A stretch of 64,000 bases of DNA from Fusobacterium necrogenes (lineage in GTDB: Bacteria > Fusobacteriota > Fusobacteriia > Fusobacteriales > Fusobacteriaceae). Location: positions 868,001 to 932,000 of the forward strand of contig NZ_UGGU01000003.1 in assembly GCF_900450765.1 (NCBI RefSeq), given 5' to 3'. The notes beneath the pieces are model-generated. The model had not been told where the DNA came from. It saw nothing but the letters and a program-made list of their open reading frames with translations, and made no database searches. Shown in pieces: positions 1-64,000 of this stretch. Numbering within the stretch: position 1 is the stretch's first letter; every line of letters begins with the position of its first letter. A program made the translations under genes and the position numbers.

Positions 1-80
1 CCATCTATCCCCTCAACTTTAAATACTTCAAAGGCAGTCTTATATACTTGTTCCTTCGTAAATATTGGTTTTTTTGGCAT
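1..80 (-). CDS. TetR/AcrR-like transcriptional regulator, N-terminus only (cut by window edge)
   Basis: Only the first 26 codons are present; the gene runs off the left edge. The visible start MPKKPIFTKEQVYKTAFEVF followed by KVEGIDG looks like helix 1 of a TetR-type DNA-binding domain. The ATG is preceded by an AGGAGG-type ribosome binding site at about 87-94. It lies 26 bp downstream of the FadL-like porin on the same strand, so the two are probably cotranscribed. The family call rests on a short N-terminal fragment and the ligand is unknown. Confidence 0.6.
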   Translation of the reverse strand, partial: MPKKPIFTKEQVYKTAFEVFKVEGID

Positions 81-105
81 ATGCTTTCCTCCTTAACAAA
101 TTCTA

Positions 106-1476
106 TTAAAATCTCTTAGTATATGATACTCCAAAGGCAGTTATACTCTTATCATATGATGGATTAGGTACTGCTCCTTGATATTTAATATCATAATGTC
201 CATTTTCTGAATCATAGAAGAAATGACATACTGTAAATACCCATTCAGTAGTTTCATCTGGATTATATTTTAATCCTGTTCCTAATGTTACAGAGTTTAG
301 TGCATACTCTACATCATCATAAGAAGTAACCTTTGCTCCTGTATCTGCATAGTTAATACTTCCAAGTACAGCCCACTTAGGAGAAAATCTATACTCTGTT
401 CCTAATGCTAATTCCCAACCATTATCATATTCTGCTTCTAATCCTTTTAATGGTACTCCACCTAGATTTCCACTTCCAGCTACTCTATCCATTTTAGCAT
501 CTTTATTAAAATAGTAGTTTCCAGATAAACCTACTATCCAATTATCTGTAACCTTATATGACATACCTGCTGCTAAAATAGCTGGTAAATCTCTCCTTAT
601 TTTAGTTCCAGGCATATATTCTGGATAGAAATTTCCAAATCCTAAATCTAAAATTCCAGGTATTACGACATTATTATAACTTCCTTTTGCCTCAAAATTT
701 AATTTTACTCTACTATCATATCTCATAGATAAATTTAGTTTTTCATTAACTTGATAATTTGCTCCTAGTTGAAAACCATAACCCCAAGCTGTTCTCTCTG
801 AATCTATATCAGCATGCAATTTCCCACTAAATTTTGCATCAATAAGTGCTTGTGTAGCTAGATCTGTACTTTTTAAATTTAAATCTCCTTTTAACTCTCT
901 AATCCCATAAACTAATCTACCAGCTGCTGATAATGATAACTTATTATCTACTTTCCAAACTTTTCCTAAAGTAGTTTGAGCATAAAGATTTTTTCCCTCT
1001 GCTGATGAACCTGCATCTTTTAAATCTTTAATTGCTCCAACACCAGAAATAGAAATTCCACCCATTGCATTCACTATGTCAGGAATTACAGCTGTACCAG
1101 CTACACCATTATCATATTTAAGATCTCCTCCACCTGCTATTCCTCCAAATGTCCAATAAAGGGTGGAATCATCTTCTACTCTATACAAAGCAAAGTTAGG
1201 GATAGGTTGAAATAAGTCAGCCTTATACTCTTCCCCTTTATATTCCATTTTCTCATGTCCAACAGCTAATTGAGCTCCTATATGAACATAAATTCCCTTT
1301 TCTAAATTTATAATACCAGCTGGGTTATAATAAACAGAAGCATTGTTTATCATTCCATTTTGAGCTTGGTTTCCTAAATATTCTGTTGTATATGTTTGAA
1401 TGTGGTCGATAGAAGCTCCATAAGCCACTGATGTCAATACAGTAGTTAGAGCTAATAATCCTAATCTTTTTTTCAT
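106..1476 (-). CDS. Outer membrane protein transport protein, OmpP1/FadL/TodX family
   Basis: Predicted outer-membrane beta-barrel of the FadL family, which moves hydrophobic compounds such as long-chain fatty acids across the outer membrane. I start it at an internal ATG (MKKRLGLLALTT...) because AGGAGG lies a few bases upstream at about 1481-1486 and a classical signal peptide follows, with likely cleavage after SVAYG. The longer reading frame would add nine residues before the signal peptide. The early block NASVYYNPAGI is the FadL family hallmark. The chain ends in KRF with a terminal aromatic residue, as expected for BAM-inserted barrels. Length is about 456 aa, normal for the family. 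The substrate is not known. Confidence 0.85.
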   Translation of the reverse strand: MKKRLGLLALTTVLTSVAYGASIDHIQTYTTEYLGNQAQNGMINNASVYYNPAGIINLEKGIYVHIGAQLAVGHEKMEYKGEEYKADLFQPIPNFALYRVEDDSTLYWTFGGIAGGGDLKYDNGVAGTAVIPDIVNAMGGISISGVGAIKDLKDAGSSAEGKNLYAQTTLGKVWKVDNKLSLSAAGRLVYGIRELKGDLNLKSTDLATQALIDAKFSGKLHADIDSERTAWGYGFQLGANYQVNEKLNLSMRYDSRVKLNFEAKGSYNNVVIPGILDLGFGNFYPEYMPGTKIRRDLPAILAAGMSYKVTDNWIVGLSGNYYFNKDAKMDRVAGSGNLGGVPLKGLEAEYDNGWELALGTEYRFSPKWAVLGSINYADTGAKVTSYDDVEYALNSVTLGTGLKYNPDETTEWVFTVCHFFYDSENGHYDIKYQGAVPNPSYDKSITAFGVSYTKRF

Positions 1477-1564
1477 TTTTCCTCCTACTATCTTTAATAA
1501 CATATGTAATATATCATTTTTTCTTTAATATTTTATTAAATAAAGATTAAAATTTTTTAATTTT

Positions 1565-3520
1565 TTAGATAGTTTGAGAAATTAAACCTTTATTATAAGC
1601 ATTTAAAAGTTTCTTTAAATCATTTACTTGAGTTTGTAGTTCTTTTCCTATATCTGTGTCTTTTACTCTTATTCTATTTACACTTGTATCCTCTATTAAT
1701 CTTGTAGATGAGATAATATCTCTTCCCTCTTTTACAGCTTTTTCTACTGATTCAAAAGGTTCATGAGCTACTATTTTAAGTCCATAAGAGTTATATATAA
1801 GAGTATACCCAGCTATACCTGTTTCTTTTTGGTAAGCTTTAGAAAATCCCCCATCTATTATATACAACTTTCCATTAGCTTTTACAGGACTCTCTCCTTT
1901 AAGAGTCTTTACAGGTACATGTCCATTTATAATATGTGATATATTGGGATTTAATCCAAATTCTTCTAATATTTTTCTACAAATACTCTCTTCATTACAA
2001 TAACTATAATATGGATTTTTTCTCTCTACATGTATACTCTTATCATCTATAAAATATCTTTCAAAAGTTTTCATAGCATCTTTACCAAAAAGTGGAGAAT
2101 TTTTTCCACACCATAAATACCATAAAAAATCATTATAAAATATTTTCTTATCCTTTTTCTTCCTATAATAATAAGCTTCTCTTACAAGCTCCTCTATTTT
2201 ATCTAAATATTTTTTTCCTTTTAATTTTTCTCCAAGAAGAGTAACTTCTCTTAGCTCCCCACCTTCATTAAGAGGAATACAACCATGATAAAGTAGATTA
2301 GAGTTATATTTTAGATAGACACTTCCATTAGTAAAGAAAAACTCTATATGTTTTTGTAATCTTTCACTATTTACAAAAAATCTCTCTAATTTTTCCATTA
2401 CATCTTCCTCTTCCTTTGTAAGAAGATATGGGTTTTCTCTATCTATTGTAGGAAAGTTTCTATCGTTTAATTCATACTCCTTTCCCTCTACCTCTACTAC
2501 TCCTCTATCAAAATCTATCTTATCTAAAAGCTGTCTATCCATCAAATCAAAATCTGGATTTCTTTTTGCCATCTCTCCTTCTACTTTAAATTGTATTATA
2601 GAGATAGCCTTATGTATTTGAGCCATCAAATGACTCTTTCTCTCTCCCTTAGGAATAAAGTTTTTACACTCATCATCTCCATAAGTTTCCATAGCAAAGG
2701 TAGCTAATGGAAGCATATTTATTCCATAAGCTTCCTCTAATATATCTGTATTGGAATATCTAGCACAAATTCTTACTACATTGGCAATACAAGCTCTATT
2801 TCCAAGCCCTGCTCCTATCCACAACATATCATGGTTACCCCATTGAATATCAGTGTTATGATGTTTCATAAGTGAATCCATAATTAAATGTGGACTACTT
2901 CCTCTATCATAAATATCTCCTATTATATGTAGTTTATCTATCATAAGTCTTTGTATCAAATCGGCTATTGCTTTTATAAACTCCTTAGCTCTTCCGATAG
3001 AGATGATAGTATCTATAATATTTTCTACATACTCTTTTCTATTTGGTAACTCTTTTCTTTCATAGATTAGCTCTTGTAATACATAAGCAAAATCTTGTGG
3101 CATAGCTTTTCTTACCTTTGAACTTGTATATTTAGAAGCTGTCATACTACATACCTCTATCATTCTATATATAGTGTTCTTTAGCCATTTATCTAAATTT
3201 TGCCCATTTTTCATTATATAATCTACCTTTTTAGTAGGATAATATATGACACTAGCTAACTCTTTTTTTTCATAATTACTTAGCTCATCTTTAAATATAT
3301 CATTTATCTTCTCTTTTATAGTTCCAGAACCATTTTTTAACACATGATGAAAAGCGTCGTACTCACCATGTATATCTGTTAAGAAATGTTCTGTTCCCTT
3401 TGGCAAATTCAATATTGCTTGTAAGTTGATTATCTCTGTTGTAGTTTCAGAGATATTTCTAAATTTTGTAGATAACAGTTTTAAATATTTTAGCTCTAAA
3501 TTCTCATCTCTATTACCCAT
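1565..3520 (-). CDS. fbp: Fructose-1,6-bisphosphatase, class III (Firmicute type)
   Basis: Hydrolyses fructose 1,6-bisphosphate to fructose 6-phosphate in gluconeogenesis. At 651 aa it matches the long class III family, which has a metallophosphoesterase core. Visible core motifs are FLTDIHGEYDAF near the N-terminus, IIGDIYDRGSSP, QWGNHDMLWIG and a late NGHVPVK; these are the metal-binding Asp/His/Asn blocks. An AGGAGAG ribosome binding site precedes the ATG. It lies downstream of ppdK, separated by an intrinsic terminator, in a small gluconeogenesis cluster. Class III Fbp is typical of Firmicutes and Fusobacteria. Confidence 0.95.
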   Translation of the reverse strand: MGNRDENLELKYLKLLSTKFRNISETTTEIINLQAILNLPKGTEHFLTDIHGEYDAFHHVLKNGSGTIKEKINDIFKDELSNYEKKELASVIYYPTKKVDYIMKNGQNLDKWLKNTIYRMIEVCSMTASKYTSSKVRKAMPQDFAYVLQELIYERKELPNRKEYVENIIDTIISIGRAKEFIKAIADLIQRLMIDKLHIIGDIYDRGSSPHLIMDSLMKHHNTDIQWGNHDMLWIGAGLGNRACIANVVRICARYSNTDILEEAYGINMLPLATFAMETYGDDECKNFIPKGERKSHLMAQIHKAISIIQFKVEGEMAKRNPDFDLMDRQLLDKIDFDRGVVEVEGKEYELNDRNFPTIDRENPYLLTKEEEDVMEKLERFFVNSERLQKHIEFFFTNGSVYLKYNSNLLYHGCIPLNEGGELREVTLLGEKLKGKKYLDKIEELVREAYYYRKKKDKKIFYNDFLWYLWCGKNSPLFGKDAMKTFERYFIDDKSIHVERKNPYYSYCNEESICRKILEEFGLNPNISHIINGHVPVKTLKGESPVKANGKLYIIDGGFSKAYQKETGIAGYTLIYNSYGLKIVAHEPFESVEKAVKEGRDIISSTRLIEDTSVNRIRVKDTDIGKELQTQVNDLKKLLNAYNKGLISQTI

Positions 3521-3552
3521 ATTCTCTCCTTAATTTCTGTATTTTATTATAA

Positions 3553-3602
3553 AAAGAAAACTAAGAATTGCTTCAAAACTCCACAATTCTTTAGTTTTCT
3601 TT
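3553..3602 (-). terminator. Intrinsic terminator of ppdK; short member of a palindromic repeat family
   Basis: A perfect-looking 18-nt left arm at 3553-3570 pairs with 3584-3602 around a 13-nt loop. On the minus strand it is followed by a T-rich run just after the ppdK stop. The same arms (AAGAAAACTAAGAATTG type) recur at 57.35 kb, where about 130 nt of extra palindrome occupies the loop. Confidence 0.8.
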
Positions 3603-3607
3603 ATTTT

Positions 3608-6175
3608 CTATCTTCTATATTTTATATGACTTTGAGCTGCAGCAACTATAGCTACTAAAACTCTAAATGGAGAACAACTTACATAATCTAATCCTACTTG
3701 TTCAAAGAACTCTATACTCTTAGGGTCTCCACCATGCTCTCCACATACTCCCATCTCTATATGTGGATTTTTTCTTCCAAGTTCTACAGCTAGTTTTACT
3801 AATTTTCCTACTCCTCTTTCATCTATTGTTGCAAAAGGTTCAACTTTTAATATTCCATTCTCATAATACTCTGGCATAAATTTAACTGAGTCATCTCTTG
3901 AAAGTCCCATAGTAGTTTGAGTTAAGTCATTAGTTCCAAATGAGAAGAAATCCACCTCTGCTCCTATCTCATCAGCAAGTAAACAAGCTCTTGGAGTTTC
4001 CATCATAGTTCCTAGTTTATAATCTATTCTCATACCTTGCTCTTCAAATACCTTTTCTATCTCTGTAATTAGATTTTTCTTAATAAATAACAACTCTTTT
4101 GCTCCTATTATTAAAGGTATCATTATCTCAGGTTTAACATCTAATCCCTCTCTCTTACATTGTATTCCAGCTTCTATTATTGCTCTAGCTTGTACATTAT
4201 ATAATTCTGGACGAGTTACAGCAAGCCTACATCCTCTATGTCCTAACATAGGGTTTTCATCTTTTAGATTTCTTACTCTTCTCTCTATCTCTTCAAGAGA
4301 TACTCCTAGAATTTCAGCCATCTTCTCTTTATCCTTTTGCTCTTTTGGTAAAAATTCATGTAAAGGTGGGTCAAGAAGTCTTACTATGACTACATCATTT
4401 TCTACTACTTTAAATATGTTATAGAAATCCTCTCTTTGTAATTGGTGCATCTTTTCTAAGGCTCTTGCTACCTCATCAGTATCATGGCTAAGTATCATAC
4501 CTCTAATTGTCCAAATTTTATCTTTTTGGAAAAACATATGCTCAGTTCTACAAAGTCCTATTCCCTCAGCTCCAAATCCTTTTCCTAATTGAGCATCTGT
4601 TACTGTATCAGCATTCATTCTTATTCCTAATCTTTTTATCTCTTTACACCAACTTACAAACTCTTTTAAGTTATCATCAAATTGTGGCTTTGTAAGTCCT
4701 ACTTTTCCAAGATAAATCTCTCCTGTATATCCACTTATTGAGATAAATTCTCCCTCTTTTACTGTATAACCATTGATTGTCATCTCTCTTCTTATATCAT
4801 CTATCTTGATATCTCCACAACCTGTTACACAACATTTTCCCATACCTCTTGCCACAACAGCTCCGTGAGAAGTTGCTCCACCTTTTACTGTTACTATTCC
4901 TTGAGCTAAACTTATTCCTTTGATATCTTCTGGAGATGTTTCCTCTCTTACAAGTATAGTCATCTCTTTAGTGTGCACTCTTTCAGAAGCAAATACCACT
5001 CTACCAATAGCTACTCCAGCAGAACCAGCTAATCCTTTACCTAATAGTGTAGCATTTTTTAAAGCAGCTGGTTCAAAGTTTCCATGTAATAATTGTGGTA
5101 GTACAGCAGGATCTACTTTCATTATTGCTTCCTCTTTAGTTAAAAGTCCCTCTTTTACCATATCTACAGCAATTTTTATAGCTGCATATGGACTTCTCTT
5201 ACCATTTCTTGTTTGTAATAAGAAAAGTTTTCCATCTTCGATAGTAAACTCTATATCTTGCATATCTTTATTATGCTTTTCCAATATGCAAGCTATTTTT
5301 ACAAACTCTTCATATATATCTGGTAATTCCTCTCTTAATCTTTCAATTGCTTCTGGAGTTCTTATACCCGCTACTATATCTTCTCCTTGAGCTTTTAACA
5401 AATATTCACCAAAAATATTCTTTTCTCCAGTAGACGGATTTCTAGTAAAAGCAACTCCTGTTCCAGATTTTTCATTTAAATTACCAAATACCATCTCTTG
5501 AATAACAACTGCAGTTCCCATACTATCATCTATTCTATTTATTCTTCTATATACTTTTGCCCTTTCATTTTCCCAAGATTTAAATATAGAATTTATAGCC
5601 ATAAATAGTTGCTCTTTAGCACTCTCTGGAAAAAATTCACCAGTTTCTTCCCAATACATAATCTTGGCTTTATTTATTAATTCCAAATTAGAAAGTCTTC
5701 CTTTTAATTTTTCTCTAAGTTTAAAAAATAATTCTTTTTCTACCCCCATTACTATTTCGGAAAACATTTGAATAAATCTAAAATACAAATCATATACAAA
5801 ATCTTCATCTTTGAATATTTCTATCATCTTTTTAGCAGTCTCATCATTCATTCCTAAATTTAATATTGTATCCATCATTCCAGGCATAGATACAGGTGCT
5901 CCAGACCTTACTGAAACTAATAATGGATGTTCTCCCTCAAAACTTTTTCCAGTTAATTTCTCTAGTTTATCTATTTGTTCTAATATCTCTTTTTTTAATT
6001 CTGTACTTAAAACTCTTTCATTTTTATAGTATTCTTTACAAGCTTCAGTAGATATTATTATTCCTTCTGGAATAGGTAACCCTATACTTTTCATCTCTGA
6101 TAAATTTCCACCTTTTCCTCCCAATAAATTTATCATGTTCTTATTTCCTTCTGCAAATAAATAAACTTTCTTCAT
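3608..6175 (-). CDS. ppdK: Pyruvate, phosphate dikinase
   Basis: Interconverts pyruvate + ATP + Pi and PEP + AMP + PPi. At 855 aa it is close to the usual ~875 aa. Order of domains: N-terminal ATP-grasp (GGKGGNLSEM at 18-27; SVRSGAPVSMPGMMDT at 88-103), swivelling phosphohistidine domain with catalytic His438 in GGATSHGAVVARG, and a C-terminal PEP/pyruvate TIM barrel with the GVCGEHGGDP catalytic Cys block near the end. It starts 11 bp after the CcpN-like regulator gene on the same strand, so the two probably form an operon. fbp follows after a terminator. This context points to regulated PEP synthesis. Confidence 0.97.
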   Translation of the reverse strand: MKKVYLFAEGNKNMINLLGGKGGNLSEMKSIGLPIPEGIIISTEACKEYYKNERVLSTELKKEILEQIDKLEKLTGKSFEGEHPLLVSVRSGAPVSMPGMMDTILNLGMNDETAKKMIEIFKDEDFVYDLYFRFIQMFSEIVMGVEKELFFKLREKLKGRLSNLELINKAKIMYWEETGEFFPESAKEQLFMAINSIFKSWENERAKVYRRINRIDDSMGTAVVIQEMVFGNLNEKSGTGVAFTRNPSTGEKNIFGEYLLKAQGEDIVAGIRTPEAIERLREELPDIYEEFVKIACILEKHNKDMQDIEFTIEDGKLFLLQTRNGKRSPYAAIKIAVDMVKEGLLTKEEAIMKVDPAVLPQLLHGNFEPAALKNATLLGKGLAGSAGVAIGRVVFASERVHTKEMTILVREETSPEDIKGISLAQGIVTVKGGATSHGAVVARGMGKCCVTGCGDIKIDDIRREMTINGYTVKEGEFISISGYTGEIYLGKVGLTKPQFDDNLKEFVSWCKEIKRLGIRMNADTVTDAQLGKGFGAEGIGLCRTEHMFFQKDKIWTIRGMILSHDTDEVARALEKMHQLQREDFYNIFKVVENDVVIVRLLDPPLHEFLPKEQKDKEKMAEILGVSLEEIERRVRNLKDENPMLGHRGCRLAVTRPELYNVQARAIIEAGIQCKREGLDVKPEIMIPLIIGAKELLFIKKNLITEIEKVFEEQGMRIDYKLGTMMETPRACLLADEIGAEVDFFSFGTNDLTQTTMGLSRDDSVKFMPEYYENGILKVEPFATIDERGVGKLVKLAVELGRKNPHIEMGVCGEHGGDPKSIEFFEQVGLDYVSCSPFRVLVAIVAAAQSHIKYRR

Positions 6176-6186
6176 TTTTCCTCCTT

Positions 6187-6789
6187 TTATTTAACAACAT
6201 TTTCTAAAAATAATTTTGTTATATTAGTTTTTGTAAATCTTCCTACTAATTGATATATATTTTTTCCATTATCTTCTTTCAATCTTACTACAGGAAGGGA
6301 ATCTACCTGATGTACTATTATCTTTTTTACTGCATCTACTATATCATCATTTTCTTCACAATATACTATATTTGGCATTCTCGTCATAACCACATTAATA
6401 GGGACCTTAGTTATATCTGTTTTCCCTATTGCAATTTTTAATAAATCTTTTCTAGAAACTATCCCTACAAGATTTTCTCCTTCTACTATAAATATAGTTC
6501 CTACATCTTTAGCAAACATTTGTAAAATAGTGTCATATACTGAAATATTATTTTCAACAGAAACTACAGGCCCCATTATCTCATATATATATTTTTTTTC
6601 TTGTATTTCTTGATATACATATCCAACCTTTGGTTTTGATTTAAGTATCCCCTTTCCTGTCAAAATACAAAAATCTGTTCTTAAGGCTGATCTAGTAAGA
6701 GATAATCTTTTGGCTATAACCTCTCCTGTAATTGGCTGACTTTCTTTCACGATTTCTATAATATCTTTTTGCCGTTTAGTGATATTCAT
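6187..6789 (-). CDS. CcpN-like transcriptional regulator (HTH + paired CBS domains)
   Basis: A 200-aa protein with an N-terminal winged-helix domain (about 1-60; ITGEVIAKRLSLTRSALRTD is the recognition region) and two CBS repeats (about 70-190) ending in the VDSLPVVR type motif. This is the architecture of Bacillus CcpN, the repressor of gluconeogenic genes, whose CBS pair senses adenine nucleotides. Here the target is suggested by context: ppdK starts 11 bp downstream and fbp follows. Two identical 15-bp sites lie in its upstream region, one overlapping the predicted -10 box, which suggests autoregulation. The start has a purine-rich AGGGGGAAG ribosome binding site. Confidence 0.85.
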   Translation of the reverse strand: MNITKRQKDIIEIVKESQPITGEVIAKRLSLTRSALRTDFCILTGKGILKSKPKVGYVYQEIQEKKYIYEIMGPVVSVENNISVYDTILQMFAKDVGTIFIVEGENLVGIVSRKDLLKIAIGKTDITKVPINVVMTRMPNIVYCEENDDIVDAVKKIIVHQVDSLPVVRLKEDNGKNIYQLVGRFTKTNITKLFLENVVK

Positions 6790-6800
6790 ACTTCCCCCTT

Positions 6801-6815
6801 ATAAGTGTACATTAT
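6801..6815. promoter_or_regulatory. Candidate operator site 1 for the CcpN-like regulator
   Basis: ATAAGTGTACATTAT lies immediately upstream of the regulator's ribosome binding site. It overlaps a minus-strand TATAAT (6811-6816), the likely -10 box of the regulator-ppdK operon. The exact same 15-mer occurs again at 6887-6901. Assignment to this regulator is inference. Confidence 0.6.
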
Positions 6816-6886
6816 AATCGTTAAATTTAATCAAACACTATCTATATATCTTTATATCATTATTTAATGAATAAGTCAATAGTTTT

Positions 6887-6901
6887 ATAAGTGTACATTA
6901 T
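6887..6901. promoter_or_regulatory. Candidate operator site 2 for the CcpN-like regulator
   Basis: Second exact copy of ATAAGTGTACATTAT, in the same orientation and 86 bp from site 1 (about eight helical turns). It sits between the regulator promoter and the divergent thymidine-kinase-like gene, about 43 bp upstream of that gene's -10 box. Confidence 0.6.
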
Positions 6902-6940
6902 TTATTTTTATTAAGATAATATCTATTTTTCTATATTTTA

Positions 6941-6949
6941 TGTTATAAT
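6941..6949 (+). promoter_or_regulatory. Extended -10 promoter for the thymidine-kinase-like gene
   Basis: TGTTATAAT fits an extended -10 element (TG-N-TATAAT), about 35 bp before the start codon at 6984. No good -35 is visible, which is common for extended -10 promoters. Confidence 0.5.
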
Positions 6950-6983
6950 ATTCTAAATAGAATTTTTATATAAGGAGAAATCA

Positions 6984-7550
6984 ATGGGTAAATTTGTCTT
7001 TTATTATTCAGTAGTAGGAGCCAGAAAAAGCGCGGAGCTAATCCTTACTGCTCATAGAAATTTAATAGCTGGAAAAAAGGTAGCCGTATTTCAACCAGCC
7101 ACAAATACTAGAGATGGAGGAAAAATAAAAAGTAGAGCATTAAAAGAAGGAATGGACGCTACCATTCTTAACCATGATTTTAATCTTTACACTTGGTGGC
7201 TCGAAAATAAACCTAATCTTATCTTAATAGACGAAATCCAATTTATAACTAAAATACAAGTTAATGATTTAATTAAAATAATTAGAGATTCTAAAACATT
7301 GGTCTTTGGTTACGGTCTTATGTCAAACTTTATGGGTGAATTATTTGATACTGTTTCTTATATGCTTCCATTTGTTACTAAAATTGTAGAAATCCCAACT
7401 GTATGTGAAGTATGTGGAGATGCTAAAGCTACTATGAATATTCTAGTTGATAAAAGTCAAAATAAAAATAGTGGGGAGATAATTATAGGAAATCACTTTA
7501 AAGGTGTTTGTTTAAAATGTTTTTTAGAACATAAAGAAAATAATAAATAA
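6984..7550 (+). CDS. tdk: Thymidine kinase-like protein with altered P-loop
   Basis: Resembles the TK1/Tdk family, which phosphorylates thymidine using ATP: 188 aa, Walker B-like LILIDEIQFIT with the usual catalytic Glu, YGLxSNFxGELF lasso-type block, and a zinc-ribbon Cys pair CEVC plus CLKC at the C-terminus. The P-loop is unusual: YYSVVGARKSAEL replaces the usual YYSxMNAGKST, so the glycine before the invariant lysine is Arg. The normally conserved Arg/Asp of GLRTDFxG are Met/Asn. It may be a divergent or inactive paralog. Ribosome binding site AAGGAG precedes the start. It is divergent from the ccpN-like gene. Confidence 0.75.
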   Translation: MGKFVFYYSVVGARKSAELILTAHRNLIAGKKVAVFQPATNTRDGGKIKSRALKEGMDATILNHDFNLYTWWLENKPNLILIDEIQFITKIQVNDLIKIIRDSKTLVFGYGLMSNFMGELFDTVSYMLPFVTKIVEIPTVCEVCGDAKATMNILVDKSQNKNSGEIIIGNHFKGVCLKCFLEHKENNK

Positions 7551-7589
7551 AATTTTTATTATTTGAAATAAATTTATTATAATATAAAA

Positions 7590-7610
7590 ACTAGGGAAAA
7601 TTTCCCTAGT
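7590..7610. terminator. Bidirectional intrinsic terminator
   Basis: Inverted repeat ACTAGGG...CCCTAGT between the convergent thymidine-kinase-like gene and the YitT gene, with A/T tracts on both sides. Confidence 0.75.
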
Positions 7611-7620
7611 CTAAAATATT

Positions 7621-8475
7621 TTATTTAGAATGATATAGTGACTTAAATCCTTCTCCTAAAACTTCTGAAACATCTGATATTGTTAAAAAAGCAAAGTTAT
7701 CTATTTCTTTTACTATTGTTTTAACCTTAATTACTTCAAATTTACTCACAACACAAAAAAGTAAATCCATCTCATTTCTAGTGAATCCCCCTTGACCTTT
7801 TATAATGGTTATTCCTCTCCCAGTTTCATTCATTATTCTGACTCTTATCTCTTCAGTTTTTGTTGAAATAATAGTAATTCCCTTTGATTTTGTATATCCA
7901 TCTTGAAAATAATCTATTGTTTTAGAGACTATCATCATAGCTATTAAGGTATACATAACTATCTCTTTTCCAAAAAAAATAGCCGCAATCCCTAAAATTA
8001 CAATATCTAAAAATAACATTGTAGCCCCTAGTGAAATATTAAAATATTTATTCAATATACGAGCTATTATATCAGTTCCACCAGTTGACCCATTCACTAC
8101 AAAAATAAGACCCAAACCTACTCCAATAAAAACTCCACCATATATTGAGCCTAGCATTATATCACTATTTGGTCCTTTCCAACCCTCAGTAAGAATTATT
8201 ATAAATGATAAACAAGCTGTCCCATAAAGAGTTTTAAATAAAAAATCCTTACCTAATAATTTCCACGCTATAATAAGAAGAGGTATATTTATTACAAAAT
8301 ATGTTATTCCAACTGGTAATTTGAATAAGTAATATAGAATTAGACATATTCCAGCCACACCTCCCTCAGCTAAATGATTTGTTATAAAAAAATAATTAAT
8401 AGAAACTCCGTAAAAAAAACATCCTATTGTAATTACTATATATTCTTTTAAATAATTTAAAATTTTAGAACTCAC
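7621..8475 (-). CDS. YitT family membrane protein (DUF161 + DUF2179)
   Basis: A 284-aa protein with five or so N-terminal transmembrane helices (about 10-170) followed by a soluble DUF2179 domain (about 195-275; GRGITIIKGQGGFT is typical). Family members are common in Firmicutes and Fusobacteria, and their transport or signalling role is unresolved. The start is a GTG at 8475 with a purine-rich GAAGAAG seven bases upstream; no better in-frame ATG with a ribosome binding site is visible. It is transcribed alone and convergent with the thymidine-kinase-like gene. Confidence 0.85.
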   Translation of the reverse strand: MSSKILNYLKEYIVITIGCFFYGVSINYFFITNHLAEGGVAGICLILYYLFKLPVGITYFVINIPLLIIAWKLLGKDFLFKTLYGTACLSFIIILTEGWKGPNSDIMLGSIYGGVFIGVGLGLIFVVNGSTGGTDIIARILNKYFNISLGATMLFLDIVILGIAAIFFGKEIVMYTLIAMMIVSKTIDYFQDGYTKSKGITIISTKTEEIRVRIMNETGRGITIIKGQGGFTRNEMDLLFCVVSKFEVIKVKTIVKEIDNFAFLTISDVSEVLGEGFKSLYHSK

Positions 8476-8588
8476 TTTTTTACTTCTTCACTCCTTTCAT
8501 ATTACATATTATATTAAGTTCTTTTCTTCTATAATTCAGCAACTTCCGATTCTTAGATATGATAGTTTTTGAAAAATAATTAAGAAAA

Positions 8589-8619
8589 AAGAGTTATTAT
8601 ACTCTCTACAATAACTCTT
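8589..8619 (-). terminator. Intrinsic terminator of the decarboxylase-arginase gene
   Basis: AAGAGTTATT pairs with AATAACTCTT and is followed on the minus strand by a T run. It lies just downstream of the stop codon at 8632. Confidence 0.8.
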
Positions 8620-8631
8620 CTGAATACTTAA

Positions 8632-10983
8632 TTAATAATCTGGATTAACTACATACTCTGTTAATTCATTTACAAAATCTAATGTTTTGTTATTTTTATC
8701 ATTTACTGGATTAAATTCAACTATATCCACCGAAGTTACAAAATAATTTTTAAATAAAAATTTGAAAGTTTGAAATATTTCATCAGTAGTAAATCCATTT
8801 CTCACTGGAGTACTAACTCCTGGAGCCAATTCTGGATTTACAGAATCTACATCAAAACTGATATGTAAATTATCTACTTTTAAATACTCTTGTATTTCTT
8901 CTAATACTCTATCTAGGCCTTTTTGTAATACTTCATCATGATAAATTACCTTGACACCTAATTGATCTATCACTTCTCTTTCTTTAAAGTCTAAATCTCT
9001 AGCACCTAATATTACTACATTTTTACTATCAATTTTAGCTCCTTCGTAAAAACAATTTACCAAATCTCTATCTCCAGCACCTTGTAATAATGCAAGTGGC
9101 ATCCCATGAATGTTCCCAGATATAGTTGATTCATCAGTATTCATATCCCCATGGGCATCTATCCAAACTACTCCAATCTCTTTTTCTAATGATACTCCAG
9201 ATATACTTCCTAAAGCTATCGAGTGATCTCCACCAATTATTATTGGTCTATATCCGTCTCTAACCGCTTCATTTACAGAAACAGCAAGTTTTTCACAAGT
9301 ATTTAAAATAGTATTTTTATATTTTAAATTCCATTCGTTAAAATTTTCTTTTTGCTTTTCAATATTTATAACTTCTATTTCATCAAAGGTATCAGGGTAA
9401 TTTTCACATAGCACATCTATACCAAATTCAATTCCTGCTTTATTTGCTCCTAGATTCATTGGAACACCAAACATCTTACTTTTCATTTTTTCTGTATATA
9501 AATATACAGCATCTTCTTCTTCTATTACATTAATGGTTACTAGTTCCGGATCTTCCATTCCTTGGACATGAAGCTCTGCATCTCTTAGATCATTAATATA
9601 CTCTATAATTTCAGTAGAAATCCTTTCTCCAGGTGTTATTACAGGAATTCCTGGGGGATATGCCATTATCATTTCACCACAAATTTTTCCTTCACTTTCT
9701 GCGAATAATATCTTATTTTTTTCACTATAAAAAGCTTCTCTTGGTATTAATACCTGTTCTGGAATAGGAGGCATCTTTAAAAATTCTCTTTTTAATTTAT
9801 TCCCTTTAGCATAATATTTTTCGCTTATATCTTTTAAAGCATTAATAAGTTTATCAATACTTTCATCTGTGTCTCCGATAGTTACCAATCCTAAAACATT
9901 ATAAAAATCAGATAATTCCATTTGTATATTGTATTTTTCTGTCAATATACTCTCTAATTCTGCACCAGTAAGACCTAATTCTTTAGCTGTAACAGTTATT
10001 TTGGTCGGATCAAAAGCAAATACTCCTTCTTTTCCTACTATTTCTTCTCCAAAACAAAATATTCCTGGAATTCTGTTTACTTCCGTCCTAAAACGCCTTG
10101 CAAGTTTTATAGCTTTATCTAATAATTCAGTTCCTTCTGTTGCTATCTGCCTTCTAGCACAATCTAATGATGCCATTAAAGGATATGATGGAGATGTTGT
10201 GTGTAATAAGCTTAAAATTTGTTTTACTCTATTTATATCTACTCTATCAGAATTAACATGAAGTAATGACATCTGAGTCATAGCACCAATTATTTTATGT
10301 GTACTTTGCGTACATATATCCGCTCCAGCATCTACAGCAGAAATAGGTAAGTCATCATGAAAATGTAAATGTGGCCCATGAGCTTCATCAACTATCAAGG
10401 GTATATCATAACTATGAACTATATCAGCTATCTTTTTTATATCTGTAGCTATTCCATAATAAGTTGGATTAATTATTAGTACAGCTTTAATATCAGGATG
10501 TTGCTTCAACATATTTTCAACAGTTTGAGGTCTTACACCATGAGCTATCCCTAATTCTTCATCTACTTCTGGATTCATATATATTGGTTCTGAACCACTT
10601 AGTATAATTCCAGCAGATACTGATTTATGTACGTTTCTTGGTACCAATATTTTTTCGCCAGCTTTCACTACAGACATAATCATAGCTTGAATAGCTCCTG
10701 ATGTTCCATTTACTGCAAAAAAACTTTTTTTAACACCATATGCATCAGCCGCTAATTCCTGTGCTTCCTTTATACAACTTTTCGGTTGATGTAACCCATC
10801 TACCATCTTAAATATAGTAACATCAATTGAAAAAGGACCATTTCCCATAAAATCATAAAATTCTTTATCCACACCTTTCCCTCTTTTATGTCCTGGTACA
10901 TGAAATGGAAGTATGTCTCTTCCTACATATACATCCTTTAATATAGAGAATAGTGGAGTCTTATTTTGGTCTAGCTTTGACAT
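8632..10983 (-). CDS. Fusion protein: Orn/Lys/Arg decarboxylase domain + arginase domain
   Basis: A 783-aa two-enzyme polypeptide. Residues 1 to about 500 are a full PLP-dependent Orn/Lys/Arg decarboxylase: PFHVPGHKRG at 26-35, IVDEAHG at 197-203, PLP lysine Lys230 in STHKIIGAMTQ, and the C-terminal decarboxylase subdomain around 435-455. Residues about 503-783 are a complete ureohydrolase with all six Mn ligands: GGDHS (584-588), DAHGDMN (609-615) and SFDVD (709-713). SGNIHGMPLA after DAHGD is typical of RocF-type arginases rather than agmatinases. Likely route (inference): arginine to ornithine plus urea, then ornithine to putrescine; arginine decarboxylase activity is the alternative. I chose the ATG at 10983 because AAAGGAGG precedes it. 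Confidence 0.88.
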   Translation of the reverse strand: MSKLDQNKTPLFSILKDVYVGRDILPFHVPGHKRGKGVDKEFYDFMGNGPFSIDVTIFKMVDGLHQPKSCIKEAQELAADAYGVKKSFFAVNGTSGAIQAMIMSVVKAGEKILVPRNVHKSVSAGIILSGSEPIYMNPEVDEELGIAHGVRPQTVENMLKQHPDIKAVLIINPTYYGIATDIKKIADIVHSYDIPLIVDEAHGPHLHFHDDLPISAVDAGADICTQSTHKIIGAMTQMSLLHVNSDRVDINRVKQILSLLHTTSPSYPLMASLDCARRQIATEGTELLDKAIKLARRFRTEVNRIPGIFCFGEEIVGKEGVFAFDPTKITVTAKELGLTGAELESILTEKYNIQMELSDFYNVLGLVTIGDTDESIDKLINALKDISEKYYAKGNKLKREFLKMPPIPEQVLIPREAFYSEKNKILFAESEGKICGEMIMAYPPGIPVITPGERISTEIIEYINDLRDAELHVQGMEDPELVTINVIEEEDAVYLYTEKMKSKMFGVPMNLGANKAGIEFGIDVLCENYPDTFDEIEVINIEKQKENFNEWNLKYKNTILNTCEKLAVSVNEAVRDGYRPIIIGGDHSIALGSISGVSLEKEIGVVWIDAHGDMNTDESTISGNIHGMPLALLQGAGDRDLVNCFYEGAKIDSKNVVILGARDLDFKEREVIDQLGVKVIYHDEVLQKGLDRVLEEIQEYLKVDNLHISFDVDSVNPELAPGVSTPVRNGFTTDEIFQTFKFLFKNYFVTSVDIVEFNPVNDKNNKTLDFVNELTEYVVNPDY

Positions 10984-11101
10984 CTTACCTCCTTTGAACA
11001 TTGTTTTTTTTATCTAATTATCGTATAATTTTCTTATACTGATGTATTGTAAAGCTTTTTATTAAAATAGTCAATAATTTTTATTTTTTTAGGAGAAAAA
11101 T

Positions 11102-11692
11102 ATGAAAAAAATTTTATTAATAATTTCAGAAGGTACTGAATTACTTGAGATTGCGCCATTTACTGATATTTTTGGTTGGAATAACATAGTCGGAAAAAAG
11201 AACACTTTTTTGAAAACAGCAGGATTTCATCACATAATTTCCAATACTTGGAATCTCAAAATTATTCCAGAGATAAACTTAACAAATGAAAATTTTATTG
11301 TCAATGATTACGATGCTCTAATTATTCCGGGTGGATTTGGCTTCAAAGGTTTTTTTGAAGATATGAAACAAATAGAATTTCAAAATATAATTAAAGAATT
11401 TAATAAACAAAATAAGATTATTGTAGGTATTTGTACAGGAGTCATTCCATTGGGAGAAGCAGGGATATTAAAAAATCTCAAAGCTACAACATATCTTCAT
11501 GATAACAATAGATACTTCAATCAACTTCAAAAATATGGAGCTATAGCAGTTAGAGAAGAAATTGTAAAAGATAAAAATATTATTACCTGCTCTTCTCCTA
11601 AAAACGCTATCGAAGTAGCATTTTTATTACTTTCCCTTTTAACAAATAAGGAAAATATGAAAAAAGTAAAATATAATATGGGTTTTTTATAG
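11102..11692 (+). CDS. DJ-1/PfpI family protein
   Basis: A 196-aa member of the DJ-1/PfpI superfamily (chaperones, deglycases, amidases of glutamine-amidotransferase-like fold). The nucleophile elbow is VGICTGVIPLGEAG, with the reactive cysteine at about residue 115. The oxyanion-side block is ALIIPGGFGFKG. The family glutamate is plausible in LLEIAPFTD near the N-terminus. Ribosome binding site AGGAG lies upstream of the ATG. It is divergent from the decarboxylase-arginase gene and leads a run of plus-strand genes. Exact activity cannot be told from sequence. Confidence 0.85.
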   Translation: MKKILLIISEGTELLEIAPFTDIFGWNNIVGKKNTFLKTAGFHHIISNTWNLKIIPEINLTNENFIVNDYDALIIPGGFGFKGFFEDMKQIEFQNIIKEFNKQNKIIVGICTGVIPLGEAGILKNLKATTYLHDNNRYFNQLQKYGAIAVREEIVKDKNIITCSSPKNAIEVAFLLLSLLTNKENMKKVKYNMGFL

Positions 11693-11756
11693 ACAGAGAC
11701 AAAAATTTATGTTATTCTTTTAATATATACAATATATAAATTTAAGAGGTGAAATT

Positions 11757-12248
11757 ATGAAAGTCATAAAAAATAATGTGATAACTCTTGAGTTCAAAGT
11801 CTATGATAATGATACTGATGAACTTTTAGAAAATACAAAAGATGTAGGCCCTTTTTTCTATATACATGGAAAAGGCCAGTTTGTTCCTAAAGTTGAAAAA
11901 ATTTTAGAAGGAAAAGAAAAAGGATTTACTACTACAATTATGATCTCTCCTGAAGAGGGATATGGAAATTATAATGAAGAACTTATTGAAGAAATGAATA
12001 AATCTGATTTTATCGAGTTCGATGATATATATGAAGGTATGGAATTTATAGCTGATATGGATGACGGAACTGAACAACAATATGTTATTACCTCTATAAA
12101 TGATGATATAGTAATTGCTGATGGTAATCATCCTTTTGCTGGGAAAAATCTTAGATTTGAAGTTGAAGTTACAGGAATAAGAGAAGCTACTGTTAAAGAA
12201 TTGGAACATGGCCATGTTCATTTTCATGGTTTTGAAGGTGAGGAATAA
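11757..12248 (+). CDS. slyD: FKBP-type peptidyl-prolyl cis-trans isomerase, SlyD family
   Basis: A 163-aa prolyl isomerase and chaperone. The FKBP half is visible as FFYIHGKGQFVPKVEKIL, with the insert-in-flap domain inside about 70-120 (SPEEGYGNYNEELIEEM...). The C-terminal segment ends HGHVHFHGFEG, a short histidine-rich tail as in metal-binding SlyD proteins. SlyD assists proline-limited folding and nickel handling in bacteria that have been tested. Ribosome binding site AGAGGTG is visible. A terminator follows. Confidence 0.9.
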   Translation: MKVIKNNVITLEFKVYDNDTDELLENTKDVGPFFYIHGKGQFVPKVEKILEGKEKGFTTTIMISPEEGYGNYNEELIEEMNKSDFIEFDDIYEGMEFIADMDDGTEQQYVITSINDDIVIADGNHPFAGKNLRFEVEVTGIREATVKELEHGHVHFHGFEGEE

Positions 12249-12257
12249 TTATGAGGG

Positions 12258-12280
12258 GACTGGCTTGAGTCAGTCTTTTT
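12258..12280 (+). terminator. Intrinsic terminator after slyD
   Basis: GACTG...CAGTC hairpin followed by TTTTT, between slyD and rpiB. The short stem suggests partial read-through. Confidence 0.6.
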
Positions 12281-12311
12281 ATATAAAAATTATAAGAATT
12301 CAGGAGGTAAA

Positions 12312-12743
12312 ATGAAAATAGCTTTAGGTGCTGATCATGGTGGATTTGAATTAAAAGAAAAAATAAAAGTTCATTTATTTAAAAAGGGATATGAAATATT
12401 AGATTTAGGAACTAACTCAACTTCTTCTGTTGATTATCCAAGGTTTGGACATGCTGTAGGATATGCTGTCTCTAATAAAAATGTAGACTATGGAATAGTA
12501 ATATGTGGTACAGGTATTGGAATTTCTATTGCAGCTAATAAAATTCCTGGTGTAAGAGCAGCTCTTTGTACAAATACAACCATGGCAAGACTTACAAGAG
12601 AGCACAATGATGCTAATGTACTAGCATTAGGTGCTAGAATAATAGGAGATGTTCTTGCCTTTGAAATGGTTGATATTTTTCTTACAACTAATTTTGAAGG
12701 TGGAAGGCATTCTAGTAGAGTAAATTCTATTGAAACTATTTAA
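12312..12743 (+). CDS. rpiB: Ribose 5-phosphate isomerase B
   Basis: Interconverts ribose 5-phosphate and ribulose 5-phosphate in the pentose phosphate pathway. At 143 aa it has the normal length. Motifs are the N-terminal GADHGGFELKE, the catalytic region VDYGIVICGTGIGISIAANK with the active-site Cys, and TREHNDANVLALGAR. RpiB/LacAB family members can also act on allose 6-phosphate or galactose 6-phosphate. The isolated context without sugar-specific genes favours ribose 5-phosphate. Ribosome binding site AGGAGG; the HIT gene begins 13 bp after the stop. Confidence 0.92.
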   Translation: MKIALGADHGGFELKEKIKVHLFKKGYEILDLGTNSTSSVDYPRFGHAVGYAVSNKNVDYGIVICGTGIGISIAANKIPGVRAALCTNTTMARLTREHNDANVLALGARIIGDVLAFEMVDIFLTTNFEGGRHSSRVNSIETI

Positions 12744-12756
12744 AGGAGATGATTTT

Positions 12757-13101
12757 ATGGCAAGTATTTTTACAAAAATAATTAATAGAGAGATTCCAGC
12801 TGATATTGTATATGAAAATGATAAAGTAATAGCTTTTAAAGATATCAATCCAGCTGCTCCCATACATATATTAGTAGTACCTAAGAAAGAAATTCCCACT
12901 ATAAATGATATCAAACCTGAAGATAAGGACCTTCTATGGGAAATATATCTTTCTATTGCTCACATAACTAAAGAATTAGGAATTGCTGAAGAAGGCTATA
13001 GAATTATTAGTAATTGTAATAAATTTGGAGGACAAGAGATTTTTCACTTACATTTTCACATCCTAGGAGGTAAAATGTTAGGAGCTTTATTAAGTAAATA
13101 A
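12757..13101 (+). CDS. HIT family protein (Hint-like nucleotide hydrolase)
   Basis: A 114-aa histidine-triad protein starting MASIFTKIINREIPADIVYE. The catalytic histidine triad is HLHFHILGG near the C-terminus, preceded by the usual NCNKFGGQEIFH segment. Hint-type proteins hydrolyse nucleoside phosphoramidates such as AMP-NH2. I start it at the internal ATG 12757 because AAAGGAG precedes it and the protein then begins at the usual family position; a longer frame would overlap rpiB. Cotranscribed with rpiB. Confidence 0.9.
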   Translation: MASIFTKIINREIPADIVYENDKVIAFKDINPAAPIHILVVPKKEIPTINDIKPEDKDLLWEIYLSIAHITKELGIAEEGYRIISNCNKFGGQEIFHLHFHILGGKMLGALLSK

Positions 13102-13108
13102 TTTTTTC

Positions 13109-13136
13109 TTGCAAATTTTTTTAGAAGGTGTATAAT
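13109..13136 (+). promoter_or_regulatory. Sigma-70-type promoter for the small coiled-coil gene
   Basis: TTGCAA at 13109-13114, a 16-bp spacer, and TATAAT at 13131-13136, about 68 bp before the start codon of the 90-aa protein. It suggests that small gene is expressed on its own. Confidence 0.6.
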
Positions 13137-13203
13137 GTACTAGAAGGTAAATACTTTAATTAAGAAAGGGAAAATTATTATTTTATTTATGAGGAGGATT
13201 ACT

Positions 13204-13476
13204 ATGGGAATCGTAAAAAATCTAAGATATATCAATGAGGAATATGAGACTGAAGTAACTAGGTTGGAAAGACTAAATAACTTCATCGCAAGTGAAGAGT
13301 TCAAAACTGGTACTGATGAAGAACAAAAAAAGTTACTTTTAGAAAAACAAGCTGTTTTAAAAAAATACGTTTCTATTATAGCTGAGCAAATTAAATATGA
13401 TACGAAAAAAGTTCAAGCTGCTGAACATGAAGTAGAGAATTATGAAGATATTGAAGGAAAATATTTTAATAAATAA
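13204..13476 (+). CDS. Small helical protein, resembles phage-type crAss001_48-related family
   Basis: A 90-aa, highly charged, mostly helical protein with no signal peptide or membrane segment. The ATG at 13204 has a strong GAGGAGG upstream; a start five codons earlier lacks one. The pattern RLERLNNFIASEEFKTGTDE followed by EQKKLLLEKQAVLKKYVSII resembles small phage-associated proteins annotated as crAss001_48-related, from memory and unverified. It could equally be a general cytoplasmic coiled-coil protein. It has its own promoter and a strong terminator, so it appears to be an independent gene. Confidence 0.6.
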   Translation: MGIVKNLRYINEEYETEVTRLERLNNFIASEEFKTGTDEEQKKLLLEKQAVLKKYVSIIAEQIKYDTKKVQAAEHEVENYEDIEGKYFNK

Positions 13477-13530
13477 TTTCAAAATAAAATTGAAATATTT
13501 TATATATTTATATTTTAATTAACAATTTTT

Positions 13531-13565
13531 AAGACTGGAAGTATTAAAAACATCCAGTCTTTTGT
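13531..13565 (+). terminator. Intrinsic terminator
   Basis: AAGACTGGA pairs with TCCAGTCTT (13553-13561), followed by a T-rich stretch. It ends the small coiled-coil gene and faces the convergent aminotransferase. Confidence 0.8.
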
Positions 13566-13581
13566 CATTTTTCTAGAATAA

Positions 13582-14841
13582 CTACTCGGATAAACTTATA
13601 ACTTCATCATATATAACTTTTATTCTCTTAGCAAGCCCTTTTATTCTTTCTTTAGTTATACTACATACTGCTATCCTTATTCCCTCATCTAATATAACTG
13701 TATATATATGATTTTTCTCCAATAACTCCTCTACCTTTGGAGTATATTTACCAGTTGGGATAGTTAAGAAGAATCCACTTACATATGGCAATATATCTAG
13801 TCCGCACTCTTTAGCTTCACTTATAAATATATCTGCTCTCTCTTTAATAAGATTTCTATAAAACTCTCTCTCTTTTTCTAATCTAAAACTTTTTTCTTCG
13901 TCTAAAATAATCTCGCTAAACATTTTCATTCCACCTCTTGAGATATTGGACCAAGTAGAACGGCATGAAAAAGAGTTAGCTTCATAAAACTCTTTTACTA
14001 CACTTTCTGATGTTGATAGAGCAATTTGGGCTCCCACTCTCATTCCATAACTTGTTAGAGCCTTTGATAAACTAAATGTAAATATTGTAAGTACTTTTTC
14101 TGGAAGATTTTTAAAAGTTTCTAAATACTCTCTTCTCTCCTCAAAACTTCTATCATCAAAATCAATATAAGCCACATCAAGAATAAGTATAATATTAGCC
14201 TCTTCAGAAGCAGAGATTAAAATTTTTCTAATCTCTTTCCACTCCTCTATTGTCAATCTATACCCAGTAGGATTTTGGCAAGGGTCATTGATAATTATTA
14301 CCACGTTATCCTGTTTCTTAGCTAATTTTTCTACTCTTTCTTTAAAATCAACTAAATCAAATCTATTCTCTTCATTAAATAGAGTATAGAAATCACAATC
14401 TCCATTTTTCTCCTTAGCCATTAAAATATATGGACTCCACAACCATTTAGGAAGTAACAGTGTATCTCCATGACCTAAATAATTTTTTATACTATTACTG
14501 ATAGCTCCAGTTCCTCCAGGAGTAGCAAGTACCTCTACATAGTGTCCTTTTAAAAACTCTTTATAGTCTCTACCAAATAGAGAGATTTTTACACTCTCCT
14601 TATACTCAGGTGCTCCTGTAAAAGCAGAAGCATATCCAGCTATCTCTTCTGGTGGTAACTCTTTATACACCTTCATAGCTGTATCTAATACTACCAATTT
14701 ACCAGTTTCATCATAGAGTGAACCAATAGTAGCATTAACTACTTTCTCCTCTCCTAATTCTGCCATAGCATCCTTAGCCTTTTTAGCCACACTAAATACC
14801 TTATCTACTAATTTTCTCTCTCCCAAGTCTTTTGCTATCAT
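13582..14841 (-). CDS. Class I/II pyridoxal-phosphate aminotransferase
   Basis: A 419-aa fold-type I aminotransferase. Visible signatures are the PLP phosphate loop TPGGTGAISNSI, the substrate-binding NDPCQNPTGY, the Asp block LILDVAYIDFDD, the Schiff-base lysine in TFSLSKALTSYGMRVG, and the C-terminal carboxylate-binding Arg in GIRIAVCSI. The sequence resembles clostridial aromatic or aspartate-type aminotransferases, but substrate specificity cannot be read off. It begins 12 bp after the upstream lipoprotein gene on the same strand and ends near a convergent terminator. Confidence 0.88.
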   Translation of the reverse strand: MIAKDLGERKLVDKVFSVAKKAKDAMAELGEEKVVNATIGSLYDETGKLVVLDTAMKVYKELPPEEIAGYASAFTGAPEYKESVKISLFGRDYKEFLKGHYVEVLATPGGTGAISNSIKNYLGHGDTLLLPKWLWSPYILMAKEKNGDCDFYTLFNEENRFDLVDFKERVEKLAKKQDNVVIIINDPCQNPTGYRLTIEEWKEIRKILISASEEANIILILDVAYIDFDDRSFEERREYLETFKNLPEKVLTIFTFSLSKALTSYGMRVGAQIALSTSESVVKEFYEANSFSCRSTWSNISRGGMKMFSEIILDEEKSFRLEKEREFYRNLIKERADIFISEAKECGLDILPYVSGFFLTIPTGKYTPKVEELLEKNHIYTVILDEGIRIAVCSITKERIKGLAKRIKVIYDEVISLSE

Positions 14842-14853
14842 TTTTCTTCCTCC

Positions 14854-16017
14854 TTACCAATCTATTATTCTATTAAAATCTAATTTTTTTAATACACTAT
14901 CTAATTCCTCATTTCCTAATGAAAGTACTTTTTCTCTTAGTTCCTCTCTACTCATTACAGGCTTTTCAAACTCACTTACAGGAAATCTAAATGGTCTACC
15001 ATATGCAAAAGGGTGTAATGGATAGTACTCTACCCACACAGCACTATCTTCATAGAAAATCTTTTTACTGTCCGACGAGATAGGAGTTCCATTTTTTTCT
15101 GCTAGATTATATTTCAATTGATACTCCATAGAAGTAGTTTTTATATGTTTAAAATATCTATAAAATACTTCTACCTCTACCTCTTTTTCTACTGGTACCC
15201 ATCTCTCCACTTCCACTGCTTTTCCATCTACTATTTTAGTTTCTACTACTCTCTCCATTACTGTTTTTTTTACTCTTTCTATATAACTATCTATTCCACT
15301 ATGGGTTACCACCTTAGGTGGAAAGTAATTTAACTTAGAAACATTTATGTCAAATTTTAGATTATAATTTTTATTAGTTCCTGAGGAGAAGAGAGGATAT
15401 TTTACTAAATTAGAATTTAAGCTCTCTTTTAATCTAGTTCTAAAACTATTATTCTCCCCTTTAAAATTTATTAGAAATTTTCCTAAAGCAAGTTTTCTAC
15501 TGCTTATATATTTATCATCTATATCTTTTCTCTGCTGTAAGTCATATATTTTAGCTTGTGAAAAAAATCCATAAGCTCTTAATTTCTCCTCATAAGTTTC
15601 CGTTCTCACTCCATTACCTATTGTAAAAAAACTTTGTGCTAACTCTTTTTTTATATCTAATCTCTCCTCTTGAGGTGGTATGATAATTGCAATAGAGTTT
15701 TTACTTGTTGTTGGTAATTTATAATAGATATCCTGTACTCTCAATAGATTAAGAAGTGCCTTTGTATAACCAATGATATCTCTTCCACGAGATATATCCA
15801 ACTCATCATAGTATTTTTTCTCTGCATTGGGATATATTATTTCAAAGGCATCTAAAGCTCTTCTGTCCTCATTATTTTCTTTTAAAATACTCAGTAGTTC
15901 ATTCAATGAAGTTACATAATTTCCACTATCAGCTTCTTTTATAGCATTCCTCACTTGAAAATAAGAGCAACTACATAAAAATAGTGATAATATTATTAGA
16001 ATAATTTTTCTTTTCAT
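14854..16017 (-). CDS. Predicted lipoprotein, function unknown
   Basis: A 387-aa protein starting MKRKIILIILSLFLCSCSYF. The start at 16017 has GGAGGA upstream and gives a lipoprotein signal peptide with lipobox LCSC; a longer frame would put ten residues ahead of it. After the lipid anchor comes a helical segment resembling a short TPR-like region (about 20-130), then a beta-rich region with a repeated VEVERWVPVEKEVEVEVFYR-type strand pattern (about 250-290). I do not recognise the family. It is cotranscribed with the aminotransferase downstream, with no obvious shared function. Confidence 0.75.
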   Translation of the reverse strand: MKRKIILIILSLFLCSCSYFQVRNAIKEADSGNYVTSLNELLSILKENNEDRRALDAFEIIYPNAEKKYYDELDISRGRDIIGYTKALLNLLRVQDIYYKLPTTSKNSIAIIIPPQEERLDIKKELAQSFFTIGNGVRTETYEEKLRAYGFFSQAKIYDLQQRKDIDDKYISSRKLALGKFLINFKGENNSFRTRLKESLNSNLVKYPLFSSGTNKNYNLKFDINVSKLNYFPPKVVTHSGIDSYIERVKKTVMERVVETKIVDGKAVEVERWVPVEKEVEVEVFYRYFKHIKTTSMEYQLKYNLAEKNGTPISSDSKKIFYEDSAVWVEYYPLHPFAYGRPFRFPVSEFEKPVMSREELREKVLSLGNEELDSVLKKLDFNRIIDW

Positions 16018-16073
16018 ATATTCCTCCAATATTTTACATAAAAACATTATACCATTTTTTTCAAAAAATAAAA

Positions 16074-16829
16074 CTATTTTTTTATCTTTTTTTCTTGAAT
16101 TTTTTTTATTGACTTTAATTTTACTTTTAATGGAATAAATTTGTCAATAAAATATAAAATTTTATTAATTTTTCCTGGAATTATAATCTTCTTTTTTCTC
16201 TCTACTCCCTTCCATAATTCTACTGCCACCTCTTCTGGAGTAGTTACATAGATTTTTTCAAATTTTGACAGTTCCCTGTCCATTCCTTTAAATTTTGTTT
16301 TAGTCGGACCAGGAGTTAAAAGATATATCTCTACACCTTTTTCTCTTCCCTCTTCATAAAGAGACAGAGTGAGAGAGTTTACATAAGCCTTTGTTCCATA
16401 ATATATACTCATAAGAGGACCTCCCTCTTGAAAACCTGCAGTAGATGAGATATTTATTATTTTTCCACTGCCCCTCTCTACCATTTTTTTATAAAAATGA
16501 TGAGTAATTTTAGTTAGAGCAACACTATTTATCTCTATAAGCTTTTTTATTTTATCATACTCCATATTTTCAAAATAATCTATCTCTCCTATCCCAGCTC
16601 CATTTATAACTACATCTATCTTTTCATCTTTTATATCTTCTAAAAATTTATCTATCTCCACTTCATCTTTTATATTTATAGAATAGGATTTAACTTGATA
16701 ATTTTCCTCCAATCTTTTTAATATCTTTCTATCTCTACCTAAAGCAATAACTTCATAACTATTTTTTCTAAAGATTTTTATAATCTCCTCTCCCATTCCT
16801 CCAGTAGCACCTGTAATTAAAAGTTTCAT
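16074..16829 (-). CDS. Short-chain dehydrogenase/reductase (SDR)
   Basis: A 251-aa classical SDR. It has the glycine-rich cofactor motif TGATGGMGEE at the N-terminus, NGAGIG at about 86-91, catalytic Ser in INISSTAGF, and the YYGTK active-site Tyr/Lys pair. The C-terminus (about 215-251) is hydrophobic then strongly basic, which suggests peripheral membrane contact. Substrate is unknown. Ribosome binding site AGGAGGAAG is strong. A terminator hairpin separates it from the RlpA gene upstream. Confidence 0.85.
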   Translation of the reverse strand: MKLLITGATGGMGEEIIKIFRKNSYEVIALGRDRKILKRLEENYQVKSYSINIKDEVEIDKFLEDIKDEKIDVVINGAGIGEIDYFENMEYDKIKKLIEINSVALTKITHHFYKKMVERGSGKIINISSTAGFQEGGPLMSIYYGTKAYVNSLTLSLYEEGREKGVEIYLLTPGPTKTKFKGMDRELSKFEKIYVTTPEEVAVELWKGVERKKKIIIPGKINKILYFIDKFIPLKVKLKSIKKIQEKKIKK

Positions 16830-16854
16830 TTCTTCCTCCTTAATTTAGTAAATA

Positions 16855-16907
16855 AAAAATTCAAGAATAACTTTTTTCTTTTCACTCTTCGTTATTCTTG
16901 AATTTTT
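16855..16907. terminator. Strong terminator after the RlpA-like gene
   Basis: A 17-bp inverted repeat, AAAAATTCAAGAATAAC at 16855-16871 with its complement at 16891-16907 and a 19-nt loop. It begins 2 bp past the RlpA-like stop codon and is followed by A/T tracts on both strands. Confidence 0.85.
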
Positions 16908-16908
16908 A

Positions 16909-17325
16909 TTAAATTCCCTTGATATATTTTTTATACTCTGAAGAGGTAAATCTAGGACTTCCATGCTTATATTTAAAAGTATTTTTATCACTTACTTTTT
17001 CTACCTTTACATCAATAAGCCCATGACCAGTAGAAGCTATCTTATTAAAAGCAACTCTACTTAAATCTATCTTTCTCCCATATTTTTCAAATCCACCTCT
17101 ATCTGTAACTACAACAAGTACAGATTTTTCATTTTCTTTATTAGTTACTTTTAATACAGTTCCAAAAGGATACTCATTAGAAGCACAAGTCAACTGATTA
17201 GGATCATAAACATAACCACTTGCTGTTAATTTCCCAGCAAAACCTTTTCCATACCAGCTAGCTGTTCCAGTAGATGTACAAGCTGTTACAAAAATTAAAA
17301 CTACTACTACTAGAAAATATCTCAT
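16909..17325 (-). CDS. RlpA-like lipoprotein (double-psi beta-barrel septal ring protein)
   Basis: A 138-aa lipoprotein with signal peptide and lipobox VTAC, followed directly by a double-psi beta-barrel: GTASWYGKGFAGKLTASG, then PFGTVLKVTN and VVVTDRGGF with the Asp expected in the RlpA catalytic groove. RlpA proteins are septal lytic transglycosylases acting on denuded peptidoglycan in proteobacteria. There is no SPOR domain here, so septal targeting is not guaranteed. It is the last gene of a carbonic anhydrase-DUF368-RlpA run on the minus strand. Confidence 0.85.
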   Translation of the reverse strand: MRYFLVVVVLIFVTACTSTGTASWYGKGFAGKLTASGYVYDPNQLTCASNEYPFGTVLKVTNKENEKSVLVVVTDRGGFEKYGRKIDLSRVAFNKIASTGHGLIDVKVEKVSDKNTFKYKHGSPRFTSSEYKKYIKGI

Positions 17326-17335
17326 CTTTTCTCCT

Positions 17336-18139
17336 TTATTTATATAGATTTAACCAAATTTGTAAAATTGATACAACTATTATCCCAGTTATAAAAAACA
17401 GTGTTACACTTCTATATTTTTGGAGAAGTATATTTATAAGCTTAGCTATTAGAACAAGGCCTATCAATACTCCCAATCCAAAAGCTGTCAAAGGTAGTAT
17501 ATATAAATTTGTGATTATCTCACTTATTGAAGAATAACCTGTAATATTTATAAGATTCGAGAAGAATTTATTGATAAATCCTAAAATATTATAATATTCT
17601 CCCAACATAAGAAGTAAAAGTGAACCAGATATTCCTGGAATAATCATAGCTCCTGCAGCAAGTCCACCACAAGCAAAAAGTTTTAAAGTATAACTTGTAG
17701 TGACTACTGTAGCCAATTCCGTTACTCCACTATCTTTTCCAAATTTATAATCAGCATATACAAATCCTAAAGTAAACAAAGCACCTAAACAGAAGAAGAA
17801 AATATTCTTTTTGTCTTTTTTATTTTCTCCTTTTATAATATATGGAATAGACGGAAGAATCAGTAAACTAAATCCTCCAGCAGTAGCCCTTGGGTAATTA
17901 GTAAAACAAAATTCTATTACTCTTGCAAATAAAATTATTCCAATAGCTGCTCCACTTCCTATTTGTAACAAAAATTTTATGTACTCTATTTTTTTCTTAA
18001 CAGGAACAGTAAGAAAATTTCCTATTGCCTCTGTAAGTTTATCATATACTCCCATTATTACTGCTAATGTTCCTCCAGAAACTCCAGGCATGATATTAGC
18101 AATTCCTATTATAATTCCTTTCAAAAAAAGTTGCACCAT
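17336..18139 (-). CDS. DUF368 polyprenyl-phosphate transporter (PopT-like)
   Basis: A 267-aa integral membrane protein with about eight helices and the DUF368 signature IANIMPGVSGGTLAVIMGVYD near the N-terminus, repeated in a second half (MIIPGISGSLLLLMLGEY). DUF368/PopT proteins have been shown in other bacteria to recycle undecaprenyl phosphate across the cytoplasmic membrane for envelope synthesis. It lies between a carbonic anhydrase gene (14 bp upstream) and the RlpA-like gene, which fits an envelope role. Confidence 0.88.
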   Translation of the reverse strand: MVQLFLKGIIIGIANIMPGVSGGTLAVIMGVYDKLTEAIGNFLTVPVKKKIEYIKFLLQIGSGAAIGIILFARVIEFCFTNYPRATAGGFSLLILPSIPYIIKGENKKDKKNIFFFCLGALFTLGFVYADYKFGKDSGVTELATVVTTSYTLKLFACGGLAAGAMIIPGISGSLLLLMLGEYYNILGFINKFFSNLINITGYSSISEIITNLYILPLTAFGLGVLIGLVLIAKLINILLQKYRSVTLFFITGIIVVSILQIWLNLYK

Positions 18140-18153
18140 TAGTTACCCCTTAA

Positions 18154-18729
18154 TTATATATAATCAAATCCATTGATTTCGACATCTAATCTCCCAGTTA
18201 ATGGATCCATTATTAATCCATGTATCGCAATATTTTCTGGCATAAGTGGATGATTTTTTACTTTTGCTACACTTTCCTTTACTGATTCTTCAACACAATC
18301 AAATCCATGTAACCATTTTTTTACTTTTATTCCAGCACGAGAAAGAGTATCAAGAGTCTGTATGTTTATTCCTTTCTCTATCATTTTCTTAATCACTTTA
18401 TCCGTATCCATACTACTAACACCACAATCATAATGACCTACTATAAATATTTCTTCGATATCAAACTCATACACACATATAAGTAGACTTCTCATAGCAC
18501 TTCCAAATGGATGAATTATTGTCCCACCAGCATTTTTTATAATTTTAGCATCTCCATTTTTCAAATTTAAGGCCTTGGGTAATAATTCTGTAAGTCTTGT
18601 ATCCATGCAAGAAAGTATTGCAATTTTTTTATCTGGATATTTTGTAGTATTATATTTTTCATACTCTCTACCTTCAACAAACTCTTTATTAAATTTTAAA
18701 ATTTCTTTTAGGTTGTTTTTTAATTCCAT
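18154..18729 (-). CDS. Beta-class carbonic anhydrase
   Basis: A 191-aa zinc enzyme interconverting CO2 and bicarbonate. Zinc ligands are Cys41 in SCMDTR, His99 and Cys102 in VGHYDCG, with the catalytic Asp43-Arg45 dyad present. Bicarbonate is a substrate of carbamoyl-phosphate synthetase encoded elsewhere in the window, though no direct link is shown. Ribosome binding site GAGGTG precedes the ATG. It heads a three-gene operon with the DUF368 and RlpA-like genes. Confidence 0.92.
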   Translation of the reverse strand: MELKNNLKEILKFNKEFVEGREYEKYNTTKYPDKKIAILSCMDTRLTELLPKALNLKNGDAKIIKNAGGTIIHPFGSAMRSLLICVYEFDIEEIFIVGHYDCGVSSMDTDKVIKKMIEKGINIQTLDTLSRAGIKVKKWLHGFDCVEESVKESVAKVKNHPLMPENIAIHGLIMDPLTGRLDVEINGFDYI

Positions 18730-18849
18730 AAAATCACCTCATTAAAATTTATTCAATCTACTTTTACTTAGAATATTCTAACTTAATTCTTTCACCCTGT
18801 CAAGATATCTAATTATTCAGTCTTAATTAATTTTATTTCATAAATAAAA

Positions 18850-18899
18850 AAGTCTTACTTTTAAATCAAAAAAAGAATTACTGATTTCCAATAAGACTT
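18850..18899 (-). terminator. Intrinsic terminator after the DUF5684-like gene
   Basis: AAGTCTTA at 18850-18857 pairs with TAAGACTT at 18892-18899, with an inner AAATCA/TGATTT stem. On the minus strand it is followed by a T6 run. Confidence 0.7.
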
Positions 18900-18922
18900 C
18901 TTAATTTTATAAATTAAAAATT

Positions 18923-19261
18923 TCATTTTTCTATAAGATTACTATTAATAAATTTATATTCACTAAAACCTAATATTGGATAAAATATAAATGGTAAAAG
19001 AGTTAATCCCAATGAAAAAGCAAGAGGAGATGAAACTCTAAAATTTTTAGCTATTTCCAGATGAAGTTTTATTATAGCAAAAATATTAACTATTGGTATA
19101 AGATAAAGAATTACATACCACCACTCTTTCTTTGCTATATATACAGTTTCTAAATAAATATTATAAATAGGGATTATTGCTTTCCAACCATCTATTCCTG
19201 CCTTTTCAAACATTTTCCACATACCGGCTACTAAGATAATATAAATAATTAAATTTACCAT
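18923..19261 (-). CDS. Small membrane protein, DUF5684-like
   Basis: A 112-aa protein with three to four hydrophobic helices. The segment KAGIDGWKAIIPIYNIYL, followed by a KKEWWYVIL block and a C-terminal LGFSEYKF, matches the pattern of DUF5684 proteins. Function is unknown. The AGGAGAG ribosome binding site is good. It lies 29 bp downstream of cvfB on the same strand and has its own terminator. Confidence 0.7.
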   Translation of the reverse strand: MVNLIIYIILVAGMWKMFEKAGIDGWKAIIPIYNIYLETVYIAKKEWWYVILYLIPIVNIFAIIKLHLEIAKNFRVSSPLAFSLGLTLLPFIFYPILGFSEYKFINSNLIEK

Positions 19262-19290
19262 AAAATCTCTCCTTGAATGTTTTTTACAAT

Positions 19291-20145
19291 CTACTTTTTA
19301 CTAACTAGCTTAAAATACCCATCTTCTGTTTTTTCTATCTTACCTTGTTTTAAAAGATTTCCAATAGCTCTTTTAAAAGCTTTTTTACTCATATTAAAAT
19401 AATTTACTATCTGTTCTGGATTAGTTTTATCATTAAATCTAAAACTATCCTTTAAAATCCTCATCTTTTCTAATATTAACTCTGCATCTTTATCAAGCTG
19501 TAAGTAAGCTAACTCTCTTGGCGATAAATCAAGCTTTCCATCTTCTCTCACTCTAATTACTCTAGCTGCTATCTCATCACCTATTTTATAATTTTTAAAA
19601 TATTCATTTTTAGGAATAAGCCCAAAATATCTATCCTCAACAGCTACAAAGACACCTATCTCATCATTTATTCTATACACAGTTCCTGATACTATATCAT
19701 TTTTTTTCATAGATGTACTTGGAAGTAAGAATTTATATATTTTCATTGTAGCAGAAAGTCTTCCCTTACTATCCTCATATATACCTACTAAGTATTTTTT
19801 ACCAATTTCCACATCAGTTTCTTGCTGTCTTTTTGGAAGTAGTAACTCTTTTTTTAGTCCCCAATCCATAAATGCCCCAAGTGTAGGATGTATATCAGTA
19901 ACCTCTAATTTAGCTAATGTCCCTACTAATGCCTCTGTCTTTCTAAAAGTTGCCACTGGTCTATCTTCAGAGTCCATATATACAAGAACTTCTACTTCAT
20001 CCCCCTCTTTTAATTCTCTATCCTCTAGTTCATTATTAGGAAGTAGGATATTATCTTTACTATCTCCAGTTTCAGCATCAAGATAAGCTCCAATACTGGC
20101 AAAATTATTTATAACCAATTTTTGTCTTTTTCCTATTTTTATCAT
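19291..20145 (-). CDS. cvfB: CvfB family S1-like RNA-binding protein
   Basis: A 284-aa protein related to Staphylococcus aureus CvfB and Bacillus YitL: three tandem S1-type OB folds followed by a winged-helix domain. The first starts IKIGKRQKLVINNFASIGAYLD, the later ones contain GAFMDWGLKKELLLPK and GVFVAVEDRYFGLIPKNE. The C-terminal winged helix is about 225-284 (SKKAFKRAIGNLLKQGKIE). In S. aureus it affects virulence gene expression through RNA binding. Direct target RNAs here are unknown. Confidence 0.9.
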   Translation of the reverse strand: MIKIGKRQKLVINNFASIGAYLDAETGDSKDNILLPNNELEDRELKEGDEVEVLVYMDSEDRPVATFRKTEALVGTLAKLEVTDIHPTLGAFMDWGLKKELLLPKRQQETDVEIGKKYLVGIYEDSKGRLSATMKIYKFLLPSTSMKKNDIVSGTVYRINDEIGVFVAVEDRYFGLIPKNEYFKNYKIGDEIAARVIRVREDGKLDLSPRELAYLQLDKDAELILEKMRILKDSFRFNDKTNPEQIVNYFNMSKKAFKRAIGNLLKQGKIEKTEDGYFKLVSKK

Positions 20146-20204
20146 TAAATTCTCCTTTTATAGCTGCTTCAATTCTTTATTATTATATATCTATTTATAT
20201 TTTT

Positions 20205-20879
20205 TTACAAGAATATTTTTCTAATTTCATCTTCTAACACATTATCAGACATATTTTCAAAAACCTTTTTTACTTTTGTAGGCTTTGATGAAAATATTAT
20301 AATCTTATCTCCTATTTTTAAAGCTGACTCTATATCGTGAGTTATAAATAGCACTGTTTTTTTCTCTTTCTCTTGTAATATTTTAAAATATTCAATTATC
20401 TCTTGTTTTGTTTTTATATCTAAAAATTCAAAGGGCTCATCCATAAAAAGATAATCACAGGGATAAGCAAAGGCTCTTGCTATTCCCACTCTTCTTTTCA
20501 TTCCACCACTTAGATGTTGTGGATATTCATCTCTATAATCTAAAAGATTTACCATTTTCAGATATTTTTCTATATGCTCTCTTATATTATCCTTTGATAT
20601 TTTATCTTTAAGTACATACTCTATATTTTCATATACTGTTTTCCAAGGGATAAGAGTATCCTCTTGAAATATATAGGATATTCCTGAATTAGTATCTCTA
20701 TCAAAATTAATCTCTCCAGAGTAATCATCTATATTTTTAGAGAGTATTCCCAGTAGTGTAGATTTTCCACACCCTGATTCTCCAAGTATTACTGTTATCT
20801 TGCCCTCTTCTCCTTCAAAGGAGATTCCATCTAAAACCTTTCTCTCTCCATAGCTTTTTTTTAAATTTTCTACTCTCAT
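20205..20879 (-). CDS. ABC transporter ATP-binding protein, NitT/TauT type
   Basis: A 224-aa ATPase with Walker A GESGCGKST, Q-loop in SYIFQEDTLIPW, signature LSGGMKRR, Walker B YLFMDEPF and the His switch FITHD. It most resembles SsuB/TauB/ThiZ-type importers of organic anions or pyrimidine precursors. I start it at the ATG at 20879, overlapping the permease stop in ATGA and preceded by GGTGGG, rather than the GTG three codons earlier. It is the last gene of a four-gene ABC operon. Substrate is unknown. Confidence 0.88.
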   Translation of the reverse strand: MRVENLKKSYGERKVLDGISFEGEEGKITVILGESGCGKSTLLGILSKNIDDYSGEINFDRDTNSGISYIFQEDTLIPWKTVYENIEYVLKDKISKDNIREHIEKYLKMVNLLDYRDEYPQHLSGGMKRRVGIARAFAYPCDYLFMDEPFEFLDIKTKQEIIEYFKILQEKEKKTVLFITHDIESALKIGDKIIIFSSKPTKVKKVFENMSDNVLEDEIRKIFL

Positions 20880-21625
20880 TTTTCCCACCTACACACTCTA
20901 CTATTTATAGTCTTTAATCCCTTTTCTAAAAAATAATTTAAAACTATAACTACTATAATCCAAGCAAAGATATTTGAACTTTCCAAGTAAATCTTATTGA
21001 TAAATATCTCTCCTCCTATTGATAAACTCTCTTGAGAAAGAACCTCTCCAGCTATTATCACTTTAAAAGTAAGCCCCATATATGATGGAATATTTGAAGA
21101 TATAGAGTAATATATACTTGGAATATAAATATCTCTTACAACTTTTTTAGTAGGCACCTTAAAAACCTTTGACATCTTCAATAGATTTTTATCTACATTT
21201 TTTATACCACCTAAAATACTCTCATATAGTATTGGAAATAAAATTAACATTCCTACAACAATAGGAACTTTTTCTACACTACTCCATATAAGCACTACTA
21301 TAATTATAGCAATAGTTGGAACAGCTCTTAGAAAAATTATAAATGGAAATAAAAGAAAACTTATTACCTCATATCTATATGAAGCCACAGAGAAAATTAT
21401 AGCTAATATTAAAGAGAAGACAATAGAAATGAAAAATCTACTCAGTGTATTCCACAATATTAAGGTAAAATCTCCACTTGTCACTAAATTTTTCAATGAG
21501 AGAAAAATTTCACTTACTCTTGGAAAAAGAAGAGAGTTGTCTATATATAAGGCAACTCCCTCCCAAATTATAAAGAAGAAGAACATCGAAAGAAATTTAG
21601 GACTATTTTGCATAAATCTCTTCAT
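20876..21625 (-). CDS. ABC transporter permease, NitT/TauT type
   Basis: About 249 aa with six predicted transmembrane helices and the BPD_transp_1 EAA-loop region (about 140-175: GMLILFPILYESILGGIKNVDK then LLKMSKVFKVP). I prefer the ATG at 21625 over a TTG six codons upstream, because GGAGGAAGG precedes the ATG at a workable distance. It overlaps the end of the binding-protein gene and shares an ATGA overlap with the downstream ATPase, consistent with translational coupling. Confidence 0.88.
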   Translation of the reverse strand: MKRFMQNSPKFLSMFFFFIIWEGVALYIDNSLLFPRVSEIFLSLKNLVTSGDFTLILWNTLSRFFISIVFSLILAIIFSVASYRYEVISFLLFPFIIFLRAVPTIAIIIVVLIWSSVEKVPIVVGMLILFPILYESILGGIKNVDKNLLKMSKVFKVPTKKVVRDIYIPSIYYSISSNIPSYMGLTFKVIIAGEVLSQESLSIGGEIFINKIYLESSNIFAWIIVVIVLNYFLEKGLKTINSRVCRWEK

Positions 21626-22538
21626 CTGGTAACCTTCCTCCAATTACTTTTTTATTTACACTTTCTAAAATCTCAAAATACTTATGATACTCCTCTTGAC
21701 AGTCCACTACTGGAGTATAAGAAATATTAGCTCTAGTCAAAACTTTATCCAAAATACTTGTATCTATTTCTAAATTATTTAACTTTATATTCTCAGTAGT
21801 TTTATCTTGATTTTTATAAATCAATGATATACTCTCTGTCAATTTAGATATGAACTCTTCTACTAATTTAGGATTTGTATTATAAACTTCCTCTTTTACA
21901 ACAAGAGTAGATTGAGGATAACCTAAGTCTGATTCAATAATATTTTTCCACTCATCATTTAAATTGACTACAATATTAGAAGATAAACTTTTAGATAATA
22001 CTTTACTCAACATTGGCTCTGGAATAACAATAGTATCCACCTTTTTTCCTAAGTATAAAGAAGCTACTTCATTCCCATTAGAAAGATAATTTATTTTTAT
22101 ATCTTTTTTATCTATTCCCTTTTTATCTAAAATACTTTGAAATATTATATCTGGAGTAAGCCCTTTTCCAAAAGTATAAACCTCTTTTCCTTTTAACTCC
22201 TCTAAAGATTTTATATTATCTCTACTTACTACATAAAAAGAACCCCAACCAACTGTTCCAAGTATTTTATAATCTAAATTTTTATTATACAGTTGAGCTG
22301 AAAAATTAGATGGAACAACAGCTATATCTCCCTCTCTTTTTAACATATCCACTACGAGAGCATCAGATAGCTTTTCTACCTTATAATCTATCTTTTTTCC
22401 ATCTATCTCTTTAGTAGTTGACACCATATTCACTATTGAAAGAGCTGGTAATCCATCTGGTACTATTACTCTTATAGAGTCAGCAAAAATATTTAGACTT
22501 AGTAAAACAAATAATATTAGTAAATTCTTTTTAAACAT
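21603..22538 (-). CDS. ABC transporter substrate-binding protein, NitT/TauT type
   Basis: A 311-aa periplasmic binding protein. The signal peptide ends LNIFA without a lipobox cysteine, so it is probably soluble in the periplasm. The body has the SsuA/ThiY-like fold: IRVIVPDGLPALSIVNM, a VVDMLKREGDIAVVPSN ligand-domain block, and SLEELKGKEVYTFGKG. Relatives bind sulfonates, nitrate, bicarbonate or thiamine precursors; the ligand here is unknown. It starts 2 bp after the degenerate ATPase gene, in a four-gene operon. Confidence 0.85.
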   Translation of the reverse strand: MFKKNLLILFVLLSLNIFADSIRVIVPDGLPALSIVNMVSTTKEIDGKKIDYKVEKLSDALVVDMLKREGDIAVVPSNFSAQLYNKNLDYKILGTVGWGSFYVVSRDNIKSLEELKGKEVYTFGKGLTPDIIFQSILDKKGIDKKDIKINYLSNGNEVASLYLGKKVDTIVIPEPMLSKVLSKSLSSNIVVNLNDEWKNIIESDLGYPQSTLVVKEEVYNTNPKLVEEFISKLTESISLIYKNQDKTTENIKLNNLEIDTSILDKVLTRANISYTPVVDCQEEYHKYFEILESVNKKVIGGRLPDEEIYAK

Positions 22539-22540
22539 CT

Positions 22541-23230
22541 CTACTCCTTATCCTTAATAAACTCTTGAGCATCTCCAAAATAATATGTTCTATCTTTTTT
22601 CTTTAGAAAAAGTAGCTTGTTAGCATATTGGCAAATCTCTTTTATATTGTGAGTTATAAATATTACTGTCAATTTATCCTCATCACATAACATCTTTATT
22701 GTTTGATAAAAATCTAATTTATTTTTCATATCTAAAGTTGAATTAGGACTATCTATAAAAAGAAGTTTTGGCTCTGTTATCAGATGTTTTGCCAAACTTG
22801 CTTTAAGTTGTTGACCTTTAGTTAATTTATTTATTTTATTATCCTTTATATCAAAAAGTTTTAATCTTCTTAAAAGATTATCTACCTTTTCCCAATCCTC
22901 TTCAGTAAAAGCTCTTCCTCTTTTTTTAGAAAGTAAAGATACAGCTACTACTTCTCTTATTGTACCTAAAAAGTTTTCTTTTTGCTGCATCAAATTTTGT
23001 GGTATATAACTAATCTCTGTTTTTTTTATATTATAATACTCTATATTTCCACTTATCCCATTATTTACAAGCCCTAATATACTTCTAATAAGGGTACTTT
23101 TTCCAGAACCTGGAACTCCTCCAACAGCTAGATAATCCCCCTTTTTTACATAAAAAGATAAATTTTCTAAAATACTCCTATTTTTATGTGATAAACAAAA
23201 ATTATCAACAGTCAAAATATAATTACTCAT
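22541..23230 (-). CDS. Degenerate ABC ATPase at the head of the NitT/TauT-type operon
   Basis: A 229-aa ABC ATPase with intact Walker A (GVPGSGKST), Q-loop (SYIPQN) and His switch (FITHN). The signature is LTKGQQLKASLAK instead of LSGGQ, and Walker B reads LLFIDSPNSTLD, so the catalytic Glu is Ser. Resemblance is closest to ZnuC-like ATPases (FLGTIREVVAVSLL). With a canonical second ATPase in the operon, an asymmetric heterodimer is possible: one site hydrolyses and the other only binds ATP. A -10-like TATAAT lies at about 23266-23271 on the minus strand. Confidence 0.75.
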   Translation of the reverse strand: MSNYILTVDNFCLSHKNRSILENLSFYVKKGDYLAVGGVPGSGKSTLIRSILGLVNNGISGNIEYYNIKKTEISYIPQNLMQQKENFLGTIREVVAVSLLSKKRGRAFTEEDWEKVDNLLRRLKLFDIKDNKINKLTKGQQLKASLAKHLITEPKLLFIDSPNSTLDMKNKLDFYQTIKMLCDEDKLTVIFITHNIKEICQYANKLLFLKKKDRTYYFGDAQEFIKDKE

Positions 23231-23363
23231 CTAGCTCCCTCCATTAAATTTTTATCCCATACCACATTATATCACGTTGTAAATTTTAAGTAAATGAAAT
23301 TGAAAAATTTAATTGAATAGAAACTTCTCTTATTAAAAATACAAAAATAACTTTCTTTCAAAG

Positions 23364-23586
23364 AATAAAGAGCAAGTAGGCTTCCAAAATTCTAAGAGTT
23401 CTAGCTCTTTAAGAATTTTGAGACACAAAAAGCAAAACTTTCAGTGTTTTCTTAATGTAACACAGAAAATAAATTTCTGTGTCTCAATAGTAGTAGTCGT
23501 TAAAACTCCTCTACTATTGGAAAACTCGTTTCACTCAAACAGTTGTGTTTTTTAGCGTTCGATTTCGCTAACTTGCTCTATTTATT
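23364..23586. repeat. Palindromic element bounded by AATAAAGAGCAAGTA
   Basis: The ends AATAAAGAGCAAGTA (23364-23378) and TAACTTGCTCTATTTATT (23569-23586) are inverted copies. Inside are several independent hairpins: about 23384-23420, GAGACACA/TGTGTCTC (23420-23427/23478-23485), CACAGAAA/TTTCTGTG, and CAATAGTAG/CTACTATTG. A 22-nt module at 23548-23569 containing AGCGTTCGATTTCGCT is also found at 57441-57462 (21 of 22 identical) and, less exactly, near 55.42 kb. The same terminal motif borders a shorter element at 63.36 kb. Confidence 0.75.
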
Positions 23587-23634
23587 CTCCTCAATCTTCG
23601 TCATTCTTGAATGTTATCCTATCTCCTAGTAAAT

Positions 23635-23782
23635 TTCTTAAATTGAAATTGTGACATAGGAAAAGTAAAGAAAAAGGAAAAAATTTACTGTAATGAGCAT
23701 TGCGTAAACACTAGCGATTGGAAGTAAACTTTTTTCCTTTTATATTGTTAAATATTTCTATTTTTTAATTTCAATTTAAGAA
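23635..23782. repeat. Palindromic element with 16-bp perfect terminal inverted repeats
   Basis: TTCTTAAATTGAAATT (23635-23650) is exactly inverted at 23767-23782. Nested inside is a terminator-like hairpin, with arms 23671-23689 and 23723-23741. Its loop AGCATTG...ACTAGCGATTGGAA resembles the loop of the hairpin after pyrE at 52.65-52.71 kb. On the minus strand the inner hairpin would act as the 3' terminator of the fumarase operon. Confidence 0.75.
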
Positions 23783-23819
23783 TTTGTAACAACCCCTATT
23801 TATTCTTGTGTTTTAATTT

Positions 23820-24377
23820 TTATTTGTCTAATCTATTCCACTTAGCTTGTCCCTCTTGATATAAATCTCCTCCATAGATATCATTGATAACTATTGCTGG
23901 GAAATTTTCTACCTCAAGTCTTCTTAAAGCTTCTGCTCCTAAGTCCTCATAAGTAATTAGCTCAGCTTTTTTTATTGATTTAGCTATAAAAGCAGCTGCT
24001 CCTCCTACTGCGGCAAAATAAACTGCCTTTTCAGAAATCATAGCATCTTTAACTTCTTTAGATCTTGCTCCTTTTCCTATCATCCCTTTTAATCCTACTT
24101 TTATTAAATCAGGAGCATAGGCGTCCATTCTATAACTTGTTGTTGGTCCAGCACTTCCTATTGGTTTTCCTGGTTTAGCTGGTGTTGGTCCTACATAGTA
24201 TATAACTTGTCCTTTTACATCAATAGGCAACTCTTTTCCCTCTTCTAATAATTTTACAAGTCTAGCATGAGCAGCATCTCTAGCTGTGTATATTACTCCA
24301 GTTATTTTTACTGTATCTCCTGCTTTTAATTTTGCTATATCTTCATCTTTTAAAGGTGTTGTTAAATGGTATTCCAT
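23820..24377 (-). CDS. fumB: Fumarate hydratase class I, beta subunit
   Basis: A 185-aa beta subunit of a two-subunit iron-sulfur fumarase (or L-tartrate dehydratase relative), converting fumarate and malate. Visible core motifs are GVIYTARDAAH, the VGPTPAKPGKPIGSAGPTTS phosphate/substrate block with the serine expected in the family, and MIGKGARS. It starts 22 bp after the alpha subunit with an AGGAGG site. Fumarase is favoured by the family resemblance; tartrate dehydratase is not excluded. Confidence 0.85.
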   Translation of the reverse strand: MEYHLTTPLKDEDIAKLKAGDTVKITGVIYTARDAAHARLVKLLEEGKELPIDVKGQVIYYVGPTPAKPGKPIGSAGPTTSYRMDAYAPDLIKVGLKGMIGKGARSKEVKDAMISEKAVYFAAVGGAAAFIAKSIKKAELITYEDLGAEALRRLEVENFPAIVINDIYGGDLYQEGQAKWNRLDK

Positions 24378-24399
24378 AATTTTTCCTCCTCAATCTTTC

Positions 24400-25242
24400 C
24401 TATAACTCTACTTCTTTATGTCTAGCTGCGTGGCAATTGATATTAATAGCAACTGGAAGAGCAGCTATATGGCAAGGATAAGTATTAACTTTTACAGCAA
24501 GAGCAGTAGTTAGCCCTCCTAATCCTAAAGGTCCTACTCCTGTTTTATTAATTAATTCTAATAACTCAGCCTCTAAATTTCTTGCTATTGGGTCTGGAGT
24601 TACATCATTTATATCTCTAAGTACAGCTTCTTTTGCTAATATAGCTGCCTTTTCAAAGTTTCCACCTATTCCAACTCCTACAATTATTGGAGGGCAAGGG
24701 TTTCCACCAGCATTTTTTATAGTTTCTACTACTAATTTTTTTATTCCCTCTACTCCATCAGATGGCTTTAACATTTTTAAAGCACTCATATTTTCAGAAC
24801 CTCCACCTTTAGGAGCAACTATTATTTTTACTTTATCTGAATTTGGCACTAGTTTTGTATGAATTATAGCTGGAGAGTTATCCTTAGTATTAACTCTATC
24901 TAATGGGTGTCTTACAACAGATTTTCTAAGATACCCTTTTTCATATCCTCTTCTTACCCCTTCATTTACAGCTTCATATATATCTCCATTAATTTTTACC
25001 TCTGTACCAATCTCTAAAAATACTACTACTATTCCTGTATCTTGACACATAGGAACTTGCTCATTCATAGCAATCTCATCATTTTCTATAATTTGACCTA
25101 GTATATTTTTTCCTACTTCTGACTCTTCATTATTATAAGCTATTTTTATTTTTTGTAATATATTATCATTTAAAAAATAGTTCGCCTCAACACACATTCT
25201 TTCTACTTCAAAAATTACTTTTTTTAAATCTAACTCTTTCAT
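24400..25242 (-). CDS. fumA: Fumarate hydratase class I, alpha subunit
   Basis: A 280-aa alpha subunit carrying the [4Fe-4S] cluster ligands: Cys in MCQDTGI, Cys in NPCPPI and Cys in NCHAARH. Length and motif order match the TtdA/FumA N-terminal-type subunit. The adjacent beta subunit completes the enzyme. The AAGGTG ribosome binding site is weak but correctly spaced. The operon ends at the palindromic elements at 23.6-23.8 kb. Confidence 0.87.
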
Positions 25243-25340
25243 TAAATATCACCTTTCACTATAATCAAATCATCAAAATTCATTATTTTATATCTCTATA
25301 TATAAAAATTTAATTTTTAATTTATATCTCTTTCTATCTC

Positions 25341-28300
25341 TCATACATATAACTCTATATACTCAGTAATTATTTCAAACTCCTCTATATCTCTTTCATT
25401 TCTTTTTACTCTCTCTATCATTGACAACTTATAATTTTCTAACTGCTCCTCATCATACTTACCTGTTTTATAATCAGCTATATAGATAATACCTTTTTCT
25501 TTCTCTGTTGGTAGTTTTATCATCAATCTATCTATTCTAAAACTTCTATTCTCTCCATCTATTTTAAGATATGTTGGATACTCTCTATATATAAAATCCC
25601 AATTGGTATCAAAAATATTTCTACATCTCTCATAAATATACTCTATATTCTCTTTAGAAAGTAACTCATTCATCTCTTTTTCCCCAACTACAGAGATATA
25701 TTTAGCATAGGTAAGTTTTTTAGATAGCTCTATCTCTTTTTCTTCCCAATGTAAAATATTTTCTAAGAAATAGTGTATAATTATTCCTCTTACTCTTTTT
25801 CCCTCTATCTGAAGAGTATGAGAATATATCTTATTTATTCCCTCTCTTTGATTTTCCTCTTTATCACTCTTGTGAGTAACTATTGGAGTAGAGAGTTTCA
25901 CATCATACTCTATTCCCTTTAAATTATCTTCTTTTTCTACCTTGTTTAAAATTATCTCTCCTCTATCTCTATTTTTTAATAAAGTTGAGAAATTAGAATT
26001 TTCTATATCCTCTATCTTTTCTACCACTACAAAAATATTATTTTTAGGACGAGTAAGAGCAACATATAGATTATTTATCTCCTCGTGCTCCCATTTCAAT
26101 CTCTTTTCCTCTAGATAATCTATCTCTTCTACACTTTCCAAGATATTATTAAATTTATTATCTGTTATCAGATAGGATTTTACTTGGGAATAGTTTTTAT
26201 CCATCTCAAAGTAAAACTCCATTCCCTTATCTCCACTGTTTCTTGGTTTACTAGGAATAAAATAAAACAGTGTATCAAACTCTAATCCTTTAGATTTATG
26301 AATTGTCATAAGAGAGATTGTATTACTACTTCCAGCTGATATCTTTTTAAACTTCTCTTTTTGATTATTCTCCGCATACTCAATCAGAAAATCATTAAAA
26401 TATCTATACTCCTTAAGCAATTTATAAAATCCAAAGATATTTAAAGTATCTTCATCATTTTGAAATCTATTTCCAATCCCTATTCTAAGTAACATCTCAT
26501 AGGTTAAAAACTCTGTTTCTCCACAGTGATTAGTATAATTTATGTAGATATCTTTTAAAGTAGAAAAAATATCCTCTTCTATATCAATAGAGCCATCACT
26601 GTACAAATAACTCTCTACCTCATCTCTCTTTTTAATTATCTCTTTTAAAGTTGGAGCTGAGATATTTACTAAATCTGAACGTAAAAAATCTAGTAGTGAT
26701 AAAAAATCTTTTTTTACAAGCCAAGAGATAAGAGCATAGATTCCACCTATTCCTCTGCTCTCTACTATACTTGTATCAGACTCTAAAGTATATGGTATTC
26801 CTCTCTCTCCCAATGAAAAAGCTATTCTCTCTAAAGTTTTTTTAGTTCTAGCCAAAATTCCTATACCACTGTAATTAGTTGAGAAGTTTTTCTCTATCTC
26901 ATCTACCATAACTTCAAGAGCCTCTCTCTCCTCTTCTCCAGTAAGAAGTTTTACAAAACCTGACTCTTCACTCTCTCTATACCCTACACTATTAAATTTC
27001 CAATCACAATTAGGAGGATATACATCTACACTTTTATCAGCTATATCCCTAAAGACTTCATTTGTATACTCTACTATATTTTTTTTACTTCTAAAGCAGG
27101 TATCTAACTCTTCCTCTTCTCCATCTATTATCTGAGCAAGATTTTCAAAAAGTTTTTTCTCTCCTCCTCTCCAACCATAGATACTCTGCTTCTCATCTCC
27201 TACACAGATGATATTCTCACTTTTATCTAAGATATTTTTTAGTATTCTCCACTGTAAAATACTTGTATCTTGGAACTCATCTATAAATACACTTCTAAGC
27301 CTACCATCTATAATCTCAAAAAATTCCTCAGTAAGTCCATTTTCATCTATAAATCCAAGCTCTTTTTCCTCTAAATATTTAAAGGTATAGTTACTTATAT
27401 CTGTATGAGTAAATCTCTTCTCTCTAAATTTTATCTCATCATAGATAGCATAGATTTTCTCAATGGTTTGGAAAAGTTTCTCCTCATATGGAATTACAAG
27501 TCTATTGTACATCTCTCTTCCAAGATTATCTTTAAACTCCACATATAGATAGTTTAAATCCTCAAGTTGAGAGTCTATATCCCCTTTTTTAGATTTTACC
27601 TTCACTCCACTCCAAAATTTATCCTTAAGAAAAATATTATAATTTTCCTTTAAATACTCTCCCTTATCCTTTGAAAAAAAATATCCCCTATAATCTTTTT
27701 TTACCAAATCATCAAAGGGCTTTCCTTTTATCCCAGCTATCTCTTTTAAAATCTCCTCCTGCTTTTCTAGTATTGGAAGAGCTGGTTTATAATCAAGAGG
27801 TTCTTTCTTTTCTAAGTTTTTTCCTAAGAGAATCATCTTCCATCTTTGATTTATAATATTTCTAATAAGCTCCACATACCTATCCATATCTTTTTCGCTA
27901 TTATCCTCTAAAAAACTTTTAAAAAGATTGAAGTCCTCTCTATTTTCAAAAAGTTTTTCAAATGTTCTAATAAGGATTTTCCTATTCTCCTCTTCATCTA
28001 CTATCTCATATGAGTATATTTTCAGGTATGGAGCTATTGCTTTTTTAAAGATGGTATTAGTAAATGAGTCTATTGTGTAGATTTTTAATTTATCTTTATT
28101 CTCAACAATATTTTTATAAATCTTTTTTATTTTAGATATCTCAAAAGAAAAACCATCTCCATATATATTTTGAAGATTTTTCTCTATCTCAACTCTTTTC
28201 TCTTCACTTTCACAAATCTCTTTTAAAAATTTTAAAATTCTCTCTTTAATCTCTGCAGTGGCTTTTTTTGTAAATGTCATTACTAAAATATCTTTAAAAT

Positions 28301-28394
28301 CTATTCCCTCCATAAGAGAGGCTATATATTCAAGAGATAATCTATATGTCTTTCCTGTCCCAGCACTTGCCTTCAATATCAATTTTTTTCCCAT
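25341..28394 (-). CDS. addA: AddA/RecB-like helicase-nuclease (UvrD superfamily)
   Basis: A 1017-aa helicase-nuclease subunit for double-strand break repair. Walker A is ASAGTGKT at 9-16. Helicase motifs II and III appear as IDEFQDTS and GDEKQSIYGWRGGEK, motif V/VI as MTIHKSKGLEF and NNLYVALTRPKN. The C-terminal PD-(D/E)XK nuclease has IIYIADYKTGKYDEEQ near residue 975. It overlaps the preceding addB by a TAATG stop-start junction, so the two subunits are translationally coupled. It is distant from Bacillus AddA, so the name is by architecture. Confidence 0.88.
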   Translation of the reverse strand: MGKKLILKASAGTGKTYRLSLEYIASLMEGIDFKDILVMTFTKKATAEIKERILKFLKEICESEEKRVEIEKNLQNIYGDGFSFEISKIKKIYKNIVENKDKLKIYTIDSFTNTIFKKAIAPYLKIYSYEIVDEEENRKILIRTFEKLFENREDFNLFKSFLEDNSEKDMDRYVELIRNIINQRWKMILLGKNLEKKEPLDYKPALPILEKQEEILKEIAGIKGKPFDDLVKKDYRGYFFSKDKGEYLKENYNIFLKDKFWSGVKVKSKKGDIDSQLEDLNYLYVEFKDNLGREMYNRLVIPYEEKLFQTIEKIYAIYDEIKFREKRFTHTDISNYTFKYLEEKELGFIDENGLTEEFFEIIDGRLRSVFIDEFQDTSILQWRILKNILDKSENIICVGDEKQSIYGWRGGEKKLFENLAQIIDGEEEELDTCFRSKKNIVEYTNEVFRDIADKSVDVYPPNCDWKFNSVGYRESEESGFVKLLTGEEEREALEVMVDEIEKNFSTNYSGIGILARTKKTLERIAFSLGERGIPYTLESDTSIVESRGIGGIYALISWLVKKDFLSLLDFLRSDLVNISAPTLKEIIKKRDEVESYLYSDGSIDIEEDIFSTLKDIYINYTNHCGETEFLTYEMLLRIGIGNRFQNDEDTLNIFGFYKLLKEYRYFNDFLIEYAENNQKEKFKKISAGSSNTISLMTIHKSKGLEFDTLFYFIPSKPRNSGDKGMEFYFEMDKNYSQVKSYLITDNKFNNILESVEEIDYLEEKRLKWEHEEINNLYVALTRPKNNIFVVVEKIEDIENSNFSTLLKNRDRGEIILNKVEKEDNLKGIEYDVKLSTPIVTHKSDKEENQREGINKIYSHTLQIEGKRVRGIIIHYFLENILHWEEKEIELSKKLTYAKYISVVGEKEMNELLSKENIEYIYERCRNIFDTNWDFIYREYPTYLKIDGENRSFRIDRLMIKLPTEKEKGIIYIADYKTGKYDEEQLENYKLSMIERVKRNERDIEEFEIITEYIELYV

Positions 28395-31012
28395 TACTCT
28401 CTACCTCTTCCACAGATATTATAATACTCACAGGTTGTACAAGGTGTTTTCTTCTCTGCCCTCATATATTCTTGAGAGTCTACAAAATTTTTTATATTTT
28501 CCTCTAATTTTTCCCTTGTAAGAACTACCTTATCTTCTCTCTCTATCTTTCCTTTCCAAGCATTAAATACCAATTTCTTAGCTTGTCCAGACTCTCCATA
28601 CAGTATTATTGTATAGTAATCTAACTGTCCATCTTGCTTATTTCCCGTCTTATAATCTATTATCTCGTTACCTATCTCACTCTCTATTACCAAGTCCGCT
28701 CTTCCTCTCAGATATACATCTATATCTCCAGAATAAAATGGAGTATTTTCATAGGAACTCTTCTCACTTTGAAATCTTTTAATAGCTATCCCCTCATAGT
28801 TTGCTTTTAAATCTTTAAAAAATCTCACTATATTTCTGCTTATTATAGGTATCATTATCTCTTCACAATAGTTGTCCATATGTAGAGGTATCTTAGCTCT
28901 CTCCTTTTTAAAAGCTTTTTTCATTCTTTCTTCCACTTCAGAATACTCTACCTCTCCTATTCCATCTTGTAAAACTTTTTTCCAAATGGAGTTTACATAC
29001 TCTTCTAAGACTTTATGTACTATTATTCCTAAGACTCTACTACTGATATCTTTATCCTCATATTTCAGAGTATGAGTTAATCCCTCTATATTGGAGAAAT
29101 AAAAACTAAGTGGACATTTTATAAGATTATCATAGTCATAGGCTCCTATTTGAAGTTTTCCCTCTTTGAAATCTTCAGAATCTTTTATGTATCTTTCATC
29201 ACTACTTTGAGAATATCCCAACTCCACCCCTACTAGAGATTTTTTTAGCATATTGATACTATTTCTATTTTGTACAGGAGTTTTTAAAAGAGGTAGGGAG
29301 TATTTCAATATTATCTCCTCTAAAAATGGAGATATCTCTACACCTTTCTCTTCATCTTTCTTAGTAAAGATTACACAATCTTTTTCACTAAATATAGCTT
29401 GAAAAAATCTATATCTTTCTATCTCTCTTTTCTCCTCTTTGGTGGTAATACCTAGTTCTTTTCTCTGCTTCTCTGTCAAAATTAGATTATCATTTAAATT
29501 TTTAGGTAGATACTCATCTGTTATATCTAAAAAATAGTTGATATCCTTATATTCCTCACTATATCTTACAAAGTCCATTCCCTTTATAAGAACGATATCT
29601 TGTCCATATTTTATATTACTCTTTATTGTTAAATCCTTCATATATTGGATAAGAAGTCTATAGAGAGCTATTCCCATCTTATCTCCAAAATACTCATTGA
29701 AATTAGAGTGAATTTTCATTACCTCATTACTTTTTATTATCCCAAATATTTCAAAAAATTTATCAAAAATATCTGTATTATCCAGATTCTCCTCAATAAA
29801 TCTTTCCATCTTTATATGCTCTTTAAAATAGATATATAGCTCATTGGTATTGGAAATATAGGTAATACTCTCTATATCAAAGATAATCTCATTTAATTTG
29901 TCTAAAAAGTCCAGTGGCATATTTTTTTCAAACCACTCCTCTTGTAAGATTTTTCTTGAGATATACTTATACCCTTCCATAGCACAACTATTTAAAAGAT
30001 TAAACTCCACTTCACTTATATTATAATAATCTTTAAATATTCTCTCTTCAAAAGCAGAAAGAAACTTAGAGATTTGATAGACTCTTCCTAACTTTTCCTC
30101 TTCACTTGATATTATATCTAACTGAATATTTAAAAATTTGTATAGTTTTGTATCATTCATTGTAAAATTTTGTGATGGAACAAAATAACTAGGAAAGATT
30201 TTTGAGAAAATATTTCTTTCAGGAGCTGGAGAGTATATCTCATATTTTTCTATTTTTTTTAGATAAATCAGTGATAAAGCCTCCTCTAACTCATCTTTAA
30301 ATTGATATACCTCTATATTTTTTATTTTCTCTGGAATACTTACTCTATTTATTTTAAACTCTTTCTCATTAAAATCTCCCTTTTTCATCTGTATAGCTAT
30401 CTCTATCTCTTTTTTACTACTCAACTCTTTTATAAGCTCTACATATATTTTAGGAAACTCCACCATATCTACAAATATTATCTTACTAAAGTTCTCTAAC
30501 CATATATCTCTATAATTTTCTCTTCTTTCTAACCAATCACTTGGAAGATAGTTGTACTCCTCACACAATTTATCAAAGAATTTTTTTATCTCTGAAAAAT
30601 ATCCTAAATATTTTTTTTGCCAATGGGGATATTCACTTAATTCTTCCACCTCATTTACCAATAGCTCTCTATAATAAGCAAAAAAATTGTTAGCTATATC
30701 TATCACATCATAGTAAGTAACTATTCCAAGCTCATCTTTTATATTTTGTGATATACACTTGAAAAAGGCTAAGATTCTCTTAGCCTCTTTTAAAATAATC
30801 TTATCTGTATAAAAAATTCTATCCTTGAACTCTTCCATAGTTATAAGAGTTGCTGACTCCTCAAAGAGCTTTTCTGACATTTTTTTAGAAAAGATATCCT
30901 TCATTCTGTTATCTGAAAATATATAGAGCTTTTCTCTTTCCTTTTCATCTTTTCTTGAATAAATATCTATGAATTTTACTCCATAATCTATATATCTAAA
31001 ATTTATACCCAT
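28394..31012 (-). CDS. addB: AddB-like PD-(D/E)XK nuclease subunit
   Basis: An 872-aa partner of AddA. The C-terminal third is a nuclease: IGAYDYDNLIKCPLSFYFSN (first cluster Cys), NEIIDYKTGNKQDGQ (catalytic Asp-x-Lys), and a terminal CTTCEYYNICG, giving the four cysteines of the AddB-type [4Fe-4S] staple. The N-terminal region shows no recognisable Walker A, so the helicase-like half is probably ATPase-dead. Context with addA supports the role in recombination and DNA end processing. Confidence 0.82.
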   Translation of the reverse strand: MGINFRYIDYGVKFIDIYSRKDEKEREKLYIFSDNRMKDIFSKKMSEKLFEESATLITMEEFKDRIFYTDKIILKEAKRILAFFKCISQNIKDELGIVTYYDVIDIANNFFAYYRELLVNEVEELSEYPHWQKKYLGYFSEIKKFFDKLCEEYNYLPSDWLERRENYRDIWLENFSKIIFVDMVEFPKIYVELIKELSSKKEIEIAIQMKKGDFNEKEFKINRVSIPEKIKNIEVYQFKDELEEALSLIYLKKIEKYEIYSPAPERNIFSKIFPSYFVPSQNFTMNDTKLYKFLNIQLDIISSEEEKLGRVYQISKFLSAFEERIFKDYYNISEVEFNLLNSCAMEGYKYISRKILQEEWFEKNMPLDFLDKLNEIIFDIESITYISNTNELYIYFKEHIKMERFIEENLDNTDIFDKFFEIFGIIKSNEVMKIHSNFNEYFGDKMGIALYRLLIQYMKDLTIKSNIKYGQDIVLIKGMDFVRYSEEYKDINYFLDITDEYLPKNLNDNLILTEKQRKELGITTKEEKREIERYRFFQAIFSEKDCVIFTKKDEEKGVEISPFLEEIILKYSLPLLKTPVQNRNSINMLKKSLVGVELGYSQSSDERYIKDSEDFKEGKLQIGAYDYDNLIKCPLSFYFSNIEGLTHTLKYEDKDISSRVLGIIVHKVLEEYVNSIWKKVLQDGIGEVEYSEVEERMKKAFKKERAKIPLHMDNYCEEIMIPIISRNIVRFFKDLKANYEGIAIKRFQSEKSSYENTPFYSGDIDVYLRGRADLVIESEIGNEIIDYKTGNKQDGQLDYYTIILYGESGQAKKLVFNAWKGKIEREDKVVLTREKLEENIKNFVDSQEYMRAEKKTPCTTCEYYNICGRGRE

Positions 31013-31021
31013 ACATCTCTC

Positions 31022-32371
31022 CTATACACTTACATAGCTCCATTTTCCTTTTTTGAATACTCTATAACAAGCCATACTCCTAAAAGCCAAGTCTATTGTC
31101 ATAACTATCCAAGCTCCAGAAAGTCCTGTATCTATCTTATATAGGAAAAAATATGTAAGTGGTATTCTTATTACATACATACCTATTGTAGTTATCCAAA
31201 GTACAGCTTTTGTATCTCCAGCTCCTCTTAGACAACCACTAAGAACCATCGATACAGCTTGGAAAGGTTGACAAATAGAAACAAGTCTAAGAGCTATAGT
31301 TGCCATTTTTTTTATTTCTATATCATCAGTAAACATATAGATAATAGTTCCTGGCAAAATAAAAAATATCAATCCAAATATTGACATAACAAATATAGCT
31401 AAAGCTGTAGTTGCTAACGCATCTCTATGAGCAGCTTTAGTAGAATCTTTTCCTAACTGTTGTCCTACTAAAGCTGTCCCAGCTACAGCAAATCCAAATC
31501 CCATATTATACGAAAATGACTCAGCTGTAAGAGCTATCTTATGAGCTGTATATGCCATTGTTCCTAATGATATCACCATCATCTCAAATATCAACATACC
31601 AATTCTAAATACCCCTTGTTCAATAGCAGCTGGTATTCCAATTTTTAAAACTCTTATAGACATCTTCTTATCAAAAACTTTTAATTTTTGTAAAGGGATA
31701 GATATCCAAAATCTTCTTGTAAAAAATGTAGTATATATAAAAATACAAGTTATCATTCCACGAGAAATAGTGGTAGCAATTCCAGCTCCCATAACTCCCC
31801 AATCAAATACAAAAATAAATAGATAGTTAAATAAAATATTAGAAAAAATACTTAAGATATTAGCTATCATTGGTATATTAGCTTTAGATATCGATCTATA
31901 AGCAGCAAAGAATACCACATTAAAACATAGAAATGGCATACCCAATAGAACTGTTGAATAGTATTGATTTGTCATAACTAGCTTCATATCATCTGCTCTT
32001 CCTACTAACTCCAATGTTTTCTCTCTAAATATAAAAAGAAGTAAAGTGATTCCCAAAGAGATTGGAATAGAGAGTATCAAACTTTGAGCTAAGGCATTTT
32101 TCCCCTCTTTTCTATCTCTAGAACCATAGGCACGACTTACTAGAGCAGTAGTACCTGTACTTACAGCAAAAAAAATAGGAGTTACAGCATTTAATGGAGC
32201 ATTTCCTACTCCAACAGAGGTTATAGCTACTGCTCCAAGCTTTCCAACCATAATCATATCAAAAAAACCTAATAATGTTTGTGCAAATAAGTCAGCAATA
32301 GCTGGTAAAGCTATTTTTATAATATCAACAAAATTTTTCCTATTCTCTCTCCATTCCTTTGCCAACTTCAT
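31022..32371 (-). CDS. MATE family efflux transporter
   Basis: A 449-aa, 12-helix multidrug and toxin extrusion transporter, exporting cationic compounds in exchange for Na+ or H+ in characterised members. The start KIALPAIADLFAQTLLGFFDM with MVGKLGAVAITSVG is the typical first-repeat signature, and the second half repeats it (IGIPAAIEQGVFRIGMLIFEMM). Located 9 bp upstream of addB, so cotranscription with addBA is likely without clear functional linkage. Substrate unknown. Confidence 0.92.
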   Translation of the reverse strand: MKLAKEWRENRKNFVDIIKIALPAIADLFAQTLLGFFDMIMVGKLGAVAITSVGVGNAPLNAVTPIFFAVSTGTTALVSRAYGSRDRKEGKNALAQSLILSIPISLGITLLLFIFREKTLELVGRADDMKLVMTNQYYSTVLLGMPFLCFNVVFFAAYRSISKANIPMIANILSIFSNILFNYLFIFVFDWGVMGAGIATTISRGMITCIFIYTTFFTRRFWISIPLQKLKVFDKKMSIRVLKIGIPAAIEQGVFRIGMLIFEMMVISLGTMAYTAHKIALTAESFSYNMGFGFAVAGTALVGQQLGKDSTKAAHRDALATTALAIFVMSIFGLIFFILPGTIIYMFTDDIEIKKMATIALRLVSICQPFQAVSMVLSGCLRGAGDTKAVLWITTIGMYVIRIPLTYFFLYKIDTGLSGAWIVMTIDLAFRSMACYRVFKKGKWSYVSV

Positions 32372-32390
32372 TCATAAATCATCTCCTAAA

Positions 32391-33713
32391 TTATTTAATA
32401 TCATTTTCATTACTATTCTTTCTAGTAACTAGAAGTTGGTCTATTTTAAATTTATCCACATCTACCACTTCAAAAGTATAATTTTCAAAATCTACAACTG
32501 CAGATTTTTTAGGTATACTTTTTAGCATATACATCATAAATCCTGCAATAGTTTCATATGTATCTTCTTCAGGGAATTTTTCTATATCATCTAAAACTTT
32601 TTTCACATCCTCTACTGAAGTAGCTCCATCTATAAGCCAAGAACCCTCTCCTCTTGCTATTATCTGTTCATCAAAGTTTTGATGTACTATATCTCCCATA
32701 AGAGTATTGACTACGTCATTTAAAGTAATCAGTCCCACCACTAATCCATATTCATTTAAAATTATAGCAAAGTCATCTCTTGCTTCATTAAATCTATCTA
32801 AGGCTTCTGACAAAGTCAAAGTATTTGGAATTACTAAAAGATTTTTATTATAAATACCTTTAATATTTTTTAATCCCTCTACTTCTCCATTTAATATTTT
32901 AGGTAGAATATCCTTAGAGCTCACATATCCCAAAATTGAATCTATATCATTTTCACAAACTAAAAATTTTGAGTGAGGGTTATTAGCTATTTTATCCTTT
33001 ATGCTCTCCTCTTTTTCATTTATAGTTAAATATACTATACTATCTCTAGTTGTCATTATAGAGGATACCCATCTTGACTCCAATTCAAAAATATTTTCTA
33101 TAAGTGAGTGTTCTTTTTTCTGTACTACTCCTGCTTCTGCTCCAGCATCTACCATAGCAAATATATCATCATAAGTTATTCTTTCATCTCTAACAAGTGG
33201 TATTTTAAAAAGTTCAAATATAAAGTTTGCTATTCCATTAAATACCCATATCAATGGTTTAACTACCCTTATTAACATGCACATAGGAGTTACTATTACT
33301 GTAGATATCTTCTCTGGAGCTACCATAGCCAGTCTTCTTGGAACCAAATCTGCAAATTCTATAAATAAAGCTGTTATAATTATAAAGGATACTATTCCAC
33401 CTATAAAATTTGATTTTGGAGAAAGAATTGGAAAAAAATTAACTATAATGCTTTCTACATATGGCTTAGCTATATTTTCTCCAATTATTCCAGCTAAAAT
33501 TGAAACAGTATTTGTTCCTATTTGAACAGCTGTAAAAAAATTTCCAGATGTATCTTGAACTTGCATAACTTTTTTAGCATTTTTATTTCCCTCATCTACC
33601 ATAACTTGTAACTTCAATTTTCTAGCAGATGCTAGAGATATCTCACTGATAGAAAGAAATACTCCTATCCCAATCAAAACAAGCAATAATAAAATTCTAA
33701 TTTCTATATTCAT
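32391..33713 (-). CDS. CNNM/CorC-type transporter (DUF21 + CBS pair + CorC_HlyC)
   Basis: A 440-aa hemolysin-family protein. DUF21 transmembrane domain about 1-190 (ISEISLASARKLKLQVMVDEG), two CBS domains about 210-335 (MTTRDSIVYLTINEKE; ILNEYGLVVGLITLNDVV), and a C-terminal CorC/HlyC domain about 350-430. CNNM/CorC proteins in bacteria are implicated in Mg2+ export. It is 19 bp upstream of the MATE gene and divergent from the DMT transporter. Confidence 0.9.
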   Translation of the reverse strand: MNIEIRILLLLVLIGIGVFLSISEISLASARKLKLQVMVDEGNKNAKKVMQVQDTSGNFFTAVQIGTNTVSILAGIIGENIAKPYVESIIVNFFPILSPKSNFIGGIVSFIIITALFIEFADLVPRRLAMVAPEKISTVIVTPMCMLIRVVKPLIWVFNGIANFIFELFKIPLVRDERITYDDIFAMVDAGAEAGVVQKKEHSLIENIFELESRWVSSIMTTRDSIVYLTINEKEESIKDKIANNPHSKFLVCENDIDSILGYVSSKDILPKILNGEVEGLKNIKGIYNKNLLVIPNTLTLSEALDRFNEARDDFAIILNEYGLVVGLITLNDVVNTLMGDIVHQNFDEQIIARGEGSWLIDGATSVEDVKKVLDDIEKFPEEDTYETIAGFMMYMLKSIPKKSAVVDFENYTFEVVDVDKFKIDQLLVTRKNSNENDIK

Positions 33714-33867
33714 AAATTTTCTCCTCAGATTTTATTTTCCATTTCCTTATTTCCTAAAATTAAAATTCAAAAATTTTTCTATATCATATAAAAAATATAA
33801 TTTTTATGCTAAAATACTATTATAATATAATTATAACATATTTTATACTTAATACAAGGGAGAAAAG

Positions 33868-34776
33868 ATGAAGTATACTAAAGAACATCAATTATTAGCT
33901 TTAATTTATATTTTATTTATGGGGTTTGGATATCCACTTATTCGTTACATTAGCGATATTTTTAATCCGATTAATACTAATGCAATTATGTTTCTTTCTG
34001 GTGGAACTCTTCTCCTATTAGTTGCCACTATAAAGTTTAGACACGAAATTATCAAGCTAAAAGACAATCTTCAACTATTTTTAAAATTAATAATAATCGC
34101 TTTCTTAACAGCCGGAAATATGTATTGTTTCATAGCTGGATTAAATAAAACTTCAGCTTTAGCTGGAAGTATATTTGGAATCTTGAGCATACCATTTTCT
34201 ACAATTGTAGCTGGTATACTATATTTAGATGAAAAAAAGAAATTGAAAGAATTACATTTCATTTTTGGTAGTATTTTAGCCTTAATAGGATCTTTTATCT
34301 TTGTTTTCACAGGAACTTACAAAATTTCCTCTAATTCCGACTTTTTATTGGGAATTATTTTTTTAATAGGAACAATTATAATTCAAGCTATACAAAATCT
34401 TATCGTCAAAGATATTACTAAATACCTTCATTCAATTGTTATCAGTAGCTGCTCTTCAATTTTAACAAGCATTCTTTTTTTTACTTTTTCAATATTTTCT
34501 GGAAATATTAATGAGTTGATTACTGCTCCACCTAATAAGATAATTATAGTTTTACTTACAGGAATTTACTCCATATTTGTAGGCATGTTTATATCATTTT
34601 TTATAATTCAAAAGCAAGGTGTAATAATTTTAAATATTTTAAAATTACTTATTCCTCCTACTACCGCTATAGTTAGCTATTTTCTTTTAAATGAAAAAAT
34701 TTTTTTATTTCAAAGTTTTGCTATTATTCTTATACTAATAGGTTGTATAATTGCACTTAAGCAAAAAAAATTTTAA
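33868..34776 (+). CDS. DMT family transporter (EamA-type)
   Basis: A 302-aa integral membrane protein with ten predicted helices in two EamA repeats: FMGFGYPLIRYISDIFNP in the first, and IYSIFVGMFISFFIIQKQGV then LIPPTTAIVSYFLLNEKIF in the second. EamA family members export metabolites or drugs. Ribosome binding site GGGAG is upstream of the ATG. It is a lone plus-strand gene; the substrate cannot be told. Confidence 0.85.
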   Translation: MKYTKEHQLLALIYILFMGFGYPLIRYISDIFNPINTNAIMFLSGGTLLLLVATIKFRHEIIKLKDNLQLFLKLIIIAFLTAGNMYCFIAGLNKTSALAGSIFGILSIPFSTIVAGILYLDEKKKLKELHFIFGSILALIGSFIFVFTGTYKISSNSDFLLGIIFLIGTIIIQAIQNLIVKDITKYLHSIVISSCSSILTSILFFTFSIFSGNINELITAPPNKIIIVLLTGIYSIFVGMFISFFIIQKQGVIILNILKLLIPPTTAIVSYFLLNEKIFLFQSFAIILILIGCIIALKQKKF

Positions 34777-35019
34777 ATTTTATAACTCAATACTAGTTTG
34801 AATATAAAATTTTAATAAAAGTTAATCAAAATAAAGTTTATAATCTCATTAACTCAAAAAAAGTTTTTTATTACTTAATTATAATTTTCTTTCCCTTTTT
34901 AGCAAAAATAGCTTTCTATGTATAATCATAGAAAGCTATTGAAGTTTCAAAATTAACTTATTATAGATTTTTTATTTCTTTGTTTTTTAAATTAAAAATA
35001 CTTGAGAAGTCACTTTATT
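34777..35019. other. AT-rich intergenic region between convergent genes
   Basis: 243 bp with no coding sequence; the only structure seen is the hairpin at 34907-34940. Confidence 0.5.
34907..34940 (-). terminator. Terminator of the siroheme reductase gene
   Basis: A 14-bp perfect inverted repeat AATAGCTTTCTATG/CATAGAAAGCTATT with a 6-nt loop and a short T run on the minus strand. It lies 80 bp after the reductase stop codon. Confidence 0.75.
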
Positions 35020-36573
35020 TTAACAAAGAAATTCCTCTACTATCTTTTGAAATCTTTGCTTATCTTTTATAAACTCTTTGTACTCTAATTTCTTTTCTTC
35101 AAGTTCTATTCCTAATTTTAAAATAAATTTAGGAATATCTCTCATAATTATAGTTCCAATTTTTTCTCCTAACGTTGTTTTTCCCTCTTTTACAATTCCA
35201 TCTACATACAAGTCAAATACATCTTCTAGAGCATCACCAACTTTTTTCTTACCACCAACAAATCCTAAATCAGAAGCTTGATGTCTTCCACAAGAGTTAT
35301 GACAACCAGAAATATTTATACTTGGTAATTTATCTTCTTTTATATTGTTTTCAGATAGATAACTCAAGATATTTTTTAGTAAAGTTTGGCTTTGCTCTAC
35401 ACCCAATTGACAAGTAGGAACTCCAATACAACTTACACTTTGTCTAATTTTTGTTTCTCCATTGTAATTTTTTACTATCTCACTTAGTTCTTTTACTTGC
35501 TCTTCAGTAAGATCTCTTACATAGATATCTTCGTTCATACTTAATCTAGCTTCAGCATTCTTATTATTTTCTAAAAACTCTACTAAGTTTTTAAAATCTT
35601 GATGATAAAGTTGTCCATTTACTGGGTGTATTATTAGAGTATATAATCCATCTTGTCTTTGATGTAAAAGTGATGGTGTTTCAGCTAGAGAATGAGTATA
35701 AGTTTCTTGAGTTTCAGAAATAATTGCTTTTAAATTTAAAGTTAAATCTTTTGAATTTTTAACTTTTTCTAAGTGTTTATCAAAAGCAACTAAAAACTCC
35801 TCTCTTCCCATTCTTTTTGGAATGTATCTAGTTCTAGCCTTAGCTTTATTATTATAATCTCCCTCAGCCATAAATAAATTTACCATAGCTTCTACATAAT
35901 AAAGTATCTCCTCAGGCTTTACTTTTTTTCCATATGGAATAGAGATTTCTGGATTATTTCCCAATCCACCAGCTATGTACATATCAAAATAAACTTCTCC
36001 ATTCTCAACTTTAGCTATAAATCCTAAGTCATTTATAGTAGAGTTTCCACCATCAGTTGAGCTAGATGACATTGAAATTTTTAATTTTCTAGGTAAATGA
36101 TATGTAGTTATTCTTTCCATTAAGTATTTACTGATTGCATTAGCAAATTCTGTAACATCAAAAGCTTCATTTTTTTCTACTCCAGACATAGGAGAAAGAC
36201 TTACGTTTCTTGGAAAGTTTCCACCTCCACCACGAGTATAAAGCCCATTATCAAGAGCTTTTTCCATAATATCACAAACATCATCTATTGATAAATCGTG
36301 TAGTTGTATAGCTTGTCTTGTTGTTAAATGTAATTTCTCTATATTAAAGTTTTCTAAAAAAGAATCTATTAACTTTAATTGATTAAGAGGAAGTAATCCA
36401 GAATTAGTACGAAGTCTTATCATAAACTTCTCTCCTCCTCTCTGAGCATAAACTCCCATTCCACCAGATATTTTTTTAAAATCTCCTACCGAAATCTCTT
36501 TATTCAAAAACCTATACCCTTCTTTATGAAAAGCTTTTATTTCATTTTTTAAAATTTCATACTGATTTTTCAC
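35020..36573 (-). CDS. Siroheme-type nitrite/sulfite reductase
   Basis: A 517-aa [4Fe-4S]-siroheme reductase of the NirA/CysI superfamily, carrying out six-electron reduction of sulfite or nitrite. The cluster/siroheme cysteines are CIGVPTC (C-x5-C) and CHNSC (C-x3-C). The substrate-side arginines lie in MIRLRTNSG and TTRQAIQLHDLS. Domain order (ferredoxin-like half repeats plus iron-sulfur domains) is complete. The start is a GTG at 36573 preceded by GGGAGG. No partner flavoprotein is adjacent, so electrons probably come from ferredoxin; sulfite versus nitrite is undecided. Confidence 0.88.
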   Translation of the reverse strand: MKNQYEILKNEIKAFHKEGYRFLNKEISVGDFKKISGGMGVYAQRGGEKFMIRLRTNSGLLPLNQLKLIDSFLENFNIEKLHLTTRQAIQLHDLSIDDVCDIMEKALDNGLYTRGGGGNFPRNVSLSPMSGVEKNEAFDVTEFANAISKYLMERITTYHLPRKLKISMSSSSTDGGNSTINDLGFIAKVENGEVYFDMYIAGGLGNNPEISIPYGKKVKPEEILYYVEAMVNLFMAEGDYNNKAKARTRYIPKRMGREEFLVAFDKHLEKVKNSKDLTLNLKAIISETQETYTHSLAETPSLLHQRQDGLYTLIIHPVNGQLYHQDFKNLVEFLENNKNAEARLSMNEDIYVRDLTEEQVKELSEIVKNYNGETKIRQSVSCIGVPTCQLGVEQSQTLLKNILSYLSENNIKEDKLPSINISGCHNSCGRHQASDLGFVGGKKKVGDALEDVFDLYVDGIVKEGKTTLGEKIGTIIMRDIPKFILKLGIELEEKKLEYKEFIKDKQRFQKIVEEFLC

Positions 36574-36799
36574 TATTTTCCTCCCAAATTTTAATTTACT
36601 TAATTATTTAATAAGTATATTACATTTTCCTTTAATTTTAAAATAAAGTTTTTTTATACCATTATAAATTTATACTATTATAATATCATAAATAAAATTA
36701 AAATTAATTTAAAAAGATAATTCTTATATAATATAGAATCAATTTAAAAAGAGAAAAATTTTTTAGTACTTTAAATCTGGAAAATTGAAATTAATATTA

Positions 36800-37540
36800 A
36801 AAATTATAACCCATACAAAATATTCCTATTTTTCTTGAAAACACTTCTTTTAGCACGCAATTTTAGAGTAACTATTTCTTCCTCGAAAATTAATAAAATG
36901 ATTTAAATATTATTGATATTTTTCTAAATAATCCATACATTTCTCAAAACATTTCTGTTCTTTAGACTTTCTATGTCCTCTTCCTTTTAAAGATTTAATA
37001 TTAAGATTAGATAAGTAAGAACAAATTTCTAAGAAATTTTTATAATTTTTATTAAAATCATTATTAAAATTTTCGATTAAAAGTTCTATTTTTTTATCTA
37101 ATCTTGAGCTATATTTTTCAATAGGATCTCTCCAAACAAAAAAATATCTGTTTGAATATGCTTCAATTTTAGTTCTATCGATATATAAAATATTCTCCAT
37201 CTCAAAAATTATTTAAACAAATCAGCGAGTAAATCACTAATTTTAATTAAAAATCTTGAAATAGTGAAGTAATCAGGGATTTTAGAATTCTGTAAAAGAA
37301 ATCGAAATTTGATATTTTCATGACACGTGAGTTCAATATCTCTAGTAGAATATATTACTCTAGAACACCCATAAAGAATGATAGCAAACATTTTAACAGG
37401 ATGCACCTTAATTTTACTTACAAAAGTTTAGTAAAATCCATATCCTCAAAAATGGTACTAAATTTTCTTACGGAGTCATCATTAGAAATTTGGTATTGTA
37501 AAAGCTTAAAAATTTTGGGTTGAATTAAATTAAAATACAT
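36800..37540 (-). pseudogene. IS1182-type transposase remnant, multiply frameshifted and truncated
   Basis: Fragments in successive minus-strand frames line up as one eroded transposase. An N-terminal piece from ATG 37540 (SNDDSVRKFSTIFEDMDF) is followed by a frameshift, then HPVKMFAIILYGCSRVIYST with KIPDYFTISRF (37209-37406). Another shift precedes ILYIDRTKIEAYSNRYFFVW and the GRGHRKSKEQ region (36910-37200). Beyond a stop are traces of RGRNSYSK and a terminal CMGYNF near 36800-36870. These motifs are characteristic of IS1182-family DDE transposases. The middle catalytic part is missing, so it is non-functional. AGTACT-containing AT-rich motifs at about 36764 and 37600 might mark element ends. 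Confidence 0.75.
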
Positions 37541-37634
37541 GTTATTACTAATTAGGTTTGACATAGATATATTGTATTAGAAATTTGAAAAAATTTCGAG
37601 TACTTTATACCTTTTTTTAATGCAAAAAGAAAAA

Positions 37635-37663
37635 AGCTAAAGAGATAAAAAATCTCTTCAGCT
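37635..37663 (-). terminator. Terminator of the fru operon
   Basis: AGCTAAAGAGAT pairs with ATCTCTTCAGCT around a short A-rich loop, followed by a T run on the minus strand. It ends the fruR-fruK-fruA operon. Confidence 0.8.
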
Positions 37664-37723
37664 AATTTCAAAGGTTTAGACTATTTAAATTTACAACAGC
37701 CCTTTTTTTATATTAATATAATA

Positions 37724-39580
37724 TTATTCTTGAACAGTTTTTTTAATAAATCCTAAGATTAAAGCCGTAACTACAGAACCTACTATTATAGCTACTAGAT
37801 ACATAATAGGGTTTGTCATAACTGGTAATACAAATAATCCACCATGTGGAGCTGGTAATTGTACTCTAAAGAACATTGATAATCCTCCAGCAATTCCTGA
37901 ACCAATTATACAAGCTGGAATTACTCTGATAGGGTCAGCAGCTGCAAATGGAATAGCACCTTCTGTGATAAATGATAATCCCATTATATAACAAACTTTT
38001 CCAGCATCTCTCTCATCTTTAGTAAATTTATTTTTAAAGAAAGTAGTAGCTAGAGCTATTCCAAGAGGTGGAACCATTCCTCCAGCCATTACAGCAGCAT
38101 GAGGATAATAATTTCCAGCTGTTATCATGGCAATACCAAATGTGAAGGCACTTTTATTTACTGGACCTCCCATATCAACTGCCATCATTCCAGCAACTAA
38201 AATTCCTAATAGAACTAAGTTTCCTGTTCCTAGTCCTTGTAAAAAGTTAGTAACTCCACTGTTAAGAGCAGCTATTGGATTGATAATAACTCCATACATT
38301 AAAGCACCAGTAATAAATATACCAAATAGAGGATATAATAAAACAGGTTTTAACCCTTCTAAACTATTAGGTAATTTAGCAAATAATTTTTTTAATAAAA
38401 CTACAACATATCCTCCTAGGAATCCACCAATAAGTCCCCCTAAGAATCCACCACCATTATTTAGAGAGATAAGTCCTCCTACCATAGCAGGAGCAAATCC
38501 TGGTCTATCAGCAATACTCATTCCAATAAATCCAGCCATAACAGGTATCATTAAGAAGAAAGCATTTCCTCCACCAATATCACTAAGTAGTTTTGCTACA
38601 GGATGGAAAGATGGGTCATTAGGATTACTAGCTTGAATACCAAACATGAATGATAGGGCTATTAAGATACCTCCTCCAACAACAAATGGTAACATATTTG
38701 ATACCCCAGACATTAAGTGTTTATAGAATCCTGTTTTTTCTTTTTTAGCAGGAGTTTTTTCTCCACTAGTAGTTACAGTGTAAATAGGAGCTGTTTGATT
38801 TAAAGCATTTTTTATAAGAGTTTCTGGATTTTTTATTCCCTCTTTAACAGGTACAATTTCTACATGTTTTCCAGCAAATCTCTCCATCTCTACATTTTTA
38901 TCTGCTGCTACTATAATTCCTTTAGCTCTTTTAATCTCTTCAGCAGTTATCTCATTTTTTACACCAGTAGAACCATTAGTTTCTACTTTGATATTTACTC
39001 CCATCTCTTTAGCTTTTTTTATAAGAGCGTCAGCAGCCATATATGTATGAGCTATTCCAGTAGGACAAGCTGTTACAGCTAAAACCTCTGGGGATTCATC
39101 TGATACTTCCTCTTCTTTTTTCTCTTCCTCTTTTATATCTGAAGTAAGGATATCTATTACTTCTTGCTCAGTTTTAACCTCTAATAATTTTTCTCTTATT
39201 TCATCATCTAATAACATAGTTGTTAGTTTTGATAAAATTTCTATATGAGTGTTTGAAGCATTAGCTGGAGCAGCTATCATAAAAAATAGTTTTGATGGTT
39301 CTCCATCTAACGATTCATAATCTACTCCATTTTTTGATAATCCAAAAGCTATACTAGGTATTTTTACAGCAGAAGTTTTAGCATGAGGTATAGCAATTCC
39401 CTCTTCTAATCCAGTAGAGCTTTGAGCTTCCCTTGCTAAAATAGCTTTTTTATACTCTTCTTTATCATTTAATTTTCCACCTTGATAAAGAATCTCTACC
39501 ATTTCATCAATAATTTCTTGTTTAGTTTGACCTTTTAAATTTAAATTGATACACTCAAGTGTAAGTAAATTTGTTATCAT
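37724..39580 (-). CDS. fruA: PTS fructose transporter, fused IIA-IIB-IIC
   Basis: A 618-aa phosphotransferase permease importing fructose as fructose 1-phosphate. IIA domain about 1-148 with phospho-His66 in IAIPHAKT; an acidic linker about 150-164; IIB about 165-262 with phospho-Cys172 in VTACPTGIAHTY; IIC about 285-618 with about nine helices. Fusion order A-B-C is common in Firmicutes and Fusobacteria. It follows fruK by 11 bp, and the operon is under fruR. Confidence 0.95.
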   Translation of the reverse strand: MITNLLTLECINLNLKGQTKQEIIDEMVEILYQGGKLNDKEEYKKAILAREAQSSTGLEEGIAIPHAKTSAVKIPSIAFGLSKNGVDYESLDGEPSKLFFMIAAPANASNTHIEILSKLTTMLLDDEIREKLLEVKTEQEVIDILTSDIKEEEKKEEEVSDESPEVLAVTACPTGIAHTYMAADALIKKAKEMGVNIKVETNGSTGVKNEITAEEIKRAKGIIVAADKNVEMERFAGKHVEIVPVKEGIKNPETLIKNALNQTAPIYTVTTSGEKTPAKKEKTGFYKHLMSGVSNMLPFVVGGGILIALSFMFGIQASNPNDPSFHPVAKLLSDIGGGNAFFLMIPVMAGFIGMSIADRPGFAPAMVGGLISLNNGGGFLGGLIGGFLGGYVVVLLKKLFAKLPNSLEGLKPVLLYPLFGIFITGALMYGVIINPIAALNSGVTNFLQGLGTGNLVLLGILVAGMMAVDMGGPVNKSAFTFGIAMITAGNYYPHAAVMAGGMVPPLGIALATTFFKNKFTKDERDAGKVCYIMGLSFITEGAIPFAAADPIRVIPACIIGSGIAGGLSMFFRVQLPAPHGGLFVLPVMTNPIMYLVAIIVGSVVTALILGFIKKTVQE

Positions 39581-39591
39581 TTGAGCCTCCT

Positions 39592-40503
39592 CTAATATTT
39601 TTTTATCTCTATTTTATTTAATAAACTATTCATTCCTTCAAAAGTTGTAAGTCCTTCAGAAAAGGCTGTTGAACTTCCAGAAGCTATTCCATATTTGTAA
39701 CTATCTTCAAGAGTCATTCCCTTTGCTATTCCGTATACAACTCCAGCCACCATAGAATCTCCAGCACCAACTGAGCTAATAAGCTTACCTTGTGGAGCAT
39801 TTCCTATATATACCTCTTTTTCTGTAATTAATATAGAACCATCTTTTCCTAAAGAGATTAATACATTTTTGCTTCCTAAAGCTTGTAAATCTTTTCCAGC
39901 TTGTATAATTTCCTCTATGTTGTTTAATTTTCTATTAAAAAACTCTTCCAATTCATGATTGTTTGGTTTTGTTAAAAATACTCCCTCTTTTAATCCTTCT
40001 ACAAAAGGTAATCCCCTAGTATCTAATATAACTTTGCAATCTTTTGGTAAAAGTTTTATAATATCAGCATAGATACTTTTGGAAATAGAATTAGGAACAC
40101 TTCCTGATAATATTATTACATCATCTTTTCCTATTTTTTCAAATTTTTTTAATAACTCCTGTACATCTTCTTGAGAAATATTAGGAGATTTTCCAGCTAT
40201 TTCTGTTTCAAAATCTTTAGTTTTTAATTTAATATTTATTCTAGTATTTTCTTGAAGTTCTATGAAATCACTTTCTATTTCATATTCTTTTAAATGTTTT
40301 TTAATATAATCCCCTGTAAATCCCCCAACAAATCCTAGAGCTTTACTTTCAACAGAGAAATTTTTTAAAACTTTAGAAACATTTATTCCTTTTCCACCTG
40401 GTAAAGTATATCCTTCTTCCAATAAATTAAGACTTCCTAGTTGAAAATTTTCTATGCTCATATAGTAATCTATGGCAGGATTAAGTGTAAGTGTATATAT
40501 CAT
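39592..40503 (-). CDS. fruK: 1-phosphofructokinase
   Basis: A 303-aa PfkB-family kinase converting fructose 1-phosphate to fructose 1,6-bisphosphate. Family signatures are LPGGKGINVSKVL near the N-terminus and the C-terminal anion-hole/catalytic Asp motif SVGAGDSMVAGVVYG. The context between fruR and fruA fixes the specificity. Ribosome binding site AGGAGGG. The product can be hydrolysed by the Fbp encoded at 1.6-3.5 kb. Confidence 0.95.
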   Translation of the reverse strand: MIYTLTLNPAIDYYMSIENFQLGSLNLLEEGYTLPGGKGINVSKVLKNFSVESKALGFVGGFTGDYIKKHLKEYEIESDFIELQENTRINIKLKTKDFETEIAGKSPNISQEDVQELLKKFEKIGKDDVIILSGSVPNSISKSIYADIIKLLPKDCKVILDTRGLPFVEGLKEGVFLTKPNNHELEEFFNRKLNNIEEIIQAGKDLQALGSKNVLISLGKDGSILITEKEVYIGNAPQGKLISSVGAGDSMVAGVVYGIAKGMTLEDSYKYGIASGSSTAFSEGLTTFEGMNSLLNKIEIKKY

Positions 40504-40518
40504 TTTTCCCTCCTAAAA

Positions 40519-41229
40519 TTATTTTATTTTAAATTCCTCTGGAATCTCTCCCTCTGTTAGAAGAGTTCCATCTTCTAAGCTAGCAAAGACTACGAAAGAT
40601 TTTTTTCCAAATTTAGATGAATCACACAGGAAATAAACCTCATTAGCTCTATTGATAGCTTCACTTTTTATCATAGCTTCCTTAGTATCTGGAGTGGAAT
40701 ACCCTTCGCTAGTCACTCCATTAGCTCCTATAAAAGCTATATCTATGTTATAACCCCTTAAAGAAGTTACAGCACCTATTCCTACAGTGGCTCCAGTAGT
40801 AAATTTAGCTTCACCACCAAGAAGATAAGTTTCTATTCCATATCTATTTAACTCTTCTAAATGAGAGATACCATTAGTTACAACTTTAATATTTTCTTTA
40901 TCTTCAAGATATTTGATTAGAATTTCCGTTGTACTTCCAGCGTCAAGATATACGATATCTCCATCTTTTATATATTCACTAGCAATCTTAGCAATTTTTT
41001 CTTTAGCTTTAGAGTGAATAGTTTTTTTAGAAATTATATTCTCTTCAGAAGGTATATTTAAAACAGCACCACCATGTACTCTTTTTATTTTTCCTTTTTT
41101 TTCAAGAGTATTTAAATCTCTACGAATTGTAGCTTCTGAAACATCCAATTTTTCCATTAGCTCTTGAACTTTTATATTTTTATTTTCATTTAAAAGTTTA
41201 AGTATTATGTCAAATCTACGAACATTCAT
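40519..41229 (-). CDS. fruR: DeoR/GlpR-family repressor of the fru operon
   Basis: A 236-aa DeoR-type regulator with an N-terminal helix-turn-helix (MEKLDVSEATIRRDLNTLEK, then KGKIKRVHGGAVL) and a sugar-phosphate-binding ISOCOT domain (about 75-230; YLDAGSTTEILIKYL, GANGVTSEGYSTPD). By analogy it releases DNA on binding fructose 1-phosphate. It is the first gene of the fru operon, so autoregulation is expected. Confidence 0.9.
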   Translation of the reverse strand: MNVRRFDIILKLLNENKNIKVQELMEKLDVSEATIRRDLNTLEKKGKIKRVHGGAVLNIPSEENIISKKTIHSKAKEKIAKIASEYIKDGDIVYLDAGSTTEILIKYLEDKENIKVVTNGISHLEELNRYGIETYLLGGEAKFTTGATVGIGAVTSLRGYNIDIAFIGANGVTSEGYSTPDTKEAMIKSEAINRANEVYFLCDSSKFGKKSFVVFASLEDGTLLTEGEIPEEFKIK

Positions 41230-41258
41230 AACATTATCACCTCATTTTTTTCAATATA

Positions 41259-41287
41259 AATATAACATAAATTTTCATAAAAATCAA
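41259..41287 (-). promoter_or_regulatory. Promoter of the fruRKA operon
   Basis: Minus-strand TTGATT (41282-41287), 17-bp spacer, TATATT (41259-41264). Repeated ATCAA/TATCAA words lie upstream (about 41282-41325) and could be FruR sites; that is inference. Confidence 0.6.
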
Positions 41288-41379
41288 TCATTTTCTTTCA
41301 AAATAATCAAAAACTATCAAGAATAATTAAAAAAATATTTTTAAAAAAATAAAAAATAAAAATATTTGAATCTTTATTC

Positions 41380-41408
41380 TTGACTTTAGTCTTTTTATAT
41401 GATAATGT
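41380..41408 (+). promoter_or_regulatory. Promoter of the PEPCK/HPr-kinase-like gene
   Basis: TTGACT (41380-41385), 17-bp spacer, TAATGT (41403-41408), giving a 5' leader of about 25-30 nt before the start at 41442. It is back-to-back with the fru promoter. Confidence 0.6.
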
Positions 41409-41441
41409 ATATTTGTAATATATATCTTAGGAGGATTTTAA

Positions 41442-43178
41442 ATGAGACAAGAAGCAACGATCAATAGAAATAGTATAACAGTTAATTTTACTGTTAAATA
41501 TTGTAATAATGCAGAATCACTTTTAAATAGTGATGGTTTTAAAAGAGTTTTAACTGCTTTTATTGAAAAAATTGAAAAAAAAGAAACACCGGTATATATT
41601 TATATAAAAAGTTGTTGTGGTAAAAATGCAAATTTAGTTCAGGAAATTACAAGACTTTTTAAGCTCCTTATTGTTTTAGAAGAAGAAGAGATAGCTAAAT
41701 TAGATGAAAAATATGCGAAACTTTTAGAAGACAAAAATACTTTTATTGAATTTATAGAAAACCTATATACATTTTGGAGAAAATATGAGAGATATGCTAT
41801 CGTTAGAAATGCAAAAAGAGGTGAAGGTCTCCAAAATGTAAACTTTATTGATGCTATAAATAATTTTAAAAATCTTATTCTTAGTACATATAGACAAATA
41901 GAAGAAACGGTAATGGGTTATAAACATAGAGTCTACAGGCAATTAAATGCTGGTATTAATGCTGGTATTATATTAAATGATATGAATAGAGTCTACCCAC
42001 CTGAGTATTCTTTTTTAGAAAGAGTTCCATTTATAGAAACAATTATTTTACAACCTCCATTTATAACTTATCCAAAAAGAAATACTAGAACTGGTATTTT
42101 CCAAGAGGTTTTTGAAAATCCTTTAAAAGATGTTTGTATAAATGAGGAAAATTGGTTTTGTTATCCTGCAAAAGTTGGTGAATCTCTCGCTTTCATCTAT
42201 TTTAATAGATTTTTTATGTCACAAGGAATAGCTTTATGTAATTTATTTGAATTAGCAAGAGAGGAAGAATATAAAAATAGAAGACCTGATATCATATATA
42301 TTTATGGTGTAAAAGATTATGATACTGAAATGAAAACTCTTTTCTATAATGATAAAGAAAATAACATGATGGTAGGTTATGCTAACTACGGAGAAGATAT
42401 AGATTATTTCGGATATATGAAAAAAATGATTTTAACTCTTCATAACTTAAGAATGATACAAAAAGGTGGATTACCTATACATGGCGCTATGGTTAATATT
42501 GTAATGAAAAATGGTAAAAAATATAATATAGTTATCATGGGAGATAGTGGTGCTGGTAAATCAGAGAGCTTAGAAGCTTTTAGAAATTTAAGTGAACAGT
42601 ATGTAAAAGATATGAAAGTAATCTTTGATGATATGGGAACACTTCTTCTAAATCCAAAAGGTGGAGCTCCATTAGGAGTAGGAACAGAGATAGGAGCTTT
42701 TGTTAGATTAGATGATTTAGATACTGGCTATGCTTATAAAGAAATAGATAGAAGTATCTTTATGAATCCAGATAAAAAAAATTCAAGAATAATCATTCCT
42801 ATAGCATCTTATGCTGATATAATGAAAGGTTATCCTATAGATTTTTTCTTTTATGCCAATAATTATGATAAAACAGACAATAACGAACTTGAATTTTTTA
42901 CTAATCCTACTGAAGCTATCGAAGTTTTTAAAGCCGGAAGAAGAATGGCAAAAGGAACTACTAGTGAAGTAGGAATTGTTGATTCATATTTTGCTAATCC
43001 TTTTGGACCAGTTCAAAAACAAGAAGAAACAAATATTTTAATTGATAGATTTTTCAAAGAGATGTTTTCAAAAGGAGTCAAAGTAGGACAGATTAAAACT
43101 CAATTAGGAATAAAAGGTATGGAAAAAAAGGGGCCTATGAAAGCGGCTCAAAAATTATTTGAACTAATTAAAGACTAA
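41442..43178 (+). CDS. PEP carboxykinase/HPr kinase-fold P-loop protein, substrate unknown
   Basis: A 578-aa protein. The P-loop MGDSGAGKSES (366-376) followed by VIFDDMGTLLLNP (393-405) matches the HPr kinase/PEPCK nucleotide-binding fold; GDSGxGKSE is closer to HPr kinase than to ATP-PEPCK. Later blocks NPDKKNSRIIIPIASY and SYFANPFGPVQ recall PEPCK. Residues 1 to about 340 are a large, mostly helical region I do not recognise. No signal peptide or membrane helix is present. It is divergent from fruRKA. I would not call it PEPCK without testing; a protein or sugar kinase role is possible. Confidence 0.7.
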   Translation: MRQEATINRNSITVNFTVKYCNNAESLLNSDGFKRVLTAFIEKIEKKETPVYIYIKSCCGKNANLVQEITRLFKLLIVLEEEEIAKLDEKYAKLLEDKNTFIEFIENLYTFWRKYERYAIVRNAKRGEGLQNVNFIDAINNFKNLILSTYRQIEETVMGYKHRVYRQLNAGINAGIILNDMNRVYPPEYSFLERVPFIETIILQPPFITYPKRNTRTGIFQEVFENPLKDVCINEENWFCYPAKVGESLAFIYFNRFFMSQGIALCNLFELAREEEYKNRRPDIIYIYGVKDYDTEMKTLFYNDKENNMMVGYANYGEDIDYFGYMKKMILTLHNLRMIQKGGLPIHGAMVNIVMKNGKKYNIVIMGDSGAGKSESLEAFRNLSEQYVKDMKVIFDDMGTLLLNPKGGAPLGVGTEIGAFVRLDDLDTGYAYKEIDRSIFMNPDKKNSRIIIPIASYADIMKGYPIDFFFYANNYDKTDNNELEFFTNPTEAIEVFKAGRRMAKGTTSEVGIVDSYFANPFGPVQKQEETNILIDRFFKEMFSKGVKVGQIKTQLGIKGMEKKGPMKAAQKLFELIKD

Positions 43179-43186
43179 TTTTTATC

Positions 43187-43230
43187 ATATGGTCACAACA
43201 ATAATTAAAATTATTAGTTATGACCATATT
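43187..43230. terminator. Terminator between convergent genes
   Basis: ATATGGTCA (43187-43195) pairs with TGACCATAT (43221-43229), extended by an inner AATAATT/AATTATT stem and a T run on the plus strand. It serves the PEPCK/HPr-kinase-like gene and probably carB. Confidence 0.8.
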
Positions 43231-43267
43231 TTTATTTGCTATATTTTATATTTTAATGATAGTTCCA

Positions 43268-46200
43268 TTAAATTTTGCTCACATCAAATACATCTAATTT
43301 ATTTTCATCAATATGACTATCTTGCATTCTTAAAATTGCATTGATAGTATCTAATGAAGTAAGTACATCTACACCATACTCAATAGCTGTTCTTCTCATT
43401 TTAAATCCATCTCTTTGAGCGTCATTAGCTTTAGTAGGAGTATTGATTAATAAGTCAACCTCTCTATTTTTTAATACATCGTTGATATTAGGTGACTCTT
43501 CTCCTATTCTATTTACTAGAGTAGACTCAACACCATTTTCTGCTAGGAATTTTTGAGTTCCTTTAGTTGCAAATAGAGTAGAACCGTGTTTTACTAAGCT
43601 CTTAGCTATTGGTAAAAATTCCTCTTTATCTTTATCTCTAATAGTTACTAGGATTTTTCTATCTTGGATTAGGTGAACTCTCTTAGCTCCTAATAATCCT
43701 TTGAAGATTGCCTCATCTACATTGTTTCCTACGCCTAAAACCTCTCCTGTTGATCTCATTTCTGGTCCTAATGATACCTCAACACTTGATAATTTTTCAG
43801 TAGAGAATACTGGTACTTTTACAGCAACTACATTTGGTTTTTTGTAGATTCCTGTTCCATATCCTAAGTCTTTTAATTTCTCTCCTAGAGCAACTCTTGT
43901 AGCTATTTCAATAGCTGGTACTCCAGATACTTTAGAGATATATGGAACTGTTCTTGAAGATCTTGGGTTTACTTCAATTACATATAATTTATTTTGGTAA
44001 GCGATAAATTGGATATTCATCATACCTTTTACTTCAAGAGCTTTAGCCATTTTCTTAGTTATTTCTAATAACTCTTCCTCTGTTCCTTCATATAGATTTT
44101 GTTGAGGGTAGATAGTTATAGAGTCTCCAGAGTGAACTCCAGCTCTCTCTAAGTGTTCCATTACTCCAGGGATTAATACATCTTCTCCATCACAGATAGC
44201 ATCTACTTCTAATTCTATTCCGTTTAAGTATTTATCTATTAATACTGGGTTAGCAGAATCTCTTTCAAATGAAGCTTCTAAGTATTTTACTAAGTTATAC
44301 TCATCGTGACATATTTCCATTCCTTGTCCTCCAAGTACGTATGAAGGTCTTACAAGTACAGGATATCCTATCTCATTAGCTATCTCTATTCCGTGAGCTA
44401 CATCCCAAACACCTCTTCCTTTTGGTCTGTTGATGTTAAGCTCTTCCATCATCTCTTCAAATCTCTCTCTATCTTCAGCTTCGTCTATCTTATCAGCACT
44501 TGTTCCTATGATTTTTATTCCTCTATCACTTAAATCATTAGCAAGTTTTATAGCTGTTTGTCCTCCAAATTGAAGAATTACTCCCTCTGGCTTCTCTTTT
44601 TCTAGGATAGCCATAATATCCTCTGTTACTAATGGCTCAAAATATAATTTATCAGCAGTTGAGAAGTCAGTTGAAACTGTTTCTGGGTTGTTATTGATAA
44701 TTATACTTTCAATTCCTAATTTCTTTAAAGTTTTTACAGCGTGTACTGTACAGTAGTCAAACTCTATTCCTTGTCCTATTCTGATTGGTCCTGAACCTAT
44801 AACTACTACTTTTCTGTTGTTACTTACTACTACTTCATCAAATTGATCATAAGTAGAATAGAAGTAAGATGAGTCTGCAGCAAACTCTCCAGCACAAGTA
44901 TCAACCATTTTATAAGTAGGGATTATACTGTAAGCTTTTCTCTTTCTTTCGATATCTCTTTCAGAAATTCCCATTAAGCTAGCAATTCCTTTATCAGAGA
45001 ATCCTTTTTTCTTAAGATTTCTTAGATAGTGCTCATCTAAATCTTTGAATTTCATTTTCTTTAATAACTCTTCTTGTTTAACTATCCATTCGATTTTTTC
45101 CATAAAGAATTTATCTATACCAGTTAATTTTTGAAGCCTTTCTTTGATGTATCCTCTTCTTAGCATCTCAGCAACTACGAAAATTCTTTCATCATCTGGT
45201 TTTACAACAGCAGCTTTTAATTCCTCTATTGTCATCTTCTTAACAACTGGGTGCTCAAAGCTAAATCTTCCTATTTCTAGAGAACGTAATCCTTTTTGGA
45301 AAGCAGCTTCAAAGTTATTTCCAATAGCCATTACCTCTCCAGTAGCCATCATCTTAGTTCCAAGTTTTTTGTTTGCTTTTTTGAATTTATCAAATGGCCA
45401 TTTAGGGATTTTTACAACTATATAGTCAAGAGCTGGTTCAAAACAAGCAAATGTTTTTCCAGTTACTTCGTTTTTAACTTCGTCTAATAGGTATCCTAAT
45501 GATAATCTAGTAGCAACTCTAGCTATTGGATATCCTGTTGCTTTAGAAGCTAATGCAGACGATCTTGATACTCTTGGGTTAATCTCTATAATAGCATACT
45601 CAAATGATTTTGGGTGTAGAGCGAATTGAACGTTACATCCTCCTACTACTCCTATCTCATTTACTATTTTAAGAGCTGAAGTTCTTAACATTTGATACTC
45701 TCTATCTGATAGAGTTTGTGATGGAGCAACTACTATTGAGTCTCCCGTATGTATTCCAACTGGGTCAATATTTTCCATATTACATACTGTGATAGCATTT
45801 CCATTAGCATCTCTTATTACTTCATACTCTATCTCCTTCCATCCAAGGATTGATTTTTCAATTAGAACTTGTCCAACTCTCGATAGTGCTAAACCTTTTG
45901 AAAGAATATCTTCTAACTCTACATCATTGTTAGCAAATCCTCCACCTGTTCCTCCAAGTGTATAAGCTGGTCTTACAACTACTGGGTATCCTATTTCATT
46001 GGCTACTTTGAATCCCTCTTCTAAACTTTCAACAATTTTACTTTTAATGATAGGCTCTCCAATTTTTTCCATAGCCTCTCTGAATAACTCTCTGTCTTCT
46101 CCTCTTTTGATAGATTCGATAGGAGTTCCGATTACTTTTACACCATATTTATCTAGGATACCTTTCTCTGCTAACTCAACTGCCATATTAAGAGCTGTTT

Positions 46201-46474
46201 GTCCTCCCATTCCAGCAAGTATTGAGTCAGGTCTCTCTTTAGCTATTACTTTTTCTACGAACTCAACTGTGATTGGCTCGATATATATTCTATCAGCTAC
46301 AGCTTTATCTGTCATTATTGTTGCAGGGTTAGAGTTGATTAATACAACCTCTATTCCTTCTTTTTTTAATGTTTCACAAGCTTGTGTTCCAGAATAGTCA
46401 AATTCTGCTGCTTGTCCTATGATTATTGGTCCTGAACCTATAACAAGTGTTTTCTTTATAGATTTATCTAACAT
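43268..46474 (-). CDS. carB: Carbamoyl-phosphate synthase, large subunit
   Basis: A 1068-aa synthetase making carbamoyl phosphate from bicarbonate, ammonia from CarA, and two ATP. Two homologous ATP-grasp halves are visible: [19 protein letters not shown] at the start of the first half and [20 protein letters not shown] at the second, each with [14 protein letters not shown] or [14 protein letters not shown] metal-binding segments. The C-terminal MGS-like allosteric domain (about 935-1068) has [14 protein letters not shown] and binds UMP in homologs. It follows carA by 49 bp with an AGGAGG-like site. Confidence 0.98.
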
Positions 46475-46523
46475 TTATATCCTCCCGAAAATTTTCCTTT
46501 TTATACACAATAAATATTTAGAA

Positions 46524-47579
46524 TTATTTTCCTTCTATAACATCTAAGAAATCATCAAATAGATAGTCAGAGTCTGCTGGTCCTGGCCAAGCCTCTGGGT
46601 GATATTGTACACACATAATTCTTAAATCTTTACTTCTCATTCCTTCGATAGAGTTATCATTTAAGTTGATATGAGTTACTTCCATAGCCTCAGGTACTCT
46701 ATCCACTACATATCCGTGGTTTTGAGAAGTTATAAAAATTTTATTTTTTATTAAGTCTTTAACTGGGTGATTACATCCTCTATGTCCATATTTTAATTTA
46801 GTAGTAGTTCCACCTAATGCCCAAGATAATAATTGGTGTCCTAAACAGATAGCAACTATTGGAAGTTTTCCTACCATTTTCTTAATCTCTTCAATTACAC
46901 CAGTTAAATCAGCTGGGTCTCCAGGTCCATTAGATAGGAATAATCCATCTAAATCATATTTCATTATCTCTTCAGCTGCTGTATTCCAAGGGAAAACCAC
47001 TAAGTGACAACCTCTTTTTGAGAAACTTCTTAGGATATTTCTTTTTATTCCAAAGTCCATTACTCCTATTCTTTTTCCCTCTCCAGGAATCTCATATATC
47101 TCTTTTGTACTTACTTGGCTTACAGCATCTTTATTGCTATATGCATTGAAACGCTCCCATATCTCTTTCTCAGTTAAGTCTTCAGCAGTGATTATAGCTC
47201 TCATTGCTCCCTCTTCTCTGATTATTTTTGTAAGTTGTCTTGTATCTACACCTTTAAATGCTACTACACTGTTTTGCCTTAAAAATCCATCTAATGTCAT
47301 TTCACATCTGAAGTTATTAGGAAGTTTAGCATCTTCTTTAATTACAAACCCTTTTAAATGGATTTTACTAGACTCCATATCCTCTAAGTTGATTCCATAG
47401 TTTCCTATCATTGGGTATGTCATTACTACAATTTGCCCACAGTATGATGGGTCAGTTAAAAGTTCTTGATAACCAGTCATTCCTGTATTGAATACTAATT
47501 CTCCAGTACACTCTCCTAACTCACCAAAAATTTTTCCTTCAAAACTCATACCATTTTCAAGAATAAGTTTTCCTCTCAC
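46524..47579 (-). CDS. carA: Carbamoyl-phosphate synthase, small (glutaminase) subunit
   Basis: A 351-aa class I glutamine amidotransferase delivering ammonia to CarB. The catalytic Cys lies in AICLGHQLLSWALGG, with the His/Glu pair in YHPEAWPGP near the C-terminus. The N-terminal CPSase domain starts LILENGMSFEGKIFG. The start is a GTG at 47579 with AGGAGG five bases upstream. It is preceded by a leader-peptide attenuator, described separately, which probably couples expression to pyrimidine supply. Confidence 0.97.
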   Translation of the reverse strand: MRGKLILENGMSFEGKIFGELGECTGELVFNTGMTGYQELLTDPSYCGQIVVMTYPMIGNYGINLEDMESSKIHLKGFVIKEDAKLPNNFRCEMTLDGFLRQNSVVAFKGVDTRQLTKIIREEGAMRAIITAEDLTEKEIWERFNAYSNKDAVSQVSTKEIYEIPGEGKRIGVMDFGIKRNILRSFSKRGCHLVVFPWNTAAEEIMKYDLDGLFLSNGPGDPADLTGVIEEIKKMVGKLPIVAICLGHQLLSWALGGTTTKLKYGHRGCNHPVKDLIKNKIFITSQNHGYVVDRVPEAMEVTHINLNDNSIEGMRSKDLRIMCVQYHPEAWPGPADSDYLFDDFLDVIEGK

Positions 47580-47618
47580 TTTAACCTCCTATAAATCCTA
47601 ATACTAAAATTTTTTCCC

Positions 47619-47653
47619 AAAAAAAATGATATAACTAAAAAGTCATATCATTT
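47619..47653 (-). terminator. Attenuator terminator in the carA leader
   Basis: On the minus strand AAATGATATGACT pairs with AGTTATATCATTT (13 bp, one G-U) around a TTTT loop and runs into a T8 tract. It stands between the promoter and carA, so transcription must pass it. The leader ORF stop codon (47635-47637) straddles the loop and 3' arm, so a ribosome finishing the leader would block hairpin formation. Confidence 0.85.
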
Positions 47654-47769
47654 CTAAAATAAAAATTAATAAATTTCAAAATAAGTTTATCTTTAAAAGA
47701 AAAATCGAATAAATTGTCAATAAGAAAAATTTTAAATTCTAAAATATGCCCAATCAACATCTTTCTCAT
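47635..47769 (-). CDS. carA leader peptide (44 codons), candidate pyrimidine attenuation peptide
   Basis: An ORF of 44 codons starting MRKMLIGHILEFKIF and ending RNDMTF. The ATG has GGAGGGAG three to five bases upstream, a stronger site than those of many genes here. It is rich in Phe, Ile and Leu encoded by U-rich codons (TTT, ATT, TTA). Its TAG stop lies inside the attenuator hairpin. Other short in-frame starts exist just upstream (10-16 codons) but end before the hairpin. The design matches E. coli pyrBI, where UTP-dependent polymerase pausing in U-rich leader DNA sets how closely the ribosome follows. Function is inferred from architecture, not homology. Confidence 0.75.
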   Translation of the reverse strand: MRKMLIGHILEFKIFLIDNLFDFSFKDKLILKFINFYFRNDMTF

Positions 47770-47813
47770 TTTCTCCCTCCATTTTTCCTCTTTCTCATTT
47801 TTTACTGAAAATA

Positions 47814-47842
47814 ATTATAACTTTTTTTTTATATTATGTCAA
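47814..47842 (-). promoter_or_regulatory. Consensus sigma-70 promoter of the carAB leader
   Basis: Perfect TTGACA (47837-47842) and TATAAT (47814-47819) with a 17-bp spacer on the minus strand. Predicted start near 47806, about 37 nt before the leader ATG and about 230 nt before carA. Confidence 0.85.
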
Positions 47843-47951
47843 TATTTTTTTAAATTACTTAATCTTTTTAAAAAATATACTCAAATTAAATATTATAATA
47901 TAAAATTTTTACTCTATTATTTATAAAATAATAGCTTTTTTAGAACCTCAC

Positions 47952-47980
47952 TTGACGAATTCTATTTTTTGTGCTAATAA
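47952..47980 (+). promoter_or_regulatory. Promoter of the GrdX-like/EAL-like pair
   Basis: TTGACG (47952-47957), 17-bp spacer, TAATAA (47975-47980), with the start codon at 48000 and AGGAGGTGA between. The leader would be very short. Confidence 0.55.
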
Positions 47981-47999
47981 AATAACAGGAGGTGATTTC

Positions 48000-48401
48000 A
48001 TGGAGTATACTATAATTACAAATAATAGTAAAGTTTATAACTTCTATAAAGAAACAAATGAAGTTTTATTTTATCAAAAAAAGGATCTAATAGATCTTCT
48101 TGAAATTATTAAAGAAAAAATATATAAAGGTCATATTTTATTATCTGACCCTATTTTGAGTACATTAGATAATTTAGATAATCCCTATAAATCAGTTGCT
48201 ATCTCTAAAGCAGATTTTTTAGGTAAAATTTTTATAAATGATGATTCTCAAAAAAATATGATAGATTCAACTATTAAAATTGCTAAAAAACTACCTTTTA
48301 GAAAAATTATTTTAGATATTGAAGAATGTGAATTAGAAAAATATAGATTTATAGATTTAAATATTCTTACTGAATTTATAAAACGACTTGATAATTTTTA
48401 A
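48000..48401 (+). CDS. GrdX-like protein
   Basis: A 133-aa soluble protein. Start chosen at 48000 because AGGAGGTGA precedes it. The pattern EYTIITNNSKVYNFY near the N-terminus and KGHILLSDPI...NPYKSVAIS in the middle resembles the GrdX family, small proteins encoded with glycine/betaine reductase operons in amino-acid-fermenting anaerobes. The TNN and GH-LL-P/PYKS positions are the recognisable core. No reductase genes are in this window, so it is a stand-alone copy. It is 11 bp upstream of the EAL-like gene. Confidence 0.65.
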   Translation: MEYTIITNNSKVYNFYKETNEVLFYQKKDLIDLLEIIKEKIYKGHILLSDPILSTLDNLDNPYKSVAISKADFLGKIFINDDSQKNMIDSTIKIAKKLPFRKIILDIEECELEKYRFIDLNILTEFIKRLDNF

Positions 48402-48412
48402 GTAGGTGGCTT

Positions 48413-49048
48413 ATGAAAGAAAAATATTTTGAGAGAATAATTAATAATCTCCAATTTAACTTTATTCCTATTTATTCATTAAAAGATAATAATATACTAG
48501 GATATAAAATTATAAAAGATTTTTCCAAACTAGGCTTTAATGACAAAGATTATATGTATCAATTAGCATATGAAGTAGGCATTTTTAAAGAGTTTACTTT
48601 AGAAATATTAAAAAAATCTTTCGAAAACATCTTATTTCATAGTCTTTCTTCAAATTTTTTATTTTATACCTTAAGATTAAATTTAATCGATGATATAAAA
48701 GAATTTTTAGAATTACTTGATAGAACTATCACTTTTTCAAACTTATGTAAAAATAAGATTATTTTCGATATCCAAGGGATTAATGATTGGAAAGAATTTT
48801 ACAAAAAATACTCAAGTTATTTTAAATATAATATAATTTTAAAAGAGGGAAAAACTTCAACACTTAATATTAATAACGTCATCCATTCTAAAGCTATTTT
48901 TGTTGAACCTAGAACTCTTGATACATTAATATATTTAAAAGCATGTTCTAATTTTGATACACCTTTTATCTTTAATTTGAAGAAAGAAAAAGAGCCTTTA
49001 CTTTCTCAAATAAAAGCTCTTGGTATTGACTACTACTACAACTACTAA
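48413..49048 (+). CDS. Degenerate EAL-domain-like protein
   Basis: A 211-aa protein with a faint EAL (cyclic-di-GMP phosphodiesterase) pattern: FIPIYSLKDNNILGYKIIKD aligns with the usual QPIxDLxTGxIxGYEALxR, followed by a helical region and KNKIIFDIQGIND where EAL proteins have an ILEITE-type strand. The EAL triad is absent (YKIIK), as are other metal ligands, so it would be inactive as a phosphodiesterase. It could be a ligand-binding or scaffold derivative. Paired with the GrdX-like gene. Its stop codon sits in the loop of a terminator shared with the convergent MATE gene. Confidence 0.5.
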   Translation: MKEKYFERIINNLQFNFIPIYSLKDNNILGYKIIKDFSKLGFNDKDYMYQLAYEVGIFKEFTLEILKKSFENILFHSLSSNFLFYTLRLNLIDDIKEFLELLDRTITFSNLCKNKIIFDIQGINDWKEFYKKYSSYFKYNIILKEGKTSTLNINNVIHSKAIFVEPRTLDTLIYLKACSNFDTPFIFNLKKEKEPLLSQIKALGIDYYYNY

Positions 49049-49063
49049 GTTGTAGTTTTTTTT
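49036..49063 (+). terminator. Terminator overlapping both stop codons of a convergent pair
   Basis: CTACAACT (49036-49043), loop ACTA, AGTTGTAG (49048-49055), then T8. The plus-strand stop (49046-49048) and the minus-strand MATE stop (49045-49047) both lie in the loop region. Confidence 0.8.
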
Positions 49064-50391
49064 GTTCTATAATATTTTTTCCACTTTCTTTCAAATACAA
49101 AAACTATAATTATTGCCTCTATACTCCATTGGAGAGCAGTCACTTTCCAAAATGTAGTCACTGGATATCTTTGAAGATAGAGAAAATAGTATATAAGTGG
49201 TAACCTTATTACCCAGTTAGTAAATAATACTACTTTAAATGGTGTCTTAGTATCTCCCATTCCTTTCATAGCCCCTTCAATAACCATAGCTATTGCCATA
49301 GGTACTTGCTCTATTGCTGCTAATGTCAGACACATAGCCCCCAATGTTATTACTTCTTTTTCACTCTCTTTTATAAATAGTGAAATTAACTCATTTGGAA
49401 ATAGGAAAAATATAATAGCTGTAAATCCCATTGTTATTATAGAGAGAGTTACTGTGTAATAGATATATTTCTTTGCCTTTTCAAAATTTCTCTCTCCCAC
49501 TGAGTGTCCAGCTAGTGTAGTAAGAGCCACAGCAAATCCCCAACCTGGCATAAAACTTATACTCTCAATAGTTATCGTAATCTGGTTTGCTGCAAAGGCA
49601 AGACTTCCCAATCCCATTATTATAGATACATTGATAAGTCTATTTATACTGAAAGCTCCCTCTTGGCAAGCTGATGGGATAGCTAAATAAACTAGCTCCT
49701 TAAAATCTTTCATTACAATTTTTCTATTTAGCTGTATCTTAAAAGGCAATCTCTTCAGTTGTGAAAAAGAGAAGATAAAGGCACAAACTATACCAGTTAC
49801 TGTGGCAATAGCAGCTCCCTTTACTCCTAGTTCTGGAGCTCCAAATTTACCAAAGATAAGAATATAATCTAGTGACACATTGACAATATTCATAATAGCA
49901 GCTCCATAGAGTGGAGTTCTAGTATTTTTACACCCTCTATATATTCCGTTAAAAATATTAGTGAGCATATTAAAGATTATTCCAAAGGAACAAACCTTTA
50001 GATACACCTTTCCTAATCTGATAACATCATCACTAGCCCCTGCTATTTTTAAGATATTTTCAGCAAATATAAAATATATAGCATTTAAAACTACACCTAG
50101 AAAAATCCCTATCTTTATAGCAATATTTGATACCTCGCTAGCCTTATCTATATTTTTTGCTCCTAAAGAACGAGATACGATAGATGTAACGGAGATAGAA
50201 ACTCCCATAGCCACCAATATATTAAAAAAAGTATATATTACTTCTGAACTAAGCCCTACTGCAGAAACTCCAAGTTGCCCACTGTGTCTTCCCACCATTA
50301 TAGTGTCAAATACCCATATCATCATATAGAGTATCATCTCTCCCACAGCAGGTAGAGCCAATTTTAAAATCTCTCCAATAGTTTTTTTCAT
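49045..50391 (-). CDS. MATE family efflux transporter
   Basis: A 448-aa, 12-helix transporter, a distinct paralog of the one at 31-32 kb. Signatures: LALPAVGEMILYMMIWVFDTIMVGRHSGQLG in the first half (quoted in part: VFDTIMVGRHSG) and IPSACQEGAFSINRLINVSI in the second. It starts 4 bp after hflX, so it is probably cotranscribed with the cysteine-rich protein and HflX genes. The substrate is unknown. Confidence 0.92.
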   Translation of the reverse strand: MKKTIGEILKLALPAVGEMILYMMIWVFDTIMVGRHSGQLGVSAVGLSSEVIYTFFNILVAMGVSISVTSIVSRSLGAKNIDKASEVSNIAIKIGIFLGVVLNAIYFIFAENILKIAGASDDVIRLGKVYLKVCSFGIIFNMLTNIFNGIYRGCKNTRTPLYGAAIMNIVNVSLDYILIFGKFGAPELGVKGAAIATVTGIVCAFIFSFSQLKRLPFKIQLNRKIVMKDFKELVYLAIPSACQEGAFSINRLINVSIIMGLGSLAFAANQITITIESISFMPGWGFAVALTTLAGHSVGERNFEKAKKYIYYTVTLSIITMGFTAIIFFLFPNELISLFIKESEKEVITLGAMCLTLAAIEQVPMAIAMVIEGAMKGMGDTKTPFKVVLFTNWVIRLPLIYYFLYLQRYPVTTFWKVTALQWSIEAIIIVFVFERKWKKYYRTKKTTT

Positions 50392-50395
50392 ACTA

Positions 50396-52186
50396 TCATT
50401 CCCCTATTAAATATTTTTTACATTTATTGTATACCTCATTATTTACTACTGCAGATATTTTTAATCCTTCTCCCTCATACTCTTCACTTTGAATTATAGC
50501 ATTTCTGTGTAGATAAGCTCCCATAGATGAGTCACTATAAGGGATTAGATATGTACATACTCTTGTTGTTTGAGGTAGAGATTCCACCATCATCTCTAAG
50601 AATCCATCTATATTCATTTGAGATTTTGCACTTATCTCAATAGTTTTATAAGCTGGGAACTTCTCTTTTATAGTATTAAGTTGCTCTTCCGTAGCTTTGT
50701 CACACTTATTTAAAGCTAAAAACATCGGCTTATCCATAGCGTCTAACTCTGTCAATACCTTTTCAACAGCTATTATCTGTTCAATAGCAGTATCACTAGA
50801 GGCATCTACTACATGGATAATCAAATCTGAAAAACTTACCTCCTCTAAAGTAGACTTAAAAGCCTCTACTAAATCATGTGGGAGTTTTCTTACAAATCCT
50901 ACTGTATCTGTAAGAGAAACCACTCTCTTATCTGGTAAAGTTATAGCTCTAGTTGTAATATCTAAAGTGGCAAATAGCATATTTTCAGCAAAAACAGCCT
51001 CTTTTTTAGAAGTATTATCTGCTGGGAACATATCTACTAAAAGGTTTCTCAAAGTTGATTTTCCTACGTTTGTATACCCTACTAAAGATATTTTAGGAAT
51101 ACCAGATTCCTCTCTCTTCTCCCTTTGAGTAACTCTAGTTTTTCTTATCTTTTCTAACTCTTGCTTCAAGTCATAGATAGTTTCTCTTATTCTTCTTTTA
51201 TCTATCTCAAGTTTTTTCTCTCCAGGTCCTTTGGTTCCTACTCCTCCTCCTGTTCTTGACATTGTGCTTCCAAGTCCAAGAAGTCTAGTACTTCTATATT
51301 TTAATTGTGCTAACTCTACTTGAATTTTTGCCTCTCTAGTTCTAGCTCTTCTAGCAAATATCTCCAATATAAGAGTAGTTCTATCAATGACTTTACAACT
51401 TGTTATCATCTCAAGATTTTTTACCTGCATACCTGTTAACTCTTCATCAAAAATTATCAGATTTGCTCTTTTTAATTGTTTGTATACTGCCAACTCTTGA
51501 GCCTTTCCTGTACCTATAAAAAAACATGAATCCACTCTATTTTTCTTTTGCATAAATGTCCCTACTACTTGAACATTACAAGCTCTAGCTAACTCTGCTA
51601 ACTCATCTAAACTCTCCTGTGTATCTATTCCCACAAGAACAGCATACTCAGTATCATTCTCCACTATATCTCTCTTTCTCAAAAGAGACTCTATCTCATC
51701 AAATTTATTTATCATAGGATAGTTTACTGCTTCTTCTATACTAAGTGGTCCTACTACCTCATGTGTTAACTCATTATTCTCTACATTACAAAATCCTAAA
51801 GTTACTCCTGTAATTTTGTCTTCAGTTATTCCTATTGCTGCTATACAATCTAGTTTTAATTTTATAAGTGCAGATATATCTATGTTAGATAGATTTGAAC
51901 TTCCACTAGGGTGTGTATGTATAACTCTCACTCCAGAAAGTCTTTTCTCCTGTATATCCATAATAGGAAGCTGTACACTACTACTATCTCCTATTGAAAT
52001 CTCTGTAACATTTCCTCTTCTATCTATTGCTATATTTATCTCTCTATTTATTTTGTTACTTATTTGAGCTATGATCATAAGCATCTCTGGCTCAATAAGT
52101 TTATTTTTTTCTACATTTATCTCATAGAGAGAATCCAATTCTTTAAGTATATAATCCTTTATTCCCTCTGTATTCCCTCTTATCAT
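50396..52186 (-). CDS. hflX: GTPase HflX with an N-terminal JAMM-like domain
   Basis: About 597 aa; start taken at 52186, where GGAG precedes the ATG (a longer frame begins at 52246). The C-terminal two thirds is HflX, a ribosome-splitting GTPase: glycine-rich GGGVGTKGPGEKKLEIDKRR, G1 GYTNVGKST, G3 DTVGF, G4 NKCD, G5 ISAKS. The first ~190 residues are extra relative to proteobacterial HflX and contain HTHPSGSSNLSNID (His90, His92, Ser100, Asp103), which fits the JAMM metalloprotease motif H-x-H-x7-S-x2-D. Similar N-terminal extensions occur in clostridial HflX. Whether it binds metal is unknown. Confidence 0.9.
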   Translation of the reverse strand: MIRGNTEGIKDYILKELDSLYEINVEKNKLIEPEMLMIIAQISNKINREINIAIDRRGNVTEISIGDSSSVQLPIMDIQEKRLSGVRVIHTHPSGSSNLSNIDISALIKLKLDCIAAIGITEDKITGVTLGFCNVENNELTHEVVGPLSIEEAVNYPMINKFDEIESLLRKRDIVENDTEYAVLVGIDTQESLDELAELARACNVQVVGTFMQKKNRVDSCFFIGTGKAQELAVYKQLKRANLIIFDEELTGMQVKNLEMITSCKVIDRTTLILEIFARRARTREAKIQVELAQLKYRSTRLLGLGSTMSRTGGGVGTKGPGEKKLEIDKRRIRETIYDLKQELEKIRKTRVTQREKREESGIPKISLVGYTNVGKSTLRNLLVDMFPADNTSKKEAVFAENMLFATLDITTRAITLPDKRVVSLTDTVGFVRKLPHDLVEAFKSTLEEVSFSDLIIHVVDASSDTAIEQIIAVEKVLTELDAMDKPMFLALNKCDKATEEQLNTIKEKFPAYKTIEISAKSQMNIDGFLEMMVESLPQTTRVCTYLIPYSDSSMGAYLHRNAIIQSEEYEGEGLKISAVVNNEVYNKCKKYLIGE

Positions 52187-52263
52187 AATATCAACTCCAT
52201 CTTCTATCTTTCTCCATATTATAACATAAACTCTAAATAAATCCACATTTTAATATTTTATTC

Positions 52264-52533
52264 TCAAGAAGAGTGATTTTCTCTTATTATCTTAATTATA
52301 TCTTTAATTTTTTTCTGAACATAATCATAGCCTATATCTTTCAAATGTGGTATTGTACAATTTGAACAATCTTTTATACCTTCAGATGTATATCTAAAGT
52401 TTCCACCACATTTATCATCCAACATATATAATGGGCAGTAACAAAACATACAATTAAAGTCTTCTAAATTGTCAACTTTATGACATGGGAAATACTTGCA
52501 ATCTTTATTACACATAAATTTATAACTATTCAT
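52264..52533 (-). CDS. Cysteine-rich small domain protein
   Basis: An 89-aa protein with ten cysteines and a CxxxCxxxPC, CxxCxCPLY, CGG, DCSNC pattern, matching the Cys-rich small domain family (NKDCKYFPCHK...FNCMFCYCPLY). It is probably a metal or iron-sulfur binding protein. Function is unknown; relatives in clostridia sometimes lie near cobalamin genes. The gene is 78 bp upstream of the chosen hflX start and likely cotranscribed. Confidence 0.8.
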   Translation of the reverse strand: MNSYKFMCNKDCKYFPCHKVDNLEDFNCMFCYCPLYMLDDKCGGNFRYTSEGIKDCSNCTIPHLKDIGYDYVQKKIKDIIKIIRENHSS

Positions 52534-52646
52534 AATTTATCTCCTTGTTTTATAAAATTAAATTTAGTATTATATCTCAATGTATATTTATATACTTTTA
52601 TAATTTACTTTAAATTAAAACTAAATAAATTATCTATATATAAAAA

Positions 52647-52708
52647 AAGAAAATTTTATTATAGCAAGCATTGTTCTAAGTACTAGCAATTGAAAATAAA
52701 ACTTTCTT
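52647..52708 (-). terminator. Terminator of the pyr operon with a conserved loop
   Basis: Arms AAGAAAATTTTATT (52647-52660) and AATAAAACTTTCTT (52695-52708) enclose a 34-nt loop, followed by a T run on the minus strand, 45 bp after the pyrE stop. The loop contains AGCATTG...ACTAGCAATTG, matching the loop of the hairpin at 23.67-23.74 kb. Confidence 0.75.
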
Positions 52709-52752
52709 CCCACATAAATTATTTAATTTTTTATACAATAATTCTTAATATC

Positions 52753-53376
52753 CTATCTTCCCCAAGTATCTGTATTTTTATTCCAAGAAGCAGCTATTTC
52801 AGCTTCCTCTTCAGTTAAATATTTTTCTTCTTTTGCTAATTCAAGTAATGCTGTGAAGTTAGATAAAGTTTCCCATTTGATATTTTTTTCTCCAAAGTTT
52901 TTATAAGCTTTATCAAACTCATAAGAGAAGATAGCTAGTACTTCTACTTCTTTGGCTCCTTCATTTCTAGCAGCTTCAACAGCTTTTATTGAGCTTCCCC
53001 CAGTAGAGATTAAGTCTTCAATTACAATAACTTTTTTTCCTTCAAAATCTGCTCCTTCTATTTGTCTTCCTGCTCCGTGAGCTTTTTTCTCTCCTCTTAT
53101 ATAACTCATTGGTTTATTCATAAGTTGTGCTATAAAAGCTGCCCAAGGAATTCCAGCAGTTGCTGTTCCTGCTACTACATCAAAATCTTTTTCAGATAAT
53201 TTTTTTATAAACTCATCTACTACTACTTGTCTTTCAACAGGATATCCTATCATTTTTCTATTGTCACAATAGATTGGACTTTTGATTCCAGATACAAATG
53301 TAAATGGTTCCTTTACGTTTAATTTTACTGCTCCTGTGCTTAATAATGATTTTGCTACATCTTTTGCTCTACTCAT
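52753..53376 (-). CDS. pyrE: Orotate phosphoribosyltransferase
   Basis: A 207-aa transferase making orotidine 5'-phosphate from orotate and PRPP. The PRPP-binding signature is KVIVIEDLISTGGSSIKAVE. The orotate loop KSPIYCDNRKM is intact. I start at MSRAKDVAKSLL (53376), as most homologs do; a start ten codons earlier lies inside the pyrC 3' end and has no good ribosome binding site. It overlaps pyrC and is the last gene of the pyr operon. Confidence 0.95.
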   Translation of the reverse strand: MSRAKDVAKSLLSTGAVKLNVKEPFTFVSGIKSPIYCDNRKMIGYPVERQVVVDEFIKKLSEKDFDVVAGTATAGIPWAAFIAQLMNKPMSYIRGEKKAHGAGRQIEGADFEGKKVIVIEDLISTGGSSIKAVEAARNEGAKEVEVLAIFSYEFDKAYKNFGEKNIKWETLSNFTALLELAKEEKYLTEEEAEIAASWNKNTDTWGR

Positions 53377-54583
53377 GATAATTAATTTCCCTCCCATATT
53401 TTCCATAAAACTCTTTATTTGAATATACTATTTGACCTCTTAAAATTGTTGTAACAACTCTTCCACCTCTATTAAATTTTTCATATGGTGTCCAATTTGC
53501 TTTAGTTATTACATCATCATCTTTTATAGCTGACTTATCATCTCTATCTATTATTACTAAATCAGCGTCATATCCAACTTGAATTTTTCCTTTATTTGCT
53601 ATATTAAAAATTTCAGCTGGTTTTGTACACATTACCTCAATAAGTCTTGCCATTGAGATTTTCCCTTCATCTACACCTTTCAGCATCATCTCAAGTGAGT
53701 TTTCTACTCCAGGTATACCAAAAGTAAGTTTTGCTAATTTTTCCTCTATTAGATGAGGTGCATGGTCTGTTCCTATTGTATCAATAGTCCCATCAGCAAG
53801 AGCTTTCCATAACTCCTCATTATCCTCTTTAGTTTTTAATTCTGGCTTCATTCTAAGTAACATTGAACTTCTCTCATCAGCATTTACATCATCTACATTT
53901 AAGAAAAGATGATGTGGAGTAACTTCTCCGTAAACTTTTAATCCCTTAGCCTTTGCTTCTCTTAACATCTTAGCTTCACTAGCTTTTGATAGATGACATA
54001 GATATAATGGTTTATCATATTTTTCACAAAGCTCAATAGCTTTGGCTACCATCTCTTCTTCAGCATGTACAGATATAATTTTTGATTCTCTAAAAATATT
54101 TTCTATAACACTATCTTCTGTTATTAACATATCTCCAGTAGACATATTTAAAAATATCTTTGTAGAAGCAGCCTTATCTATTACTTTTTTTATCTCTTCA
54201 CTGTTATCGTTTCTACTTCCACCAAAATTAAATCCATAGTCTACATATGATTTTCCAACCATCATAGCTCTTTTTTCTTCAAATATTTCAGAAGTAGTTA
54301 CAGCTGGTACTGTATTTGGCATATCAATAAATGTAGTAACTCCACCTCTAGCACAAGCCATACTTCCAGTCATGAAATCCTCTTTATGAGAAAGTCCTGG
54401 GTCTCTCATATGGCAATGAGCATCTACCACTCCAGGAATTACCCATTTTCCTTTAGCATCTACTACCTCTAATCTTCCTTCTGGAATATTTTCCGATATC
54501 TCTATTATTTTCCCATCTGCTGTTAATATATCTGTAACTTTTTCTACTCCATCAATTAGAATTCTACAGTTTTTTATTAGCAT
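53369..54583 (-). CDS. pyrC: Dihydroorotase
   Basis: A 404-aa class I amidohydrolase cyclising carbamoyl aspartate to dihydroorotate. Metal-site motifs: VDAHCHMRDPG (HxH), the later VHAEE, CHLSKASEA and TIGTDHAPHLIEEK. The start overlaps the pyrF stop in ATGCTAA, implying translational coupling. It resembles the Firmicute-type pyrC rather than the small E. coli form. Confidence 0.95.
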   Translation of the reverse strand: MLIKNCRILIDGVEKVTDILTADGKIIEISENIPEGRLEVVDAKGKWVIPGVVDAHCHMRDPGLSHKEDFMTGSMACARGGVTTFIDMPNTVPAVTTSEIFEEKRAMMVGKSYVDYGFNFGGSRNDNSEEIKKVIDKAASTKIFLNMSTGDMLITEDSVIENIFRESKIISVHAEEEMVAKAIELCEKYDKPLYLCHLSKASEAKMLREAKAKGLKVYGEVTPHHLFLNVDDVNADERSSMLLRMKPELKTKEDNEELWKALADGTIDTIGTDHAPHLIEEKLAKLTFGIPGVENSLEMMLKGVDEGKISMARLIEVMCTKPAEIFNIANKGKIQVGYDADLVIIDRDDKSAIKDDDVITKANWTPYEKFNRGGRVVTTILRGQIVYSNKEFYGKYGREINYHE

Positions 54584-55305
54584 AATCCTGCCTCTTTCAT
54601 TCCTTCTAAGATTTCTGCCTCTACCATTTGTGCTGCTTTAGCTGGGTCTTCATTTTTAGTAATTGGTCTACCTACTACTAAGAAATCACATCCATTTATT
54701 ATAGCATCTTTTGGAGTCATTATTCTCTCTTGGTCATTTGTAGCTGACCATTTTGGTCTTACTCCTGGGCACACAGTTTTGAAATCTTTTCCACAAGTAT
54801 CTTTTATAAGTTTAGCTTCCCATGGAGAACATACTACTCCATCTAATCCAGATGTTTTTACAAGTTTTGCCCAGTTTAAAGCTAAATCAGCAAGAGAAAG
54901 TTTTGATTGGAAAGTCTCCTCTACATCTTCTACTGATAAACTTGTTAAAACTGTAACTCCTATTACAAGGTTATCTTGATTTATTTTTTTAACCTCTTCT
55001 GCAACTTTAGTCATCATCTTTCTTCCACCACTAGCATGTACATTGAACATAAATACATTTTGCTTAGCAGCAAACACAGAAGCCATAGCTGTTGTATTTG
55101 GAATATCGTGGAATTTTAAATCCAAGAAAACTTTTTTCCCTTTAGTAGAAAGATACTCTATTATCTCTCCTTTAGAGTTTAAGAAAAGTTCTAATCCAAC
55201 TTTATAAAAAGTTGCTCCATCTCCAATTTTTTCTACAAGCTCTTTTGCTTGGTCAGCTGTTGGGAAATCCAAAGCTATTATCATTCTATCCTTAGCACTA
55301 TACAT
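54577..55305 (-). CDS. pyrF: Orotidine 5'-phosphate decarboxylase
   Basis: A 242-aa decarboxylase producing UMP, the last step of the pathway. The signature DLKFHDIPNTTAMA with catalytic Lys/Asp pairs is present, along with VCPGVRPKW and DFLVVGRPIT near the C-terminus. Ribosome binding site AAGGAGA. It follows a 252-bp gap that contains a long palindromic element. Confidence 0.96.
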   Translation of the reverse strand: MYSAKDRMIIALDFPTADQAKELVEKIGDGATFYKVGLELFLNSKGEIIEYLSTKGKKVFLDLKFHDIPNTTAMASVFAAKQNVFMFNVHASGGRKMMTKVAEEVKKINQDNLVIGVTVLTSLSVEDVEETFQSKLSLADLALNWAKLVKTSGLDGVVCSPWEAKLIKDTCGKDFKTVCPGVRPKWSATNDQERIMTPKDAIINGCDFLVVGRPITKNEDPAKAAQMVEAEILEGMKEAGLC

Positions 55306-55368
55306 AAATCTATCTCCTTTTTAATTTGATTTTAGATAATTTTATCCAAATTAATTATTAACAAAAGA

Positions 55369-55535
55369 TGAAAACTCAAAGATTTGCGAAAATTACGGAG
55401 AAAAGTTAGATTAACTCAGCGAAGTTGAACGCTAAAAAAAGCAATAAGCCAAAGGCTTAACCCTTGCTTTTTTAGTGAGATAAGCCATAGTTAATCAACT
55501 TTTTGTAGTCTGAAGCAAATCTTAGGTTTCATTTA
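55369..55535. repeat. Long palindromic element between pyrD and pyrF
   Basis: An imperfect palindrome of about 165 nt. Outer arms GAAAACTCAAAGATTTGC/GCAAATCTTAGGTTTC, middle arms AGTTAGATTAACT/AGTTAATCAACT, inner arms CTAAAAAAGCAA/TTGCTTTTTTAG. The central 96 nt (55405-55500) is an inverted near-copy of 57380-57475. The inner stem resembles a terminator pointing along the pyr operon, so it may lower expression of the distal genes. Confidence 0.8.
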
Positions 55536-55557
55536 AATTTTTATTTTTTTGATAAAA

Positions 55558-56475
55558 TTATCTGTGAGCTGTCCCTACTAACTCACTTATATTTTCAAGT
55601 ACATTCTCTTCACAATATTTTTGTAATCCCTCAGCTATTTCTACAGCTAGCATAGGATTAGAGAAAATAGCTGAACCTATTGATATCATAGAAGCTCCAG
55701 CCATTATAAACTCAAGAGCATCTTCTACTGAAGCTATTCCTCCCATTCCAATAATAGGAATATTTACAGCTTTATATACTTGATAAACCATTCTTACAGC
55801 TACAGGTTTTACAGCTGGTCCAGAAAATCCTCCAAAAGTATTTCCTAATACTGGTTTTTTAGTTCTTATATCTATTACCATTCCAAGTAAAGTATTGATA
55901 AGAGATACTGCATCTGCTCCATTTTCCTCTACTATCTTAGCTATACTAGCTATATCAGTAACATTTGGAGAAAGTTTTACTACTAATGGTTTAGATGTAA
56001 CTTTTCTTACCTCTCCTGTTACTCTAGCAGCTACCTCTGGATTAGCTCCAAAAGCCATACCTCCATCTTTTACATTTGGACAAGAGATATTTAACTCTAC
56101 TACTGCTATTTCAGGAATTTTATCTACTCTTTTTGCTATTTCAACATACTCCTCTACAGTTTTTCCGTTGATATTAGCTATTATATTTGTAGTTATTCCT
56201 TGAGCTTTCATCTCTGGTAAAATGTGAGATTCAAAATAATCTATTCCAGGATTTTCAAGTCCTACACAGTTTAACATTCCAGCAGGAGTTTCAGCTATTC
56301 TTGTACCATAGTTTCCATCTCTTGGCTCCACAGTAAGCCCTTTTATTCCTATTCCCCCTAATATATTTGGGTCAAAATACTCTTTATATTCCATTCCAAA
56401 TCCAAAACAACCAGAAGAAGTTACTATCGGATTTTTAAAATCTACACCTAAAAATTTGGTTTGTAATCTGTTCAT
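55558..56475 (-). CDS. pyrD: Dihydroorotate dehydrogenase, type 1B catalytic subunit
   Basis: A 305-aa FMN-dependent enzyme oxidising dihydroorotate to orotate, working with PyrK. Catalytic Cys in VVELNISCPNVKDGG and FMN block GMGGIASVEDALEFIMAGAS are visible. I start at MNRLQTKFLGV (56475) with a GGAGGA site; the longer frame overlaps the pyrK stop. Type 1B enzymes pass electrons to NAD through PyrK's FAD and [2Fe-2S] cluster. Confidence 0.95.
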   Translation of the reverse strand: MNRLQTKFLGVDFKNPIVTSSGCFGFGMEYKEYFDPNILGGIGIKGLTVEPRDGNYGTRIAETPAGMLNCVGLENPGIDYFESHILPEMKAQGITTNIIANINGKTVEEYVEIAKRVDKIPEIAVVELNISCPNVKDGGMAFGANPEVAARVTGEVRKVTSKPLVVKLSPNVTDIASIAKIVEENGADAVSLINTLLGMVIDIRTKKPVLGNTFGGFSGPAVKPVAVRMVYQVYKAVNIPIIGMGGIASVEDALEFIMAGASMISIGSAIFSNPMLAVEIAEGLQKYCEENVLENISELVGTAHR

Positions 56476-56491
56476 CTTTTCCTCCAACAAA

Positions 56492-57298
56492 TTAATTTCC
56501 ACAACAAGTTTCAGTTTTTTCTACAACTGGGTCAAAGTCTACAATAGTTTCAGAATCAAAAACAGGTCCATCATGGCAAACTTTTTTCATTCCAAATTTT
56601 GTTTTGATTGAGCAACCAACACAAGCTTTTACTCCACAAGCCATTCTAGCTTCCAATGAAATTTCACATTTAGTTTCAAATTTCTTAGCTGTTTTTGCAA
56701 CTGCTTCCATCATTTTTTGTGGTCCACAAGTAAATACCATATCATATTTTTTAACTTTCATTAATTCTTCCATTTTAACTATAACATTTCCATGTATACC
56801 TACAGAACCATCATCAGTTGTAATATAGTTCTCTATTCCATCAAGATTGAAATTTGACATTATCTCCATAGCTTCTTTGTTTCTTCCACCAGCTATAAAA
56901 GTAACTTTATTATTTTTAGATAAAACTTCTATTAATAGTTTCATTGGAGCCATTCCCATTCCTCCACCTACTACTAATAACTCTTTCCCAGAGATTTCTG
57001 TTGTAAATCCTGTTCCAAGTGGTCCTTGAATATTGATTATCTCTCCAGCTTTCATAGAGACTAAATCTTTAGTTCCTCCACCTTTTATCTCATAATAAAA
57101 CTCTAAAATATTATTCTCTTTATCTGCATAATGTAAGCTGATAGGTCTTCTTAAAAAATATACACCATTTTTACATTGTAACATATAAAACTGTCCAGCT
57201 TTAGCAGTTTTTACTGTTTTATCTCCTTTTACTTTCATAAGGTAGTTGTGTCCAGCAACTAATTTGTTTTCTAAAATTTCACAATTTTCTAAAAACAT
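56492..57298 (-). CDS. pyrK: Dihydroorotate dehydrogenase electron transfer subunit
   Basis: A 268-aa FAD/[2Fe-2S] protein relaying electrons from PyrD to NAD+. FAD-binding RRPISLHYAD, NAD-binding LLVVGGGMGMAPM, and C-terminal cluster cysteines in CGVKACVGCSIKT plus KKVCHDGPVF are visible. The start ATG at 57298 has GGGAGGA upstream. The gene is separated from pyrD by 16 bp and from pyrB by a palindromic element. Confidence 0.95.
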   Translation of the reverse strand: MFLENCEILENKLVAGHNYLMKVKGDKTVKTAKAGQFYMLQCKNGVYFLRRPISLHYADKENNILEFYYEIKGGGTKDLVSMKAGEIINIQGPLGTGFTTEISGKELLVVGGGMGMAPMKLLIEVLSKNNKVTFIAGGRNKEAMEIMSNFNLDGIENYITTDDGSVGIHGNVIVKMEELMKVKKYDMVFTCGPQKMMEAVAKTAKKFETKCEISLEARMACGVKACVGCSIKTKFGMKKVCHDGPVFDSETIVDFDPVVEKTETCCGN

Positions 57299-57339
57299 TT
57301 TTCCTCCCAATACTTCAAAATACTTATATTTATATAGAA

Positions 57340-57515
57340 AAACTCAAAAGAAAACTAAGAATTGTTTCATATTCCAAGAAGTTGATTAACTATAGCTTAT
57401 CTCACTAAAAATGCAAGGGTTAAGTCTTCGACTTATTGCATTTTTTAGTGTTCGATTTCGCTGAGTTAATCTAACTTCTCTCCATAAATTACACAATTCT
57501 TTGAGTTTTCTTTAA
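57340..57515. repeat. Long palindromic element between pyrB and pyrK
   Basis: About 170 nt with outer arms AAAGAAAACTAAGAATTG and CAATTCTTTGAGTTTTCTTT, nearly the same arms as the ppdK terminator at 3.55 kb. The loop is filled by a second palindrome (57380-57475), which is the inverted near-copy of 55405-55500. It contains the TAGTGTTCGATTTCGCT module shared with 23.55 kb. Confidence 0.8.
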
Positions 57516-57541
57516 TTTTATTTACTATTCAAATTATGTTT

Positions 57542-58606
57542 TTAAATTTCCTTACCACAGTAATAACAGAATTTTCCATAATCTTTTACCACTACTTTAT
57601 TCTCTGTCTCTTCATAATGAGTTACACACTTAGGATTTTTACAAACAGTTAAGAAGTGTCCTTCAACTTCCTCTTTCTCCTCTTTTCTAGGAGCAGTGGA
57701 ATTTTTTAATCCTAGTGCTAAAACATACATAGCCTCTCTTGTAGGAACTCCATTTGCTGCTTGTTTAAAATATAGTGCATGCTTTGTATCATCTAAATCT
57801 ATATTTATCTCATCTACTCTTGGTAGTGGATGTAATATTATCATATGCTCTTGACACTTATTTAATATAGTATCCTTAGATATTTTGTAAACTCCACTTA
57901 CTTTATTATACTCCTCTATATCATCAAATCTTTCTCTTTGAATTCTTGTCATATAAAGTACATCTATCTCTTTTAATATTGGTTCATACTCAGAACAGAT
58001 ATGGTATTTCATTCCTTTTTCATCTAACTCTTTAGTGATGTACTCTGGTATTTGTATTGATTCTGGAGCTACGAAATAAAACTCTCCACCAAACATCTCT
58101 AATGCTTTAGTAAGAGAGTGTACAGTTCTTCCATATTTTAAATCTCCTACAAAAGCTATTTTAATATTTTCAATTCTTCCAATCTCTTTTTTTATTGTAA
58201 ATAAGTCTAAAAGAGTTTGACTAGGGTGTTCATTTGCTCCATCTCCAGCATTGATAACAGGATTTTTAGAAATTTCAGAAGCGAATTTTGCCGCTCCCTC
58301 TATATAGTGTCTCATAACTATTATATCAGAGTAAGCCTCTACCATTTTTATAGTATCTCTTAAAGACTCCCCTTTCTTTAATGAAGTAGCATCTGGAGAA
58401 TCAAATCCTAAAACTTGTGCTCCTAATCTATAAGCTGCTGATGTAAATGATAATCTTGTTCTTGTTGAAGGTTCAAAGAATAAACTTCCTACTATTTTCC
58501 CCTTTGCCAACTCTGCTTCTGATTTTTGTGAAAGTTCATTTGCTACTTCTAATACTTCTAATATCTCTTCTTTTGTTAAATCTTTAATAGATATGAAGTT
58601 TTTCAT
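57542..58606 (-). CDS. pyrB: Aspartate carbamoyltransferase with fused PyrI-type zinc module
   Basis: Condenses carbamoyl phosphate and aspartate. Catalytic-chain motifs: FFEPSTRTRLSF (44-55), HPSQTLLDLF and HPLPRVDEI. The family catalytic chain is ~305-310 aa; this protein has 354. The extra C-terminal tail (about 315-354) has Cys322-x4-Cys327 and Cys347-x2-Cys350 in a VCKNPKCVTHYEE...CYYCGKEI layout, very like the zinc-binding domain of the E. coli regulatory chain PyrI. The nucleotide-binding allosteric domain of PyrI is absent. It is first in the operon, behind a leader-peptide attenuator. Confidence 0.93.
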   Translation of the reverse strand: MKNFISIKDLTKEEILEVLEVANELSQKSEAELAKGKIVGSLFFEPSTRTRLSFTSAAYRLGAQVLGFDSPDATSLKKGESLRDTIKMVEAYSDIIVMRHYIEGAAKFASEISKNPVINAGDGANEHPSQTLLDLFTIKKEIGRIENIKIAFVGDLKYGRTVHSLTKALEMFGGEFYFVAPESIQIPEYITKELDEKGMKYHICSEYEPILKEIDVLYMTRIQRERFDDIEEYNKVSGVYKISKDTILNKCQEHMIILHPLPRVDEINIDLDDTKHALYFKQAANGVPTREAMYVLALGLKNSTAPRKEEKEEVEGHFLTVCKNPKCVTHYEETENKVVVKDYGKFCYYCGKEI

Positions 58607-58646
58607 ACTTTCTTTTCCTCCTGTTAAAATGTATCGAGTTAAACAT

Positions 58647-58695
58647 AAAAAAAGGAATGAACTCTCCTTTAGATAAAGAGAGGTAACATTCCTTT
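58647..58695 (-). terminator. Attenuator terminator in the pyrB leader
   Basis: On the minus strand AAAGGAATG (58687-58695) pairs with CATTCCTTT (58651-58659), with an inner CTCTC/GAGAG stem, ending in a T7 run (58647-58653). The leader ORF stop codon (58669-58671) lies in the hairpin interior, so a terminating ribosome would prevent it from folding. pyrB starts about 40 nt further on. Confidence 0.85.
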
Positions 58696-58794
58696 CATTC
58701 TCTTAATAACTAAAAATTCTAAAAATATAAAATAGTCAGAAAATAGATAAAAAACAAAATAAATATGTTTTAATTTTTCAATAAAGTTTCTCAT
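58669..58794 (-). CDS. pyrB leader peptide (41 codons), candidate pyrimidine attenuation peptide
   Basis: An ORF of 41 codons beginning MRNFIEKLKHIYFVFYLF and ending GMLPLFI. GGGAGGA lies six bases before the ATG. It is very rich in Phe, Ile, Leu and Tyr (U-rich codons). Its TAA stop is inside the terminator hairpin. Architecture and spacing parallel the carA leader: promoter, strong ribosome binding site, U-rich 41-44 codon ORF, overlapping terminator. The peptides share little sequence, as expected if translation itself, not the product, is what matters. Confidence 0.78.
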   Translation of the reverse strand: MRNFIEKLKHIYFVFYLFSDYFIFLEFLVIKRMKGMLPLFI

Positions 58795-58831
58795 CTTTAT
58801 TCCTCCCTATCTTAGTAACTGTATCTTTATC

Positions 58832-58860
58832 ATCCTAACACAATTTTCATTTTTTTTCAA
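58832..58860 (-). promoter_or_regulatory. Promoter of the pyrB leader
   Basis: Minus-strand TTGAAA (58855-58860), 17-bp spacer, TAGGAT (58832-58837), about 30 bp before the leader's start codon. Confidence 0.65.
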
Positions 58861-58868
58861 GTAAGAAT

Positions 58869-59837
58869 TTATTTTTTTAATATATCAATAAGTTGTGTTT
58901 TATAAATATCCAAATTTTCTATTAAATCCTCTATCTGTTCCTTTGTAAGTTTTACAGTTTTATCAGTAGTTGGTACATTTTTAAATCCCTCACTTACTTC
59001 TATATTAGTAACTGGAAACATATAGTTCTCTTCGCTCATAATTTTTTGAAACTTGTCAGATAAAACTCTCTCCATAAATTTCTTAGCTCCATCTTTAACC
59101 TCTTTTTTATTTACTAGAGCTGCTCCCTCTTGATAGATATAGTTTCCATCTTCTAATAAGAAACTATCATATTTAGATGAATCCTCTCCTGTAAAAAATA
59201 GATTACTTGTTGCATACCCCACCATCATAGGTGCTTCTCCTGCTGTAAACTTTGCAAAAGCTTCACTCCAACCTGGCTCTACACTATATATTGCTGGTTT
59301 TAATTCCTTCCAAAAATCTAGCCAATTCTCTCCATAAAGTGCTATACTCCACTGAAGTGCCTCTTCCCCTGTAATAGAAACTTTTGGATTTTCTACCATA
59401 AGTTGCTTAGTCATAGCTCCAAGCTCTTTTAATGATTTAGGTGGAGTAGATATTTTTTCCTTATTATAGTTTATAGCTAGAATTCCATAATCCATAGGAA
59501 TTACATACTCACTACTCATTTTAAAACTTTCATTAGCTATATTATCTATATTTTTTGGCACGTATGGCAATATTAAATTTTCTCTTCTTGCCATCTCAGT
59601 AGTAAGCTCTGTAAGTCCCACTACTACATCTGCTCTAGGTCTTTTCTTTTCAAGTTTTAATCTTCCTACTATACCATCTATTGAGATAAATTTTATACTG
59701 TCTCCAGTTTCTTTTTTAAAAACCCTTCCATACTCCTTCTCTATCCATTTCATAGAACTAGGTCCATAAATAATTATTTCTTCAGCATTAATATTAATTC
59801 CAATAATAAACAAACATCCAAATAAAATTTTTCGCAT
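58869..59837 (-). CDS. Extracellular solute-binding protein, thiamine ABC (TbpA/ThiB) type
   Basis: A 322-aa periplasmic binding protein with signal peptide ending ININA and no lipobox. The mature start IIIYGPSSMKWIEKEYGRVF followed by ADVVVGLTE matches thiamine/iron-type class II binding proteins; GWSEAFAKFTAGEAPMMVGY is typical of TbpA relatives. No permease or ATPase gene is adjacent, so it is an orphan here. Thiamine is the best guess for ligand. It lies directly upstream of the pyrB promoter and 23 bp after the PepV-like gene. Confidence 0.75.
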   Translation of the reverse strand: MRKILFGCLFIIGININAEEIIIYGPSSMKWIEKEYGRVFKKETGDSIKFISIDGIVGRLKLEKKRPRADVVVGLTELTTEMARRENLILPYVPKNIDNIANESFKMSSEYVIPMDYGILAINYNKEKISTPPKSLKELGAMTKQLMVENPKVSITGEEALQWSIALYGENWLDFWKELKPAIYSVEPGWSEAFAKFTAGEAPMMVGYATSNLFFTGEDSSKYDSFLLEDGNYIYQEGAALVNKKEVKDGAKKFMERVLSDKFQKIMSEENYMFPVTNIEVSEGFKNVPTTDKTVKLTKEQIEDLIENLDIYKTQLIDILKK

Positions 59838-59860
59838 TTTTTACTCCTTATAAAAATATC

Positions 59861-61243
59861 CTATTTTGCTAATTTATAAATAGCTTCTGTATAAATTCTT
59901 AATAATGTATCTATTTTATCTACCTCTAAATACTCATTTTTTTGATGCATATTATCTACTTGAGATGAAAGTAAAGCTCCAAAAGCAACTCCATTAGTTA
60001 CCGTTCTAGCATAAGTCCCTCCACCAATAGCGATAGGCTCACTTATAGTATCTCCAGTTATGTCTTTATAGATACCCATAAGAGTAGATACTAAGAAACT
60101 ATCTTTTGCTACGTAAAGTGAAGCAGTATTTCCAGCTACTTCTACTTCCATTTTATCTTCAACTTTTTCTTTTATTATATTTATAATCTTTATATTATCT
60201 ACATGAACTGGACATCTTATATCTATACAAACTTCTAAGATTCCATCTTTTAATGTGGTTTTTCCTATATTTAAAGTAAGTTCTCCACTTTCACTATCTT
60301 CAAAATTAACACCTAAAGATTTTCCATTTAACTCCATTTTAATGTAAGCGTTGAAGAACTCTACCAGAGATTTTAGCTCCTCATTTTTTACATCTACAAG
60401 TTTTAAAAACTCAAATAGTGCTGATACAGAGTTGTATCCTAATTTTGGCTTAGAAGCATGAGCAGATTTACCATAAGAGTTGATTAAATAGTTTTCTCCT
60501 ACTAACTCACAAGTTACTTTATACTCTTTATCTGCATTATATTTTTCTATTGCTTCCTCTACTCCAGCTACAAATGATTTAGGAATATTTAATTCACATC
60601 TCTCTGGAACAGAGTTAAAAGCATTTCCTCCTACAAGTGATACCTCTTTTAAAGTAGGATAATTGTTATTTAATATAATATGTACTATTCCCTTTTCAGC
60701 AAAAGTAACTGGAAAATTCGAATCTGGTGTAAAAGCTAATGTAGGTTGTGGCATCTTTAAAGTATTGAAATAGTAGTCCATACACTTACTTCCACTCTCT
60801 TCATTTGCTCCTAATATCATTCTAACTTTTCTATTTAATTTTATTCCAGAATCCATTATAGTTTTCATAGCATATAGGCAGATTACAGAGGGTCCCTTAT
60901 CATCTAGTGTTCCTCTTCCATATATTTTACCATCTACAATAGCACCACTATATGGAGGATAATCCCAATCTTCTCCTTCTGGTACAACGTCTACGTGTCC
61001 TAATACTCCTAGTACCTCTTCTCCCTCTCCAAACTCTATTGTTATAGCATAATTATTATAGTTGACTACTTCAAATCCTAATTCTTTTCCTAATTCTGCA
61101 AAATAATTTAACGCTTTAGCTGGTCCCTCTCCAAAAGGCATCCCTTGTCTACTTTCTTCCAGTGTACTCTTTATTTGTACAGAGCCTTGTATATGTTTTA
61201 TAACTTCATTTTTATATGATAAAACTTTTTCTTGTAAATCCAT
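59861..61243 (-). CDS. pepV: M20 family dipeptidase, PepV type
   Basis: A 460-aa zinc metallopeptidase of the M20A/PepV family cleaving dipeptides. Metal ligands lie in VLGHVDVVPEGE, YGRGTLDDKGP and GANEESGSKCMDYY; a final ligand is in AIGGGTYARTV. The ATG at 61243 is favoured because GGAGG is five bases upstream; a start four codons earlier lacks one. Peptide use fits the amino-acid-fermenting lifestyle of fusobacteria. Confidence 0.9.
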   Translation of the reverse strand: MDLQEKVLSYKNEVIKHIQGSVQIKSTLEESRQGMPFGEGPAKALNYFAELGKELGFEVVNYNNYAITIEFGEGEEVLGVLGHVDVVPEGEDWDYPPYSGAIVDGKIYGRGTLDDKGPSVICLYAMKTIMDSGIKLNRKVRMILGANEESGSKCMDYYFNTLKMPQPTLAFTPDSNFPVTFAEKGIVHIILNNNYPTLKEVSLVGGNAFNSVPERCELNIPKSFVAGVEEAIEKYNADKEYKVTCELVGENYLINSYGKSAHASKPKLGYNSVSALFEFLKLVDVKNEELKSLVEFFNAYIKMELNGKSLGVNFEDSESGELTLNIGKTTLKDGILEVCIDIRCPVHVDNIKIINIIKEKVEDKMEVEVAGNTASLYVAKDSFLVSTLMGIYKDITGDTISEPIAIGGGTYARTVTNGVAFGALLSSQVDNMHQKNEYLEVDKIDTLLRIYTEAIYKLAK

Positions 61244-61263
61244 AATAACCTCCATATTTTTTA

Positions 61264-61989
61264 TTAAAAGACTTCACTTCCTAATTCAATTTGTAATCTT
61301 CTATACTTACAATACAAAAATCTAATATACTCATATTCAAAAGGAGAACCTGTCTGATGGTATTCAAAAGGAATTCCAGCTCTTTTATCAATTGCATAAA
61401 GAATAGAAACACTTGTATTATTTAATATATCTAAATCACTTGTATAATATAGCATCCCTCTACTAAAAATATCAACTCCCATTCCAAAAGCATCTCTTAA
61501 AGAACTTGGACCTAAAATTGGTAAAATCAAATATGGTCCCTTTCTTACGCCATAATGGGCTAGAGTAAGTCCAAAATCTTCATACGGTTTCGGCATTCCC
61601 ATATTAGATGCTACATCTACAATCCCCCCAATTCCCACAGCACTATTCATAGTAAATCTTCCGATTGCTCTCATTGCCTTTTTTATTTTCAATTGGAGAA
61701 GAGAATTACCTGTCGTAGAAATATTTTGTGCATTATTAAAGAAATTTTTCACTCCTTTTCTCAACAATTCTGGAGTAATAGCTCTATAAAATTTTACTGA
61801 AGGTAAGAATATATACTTATCAAACTGATAGTTGAAGTAATAGATTCTTCTATTGATAGGCTCCAATGGGTCATACACCTCAAAATATTCAAAAGAGTTA
61901 TCTATATTTTTTACTTCCTCACTCTCTTTAGAAAAAGTTGTGATAGATAAAATCAACATAAATATAATAATTAATCTATTTATTTTCAT
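61264..61989 (-). CDS. MlaA/VacJ-like outer-membrane lipid asymmetry protein without lipobox
   Basis: A 241-aa MlaA-family protein. MlaA removes phospholipids from the outer leaflet of the outer membrane. Family motifs: YDPLEPINRRIYYFNYQFDK, NFFNNAQNISTTGNSLLQ, GRFTMNSAVGIGGIVDVAS and GPYLILPILGPSSLRDAFG. The N-terminal signal (MKINRLIIIFMLILSITTFS) has no cysteine, so unlike E. coli MlaA it is apparently not a lipoprotein. The start overlaps the end of the alpha/beta hydrolase gene by 14 bp, so the two are translationally coupled. Confidence 0.85.
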   Translation of the reverse strand: MKINRLIIIFMLILSITTFSKESEEVKNIDNSFEYFEVYDPLEPINRRIYYFNYQFDKYIFLPSVKFYRAITPELLRKGVKNFFNNAQNISTTGNSLLQLKIKKAMRAIGRFTMNSAVGIGGIVDVASNMGMPKPYEDFGLTLAHYGVRKGPYLILPILGPSSLRDAFGMGVDIFSRGMLYYTSDLDILNNTSVSILYAIDKRAGIPFEYHQTGSPFEYEYIRFLYCKYRRLQIELGSEVF

Positions 61990-63253
61990 ACTCTACATCT
62001 CCTTTTTCTAAAAAATCTAACATAACTTTTACATTAGGAGTAAAAAACATATTTCCACAGTGCCCTCCGTATGGATAAATTATCAATCTATCATTAAAAG
62101 TTGCCTTTAAAAACTCTATATCTTCACTATCTAATATCAATTCATCAGCATTGGTAACAGCCATTATTTTAGGAGTATTTTTTAAATAATCCTCTATATA
62201 GTTTAATCTAGCCTTTATCAATAAATCCTCTAACTCTAACTCTTTTCCTAACTTTTCTTGATAATATGGTAAAGCTAATCTCTCAATATACTCTTCAAAA
62301 GTTGCAAAATTAATTTTTTTAAAATTTTCAAACATAGGAGTAAATTTTCCAACTGGTTCTTTTACATAGACTCCTCTATTATTTAACACATCTACTATAT
62401 AGTTTAAATCAATAGAAGTCAATCTAAAAGCTCCACCTATAAGCTGCTCCATCTCCTTATCACTCAATTGTTTTTGTGAAAATATCTTGTAAATTGTTTC
62501 TACATCAACAGAAGAATACTCTGGTAATGTATTACTTACAACTGTATCTATTATATTCTCTATCATTTGAGATATCTTTTCTGCCCTCTCTTCTTCAGGA
62601 AAATACATATATTTATCCAATTTTTGTGCAGATTTATATAGATCCACAGCTGGATTTATCATAAATACTCTTTTAAAATTAAAATCTTTTTCCCTTTCAT
62701 CTATCCATGATAGTATTCCAGCCTCTGTTCCACCAAGACTATATCCTACTAGATAATAGTCACTAACCTCCACCTTATCAGAAATTTTTTTATTAATCTC
62801 TTTCATTACTTTGTAGATATCCTCTGAATCTTCTACTATCATTCCTGGCATCTTGCTTGTAGAAGCATTGATGACAAAGTTGCTATTCATAGGAGAAGAG
62901 ATAGATACTACATGATAGCCAGCATCATAGAAAATTCTCTGAAAATACTCCATTCTTATTGAATTATGAGCTGACCCTGTCCCTGCTAATAAGAATACTA
63001 AGGGAGCTTTTTTATTTTGAGAAACTAATGAAAACTTAAATCCTTCATTATACCAAAAATGCTCTGGTATATCCTTTTTTTGAGACAATTTTATTTTATA
63101 TTCTTTCACCGGAACTTCTTTGCTAACACCTTCGATCATAAGCGTTGAACTTCCCAATATTGTCGCCATATTAGGATTTTTAATCGGATAATTATATTCA
63201 GCAAAAGTCAGAAATGAAAAAAACAAAAATATTACAAATAAATATTTTTTCAT
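61976..63253 (-). CDS. Secreted alpha/beta hydrolase coupled to mlaA
   Basis: A 425-aa protein with a signal peptide (MKKYLFVIFLFFSFLTFAEY). The alpha/beta-hydrolase core has LVFLLAGTGSAHNS, nucleophile elbow VGYSLGGTEA, a late Asp in VTNADELIL, and the His in YGGHCGNMF, so the Ser-Asp-His triad looks complete. A long helical insertion (about 205-330) lies between them. The overlap with the MlaA-like gene suggests an envelope lipid role, such as a periplasmic lipase or esterase, but this is inference. Confidence 0.75.
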   Translation of the reverse strand: MKKYLFVIFLFFSFLTFAEYNYPIKNPNMATILGSSTLMIEGVSKEVPVKEYKIKLSQKKDIPEHFWYNEGFKFSLVSQNKKAPLVFLLAGTGSAHNSIRMEYFQRIFYDAGYHVVSISSPMNSNFVINASTSKMPGMIVEDSEDIYKVMKEINKKISDKVEVSDYYLVGYSLGGTEAGILSWIDEREKDFNFKRVFMINPAVDLYKSAQKLDKYMYFPEEERAEKISQMIENIIDTVVSNTLPEYSSVDVETIYKIFSQKQLSDKEMEQLIGGAFRLTSIDLNYIVDVLNNRGVYVKEPVGKFTPMFENFKKINFATFEEYIERLALPYYQEKLGKELELEDLLIKARLNYIEDYLKNTPKIMAVTNADELILDSEDIEFLKATFNDRLIIYPYGGHCGNMFFTPNVKVMLDFLEKGDVEYENK

Positions 63254-63355
63254 GTATCCTCCAAATTTCTTACATTTTCTTTATGTTTTATTGTACTTTA
63301 ATTTTTAATATTTTTCAAGTAAATAAAATAACTCAAGAATATATCTACTCTAAAT

Positions 63356-63430
63356 AATAAAGAGCAAGTAAGATTTATACAATAAAATTCAAATACTGAA
63401 TTTAAGTATTTATTCTCTACTTGCTCATTT
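63356..63430 (-). terminator. Terminator of the HU gene, AATAAAGAGCAAGTA family
   Basis: AATAAAGAGCAAGTA (63356-63370) pairs with TACTTGCTC (63418-63426), with an inner AATACT/AGTATT stem. On the minus strand it follows the HU stop codon and ends TTTATT. The arm sequence is identical to the ends of the 23.36-23.59 kb element. Confidence 0.7.
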
Positions 63431-63488
63431 AATTTTACAAAGCTCCATCATTCCTGAGTTTTATATTATTATGTAACAATTTTTAAAA

Positions 63489-63767
63489 TTATTTATTTAC
63501 CTTTTCAGATAAAGATTTTCCTGCTTTAAATTTAACAGCTTTTTTAGCTTCAACTTTCATTTCTTCACCAGTTTGAGGATTTCTACAAGTTCTAGCAGCT
63601 CTTTCTGTTACTTCAAATTTTCCAAATCCTAAGAAAGAAATTTCATCTCCTTTTGTTAAAACCTCCTCTATTGTTGCTAAAAATGCCATCGCTTTTTTTT
63701 CTGCATCAACTTTAGTTGTGAATTCCCCTTTTTCAAAATACAAATCTACAAACTCTTTTTTAGTCAT
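63489..63767 (-). CDS. hup: HU family DNA-binding protein
   Basis: A 92-aa nucleoid-associated protein with the HU signature GFGKFEVTERAARTCRNPQTGEE (quoted in part: CRNPQTGEEM) in the DNA-wrapping arm, including the conserved Pro at the arm tip. The N-terminal helices are KKEFVDLYFEKGEF and EKKAMAFLATIEEVL. HU bends DNA and compacts the chromosome. It lies downstream of polC with a good AGGAGG site, and its own terminator follows. Confidence 0.93.
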   Translation of the reverse strand: MTKKEFVDLYFEKGEFTTKVDAEKKAMAFLATIEEVLTKGDEISFLGFGKFEVTERAARTCRNPQTGEEMKVEAKKAVKFKAGKSLSEKVNK

Positions 63768-63868
63768 TTGATAATCCTCCTTATTCTTTTTAGCAATTAT
63801 TACAAGTATCGCTACTATCTTTTATACCACAACATCTCTAATTTTACAACTATTTTTCAATATTTTTT

Positions 63869-64000
63869 CTAAAAAAGGGAGATTTGATTTGTCTCATTCA
63901 ATGAGTCTATAGCCTTTATTGTCTTTAATTTATCAATTGTTGTTTGTGATGCTTTAGTTCTTCTTTTAAAATCTTCAAATGACAAAAATTTACTTTCTTC
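63869..64000 (-). CDS. polC: DNA polymerase III alpha subunit, PolC type, C-terminal end only
   Basis: The last 43 codons of a gene that enters from the right edge. The ending LNETNQISLF followed by TAG matches the typical PolC C-terminus (…NQLSLF). The preceding SFEDFKRRTKASQTTIDKLK fits the C-terminal domain of PolC. PolC is the Gram-positive-type replicative polymerase, also present in Fusobacteria. No start or active-site residues are in the window. Confidence 0.8.
   Translation of the reverse strand, partial: EESKFLSFEDFKRRTKASQTTIDKLKTIKAIDSLNETNQISLF

What the first reader, a model, noticed from the sequence alone, without database searches (positions are those of the whole stretch)
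8632..10983. Single polypeptide joining an Orn/Lys/Arg decarboxylase to a RocF-type arginase
All catalytic residues of both enzymes are visible (PLP Lys230; six Mn ligands in GGDHS, DAHGDMN and SFDVD). SGNIHGMPLA favours arginase over agmatinase. That predicts arginine to ornithine to putrescine in one protein, possibly with channelling, plus urea. If the decarboxylase instead takes arginine, the two domains would compete for one substrate, an equally unusual arrangement. Similar fused entries may already exist in databases with mixed annotation.
Basis: partly seen in the sequence, partly recalled or inferred. Interest (0 to 1): 0.72.

Follow-up and report, generated by a model that had tools for sequence, protein, structure and literature searches.

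The report
Known ornithine decarboxylase-arginase fusion, Fusobacterium
This is a Fusobacterium version of an already published double enzyme that should turn arginine into ornithine and then putrescine; this copy keeps the arginase residues that the well-studied oral relative has lost.

Summary
In detail: one uninterrupted 783-codon gene (8632-10983, minus strand) joins a wingless Orn/Lys/Arg decarboxylase to an arginase-type ureohydrolase, with the PLP lysine, six Mn ligands and catalytic histidine in place. It is no assembly error: 50 of 98 Fusobacteriota genomes, all in one family, carry the full fusion. Nor is it new. The fusion was reported in 2021 (PMC8503589), a 2022 paper treats arginase loss in oral species, and a 2025 paper (PMC12826042) shows the gene essential in F. 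nucleatum, where two Mn aspartates are Ser609 and Asn713. The window protein is the intact kind. Its genome has no other arginase-family gene and no agmatine deiminase, but has speD, speE, argCBDF and argG, so the likeliest route is arginine to ornithine to putrescine to spermidine. Channelling is untested. What I add: the arginase half seems to have lost catalytic residues on three separate lines, was removed once, and in one draft genome stands alone. A different fusion, decarboxylase with agmatine deiminase, occurs in 29 of 61 genomes around an uncultured Firmicutes.

The parts
8632..10983 (-). ODC-arginase fusion gene (783 codons plus stop)
   Evidence: open reading frame, Pfam domains, 51 colinear fusion proteins
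9514..10983 (-). decarboxylase half, residues 1-490 (wingless/ancestral AAT-fold form)
   Evidence: PF01276 at residues 9-373 and PF03711 at 382-477; no REC domain before it
10294..10296 (-). K230 codon, PLP-binding lysine in STHK
   Evidence: motif position; K in 51 of 51
8635..9489 (-). arginase half, residues 499-783
   Evidence: PF00491; aligned end to end with PDB 8d27 and with Bacillaceae-type arginases
9145..9159 (-). DAHGD: Mn ligands D609, H611, D613
9223..9225 (-). H587, Mn ligand in GGDHS
9106..9108 (-). H626, catalytic His in SGNIHG
8845..8853 (-). D711 and D713, Mn ligands in SFDVD
10988..10993 (-). AGGAGG ribosome-binding site for the 10983 start
   Evidence: read
8587..8621 (-). 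intrinsic terminator-like hairpin followed by a U run, right after the stop; points to a single-gene transcript
   Evidence: fold -15.9 kcal/mol, z -4.2; not listed by the G+C-based terminator scan

Best explanation
A bifunctional enzyme of the published Fusobacteriaceae ODC-arginase family, of the catalytically intact kind. The C-terminal half, with a binuclear Mn site, should hydrolyse L-arginine to L-ornithine and urea (inferred from residues). The N-terminal PLP half should decarboxylate L-ornithine to putrescine (shown by others for the F. nucleatum fusion; inferred here from position in the tree). SpeD and SpeE elsewhere in the genome should take putrescine to spermidine (inferred from genes). 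Direct hand-over of ornithine between the halves is possible but unshown.
For: Intact K230, six Mn ligands, H626 and E756. The substrate loop (NT...SGNIHG) and D665/E668 line up with B. caldovelox-type arginases such as 1cev. rocF model 213.8 bits against 78 for agmatinase. The ODC half sits in a supported clade (96/88) with the F. nucleatum-type fusions and the decarboxylase-only g6 proteins; the F. nucleatum fusion is a tested ODC, and so is the 490-aa F. necrophorum enzyme, which I take g6 to represent from length only. In G000 the fusion is the only PF00491 hit and PF04371 has none, so agmatine would have no recognised way on to putrescine. speD and speE are adjacent elsewhere in G000.
Against: The rocF equivalog cut-off is not reached (213.8 versus 227.6 bits). 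No activity of this protein or of any intact member was seen by me in print. The published F. nucleatum member is arginase-dead. The genome can probably make ornithine itself (argCBDF, argG), so arginase is not strictly needed as an ornithine source and would waste arginine if unregulated.
Confidence: 0.77

Rival explanations
1. The arginase half is mainly structural or regulatory, and the cell uses the protein as an ornithine decarboxylase; arginase turnover is marginal even where the residues are intact.
For: Five of 51 fusions have lost Mn ligands yet keep the whole half in frame, with low dN/dS in the arginase half of the S609/N713 clade (0.035, 0.103, 0.124 in its 3 pairs). In F. nucleatum the ODC half alone meets the essential need.
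Against: 46 of 51 keep all six ligands and the catalytic His, which a purely structural part would not need. Two genomes have lost the half altogether (G037, G038), and the ODC half alone works in yeast.
Confidence: 0.13
2. Arginine decarboxylase plus agmatinase: arginine -> agmatine -> putrescine in one protein.
For: Both halves belong to superfamilies that hold such enzymes; a Psychrilyobacter homologue 45% identical to the F. necrophorum ODC is an arginine decarboxylase.
Against: Arginase-type loop and D665/E668; agmatinase model 78 bits against a cut-off of 174.3; the nearest tested relatives prefer ornithine (63-fold over lysine and 309-fold over arginine for F. necrophorum).
Confidence: 0.06
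3. Assembly error or two genes read as one.
For: None found.
Against: 51 colinear fusions from 50 genomes, no stop inside; published cloning of the F. nucleatum orthologue as one 783-aa ORF.
Confidence: 0.01

Closest known systems
F. nucleatum ornithine decarboxylase/arginase (Oda; WP_005898385, 783 aa; PMC8503589, PMC12826042; Mothersole et al. 2022 Biochemistry 61:1378, title and citation only)
   Same: Same length, same domain order, monocistronic; the F. nucleatum-type locus L046 is 81% (ODC half) and 68% (arginase half) identical to the window protein.
   Different: There the Mn ligands 609 and 713 are Ser and Asn and the arginase is called inactive; the window protein has Asp at both. 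PMC12826042 says F. nucleatum lacks speD and speE; the window genome has them.
PDB 8d27 (chain named 'Arginase', 287 aa)
   Same: Aligns over the whole arginase half; nearly the same protein as the arginase half of L046.
   Different: Carries Ser and Asn at the two ligand places. That it comes from the 2022 paper is my recollection; no call showed the entry's title or citation.
F. necrophorum ODC (WP_005954404, 490 aa; PMC8503589)
   Same: Wingless ODC with kinetics measured by others; decarboxylase-only relatives in G037/G038 are 76% identical to the ODC half.
   Different: No arginase half.
Free-standing Mn arginases (B. caldovelox 1cev, 6dkt, 6nfp, 6nbk; the species name of 1cev is recalled)
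   Same: All ligands and the substrate loop.
   Different: Stand-alone enzymes; only moderately similar to the window domain (E-values 1e-52 to 1e-57).

Membership tests
Fusobacteriaceae ODC-arginase (Oda) | one polypeptide, OKR_DC_1 + OKR_DC_1_C followed by Arginase, about 783 aa | tested here: met
Fusobacteriaceae ODC-arginase (Oda) | ornithine decarboxylase activity | not testable with these tools
   shown by others for F. nucleatum
Mn arginase (ureohydrolase) | six Mn ligands and catalytic His | tested here: met
Mn arginase (ureohydrolase) | arginase rather than agmatinase substrate loop (SGNIHG, N615, D665, E668) | tested here: met
   which residues contact substrate is recalled
Mn arginase (ureohydrolase) | score above the NCBIfam rocF equivalog cut-off | tested here: inconclusive
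   213.8 bits against 227.6, so the cut-off is missed; the PF00491 gathering score is passed easily (193.9 versus 22)
Ancestral (wingless) AAT-fold ODC | no N-terminal REC domain, PLP lysine present | tested here: met
Ancestral (wingless) AAT-fold ODC | ornithine preferred over lysine and arginine | not testable with these tools
   inferred from the tree
Agmatinase | score above agmatinase equivalog cut-off | tested here: not met
   78 bits against 174.3

The most novel reading that the evidence does not exclude
The fusion is a module that evolution takes apart again and again: formed once in Fusobacteriaceae, kept intact in most lines including this one, but its arginase half was switched off by different residue changes on three separate lines (S609/N713; G609/N626; G609/R611/G613/G713 with N626), removed outright in a fourth group, and in one draft genome the decarboxylase half went instead. 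Cells that get ornithine by other means would shed arginase catalysis yet keep the folded half, so it has a second, non-catalytic task.
Probability: 0.45. Interest if true: 0.45.

Novelty: already known. Interest (0 to 1): 0.27.

Why it matters
Putrescine made by this protein is essential in F. nucleatum. The intact members, such as this one, are the natural comparison for asking why the oral species gave up arginase and why they keep a dead domain. They also make the old question of substrate hand-over in a two-step fusion directly testable.

Tried and rejected
Assembly error: rejected. A fusion outside Fusobacteriaceae: the Bacilli locus L006 seemed to match residues 6-762, but it holds two overlapping ORFs, a 498-aa decarboxylase and a separate ureohydrolase, so no fusion. 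Arginine auxotrophy as the cause of arginase loss: argG is missing in the three S609/N713 genomes G016-G018 but present in G050 and G044, which also lost ligands, and missing in several genomes with intact arginase halves (e.g. G020, G022, G023, G029), so there is no simple link. Riboswitch: no Rfam match in the window at gathering thresholds. Specially conserved linker: residues 484-500 are no more conserved than many other stretches (313 of 765 windows as high). Structure: AlphaFold2 on 12 sequences gave mean pLDDT 59.6, pTM 0.46, so I drew nothing on channelling and ran no fold search. Faster evolution as a mark of dead halves: arginase/ODC branch-length ratio 1.93 on the 7 dead branches against 1.09 on the rest, and 4 of the 5 dead rows have the highest ratios of the 46 rows compared (the fifth is 11th), but intact branches reach similar values (g8 stem 1.82, L061 2.05), so this is weak. 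No significance test was made on it. dS values are near saturation.

Mislabelled sites (columns headed D183 and E186 pointed at residues 663 and 666) were replaced by 665 and 668.

Full report
What is there. The window lies in a 2.0 Mb Fusobacterium genome. The nearest named relative of the gene is F. mortiferum An814, 96% identical. One minus-strand ORF, 8632-10983, encodes 783 residues: a wingless Orn/Lys/Arg decarboxylase (PF01276, PF03711) followed by an arginase-family domain (PF00491). An AGGAGG sits four bases before the ATG at 10983, and a hairpin with a U run follows the stop (z -4.2). The next gene on the same strand starts 156 bases beyond the stop, at 8475, so the gene is probably transcribed alone, as reported for F. 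nucleatum.

It is real and widespread. Searching 98 genomes of the phylum and reading the matches, I find full-length fusions in 50 genomes, all among the 61 of the window's own family and none among the other 37. One genome, G053, has two copies, giving 51 proteins. The 11 family members without a full fusion are G013, G037-G040, G054, G056 and G058-G061. They include decarboxylase-only genomes (G037, G038), genomes with a more distant decarboxylase of about 45% identity (G040, G054, G056, G059-G061), two with no match (G039, G058) and one arginase-only genome (G013).

It is known. PMC8503589 (2021; passages and section 10 read) describes the F. [quoted passage not shown] PMC12826042 (2025; passages read) names the gene oda, shows that it is essential for putrescine in F. 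nucleatum, and cites Mothersole et al. [quoted passage not shown] That paper is not held. I recall its abstract as placing the substitutions only in oral species, but saw only the title and citation. The numbering matches: positions 609 and 713 are Asp in the window and Ser and Asn in L042, L045 and L046, and PDB 8d27 has the same Ser and Asn.

How it most likely works. The window protein keeps every ligand (H587, D609, H611, D613, D711, D713), H626 and E756. Its substrate loop matches free arginases, and it scores 213.8 bits against the arginase model and 78 against agmatinase, the former being below that model's own cut-off of 227.6. In the tree of the decarboxylase half it falls in a 20-row clade (96/88) that holds the F. 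nucleatum type and the decarboxylase-only group g6. In its genome the fusion is the only arginase-family gene and agmatine deiminase is absent. speE and speD are neighbours elsewhere. Arginine to ornithine to putrescine to spermidine is therefore the simplest reading. The genome also carries argC, argB, argD and argF side by side and argG. So it can probably make ornithine and arginine itself, unlike the auxotrophs discussed in PMC8503589, and an active arginase would need some control.

What I add. Of the 51 proteins, 46 keep all six ligands and the catalytic His; five do not. These five fall in three places: L042/L045/L046 (S609, N713), L041 (G609, N626) and L057 (G609, R611, G613, G713, N626). 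L041 is nested with the intact L043 and L025 (support 100/100, 100), and L057 stands apart. Holding all five as one clade, or the first four, is rejected by the AU test (p 1e-64 and 0.0005); these groups were named after the tree was seen. The fewest changes on the tree are 4 with three states (intact, altered, absent), or 3 if altered and absent are merged, because g6 is sister to the S609/N713 group. The altered arginase halves stay in frame, and in the S609/N713 group dN/dS is still low (0.035-0.124 in 3 pairs), so they may still be constrained, though dS is near saturation. G013, a draft genome, has the arginase half alone with its own start at the position matching residue 499 and its own AGGAGG, beside the same kind of divergent gene as in the window; its contig is only 3,864 bases, so this needs an isolate. 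Whether the 2022 paper already reports the L041- and L057-type losses I cannot tell.

Side finding. An uncultured Firmicutes (L010) carries a different fusion: the same kind of decarboxylase joined to a PF04371 domain of the agmatine deiminase type (872 aa), next to an N-carbamoylputrescine amidase-like gene (just under that model's cut-off). Full-length matches (query start 7 or lower, end 865 or higher) occur in 29 of 61 genomes examined around it. In the six loci read, the decarboxylase SxHK and the GGGNxHC motif (recalled as the deiminase's cysteine motif) are both present. One paper search on this pair (19 papers, 15 listed, listings only) showed no title on such a fusion.

Verdict. The value of this copy is as an intact counterpart to the dead-arginase form in oral species.

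Noticed in passing
L010:5989-8607 (also L077, L079-L083): Uncultured Firmicutes/Bacilli encode a decarboxylase fused to an agmatine deiminase-type domain (872 aa), followed by an N-carbamoylputrescine amidase-like gene; full-length in 29 of 61 genomes around it.
   Followed up: partly
L067:2479-3336: G013 has the arginase half alone at what looks like the same locus, with its own start and AGGAGG, beside a divergent PfpI/DJ-1-like gene resembling the one in the window; the decarboxylase half is missing.
   Followed up: partly
L006:5986-8332: Bacilli MAG with decarboxylase and ureohydrolase as two overlapping neighbouring genes, not fused.
   Followed up: yes
L063 and L059 (both G053): One genome carries two different copies of the fusion, both with all Mn ligands.
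   Followed up: no
window 57542-58606, minus: Aspartate carbamoyltransferase, with dihydroorotate dehydrogenase at 55558-56502 nearby: a pyrimidine synthesis cluster, not arginine metabolism.
   Followed up: partly
L075:5417-9985 (G000): An argC-acetyltransferase-argB-argD-argF run in the window's genome; the acetyltransferase inside it is an unassigned GNAT.
   Followed up: partly

What the first reader, a model, noticed from the sequence alone, without database searches (positions are those of the whole stretch)
58647..58860. Second leader-peptide attenuator before pyrB, architecturally matched to the carA one
TTGAAA-N17-TAGGAT promoter, GGGAGGA site, 41-codon Phe/Ile/Leu/Tyr-rich ORF and a terminator (AAAGGAATG/CATTCCTTT plus T7) that holds the ORF stop inside the hairpin. 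Both leaders begin Met-Arg and differ otherwise, yet keep the same length and geometry. Two independent pyrimidine loci with the same layout make coincidence unlikely. It implies a regulon controlled by ribosome-polymerase coupling rather than PyrR.
Basis: partly seen in the sequence, partly recalled or inferred. Interest (0 to 1): 0.87.

Follow-up and report, generated by a model that had tools for sequence, protein, structure and literature searches.

The report
UTP-sensing leader before Fusobacterium pyrB
In front of its pyrimidine-making genes this Fusobacterium carries a short U-rich decoy gene that runs into a transcription stop signal, a layout conserved through much of its phylum and most simply explained as a switch that turns the genes on when UTP runs low, as E. 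coli does with its pyrBI operon.

Summary
On the minus strand, a promoter-like site, a Shine-Dalgarno site and a 41-codon ORF lead into an intrinsic terminator (dG -19.3) whose loop holds the ORF stop, 43 nt before pyrB. The carA leader (44 codons, stop inside its hairpin) has the same plan. Comparative tests make it far more than chance. Across 98 Fusobacteriota genomes, the automated call found such leaders at 39 of 70 pyrB and 34 of 49 carA loci, plus 4 of 5 Brachyspira pyrB loci; these are lower bounds. Shuffles expect 2.8 of the 77 frames open into the hairpin. Peptides diverge, but hairpins co-vary and the 40 nt before the hairpin hold 58% U, against 34% before ordinary terminators. No antiterminator is detectable. 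Where carAB precedes pyrB, the leader sits before carA and was not found at pyrB (0 of 10). PyrR occurs in only 3 genomes (one genus). Best explanation: E. coli pyrBI-type attenuation. Low UTP stalls RNA polymerase in the U tract, the ribosome catches up and enters the hairpin, and transcription reads through. The mechanism is inferred; no expression data exist. The principle is known; its spread through Fusobacteriota and into Brachyspira appears unreported in the papers searched.

The parts
58832..58860 (-). putative sigma-70 promoter of the pyrB operon (TTGAAA-N17-TAGGAT, TG before the second hexamer)
   Evidence: G021 and L140 (F. mortiferum) show TTGAAA-N17-TAGAAT at the same place
58801..58807 (-). 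Shine-Dalgarno site GGGAGGA of the leader ORF
   Evidence: a strong SD (AAGGAGG type) in most relatives
58669..58794 (-). leader ORF, 41 codons, Phe/Ile/Leu/Tyr-rich, stop TAA 58671-58669 in the terminator loop
   Evidence: conserved reading frame but not peptide across relatives
58720..58760 (-). U-rich tract, proposed UTP-dependent RNA polymerase pause region
   Evidence: U enrichment just before the hairpin across leaders
58647..58696 (-). intrinsic terminator (attenuator): hairpin 58696-58650, dG -19.3, T run 58653-58647
   Evidence: covariation in 7 of 10 consensus pairs over 17 sequences
57542..58606 (-). pyrB, aspartate carbamoyltransferase fused to a PyrI-type zinc domain, first gene of pyrB-pyrK-pyrD-pyrF-pyrC-pyrE
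   Evidence: only pyrB and pyrE were tested by family search; the other names are read from sequence
47814..47842 (-). putative promoter of the carA leader (TTGACA-N17-TATAAT)
47635..47769 (-). carA leader ORF, 44 codons, stop inside the terminator hairpin
47616..47653 (-). intrinsic terminator of the carA leader (hairpin 47653-47624, dG -12.3, then a T run)
46524..47579 (-). carA, carbamoyl-phosphate synthase small subunit (carB follows at 46474-43268)

Best explanation
The element is a transcription attenuator that works like the E. coli pyrBI leader. Transcription from the promoter passes a short translated ORF and then an intrinsic terminator. With ample UTP, RNA polymerase crosses the U-rich tract before the ribosome arrives, the hairpin forms and transcription stops before pyrB (or carA). 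With scarce UTP, polymerase pauses in the U-rich tract, the ribosome translating the leader catches up and occupies the 5' arm and loop of the hairpin (the stop lies inside it), so the hairpin cannot form and the biosynthetic genes are transcribed. The peptide itself is not the signal; the U-rich RNA and the ribosome's position are. Shown here by sequence: the anatomy, its conservation in two loci across the phylum, the U tract, the lack of a detectable antiterminator, and the absence of PyrR. Inferred: the promoter, translation of the ORF, UTP-dependent pausing, read-through by coupling, and the regulatory response.
For: Leaders called automatically at 39 of 70 Fusobacteriota pyrB loci, 34 of 49 carA loci and 4 of 5 Brachyspira pyrB loci; several uncalled ones show the plan by eye, including the window's own carA. 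Shuffles expect 2.83 of 77 frames open into the hairpin. Stops fall in the hairpin or beyond in 73 of 77, and just at its base in 4. Hairpin pairs co-vary in 7 of 10. Reading frame constrained: pN/pS below 1 in 11 of 13 groups measured. U is 60% at 40 to 20 nt before the stem against 24-35% in the pyrB bins upstream of 80 nt; last 40 nt 0.576 U against 0.340 before ten gene-end terminators of the window, p = 1e-5 with one value per locus and genus. Upstream sequence pairs with the 5' arm no better than shuffles (mean z 0.20), so no antiterminator. Leader follows the operon head: pyrB behind carAB has none (0 of 10) while carA has it in 9 of 11. PyrR in 3 of 98 genomes, one genus, two with a PyrR-binding RNA. 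The UTP mechanism is established for E. coli pyrL (PMC10135430, PMC5021804), whose ORF and terminator were examined here as a yardstick.
Against: No expression, pausing or ribosome-profiling data. Some pyrB loci lack the leader without having PyrR: genera g12, g18, g19 and g21 (9 of 9 in g21). Across carA groups the stop often sits in the 5' arm, and in four carA cases at or just before the stem base. Only about half of the loci are called automatically, and the rest depend on inspection. U richness and hydrophobic codons cannot be fully separated. The uncoupled transcription known for Bacillus subtilis (own knowledge) shows that coupling cannot be assumed in a new phylum. The ten control terminators come from one window, while the leaders come from many genomes.
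Confidence: 0.82

Rival explanations
1. Amino-acid-sensing attenuator of the trp/his kind: ribosome stalling at scarce Phe/Ile/Leu/Tyr codons selects between an antiterminator and the terminator.
For: The leader peptides are rich in Phe, Ile and Leu.
Against: No antiterminator: upstream-to-5'-arm pairing is no better than in shuffles, mean z 0.20, 1% below -2. No conserved run of one codon at a fixed place; composition follows U-rich codons. Without an antiterminator, a ribosome stalled early would leave the terminator free to form, so starvation would shut the operon off. The regulated genes make pyrimidines.
Confidence: 0.04
2. A chance short ORF in front of a plain terminator that merely ends upstream transcription.
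For: The T-rich, A-poor sequence lowers stop frequency; a terminator between genes is common.
Against: Expected 2.83 open frames of 77 in shuffles; SD sites, frame constraint, relocation with the operon head; a promoter-like site lies upstream of the ORF and the terminator separates it from pyrB.
Confidence: 0.03
3. Ligand-dependent arrest of the nascent leader peptide (TnaC-like), with a pyrimidine as ligand.
For: Stop codon at a defined place in the hairpin.
Against: The peptide is not conserved between genera, nor between pyrB and carA leaders; arrest peptides keep specific residues near the peptidyl-transferase centre (own knowledge).
Confidence: 0.04
4. An unknown RNA-binding protein or riboswitch binds the leader and controls the terminator; the ORF is secondary.
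For: PyrR plays this role in many bacteria, and 2 of the 3 PyrR-bearing genomes of genus g4 show the PyrR-binding RNA.
Against: No Rfam family in the window; no structure other than the terminator evident; primary sequence outside the hairpin diverges between genera; the own pyrB leader folds no better than shuffles (z -1.53).
Confidence: 0.07

Closest known systems
E. coli/Salmonella pyrBI attenuator (pyrL leader peptide)
   Same: Same downstream gene, similar ORF length (44 codons), ORF translated into the terminator hairpin, U-rich tract before the hairpin, no antiterminator needed; fetched and measured here.
   Different: No match of either leader peptide to a Pfam or NCBIfam family. E. 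coli pyrL reads through the hairpin and stops 3 nt before pyrB, whereas most Fusobacteriota pyrB leaders stop in the loop or 3' arm (34 of 43 with Brachyspira), though read-through forms exist (G003, G015, G022, several carA leaders). carAB shares the device here; E. coli carAB uses repressors and reiterative transcription instead (PMC6245113).
PyrR-controlled pyr attenuators (RF00515) of Firmicutes
   Same: Terminator-based control of pyr genes by pyrimidine status.
   Different: PyrR protein and binding loops absent here; in one Fusobacteriaceae genus (g4) PyrR is present, with RF00515 in 2 of 3 genomes and a divergent PyrB.
Amino-acid leader-peptide attenuators (trp, his)
   Same: Translated leader ORF followed by an intrinsic terminator.
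   Different: No competing antiterminator, no regulatory codon run.

Membership tests
pyrBI-type (UTP-sensing, coupling-dependent) attenuator | translated leader ORF with SD between promoter and terminator | tested here: met
   (promoter and translation themselves are predictions)
pyrBI-type (UTP-sensing, coupling-dependent) attenuator | ORF extends into or past the terminator hairpin so that a ribosome blocks it | tested here: met
   73 of 77 leaders; the other 4 stop at the stem base
pyrBI-type (UTP-sensing, coupling-dependent) attenuator | U-rich pause region shortly upstream of the hairpin | tested here: met
   60% U at -40 to -20; 0.58 against 0.34 in control terminators; pausing itself not tested
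pyrBI-type (UTP-sensing, coupling-dependent) attenuator | no antiterminator structure | tested here: met
   mean z 0.20
pyrBI-type (UTP-sensing, coupling-dependent) attenuator | read-through rises at low UTP and needs leader translation | not testable with these tools
   needs reporter or in vitro work
E. coli pyrL peptide family | sequence similarity of the leader peptide to a known family | tested here: not met
   no Pfam match up to E 10, no NCBIfam match
PyrR regulon | PyrR protein encoded | tested here: not met
PyrR regulon | PyrR-binding RNA (RF00515) | tested here: not met
   window, none; own genome, best 30 bits against cut-off 54
trp/his-type attenuator | antiterminator competing with the terminator | tested here: not met

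The most novel reading that the evidence does not exclude
UTP-sensing, coupling-dependent attenuation is the old and general control of pyrimidine synthesis in Fusobacteriota, unrelated in sequence to the enterobacterial pyrL, displaced by PyrR in one genus and shared with Brachyspira through transfer of pyrB; it would imply that transcription and translation are tightly coupled in this phylum.
Probability: 0.6. Interest if true: 0.66.

Novelty: new member of a known kind. Interest (0 to 1): 0.58.

Why it matters
The pyrBI attenuator is a textbook case of polymerase-ribosome coupling, studied in enteric bacteria. A phylum-wide counterpart, not recognisably related in sequence, at both pyrB and carAB would give an independent test of whether coupling is general, and a natural exchange experiment where PyrR replaced it. 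It also annotates a class of unlisted short ORFs in Fusobacterium and predicts how these commensals and opportunists adjust pyrimidine synthesis when uracil is scarce. Naville and Gautheret (PMC2965389) noted in 2010 that leader-peptide systems were to their knowledge unknown outside Proteobacteria and Actinobacteria before their Firmicutes hisS case.

Tried and rejected
PyrR and PyrR-binding RNA: absent from this genome. Antiterminator: none. Leader peptide as a known family or a phage protein: no match. Wider regulon in the same genome: four PF00860 permeases, upp, prs, apt, xpt, hpt and purF have no such leader, and pyrG has only a bare terminator (the purF start chosen by the script was internal, so that gene's leader was not really tested). 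Stable fold of the whole own pyrB leader: no better than shuffles (z -1.53); the own carA leader reaches z -2.66, not pursued. A first strict script missed A-U-rich carA hairpins, including the window's own, so all counts are lower bounds. Papers: nothing found on pyr attenuation in Fusobacterium; the F. nucleatum transcriptome paper held (PMC11005410) does not mention it in its main text, its supplements could not be read, and the main reviews (Turnbough and Switzer 2008; Turnbough 2019) are not in the library.

Full report
Observation. On the minus strand upstream of pyrB the window holds, in order, TTGAAA-N17-TAGGAT (58860-58832), GGGAGGA (58807-58801), a 41-codon ORF (58794-58669), a hairpin 58696-58650 of -19.3 kcal/mol followed by a run of T, and pyrB from 58606. 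The stop codon (58671-58669) lies in the loop. The carA leader has TTGACA-N17-TATAAT (47842-47814), a 44-codon ORF (47769-47635) and a hairpin 47653-47624 of -12.3 kcal/mol with the stop inside.

Setting. The window is part of a 2.0-Mb Fusobacteriota genome (G000); its PyrB is 90% identical to that of Fusobacterium mortiferum An814. The operon reads pyrB-pyrK-pyrD-pyrF-pyrC-pyrE; carA-carB is a separate operon (pyrB, carA and pyrE confirmed by family search, the others named from sequence). The phosphoribosyltransferases found in the genome are hpt, pyrE, apt, prs, upp, purF, comF-like and xpt, with no PyrR (prs and purF named from sequence), and no PyrR-binding RNA passes the Rfam threshold.

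Comparative test. pyrB and carA were located in 98 Fusobacteriota genomes and upstream regions collected. A script looked for a terminator within 135 nt of the gene and an SD-led ORF whose frame is open into the hairpin. It called 39 of 70 Fusobacteriota pyrB loci, 34 of 49 carA loci and 4 of 5 Brachyspira pyrB loci. It missed several that show the same plan by eye, including the window's own carA and G023, G024 and G029 pyrB. Stop codons lie in the hairpin or beyond it in 73 of 77 and at its base in 4. Dinucleotide shuffles of the ORF body would leave 2.83 of 77 frames open; the other two frames are open in 3 and 3. In the window, only 3 of 48 genes have a terminator-like element within 135 nt upstream, and the single other hit is the end of an upstream gene.

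What is conserved. The peptide is not, beyond a genus. The frame is: pN/pS is below 1 in 11 of 13 groups where it could be measured. The hairpin is: 7 of 10 consensus pairs show two-sided changes over 17 sequences, and the outer GGAAT/ATTCC pairing recurs from g1 to Brachyspira. The U tract is: U rises to 0.60 at 40 to 20 nt before the stem in pyrB leaders and 0.59 in carA leaders; the last 40 nt average 0.576 against 0.340 before ten gene-end terminators of the window (p = 1e-5 with one value per locus and genus). The control terminators are few and from one genome.

Where it sits. In lineages whose carA and pyrB lie on one strand about 3.3-3.5 kb apart, room for carB between them (g7, g9, g14, g20, g25; coordinates), the pyrB leader is absent in all ten examined and the leader stands before carA in nine of eleven. 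In G089 a leader nearly identical to the G090 carA leader stands directly before pyrB, and no carA was found in that incomplete assembly. PyrR occurs only in genus g4, three genomes whose PyrB is of a different type (38-39% identity), and two of them carry RF00515 next to pyrR. Genera g12, g18, g19 and g21 have neither PyrR nor a visible leader at pyrB, an unexplained exception.

Mechanism. E. coli pyrL was fetched as a yardstick: its 44-codon ORF reads through the hairpin found by the same terminator search and stops 3 nt before pyrB. Published work shows that at low UTP polymerase pauses on pyrL and the coupled ribosome prevents the hairpin (PMC10135430; PMC5021804). The Fusobacteriota leaders have every sequence feature that this mechanism needs and no detectable antiterminator (mean z 0.20). 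UTP-dependent pausing with ribosome catch-up is therefore the best explanation; amino-acid attenuation, peptide arrest and an unknown RNA-binding regulator are less likely. UTP response and coupling are not shown here.

Scope. In this genome none of four permeases of family PF00860, upp, prs or pyrG carries such a leader, so the regulon as tested is the pyrB operon and carAB. A genome-wide scan was not possible.

Novelty. The principle is known; the leaders match no known leader-peptide family. The searched library holds no report of it in Fusobacteriota or Brachyspira, but the key reviews are not held, so absence from the literature is not proven.

Noticed in passing
window 57542-58606 (-): PyrB carries a C-terminal domain like the zinc domain of PyrI (residues 321-354, Pfam PyrI_C 22.4 bits, just under the cut-off 23.4) without the nucleotide-binding part of PyrI; Brachyspira PyrB is 66-67% identical over the whole length, suggesting gene transfer.
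   Followed up: partly
L162, about 70-20 bases before pyrG: pyrG is preceded by a bare terminator (GGCGAA-T10-TTCGCC-like hairpin, then T7) with no ORF; it recalls the CTP-sensing pyrG attenuator of Firmicutes.
   Followed up: no
L160:1271-1370 (+): A purine riboswitch (RF00167, 55.5 bits) precedes one of the four PF00860 permease genes.
   Followed up: yes
L137, L138, L139: The three genomes of genus g4 encode PyrR beside a divergent PyrB; L138 and L139 carry the PyrR-binding RNA: an apparent replacement of the leader attenuator.
   Followed up: partly
L059 (G089) and L134 (G090): Nearly identical 60-codon leaders stand before pyrB in one genome and before carA in a relative, suggesting loss of carAB with the attenuator kept at the operon head, or an assembly gap.
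   Followed up: no
L164 and L165, about 170-60 bases before carA: Two Brachyspira carA genes have a strong terminator that a 26-codon ORF seems to enter, but it is not U-rich and has no clear SD.
   Followed up: no
window 37209-37391 (-): A 60-codon ORF ending in a weak hairpin; by eye its sequence resembles a transposase remnant.
   Followed up: no
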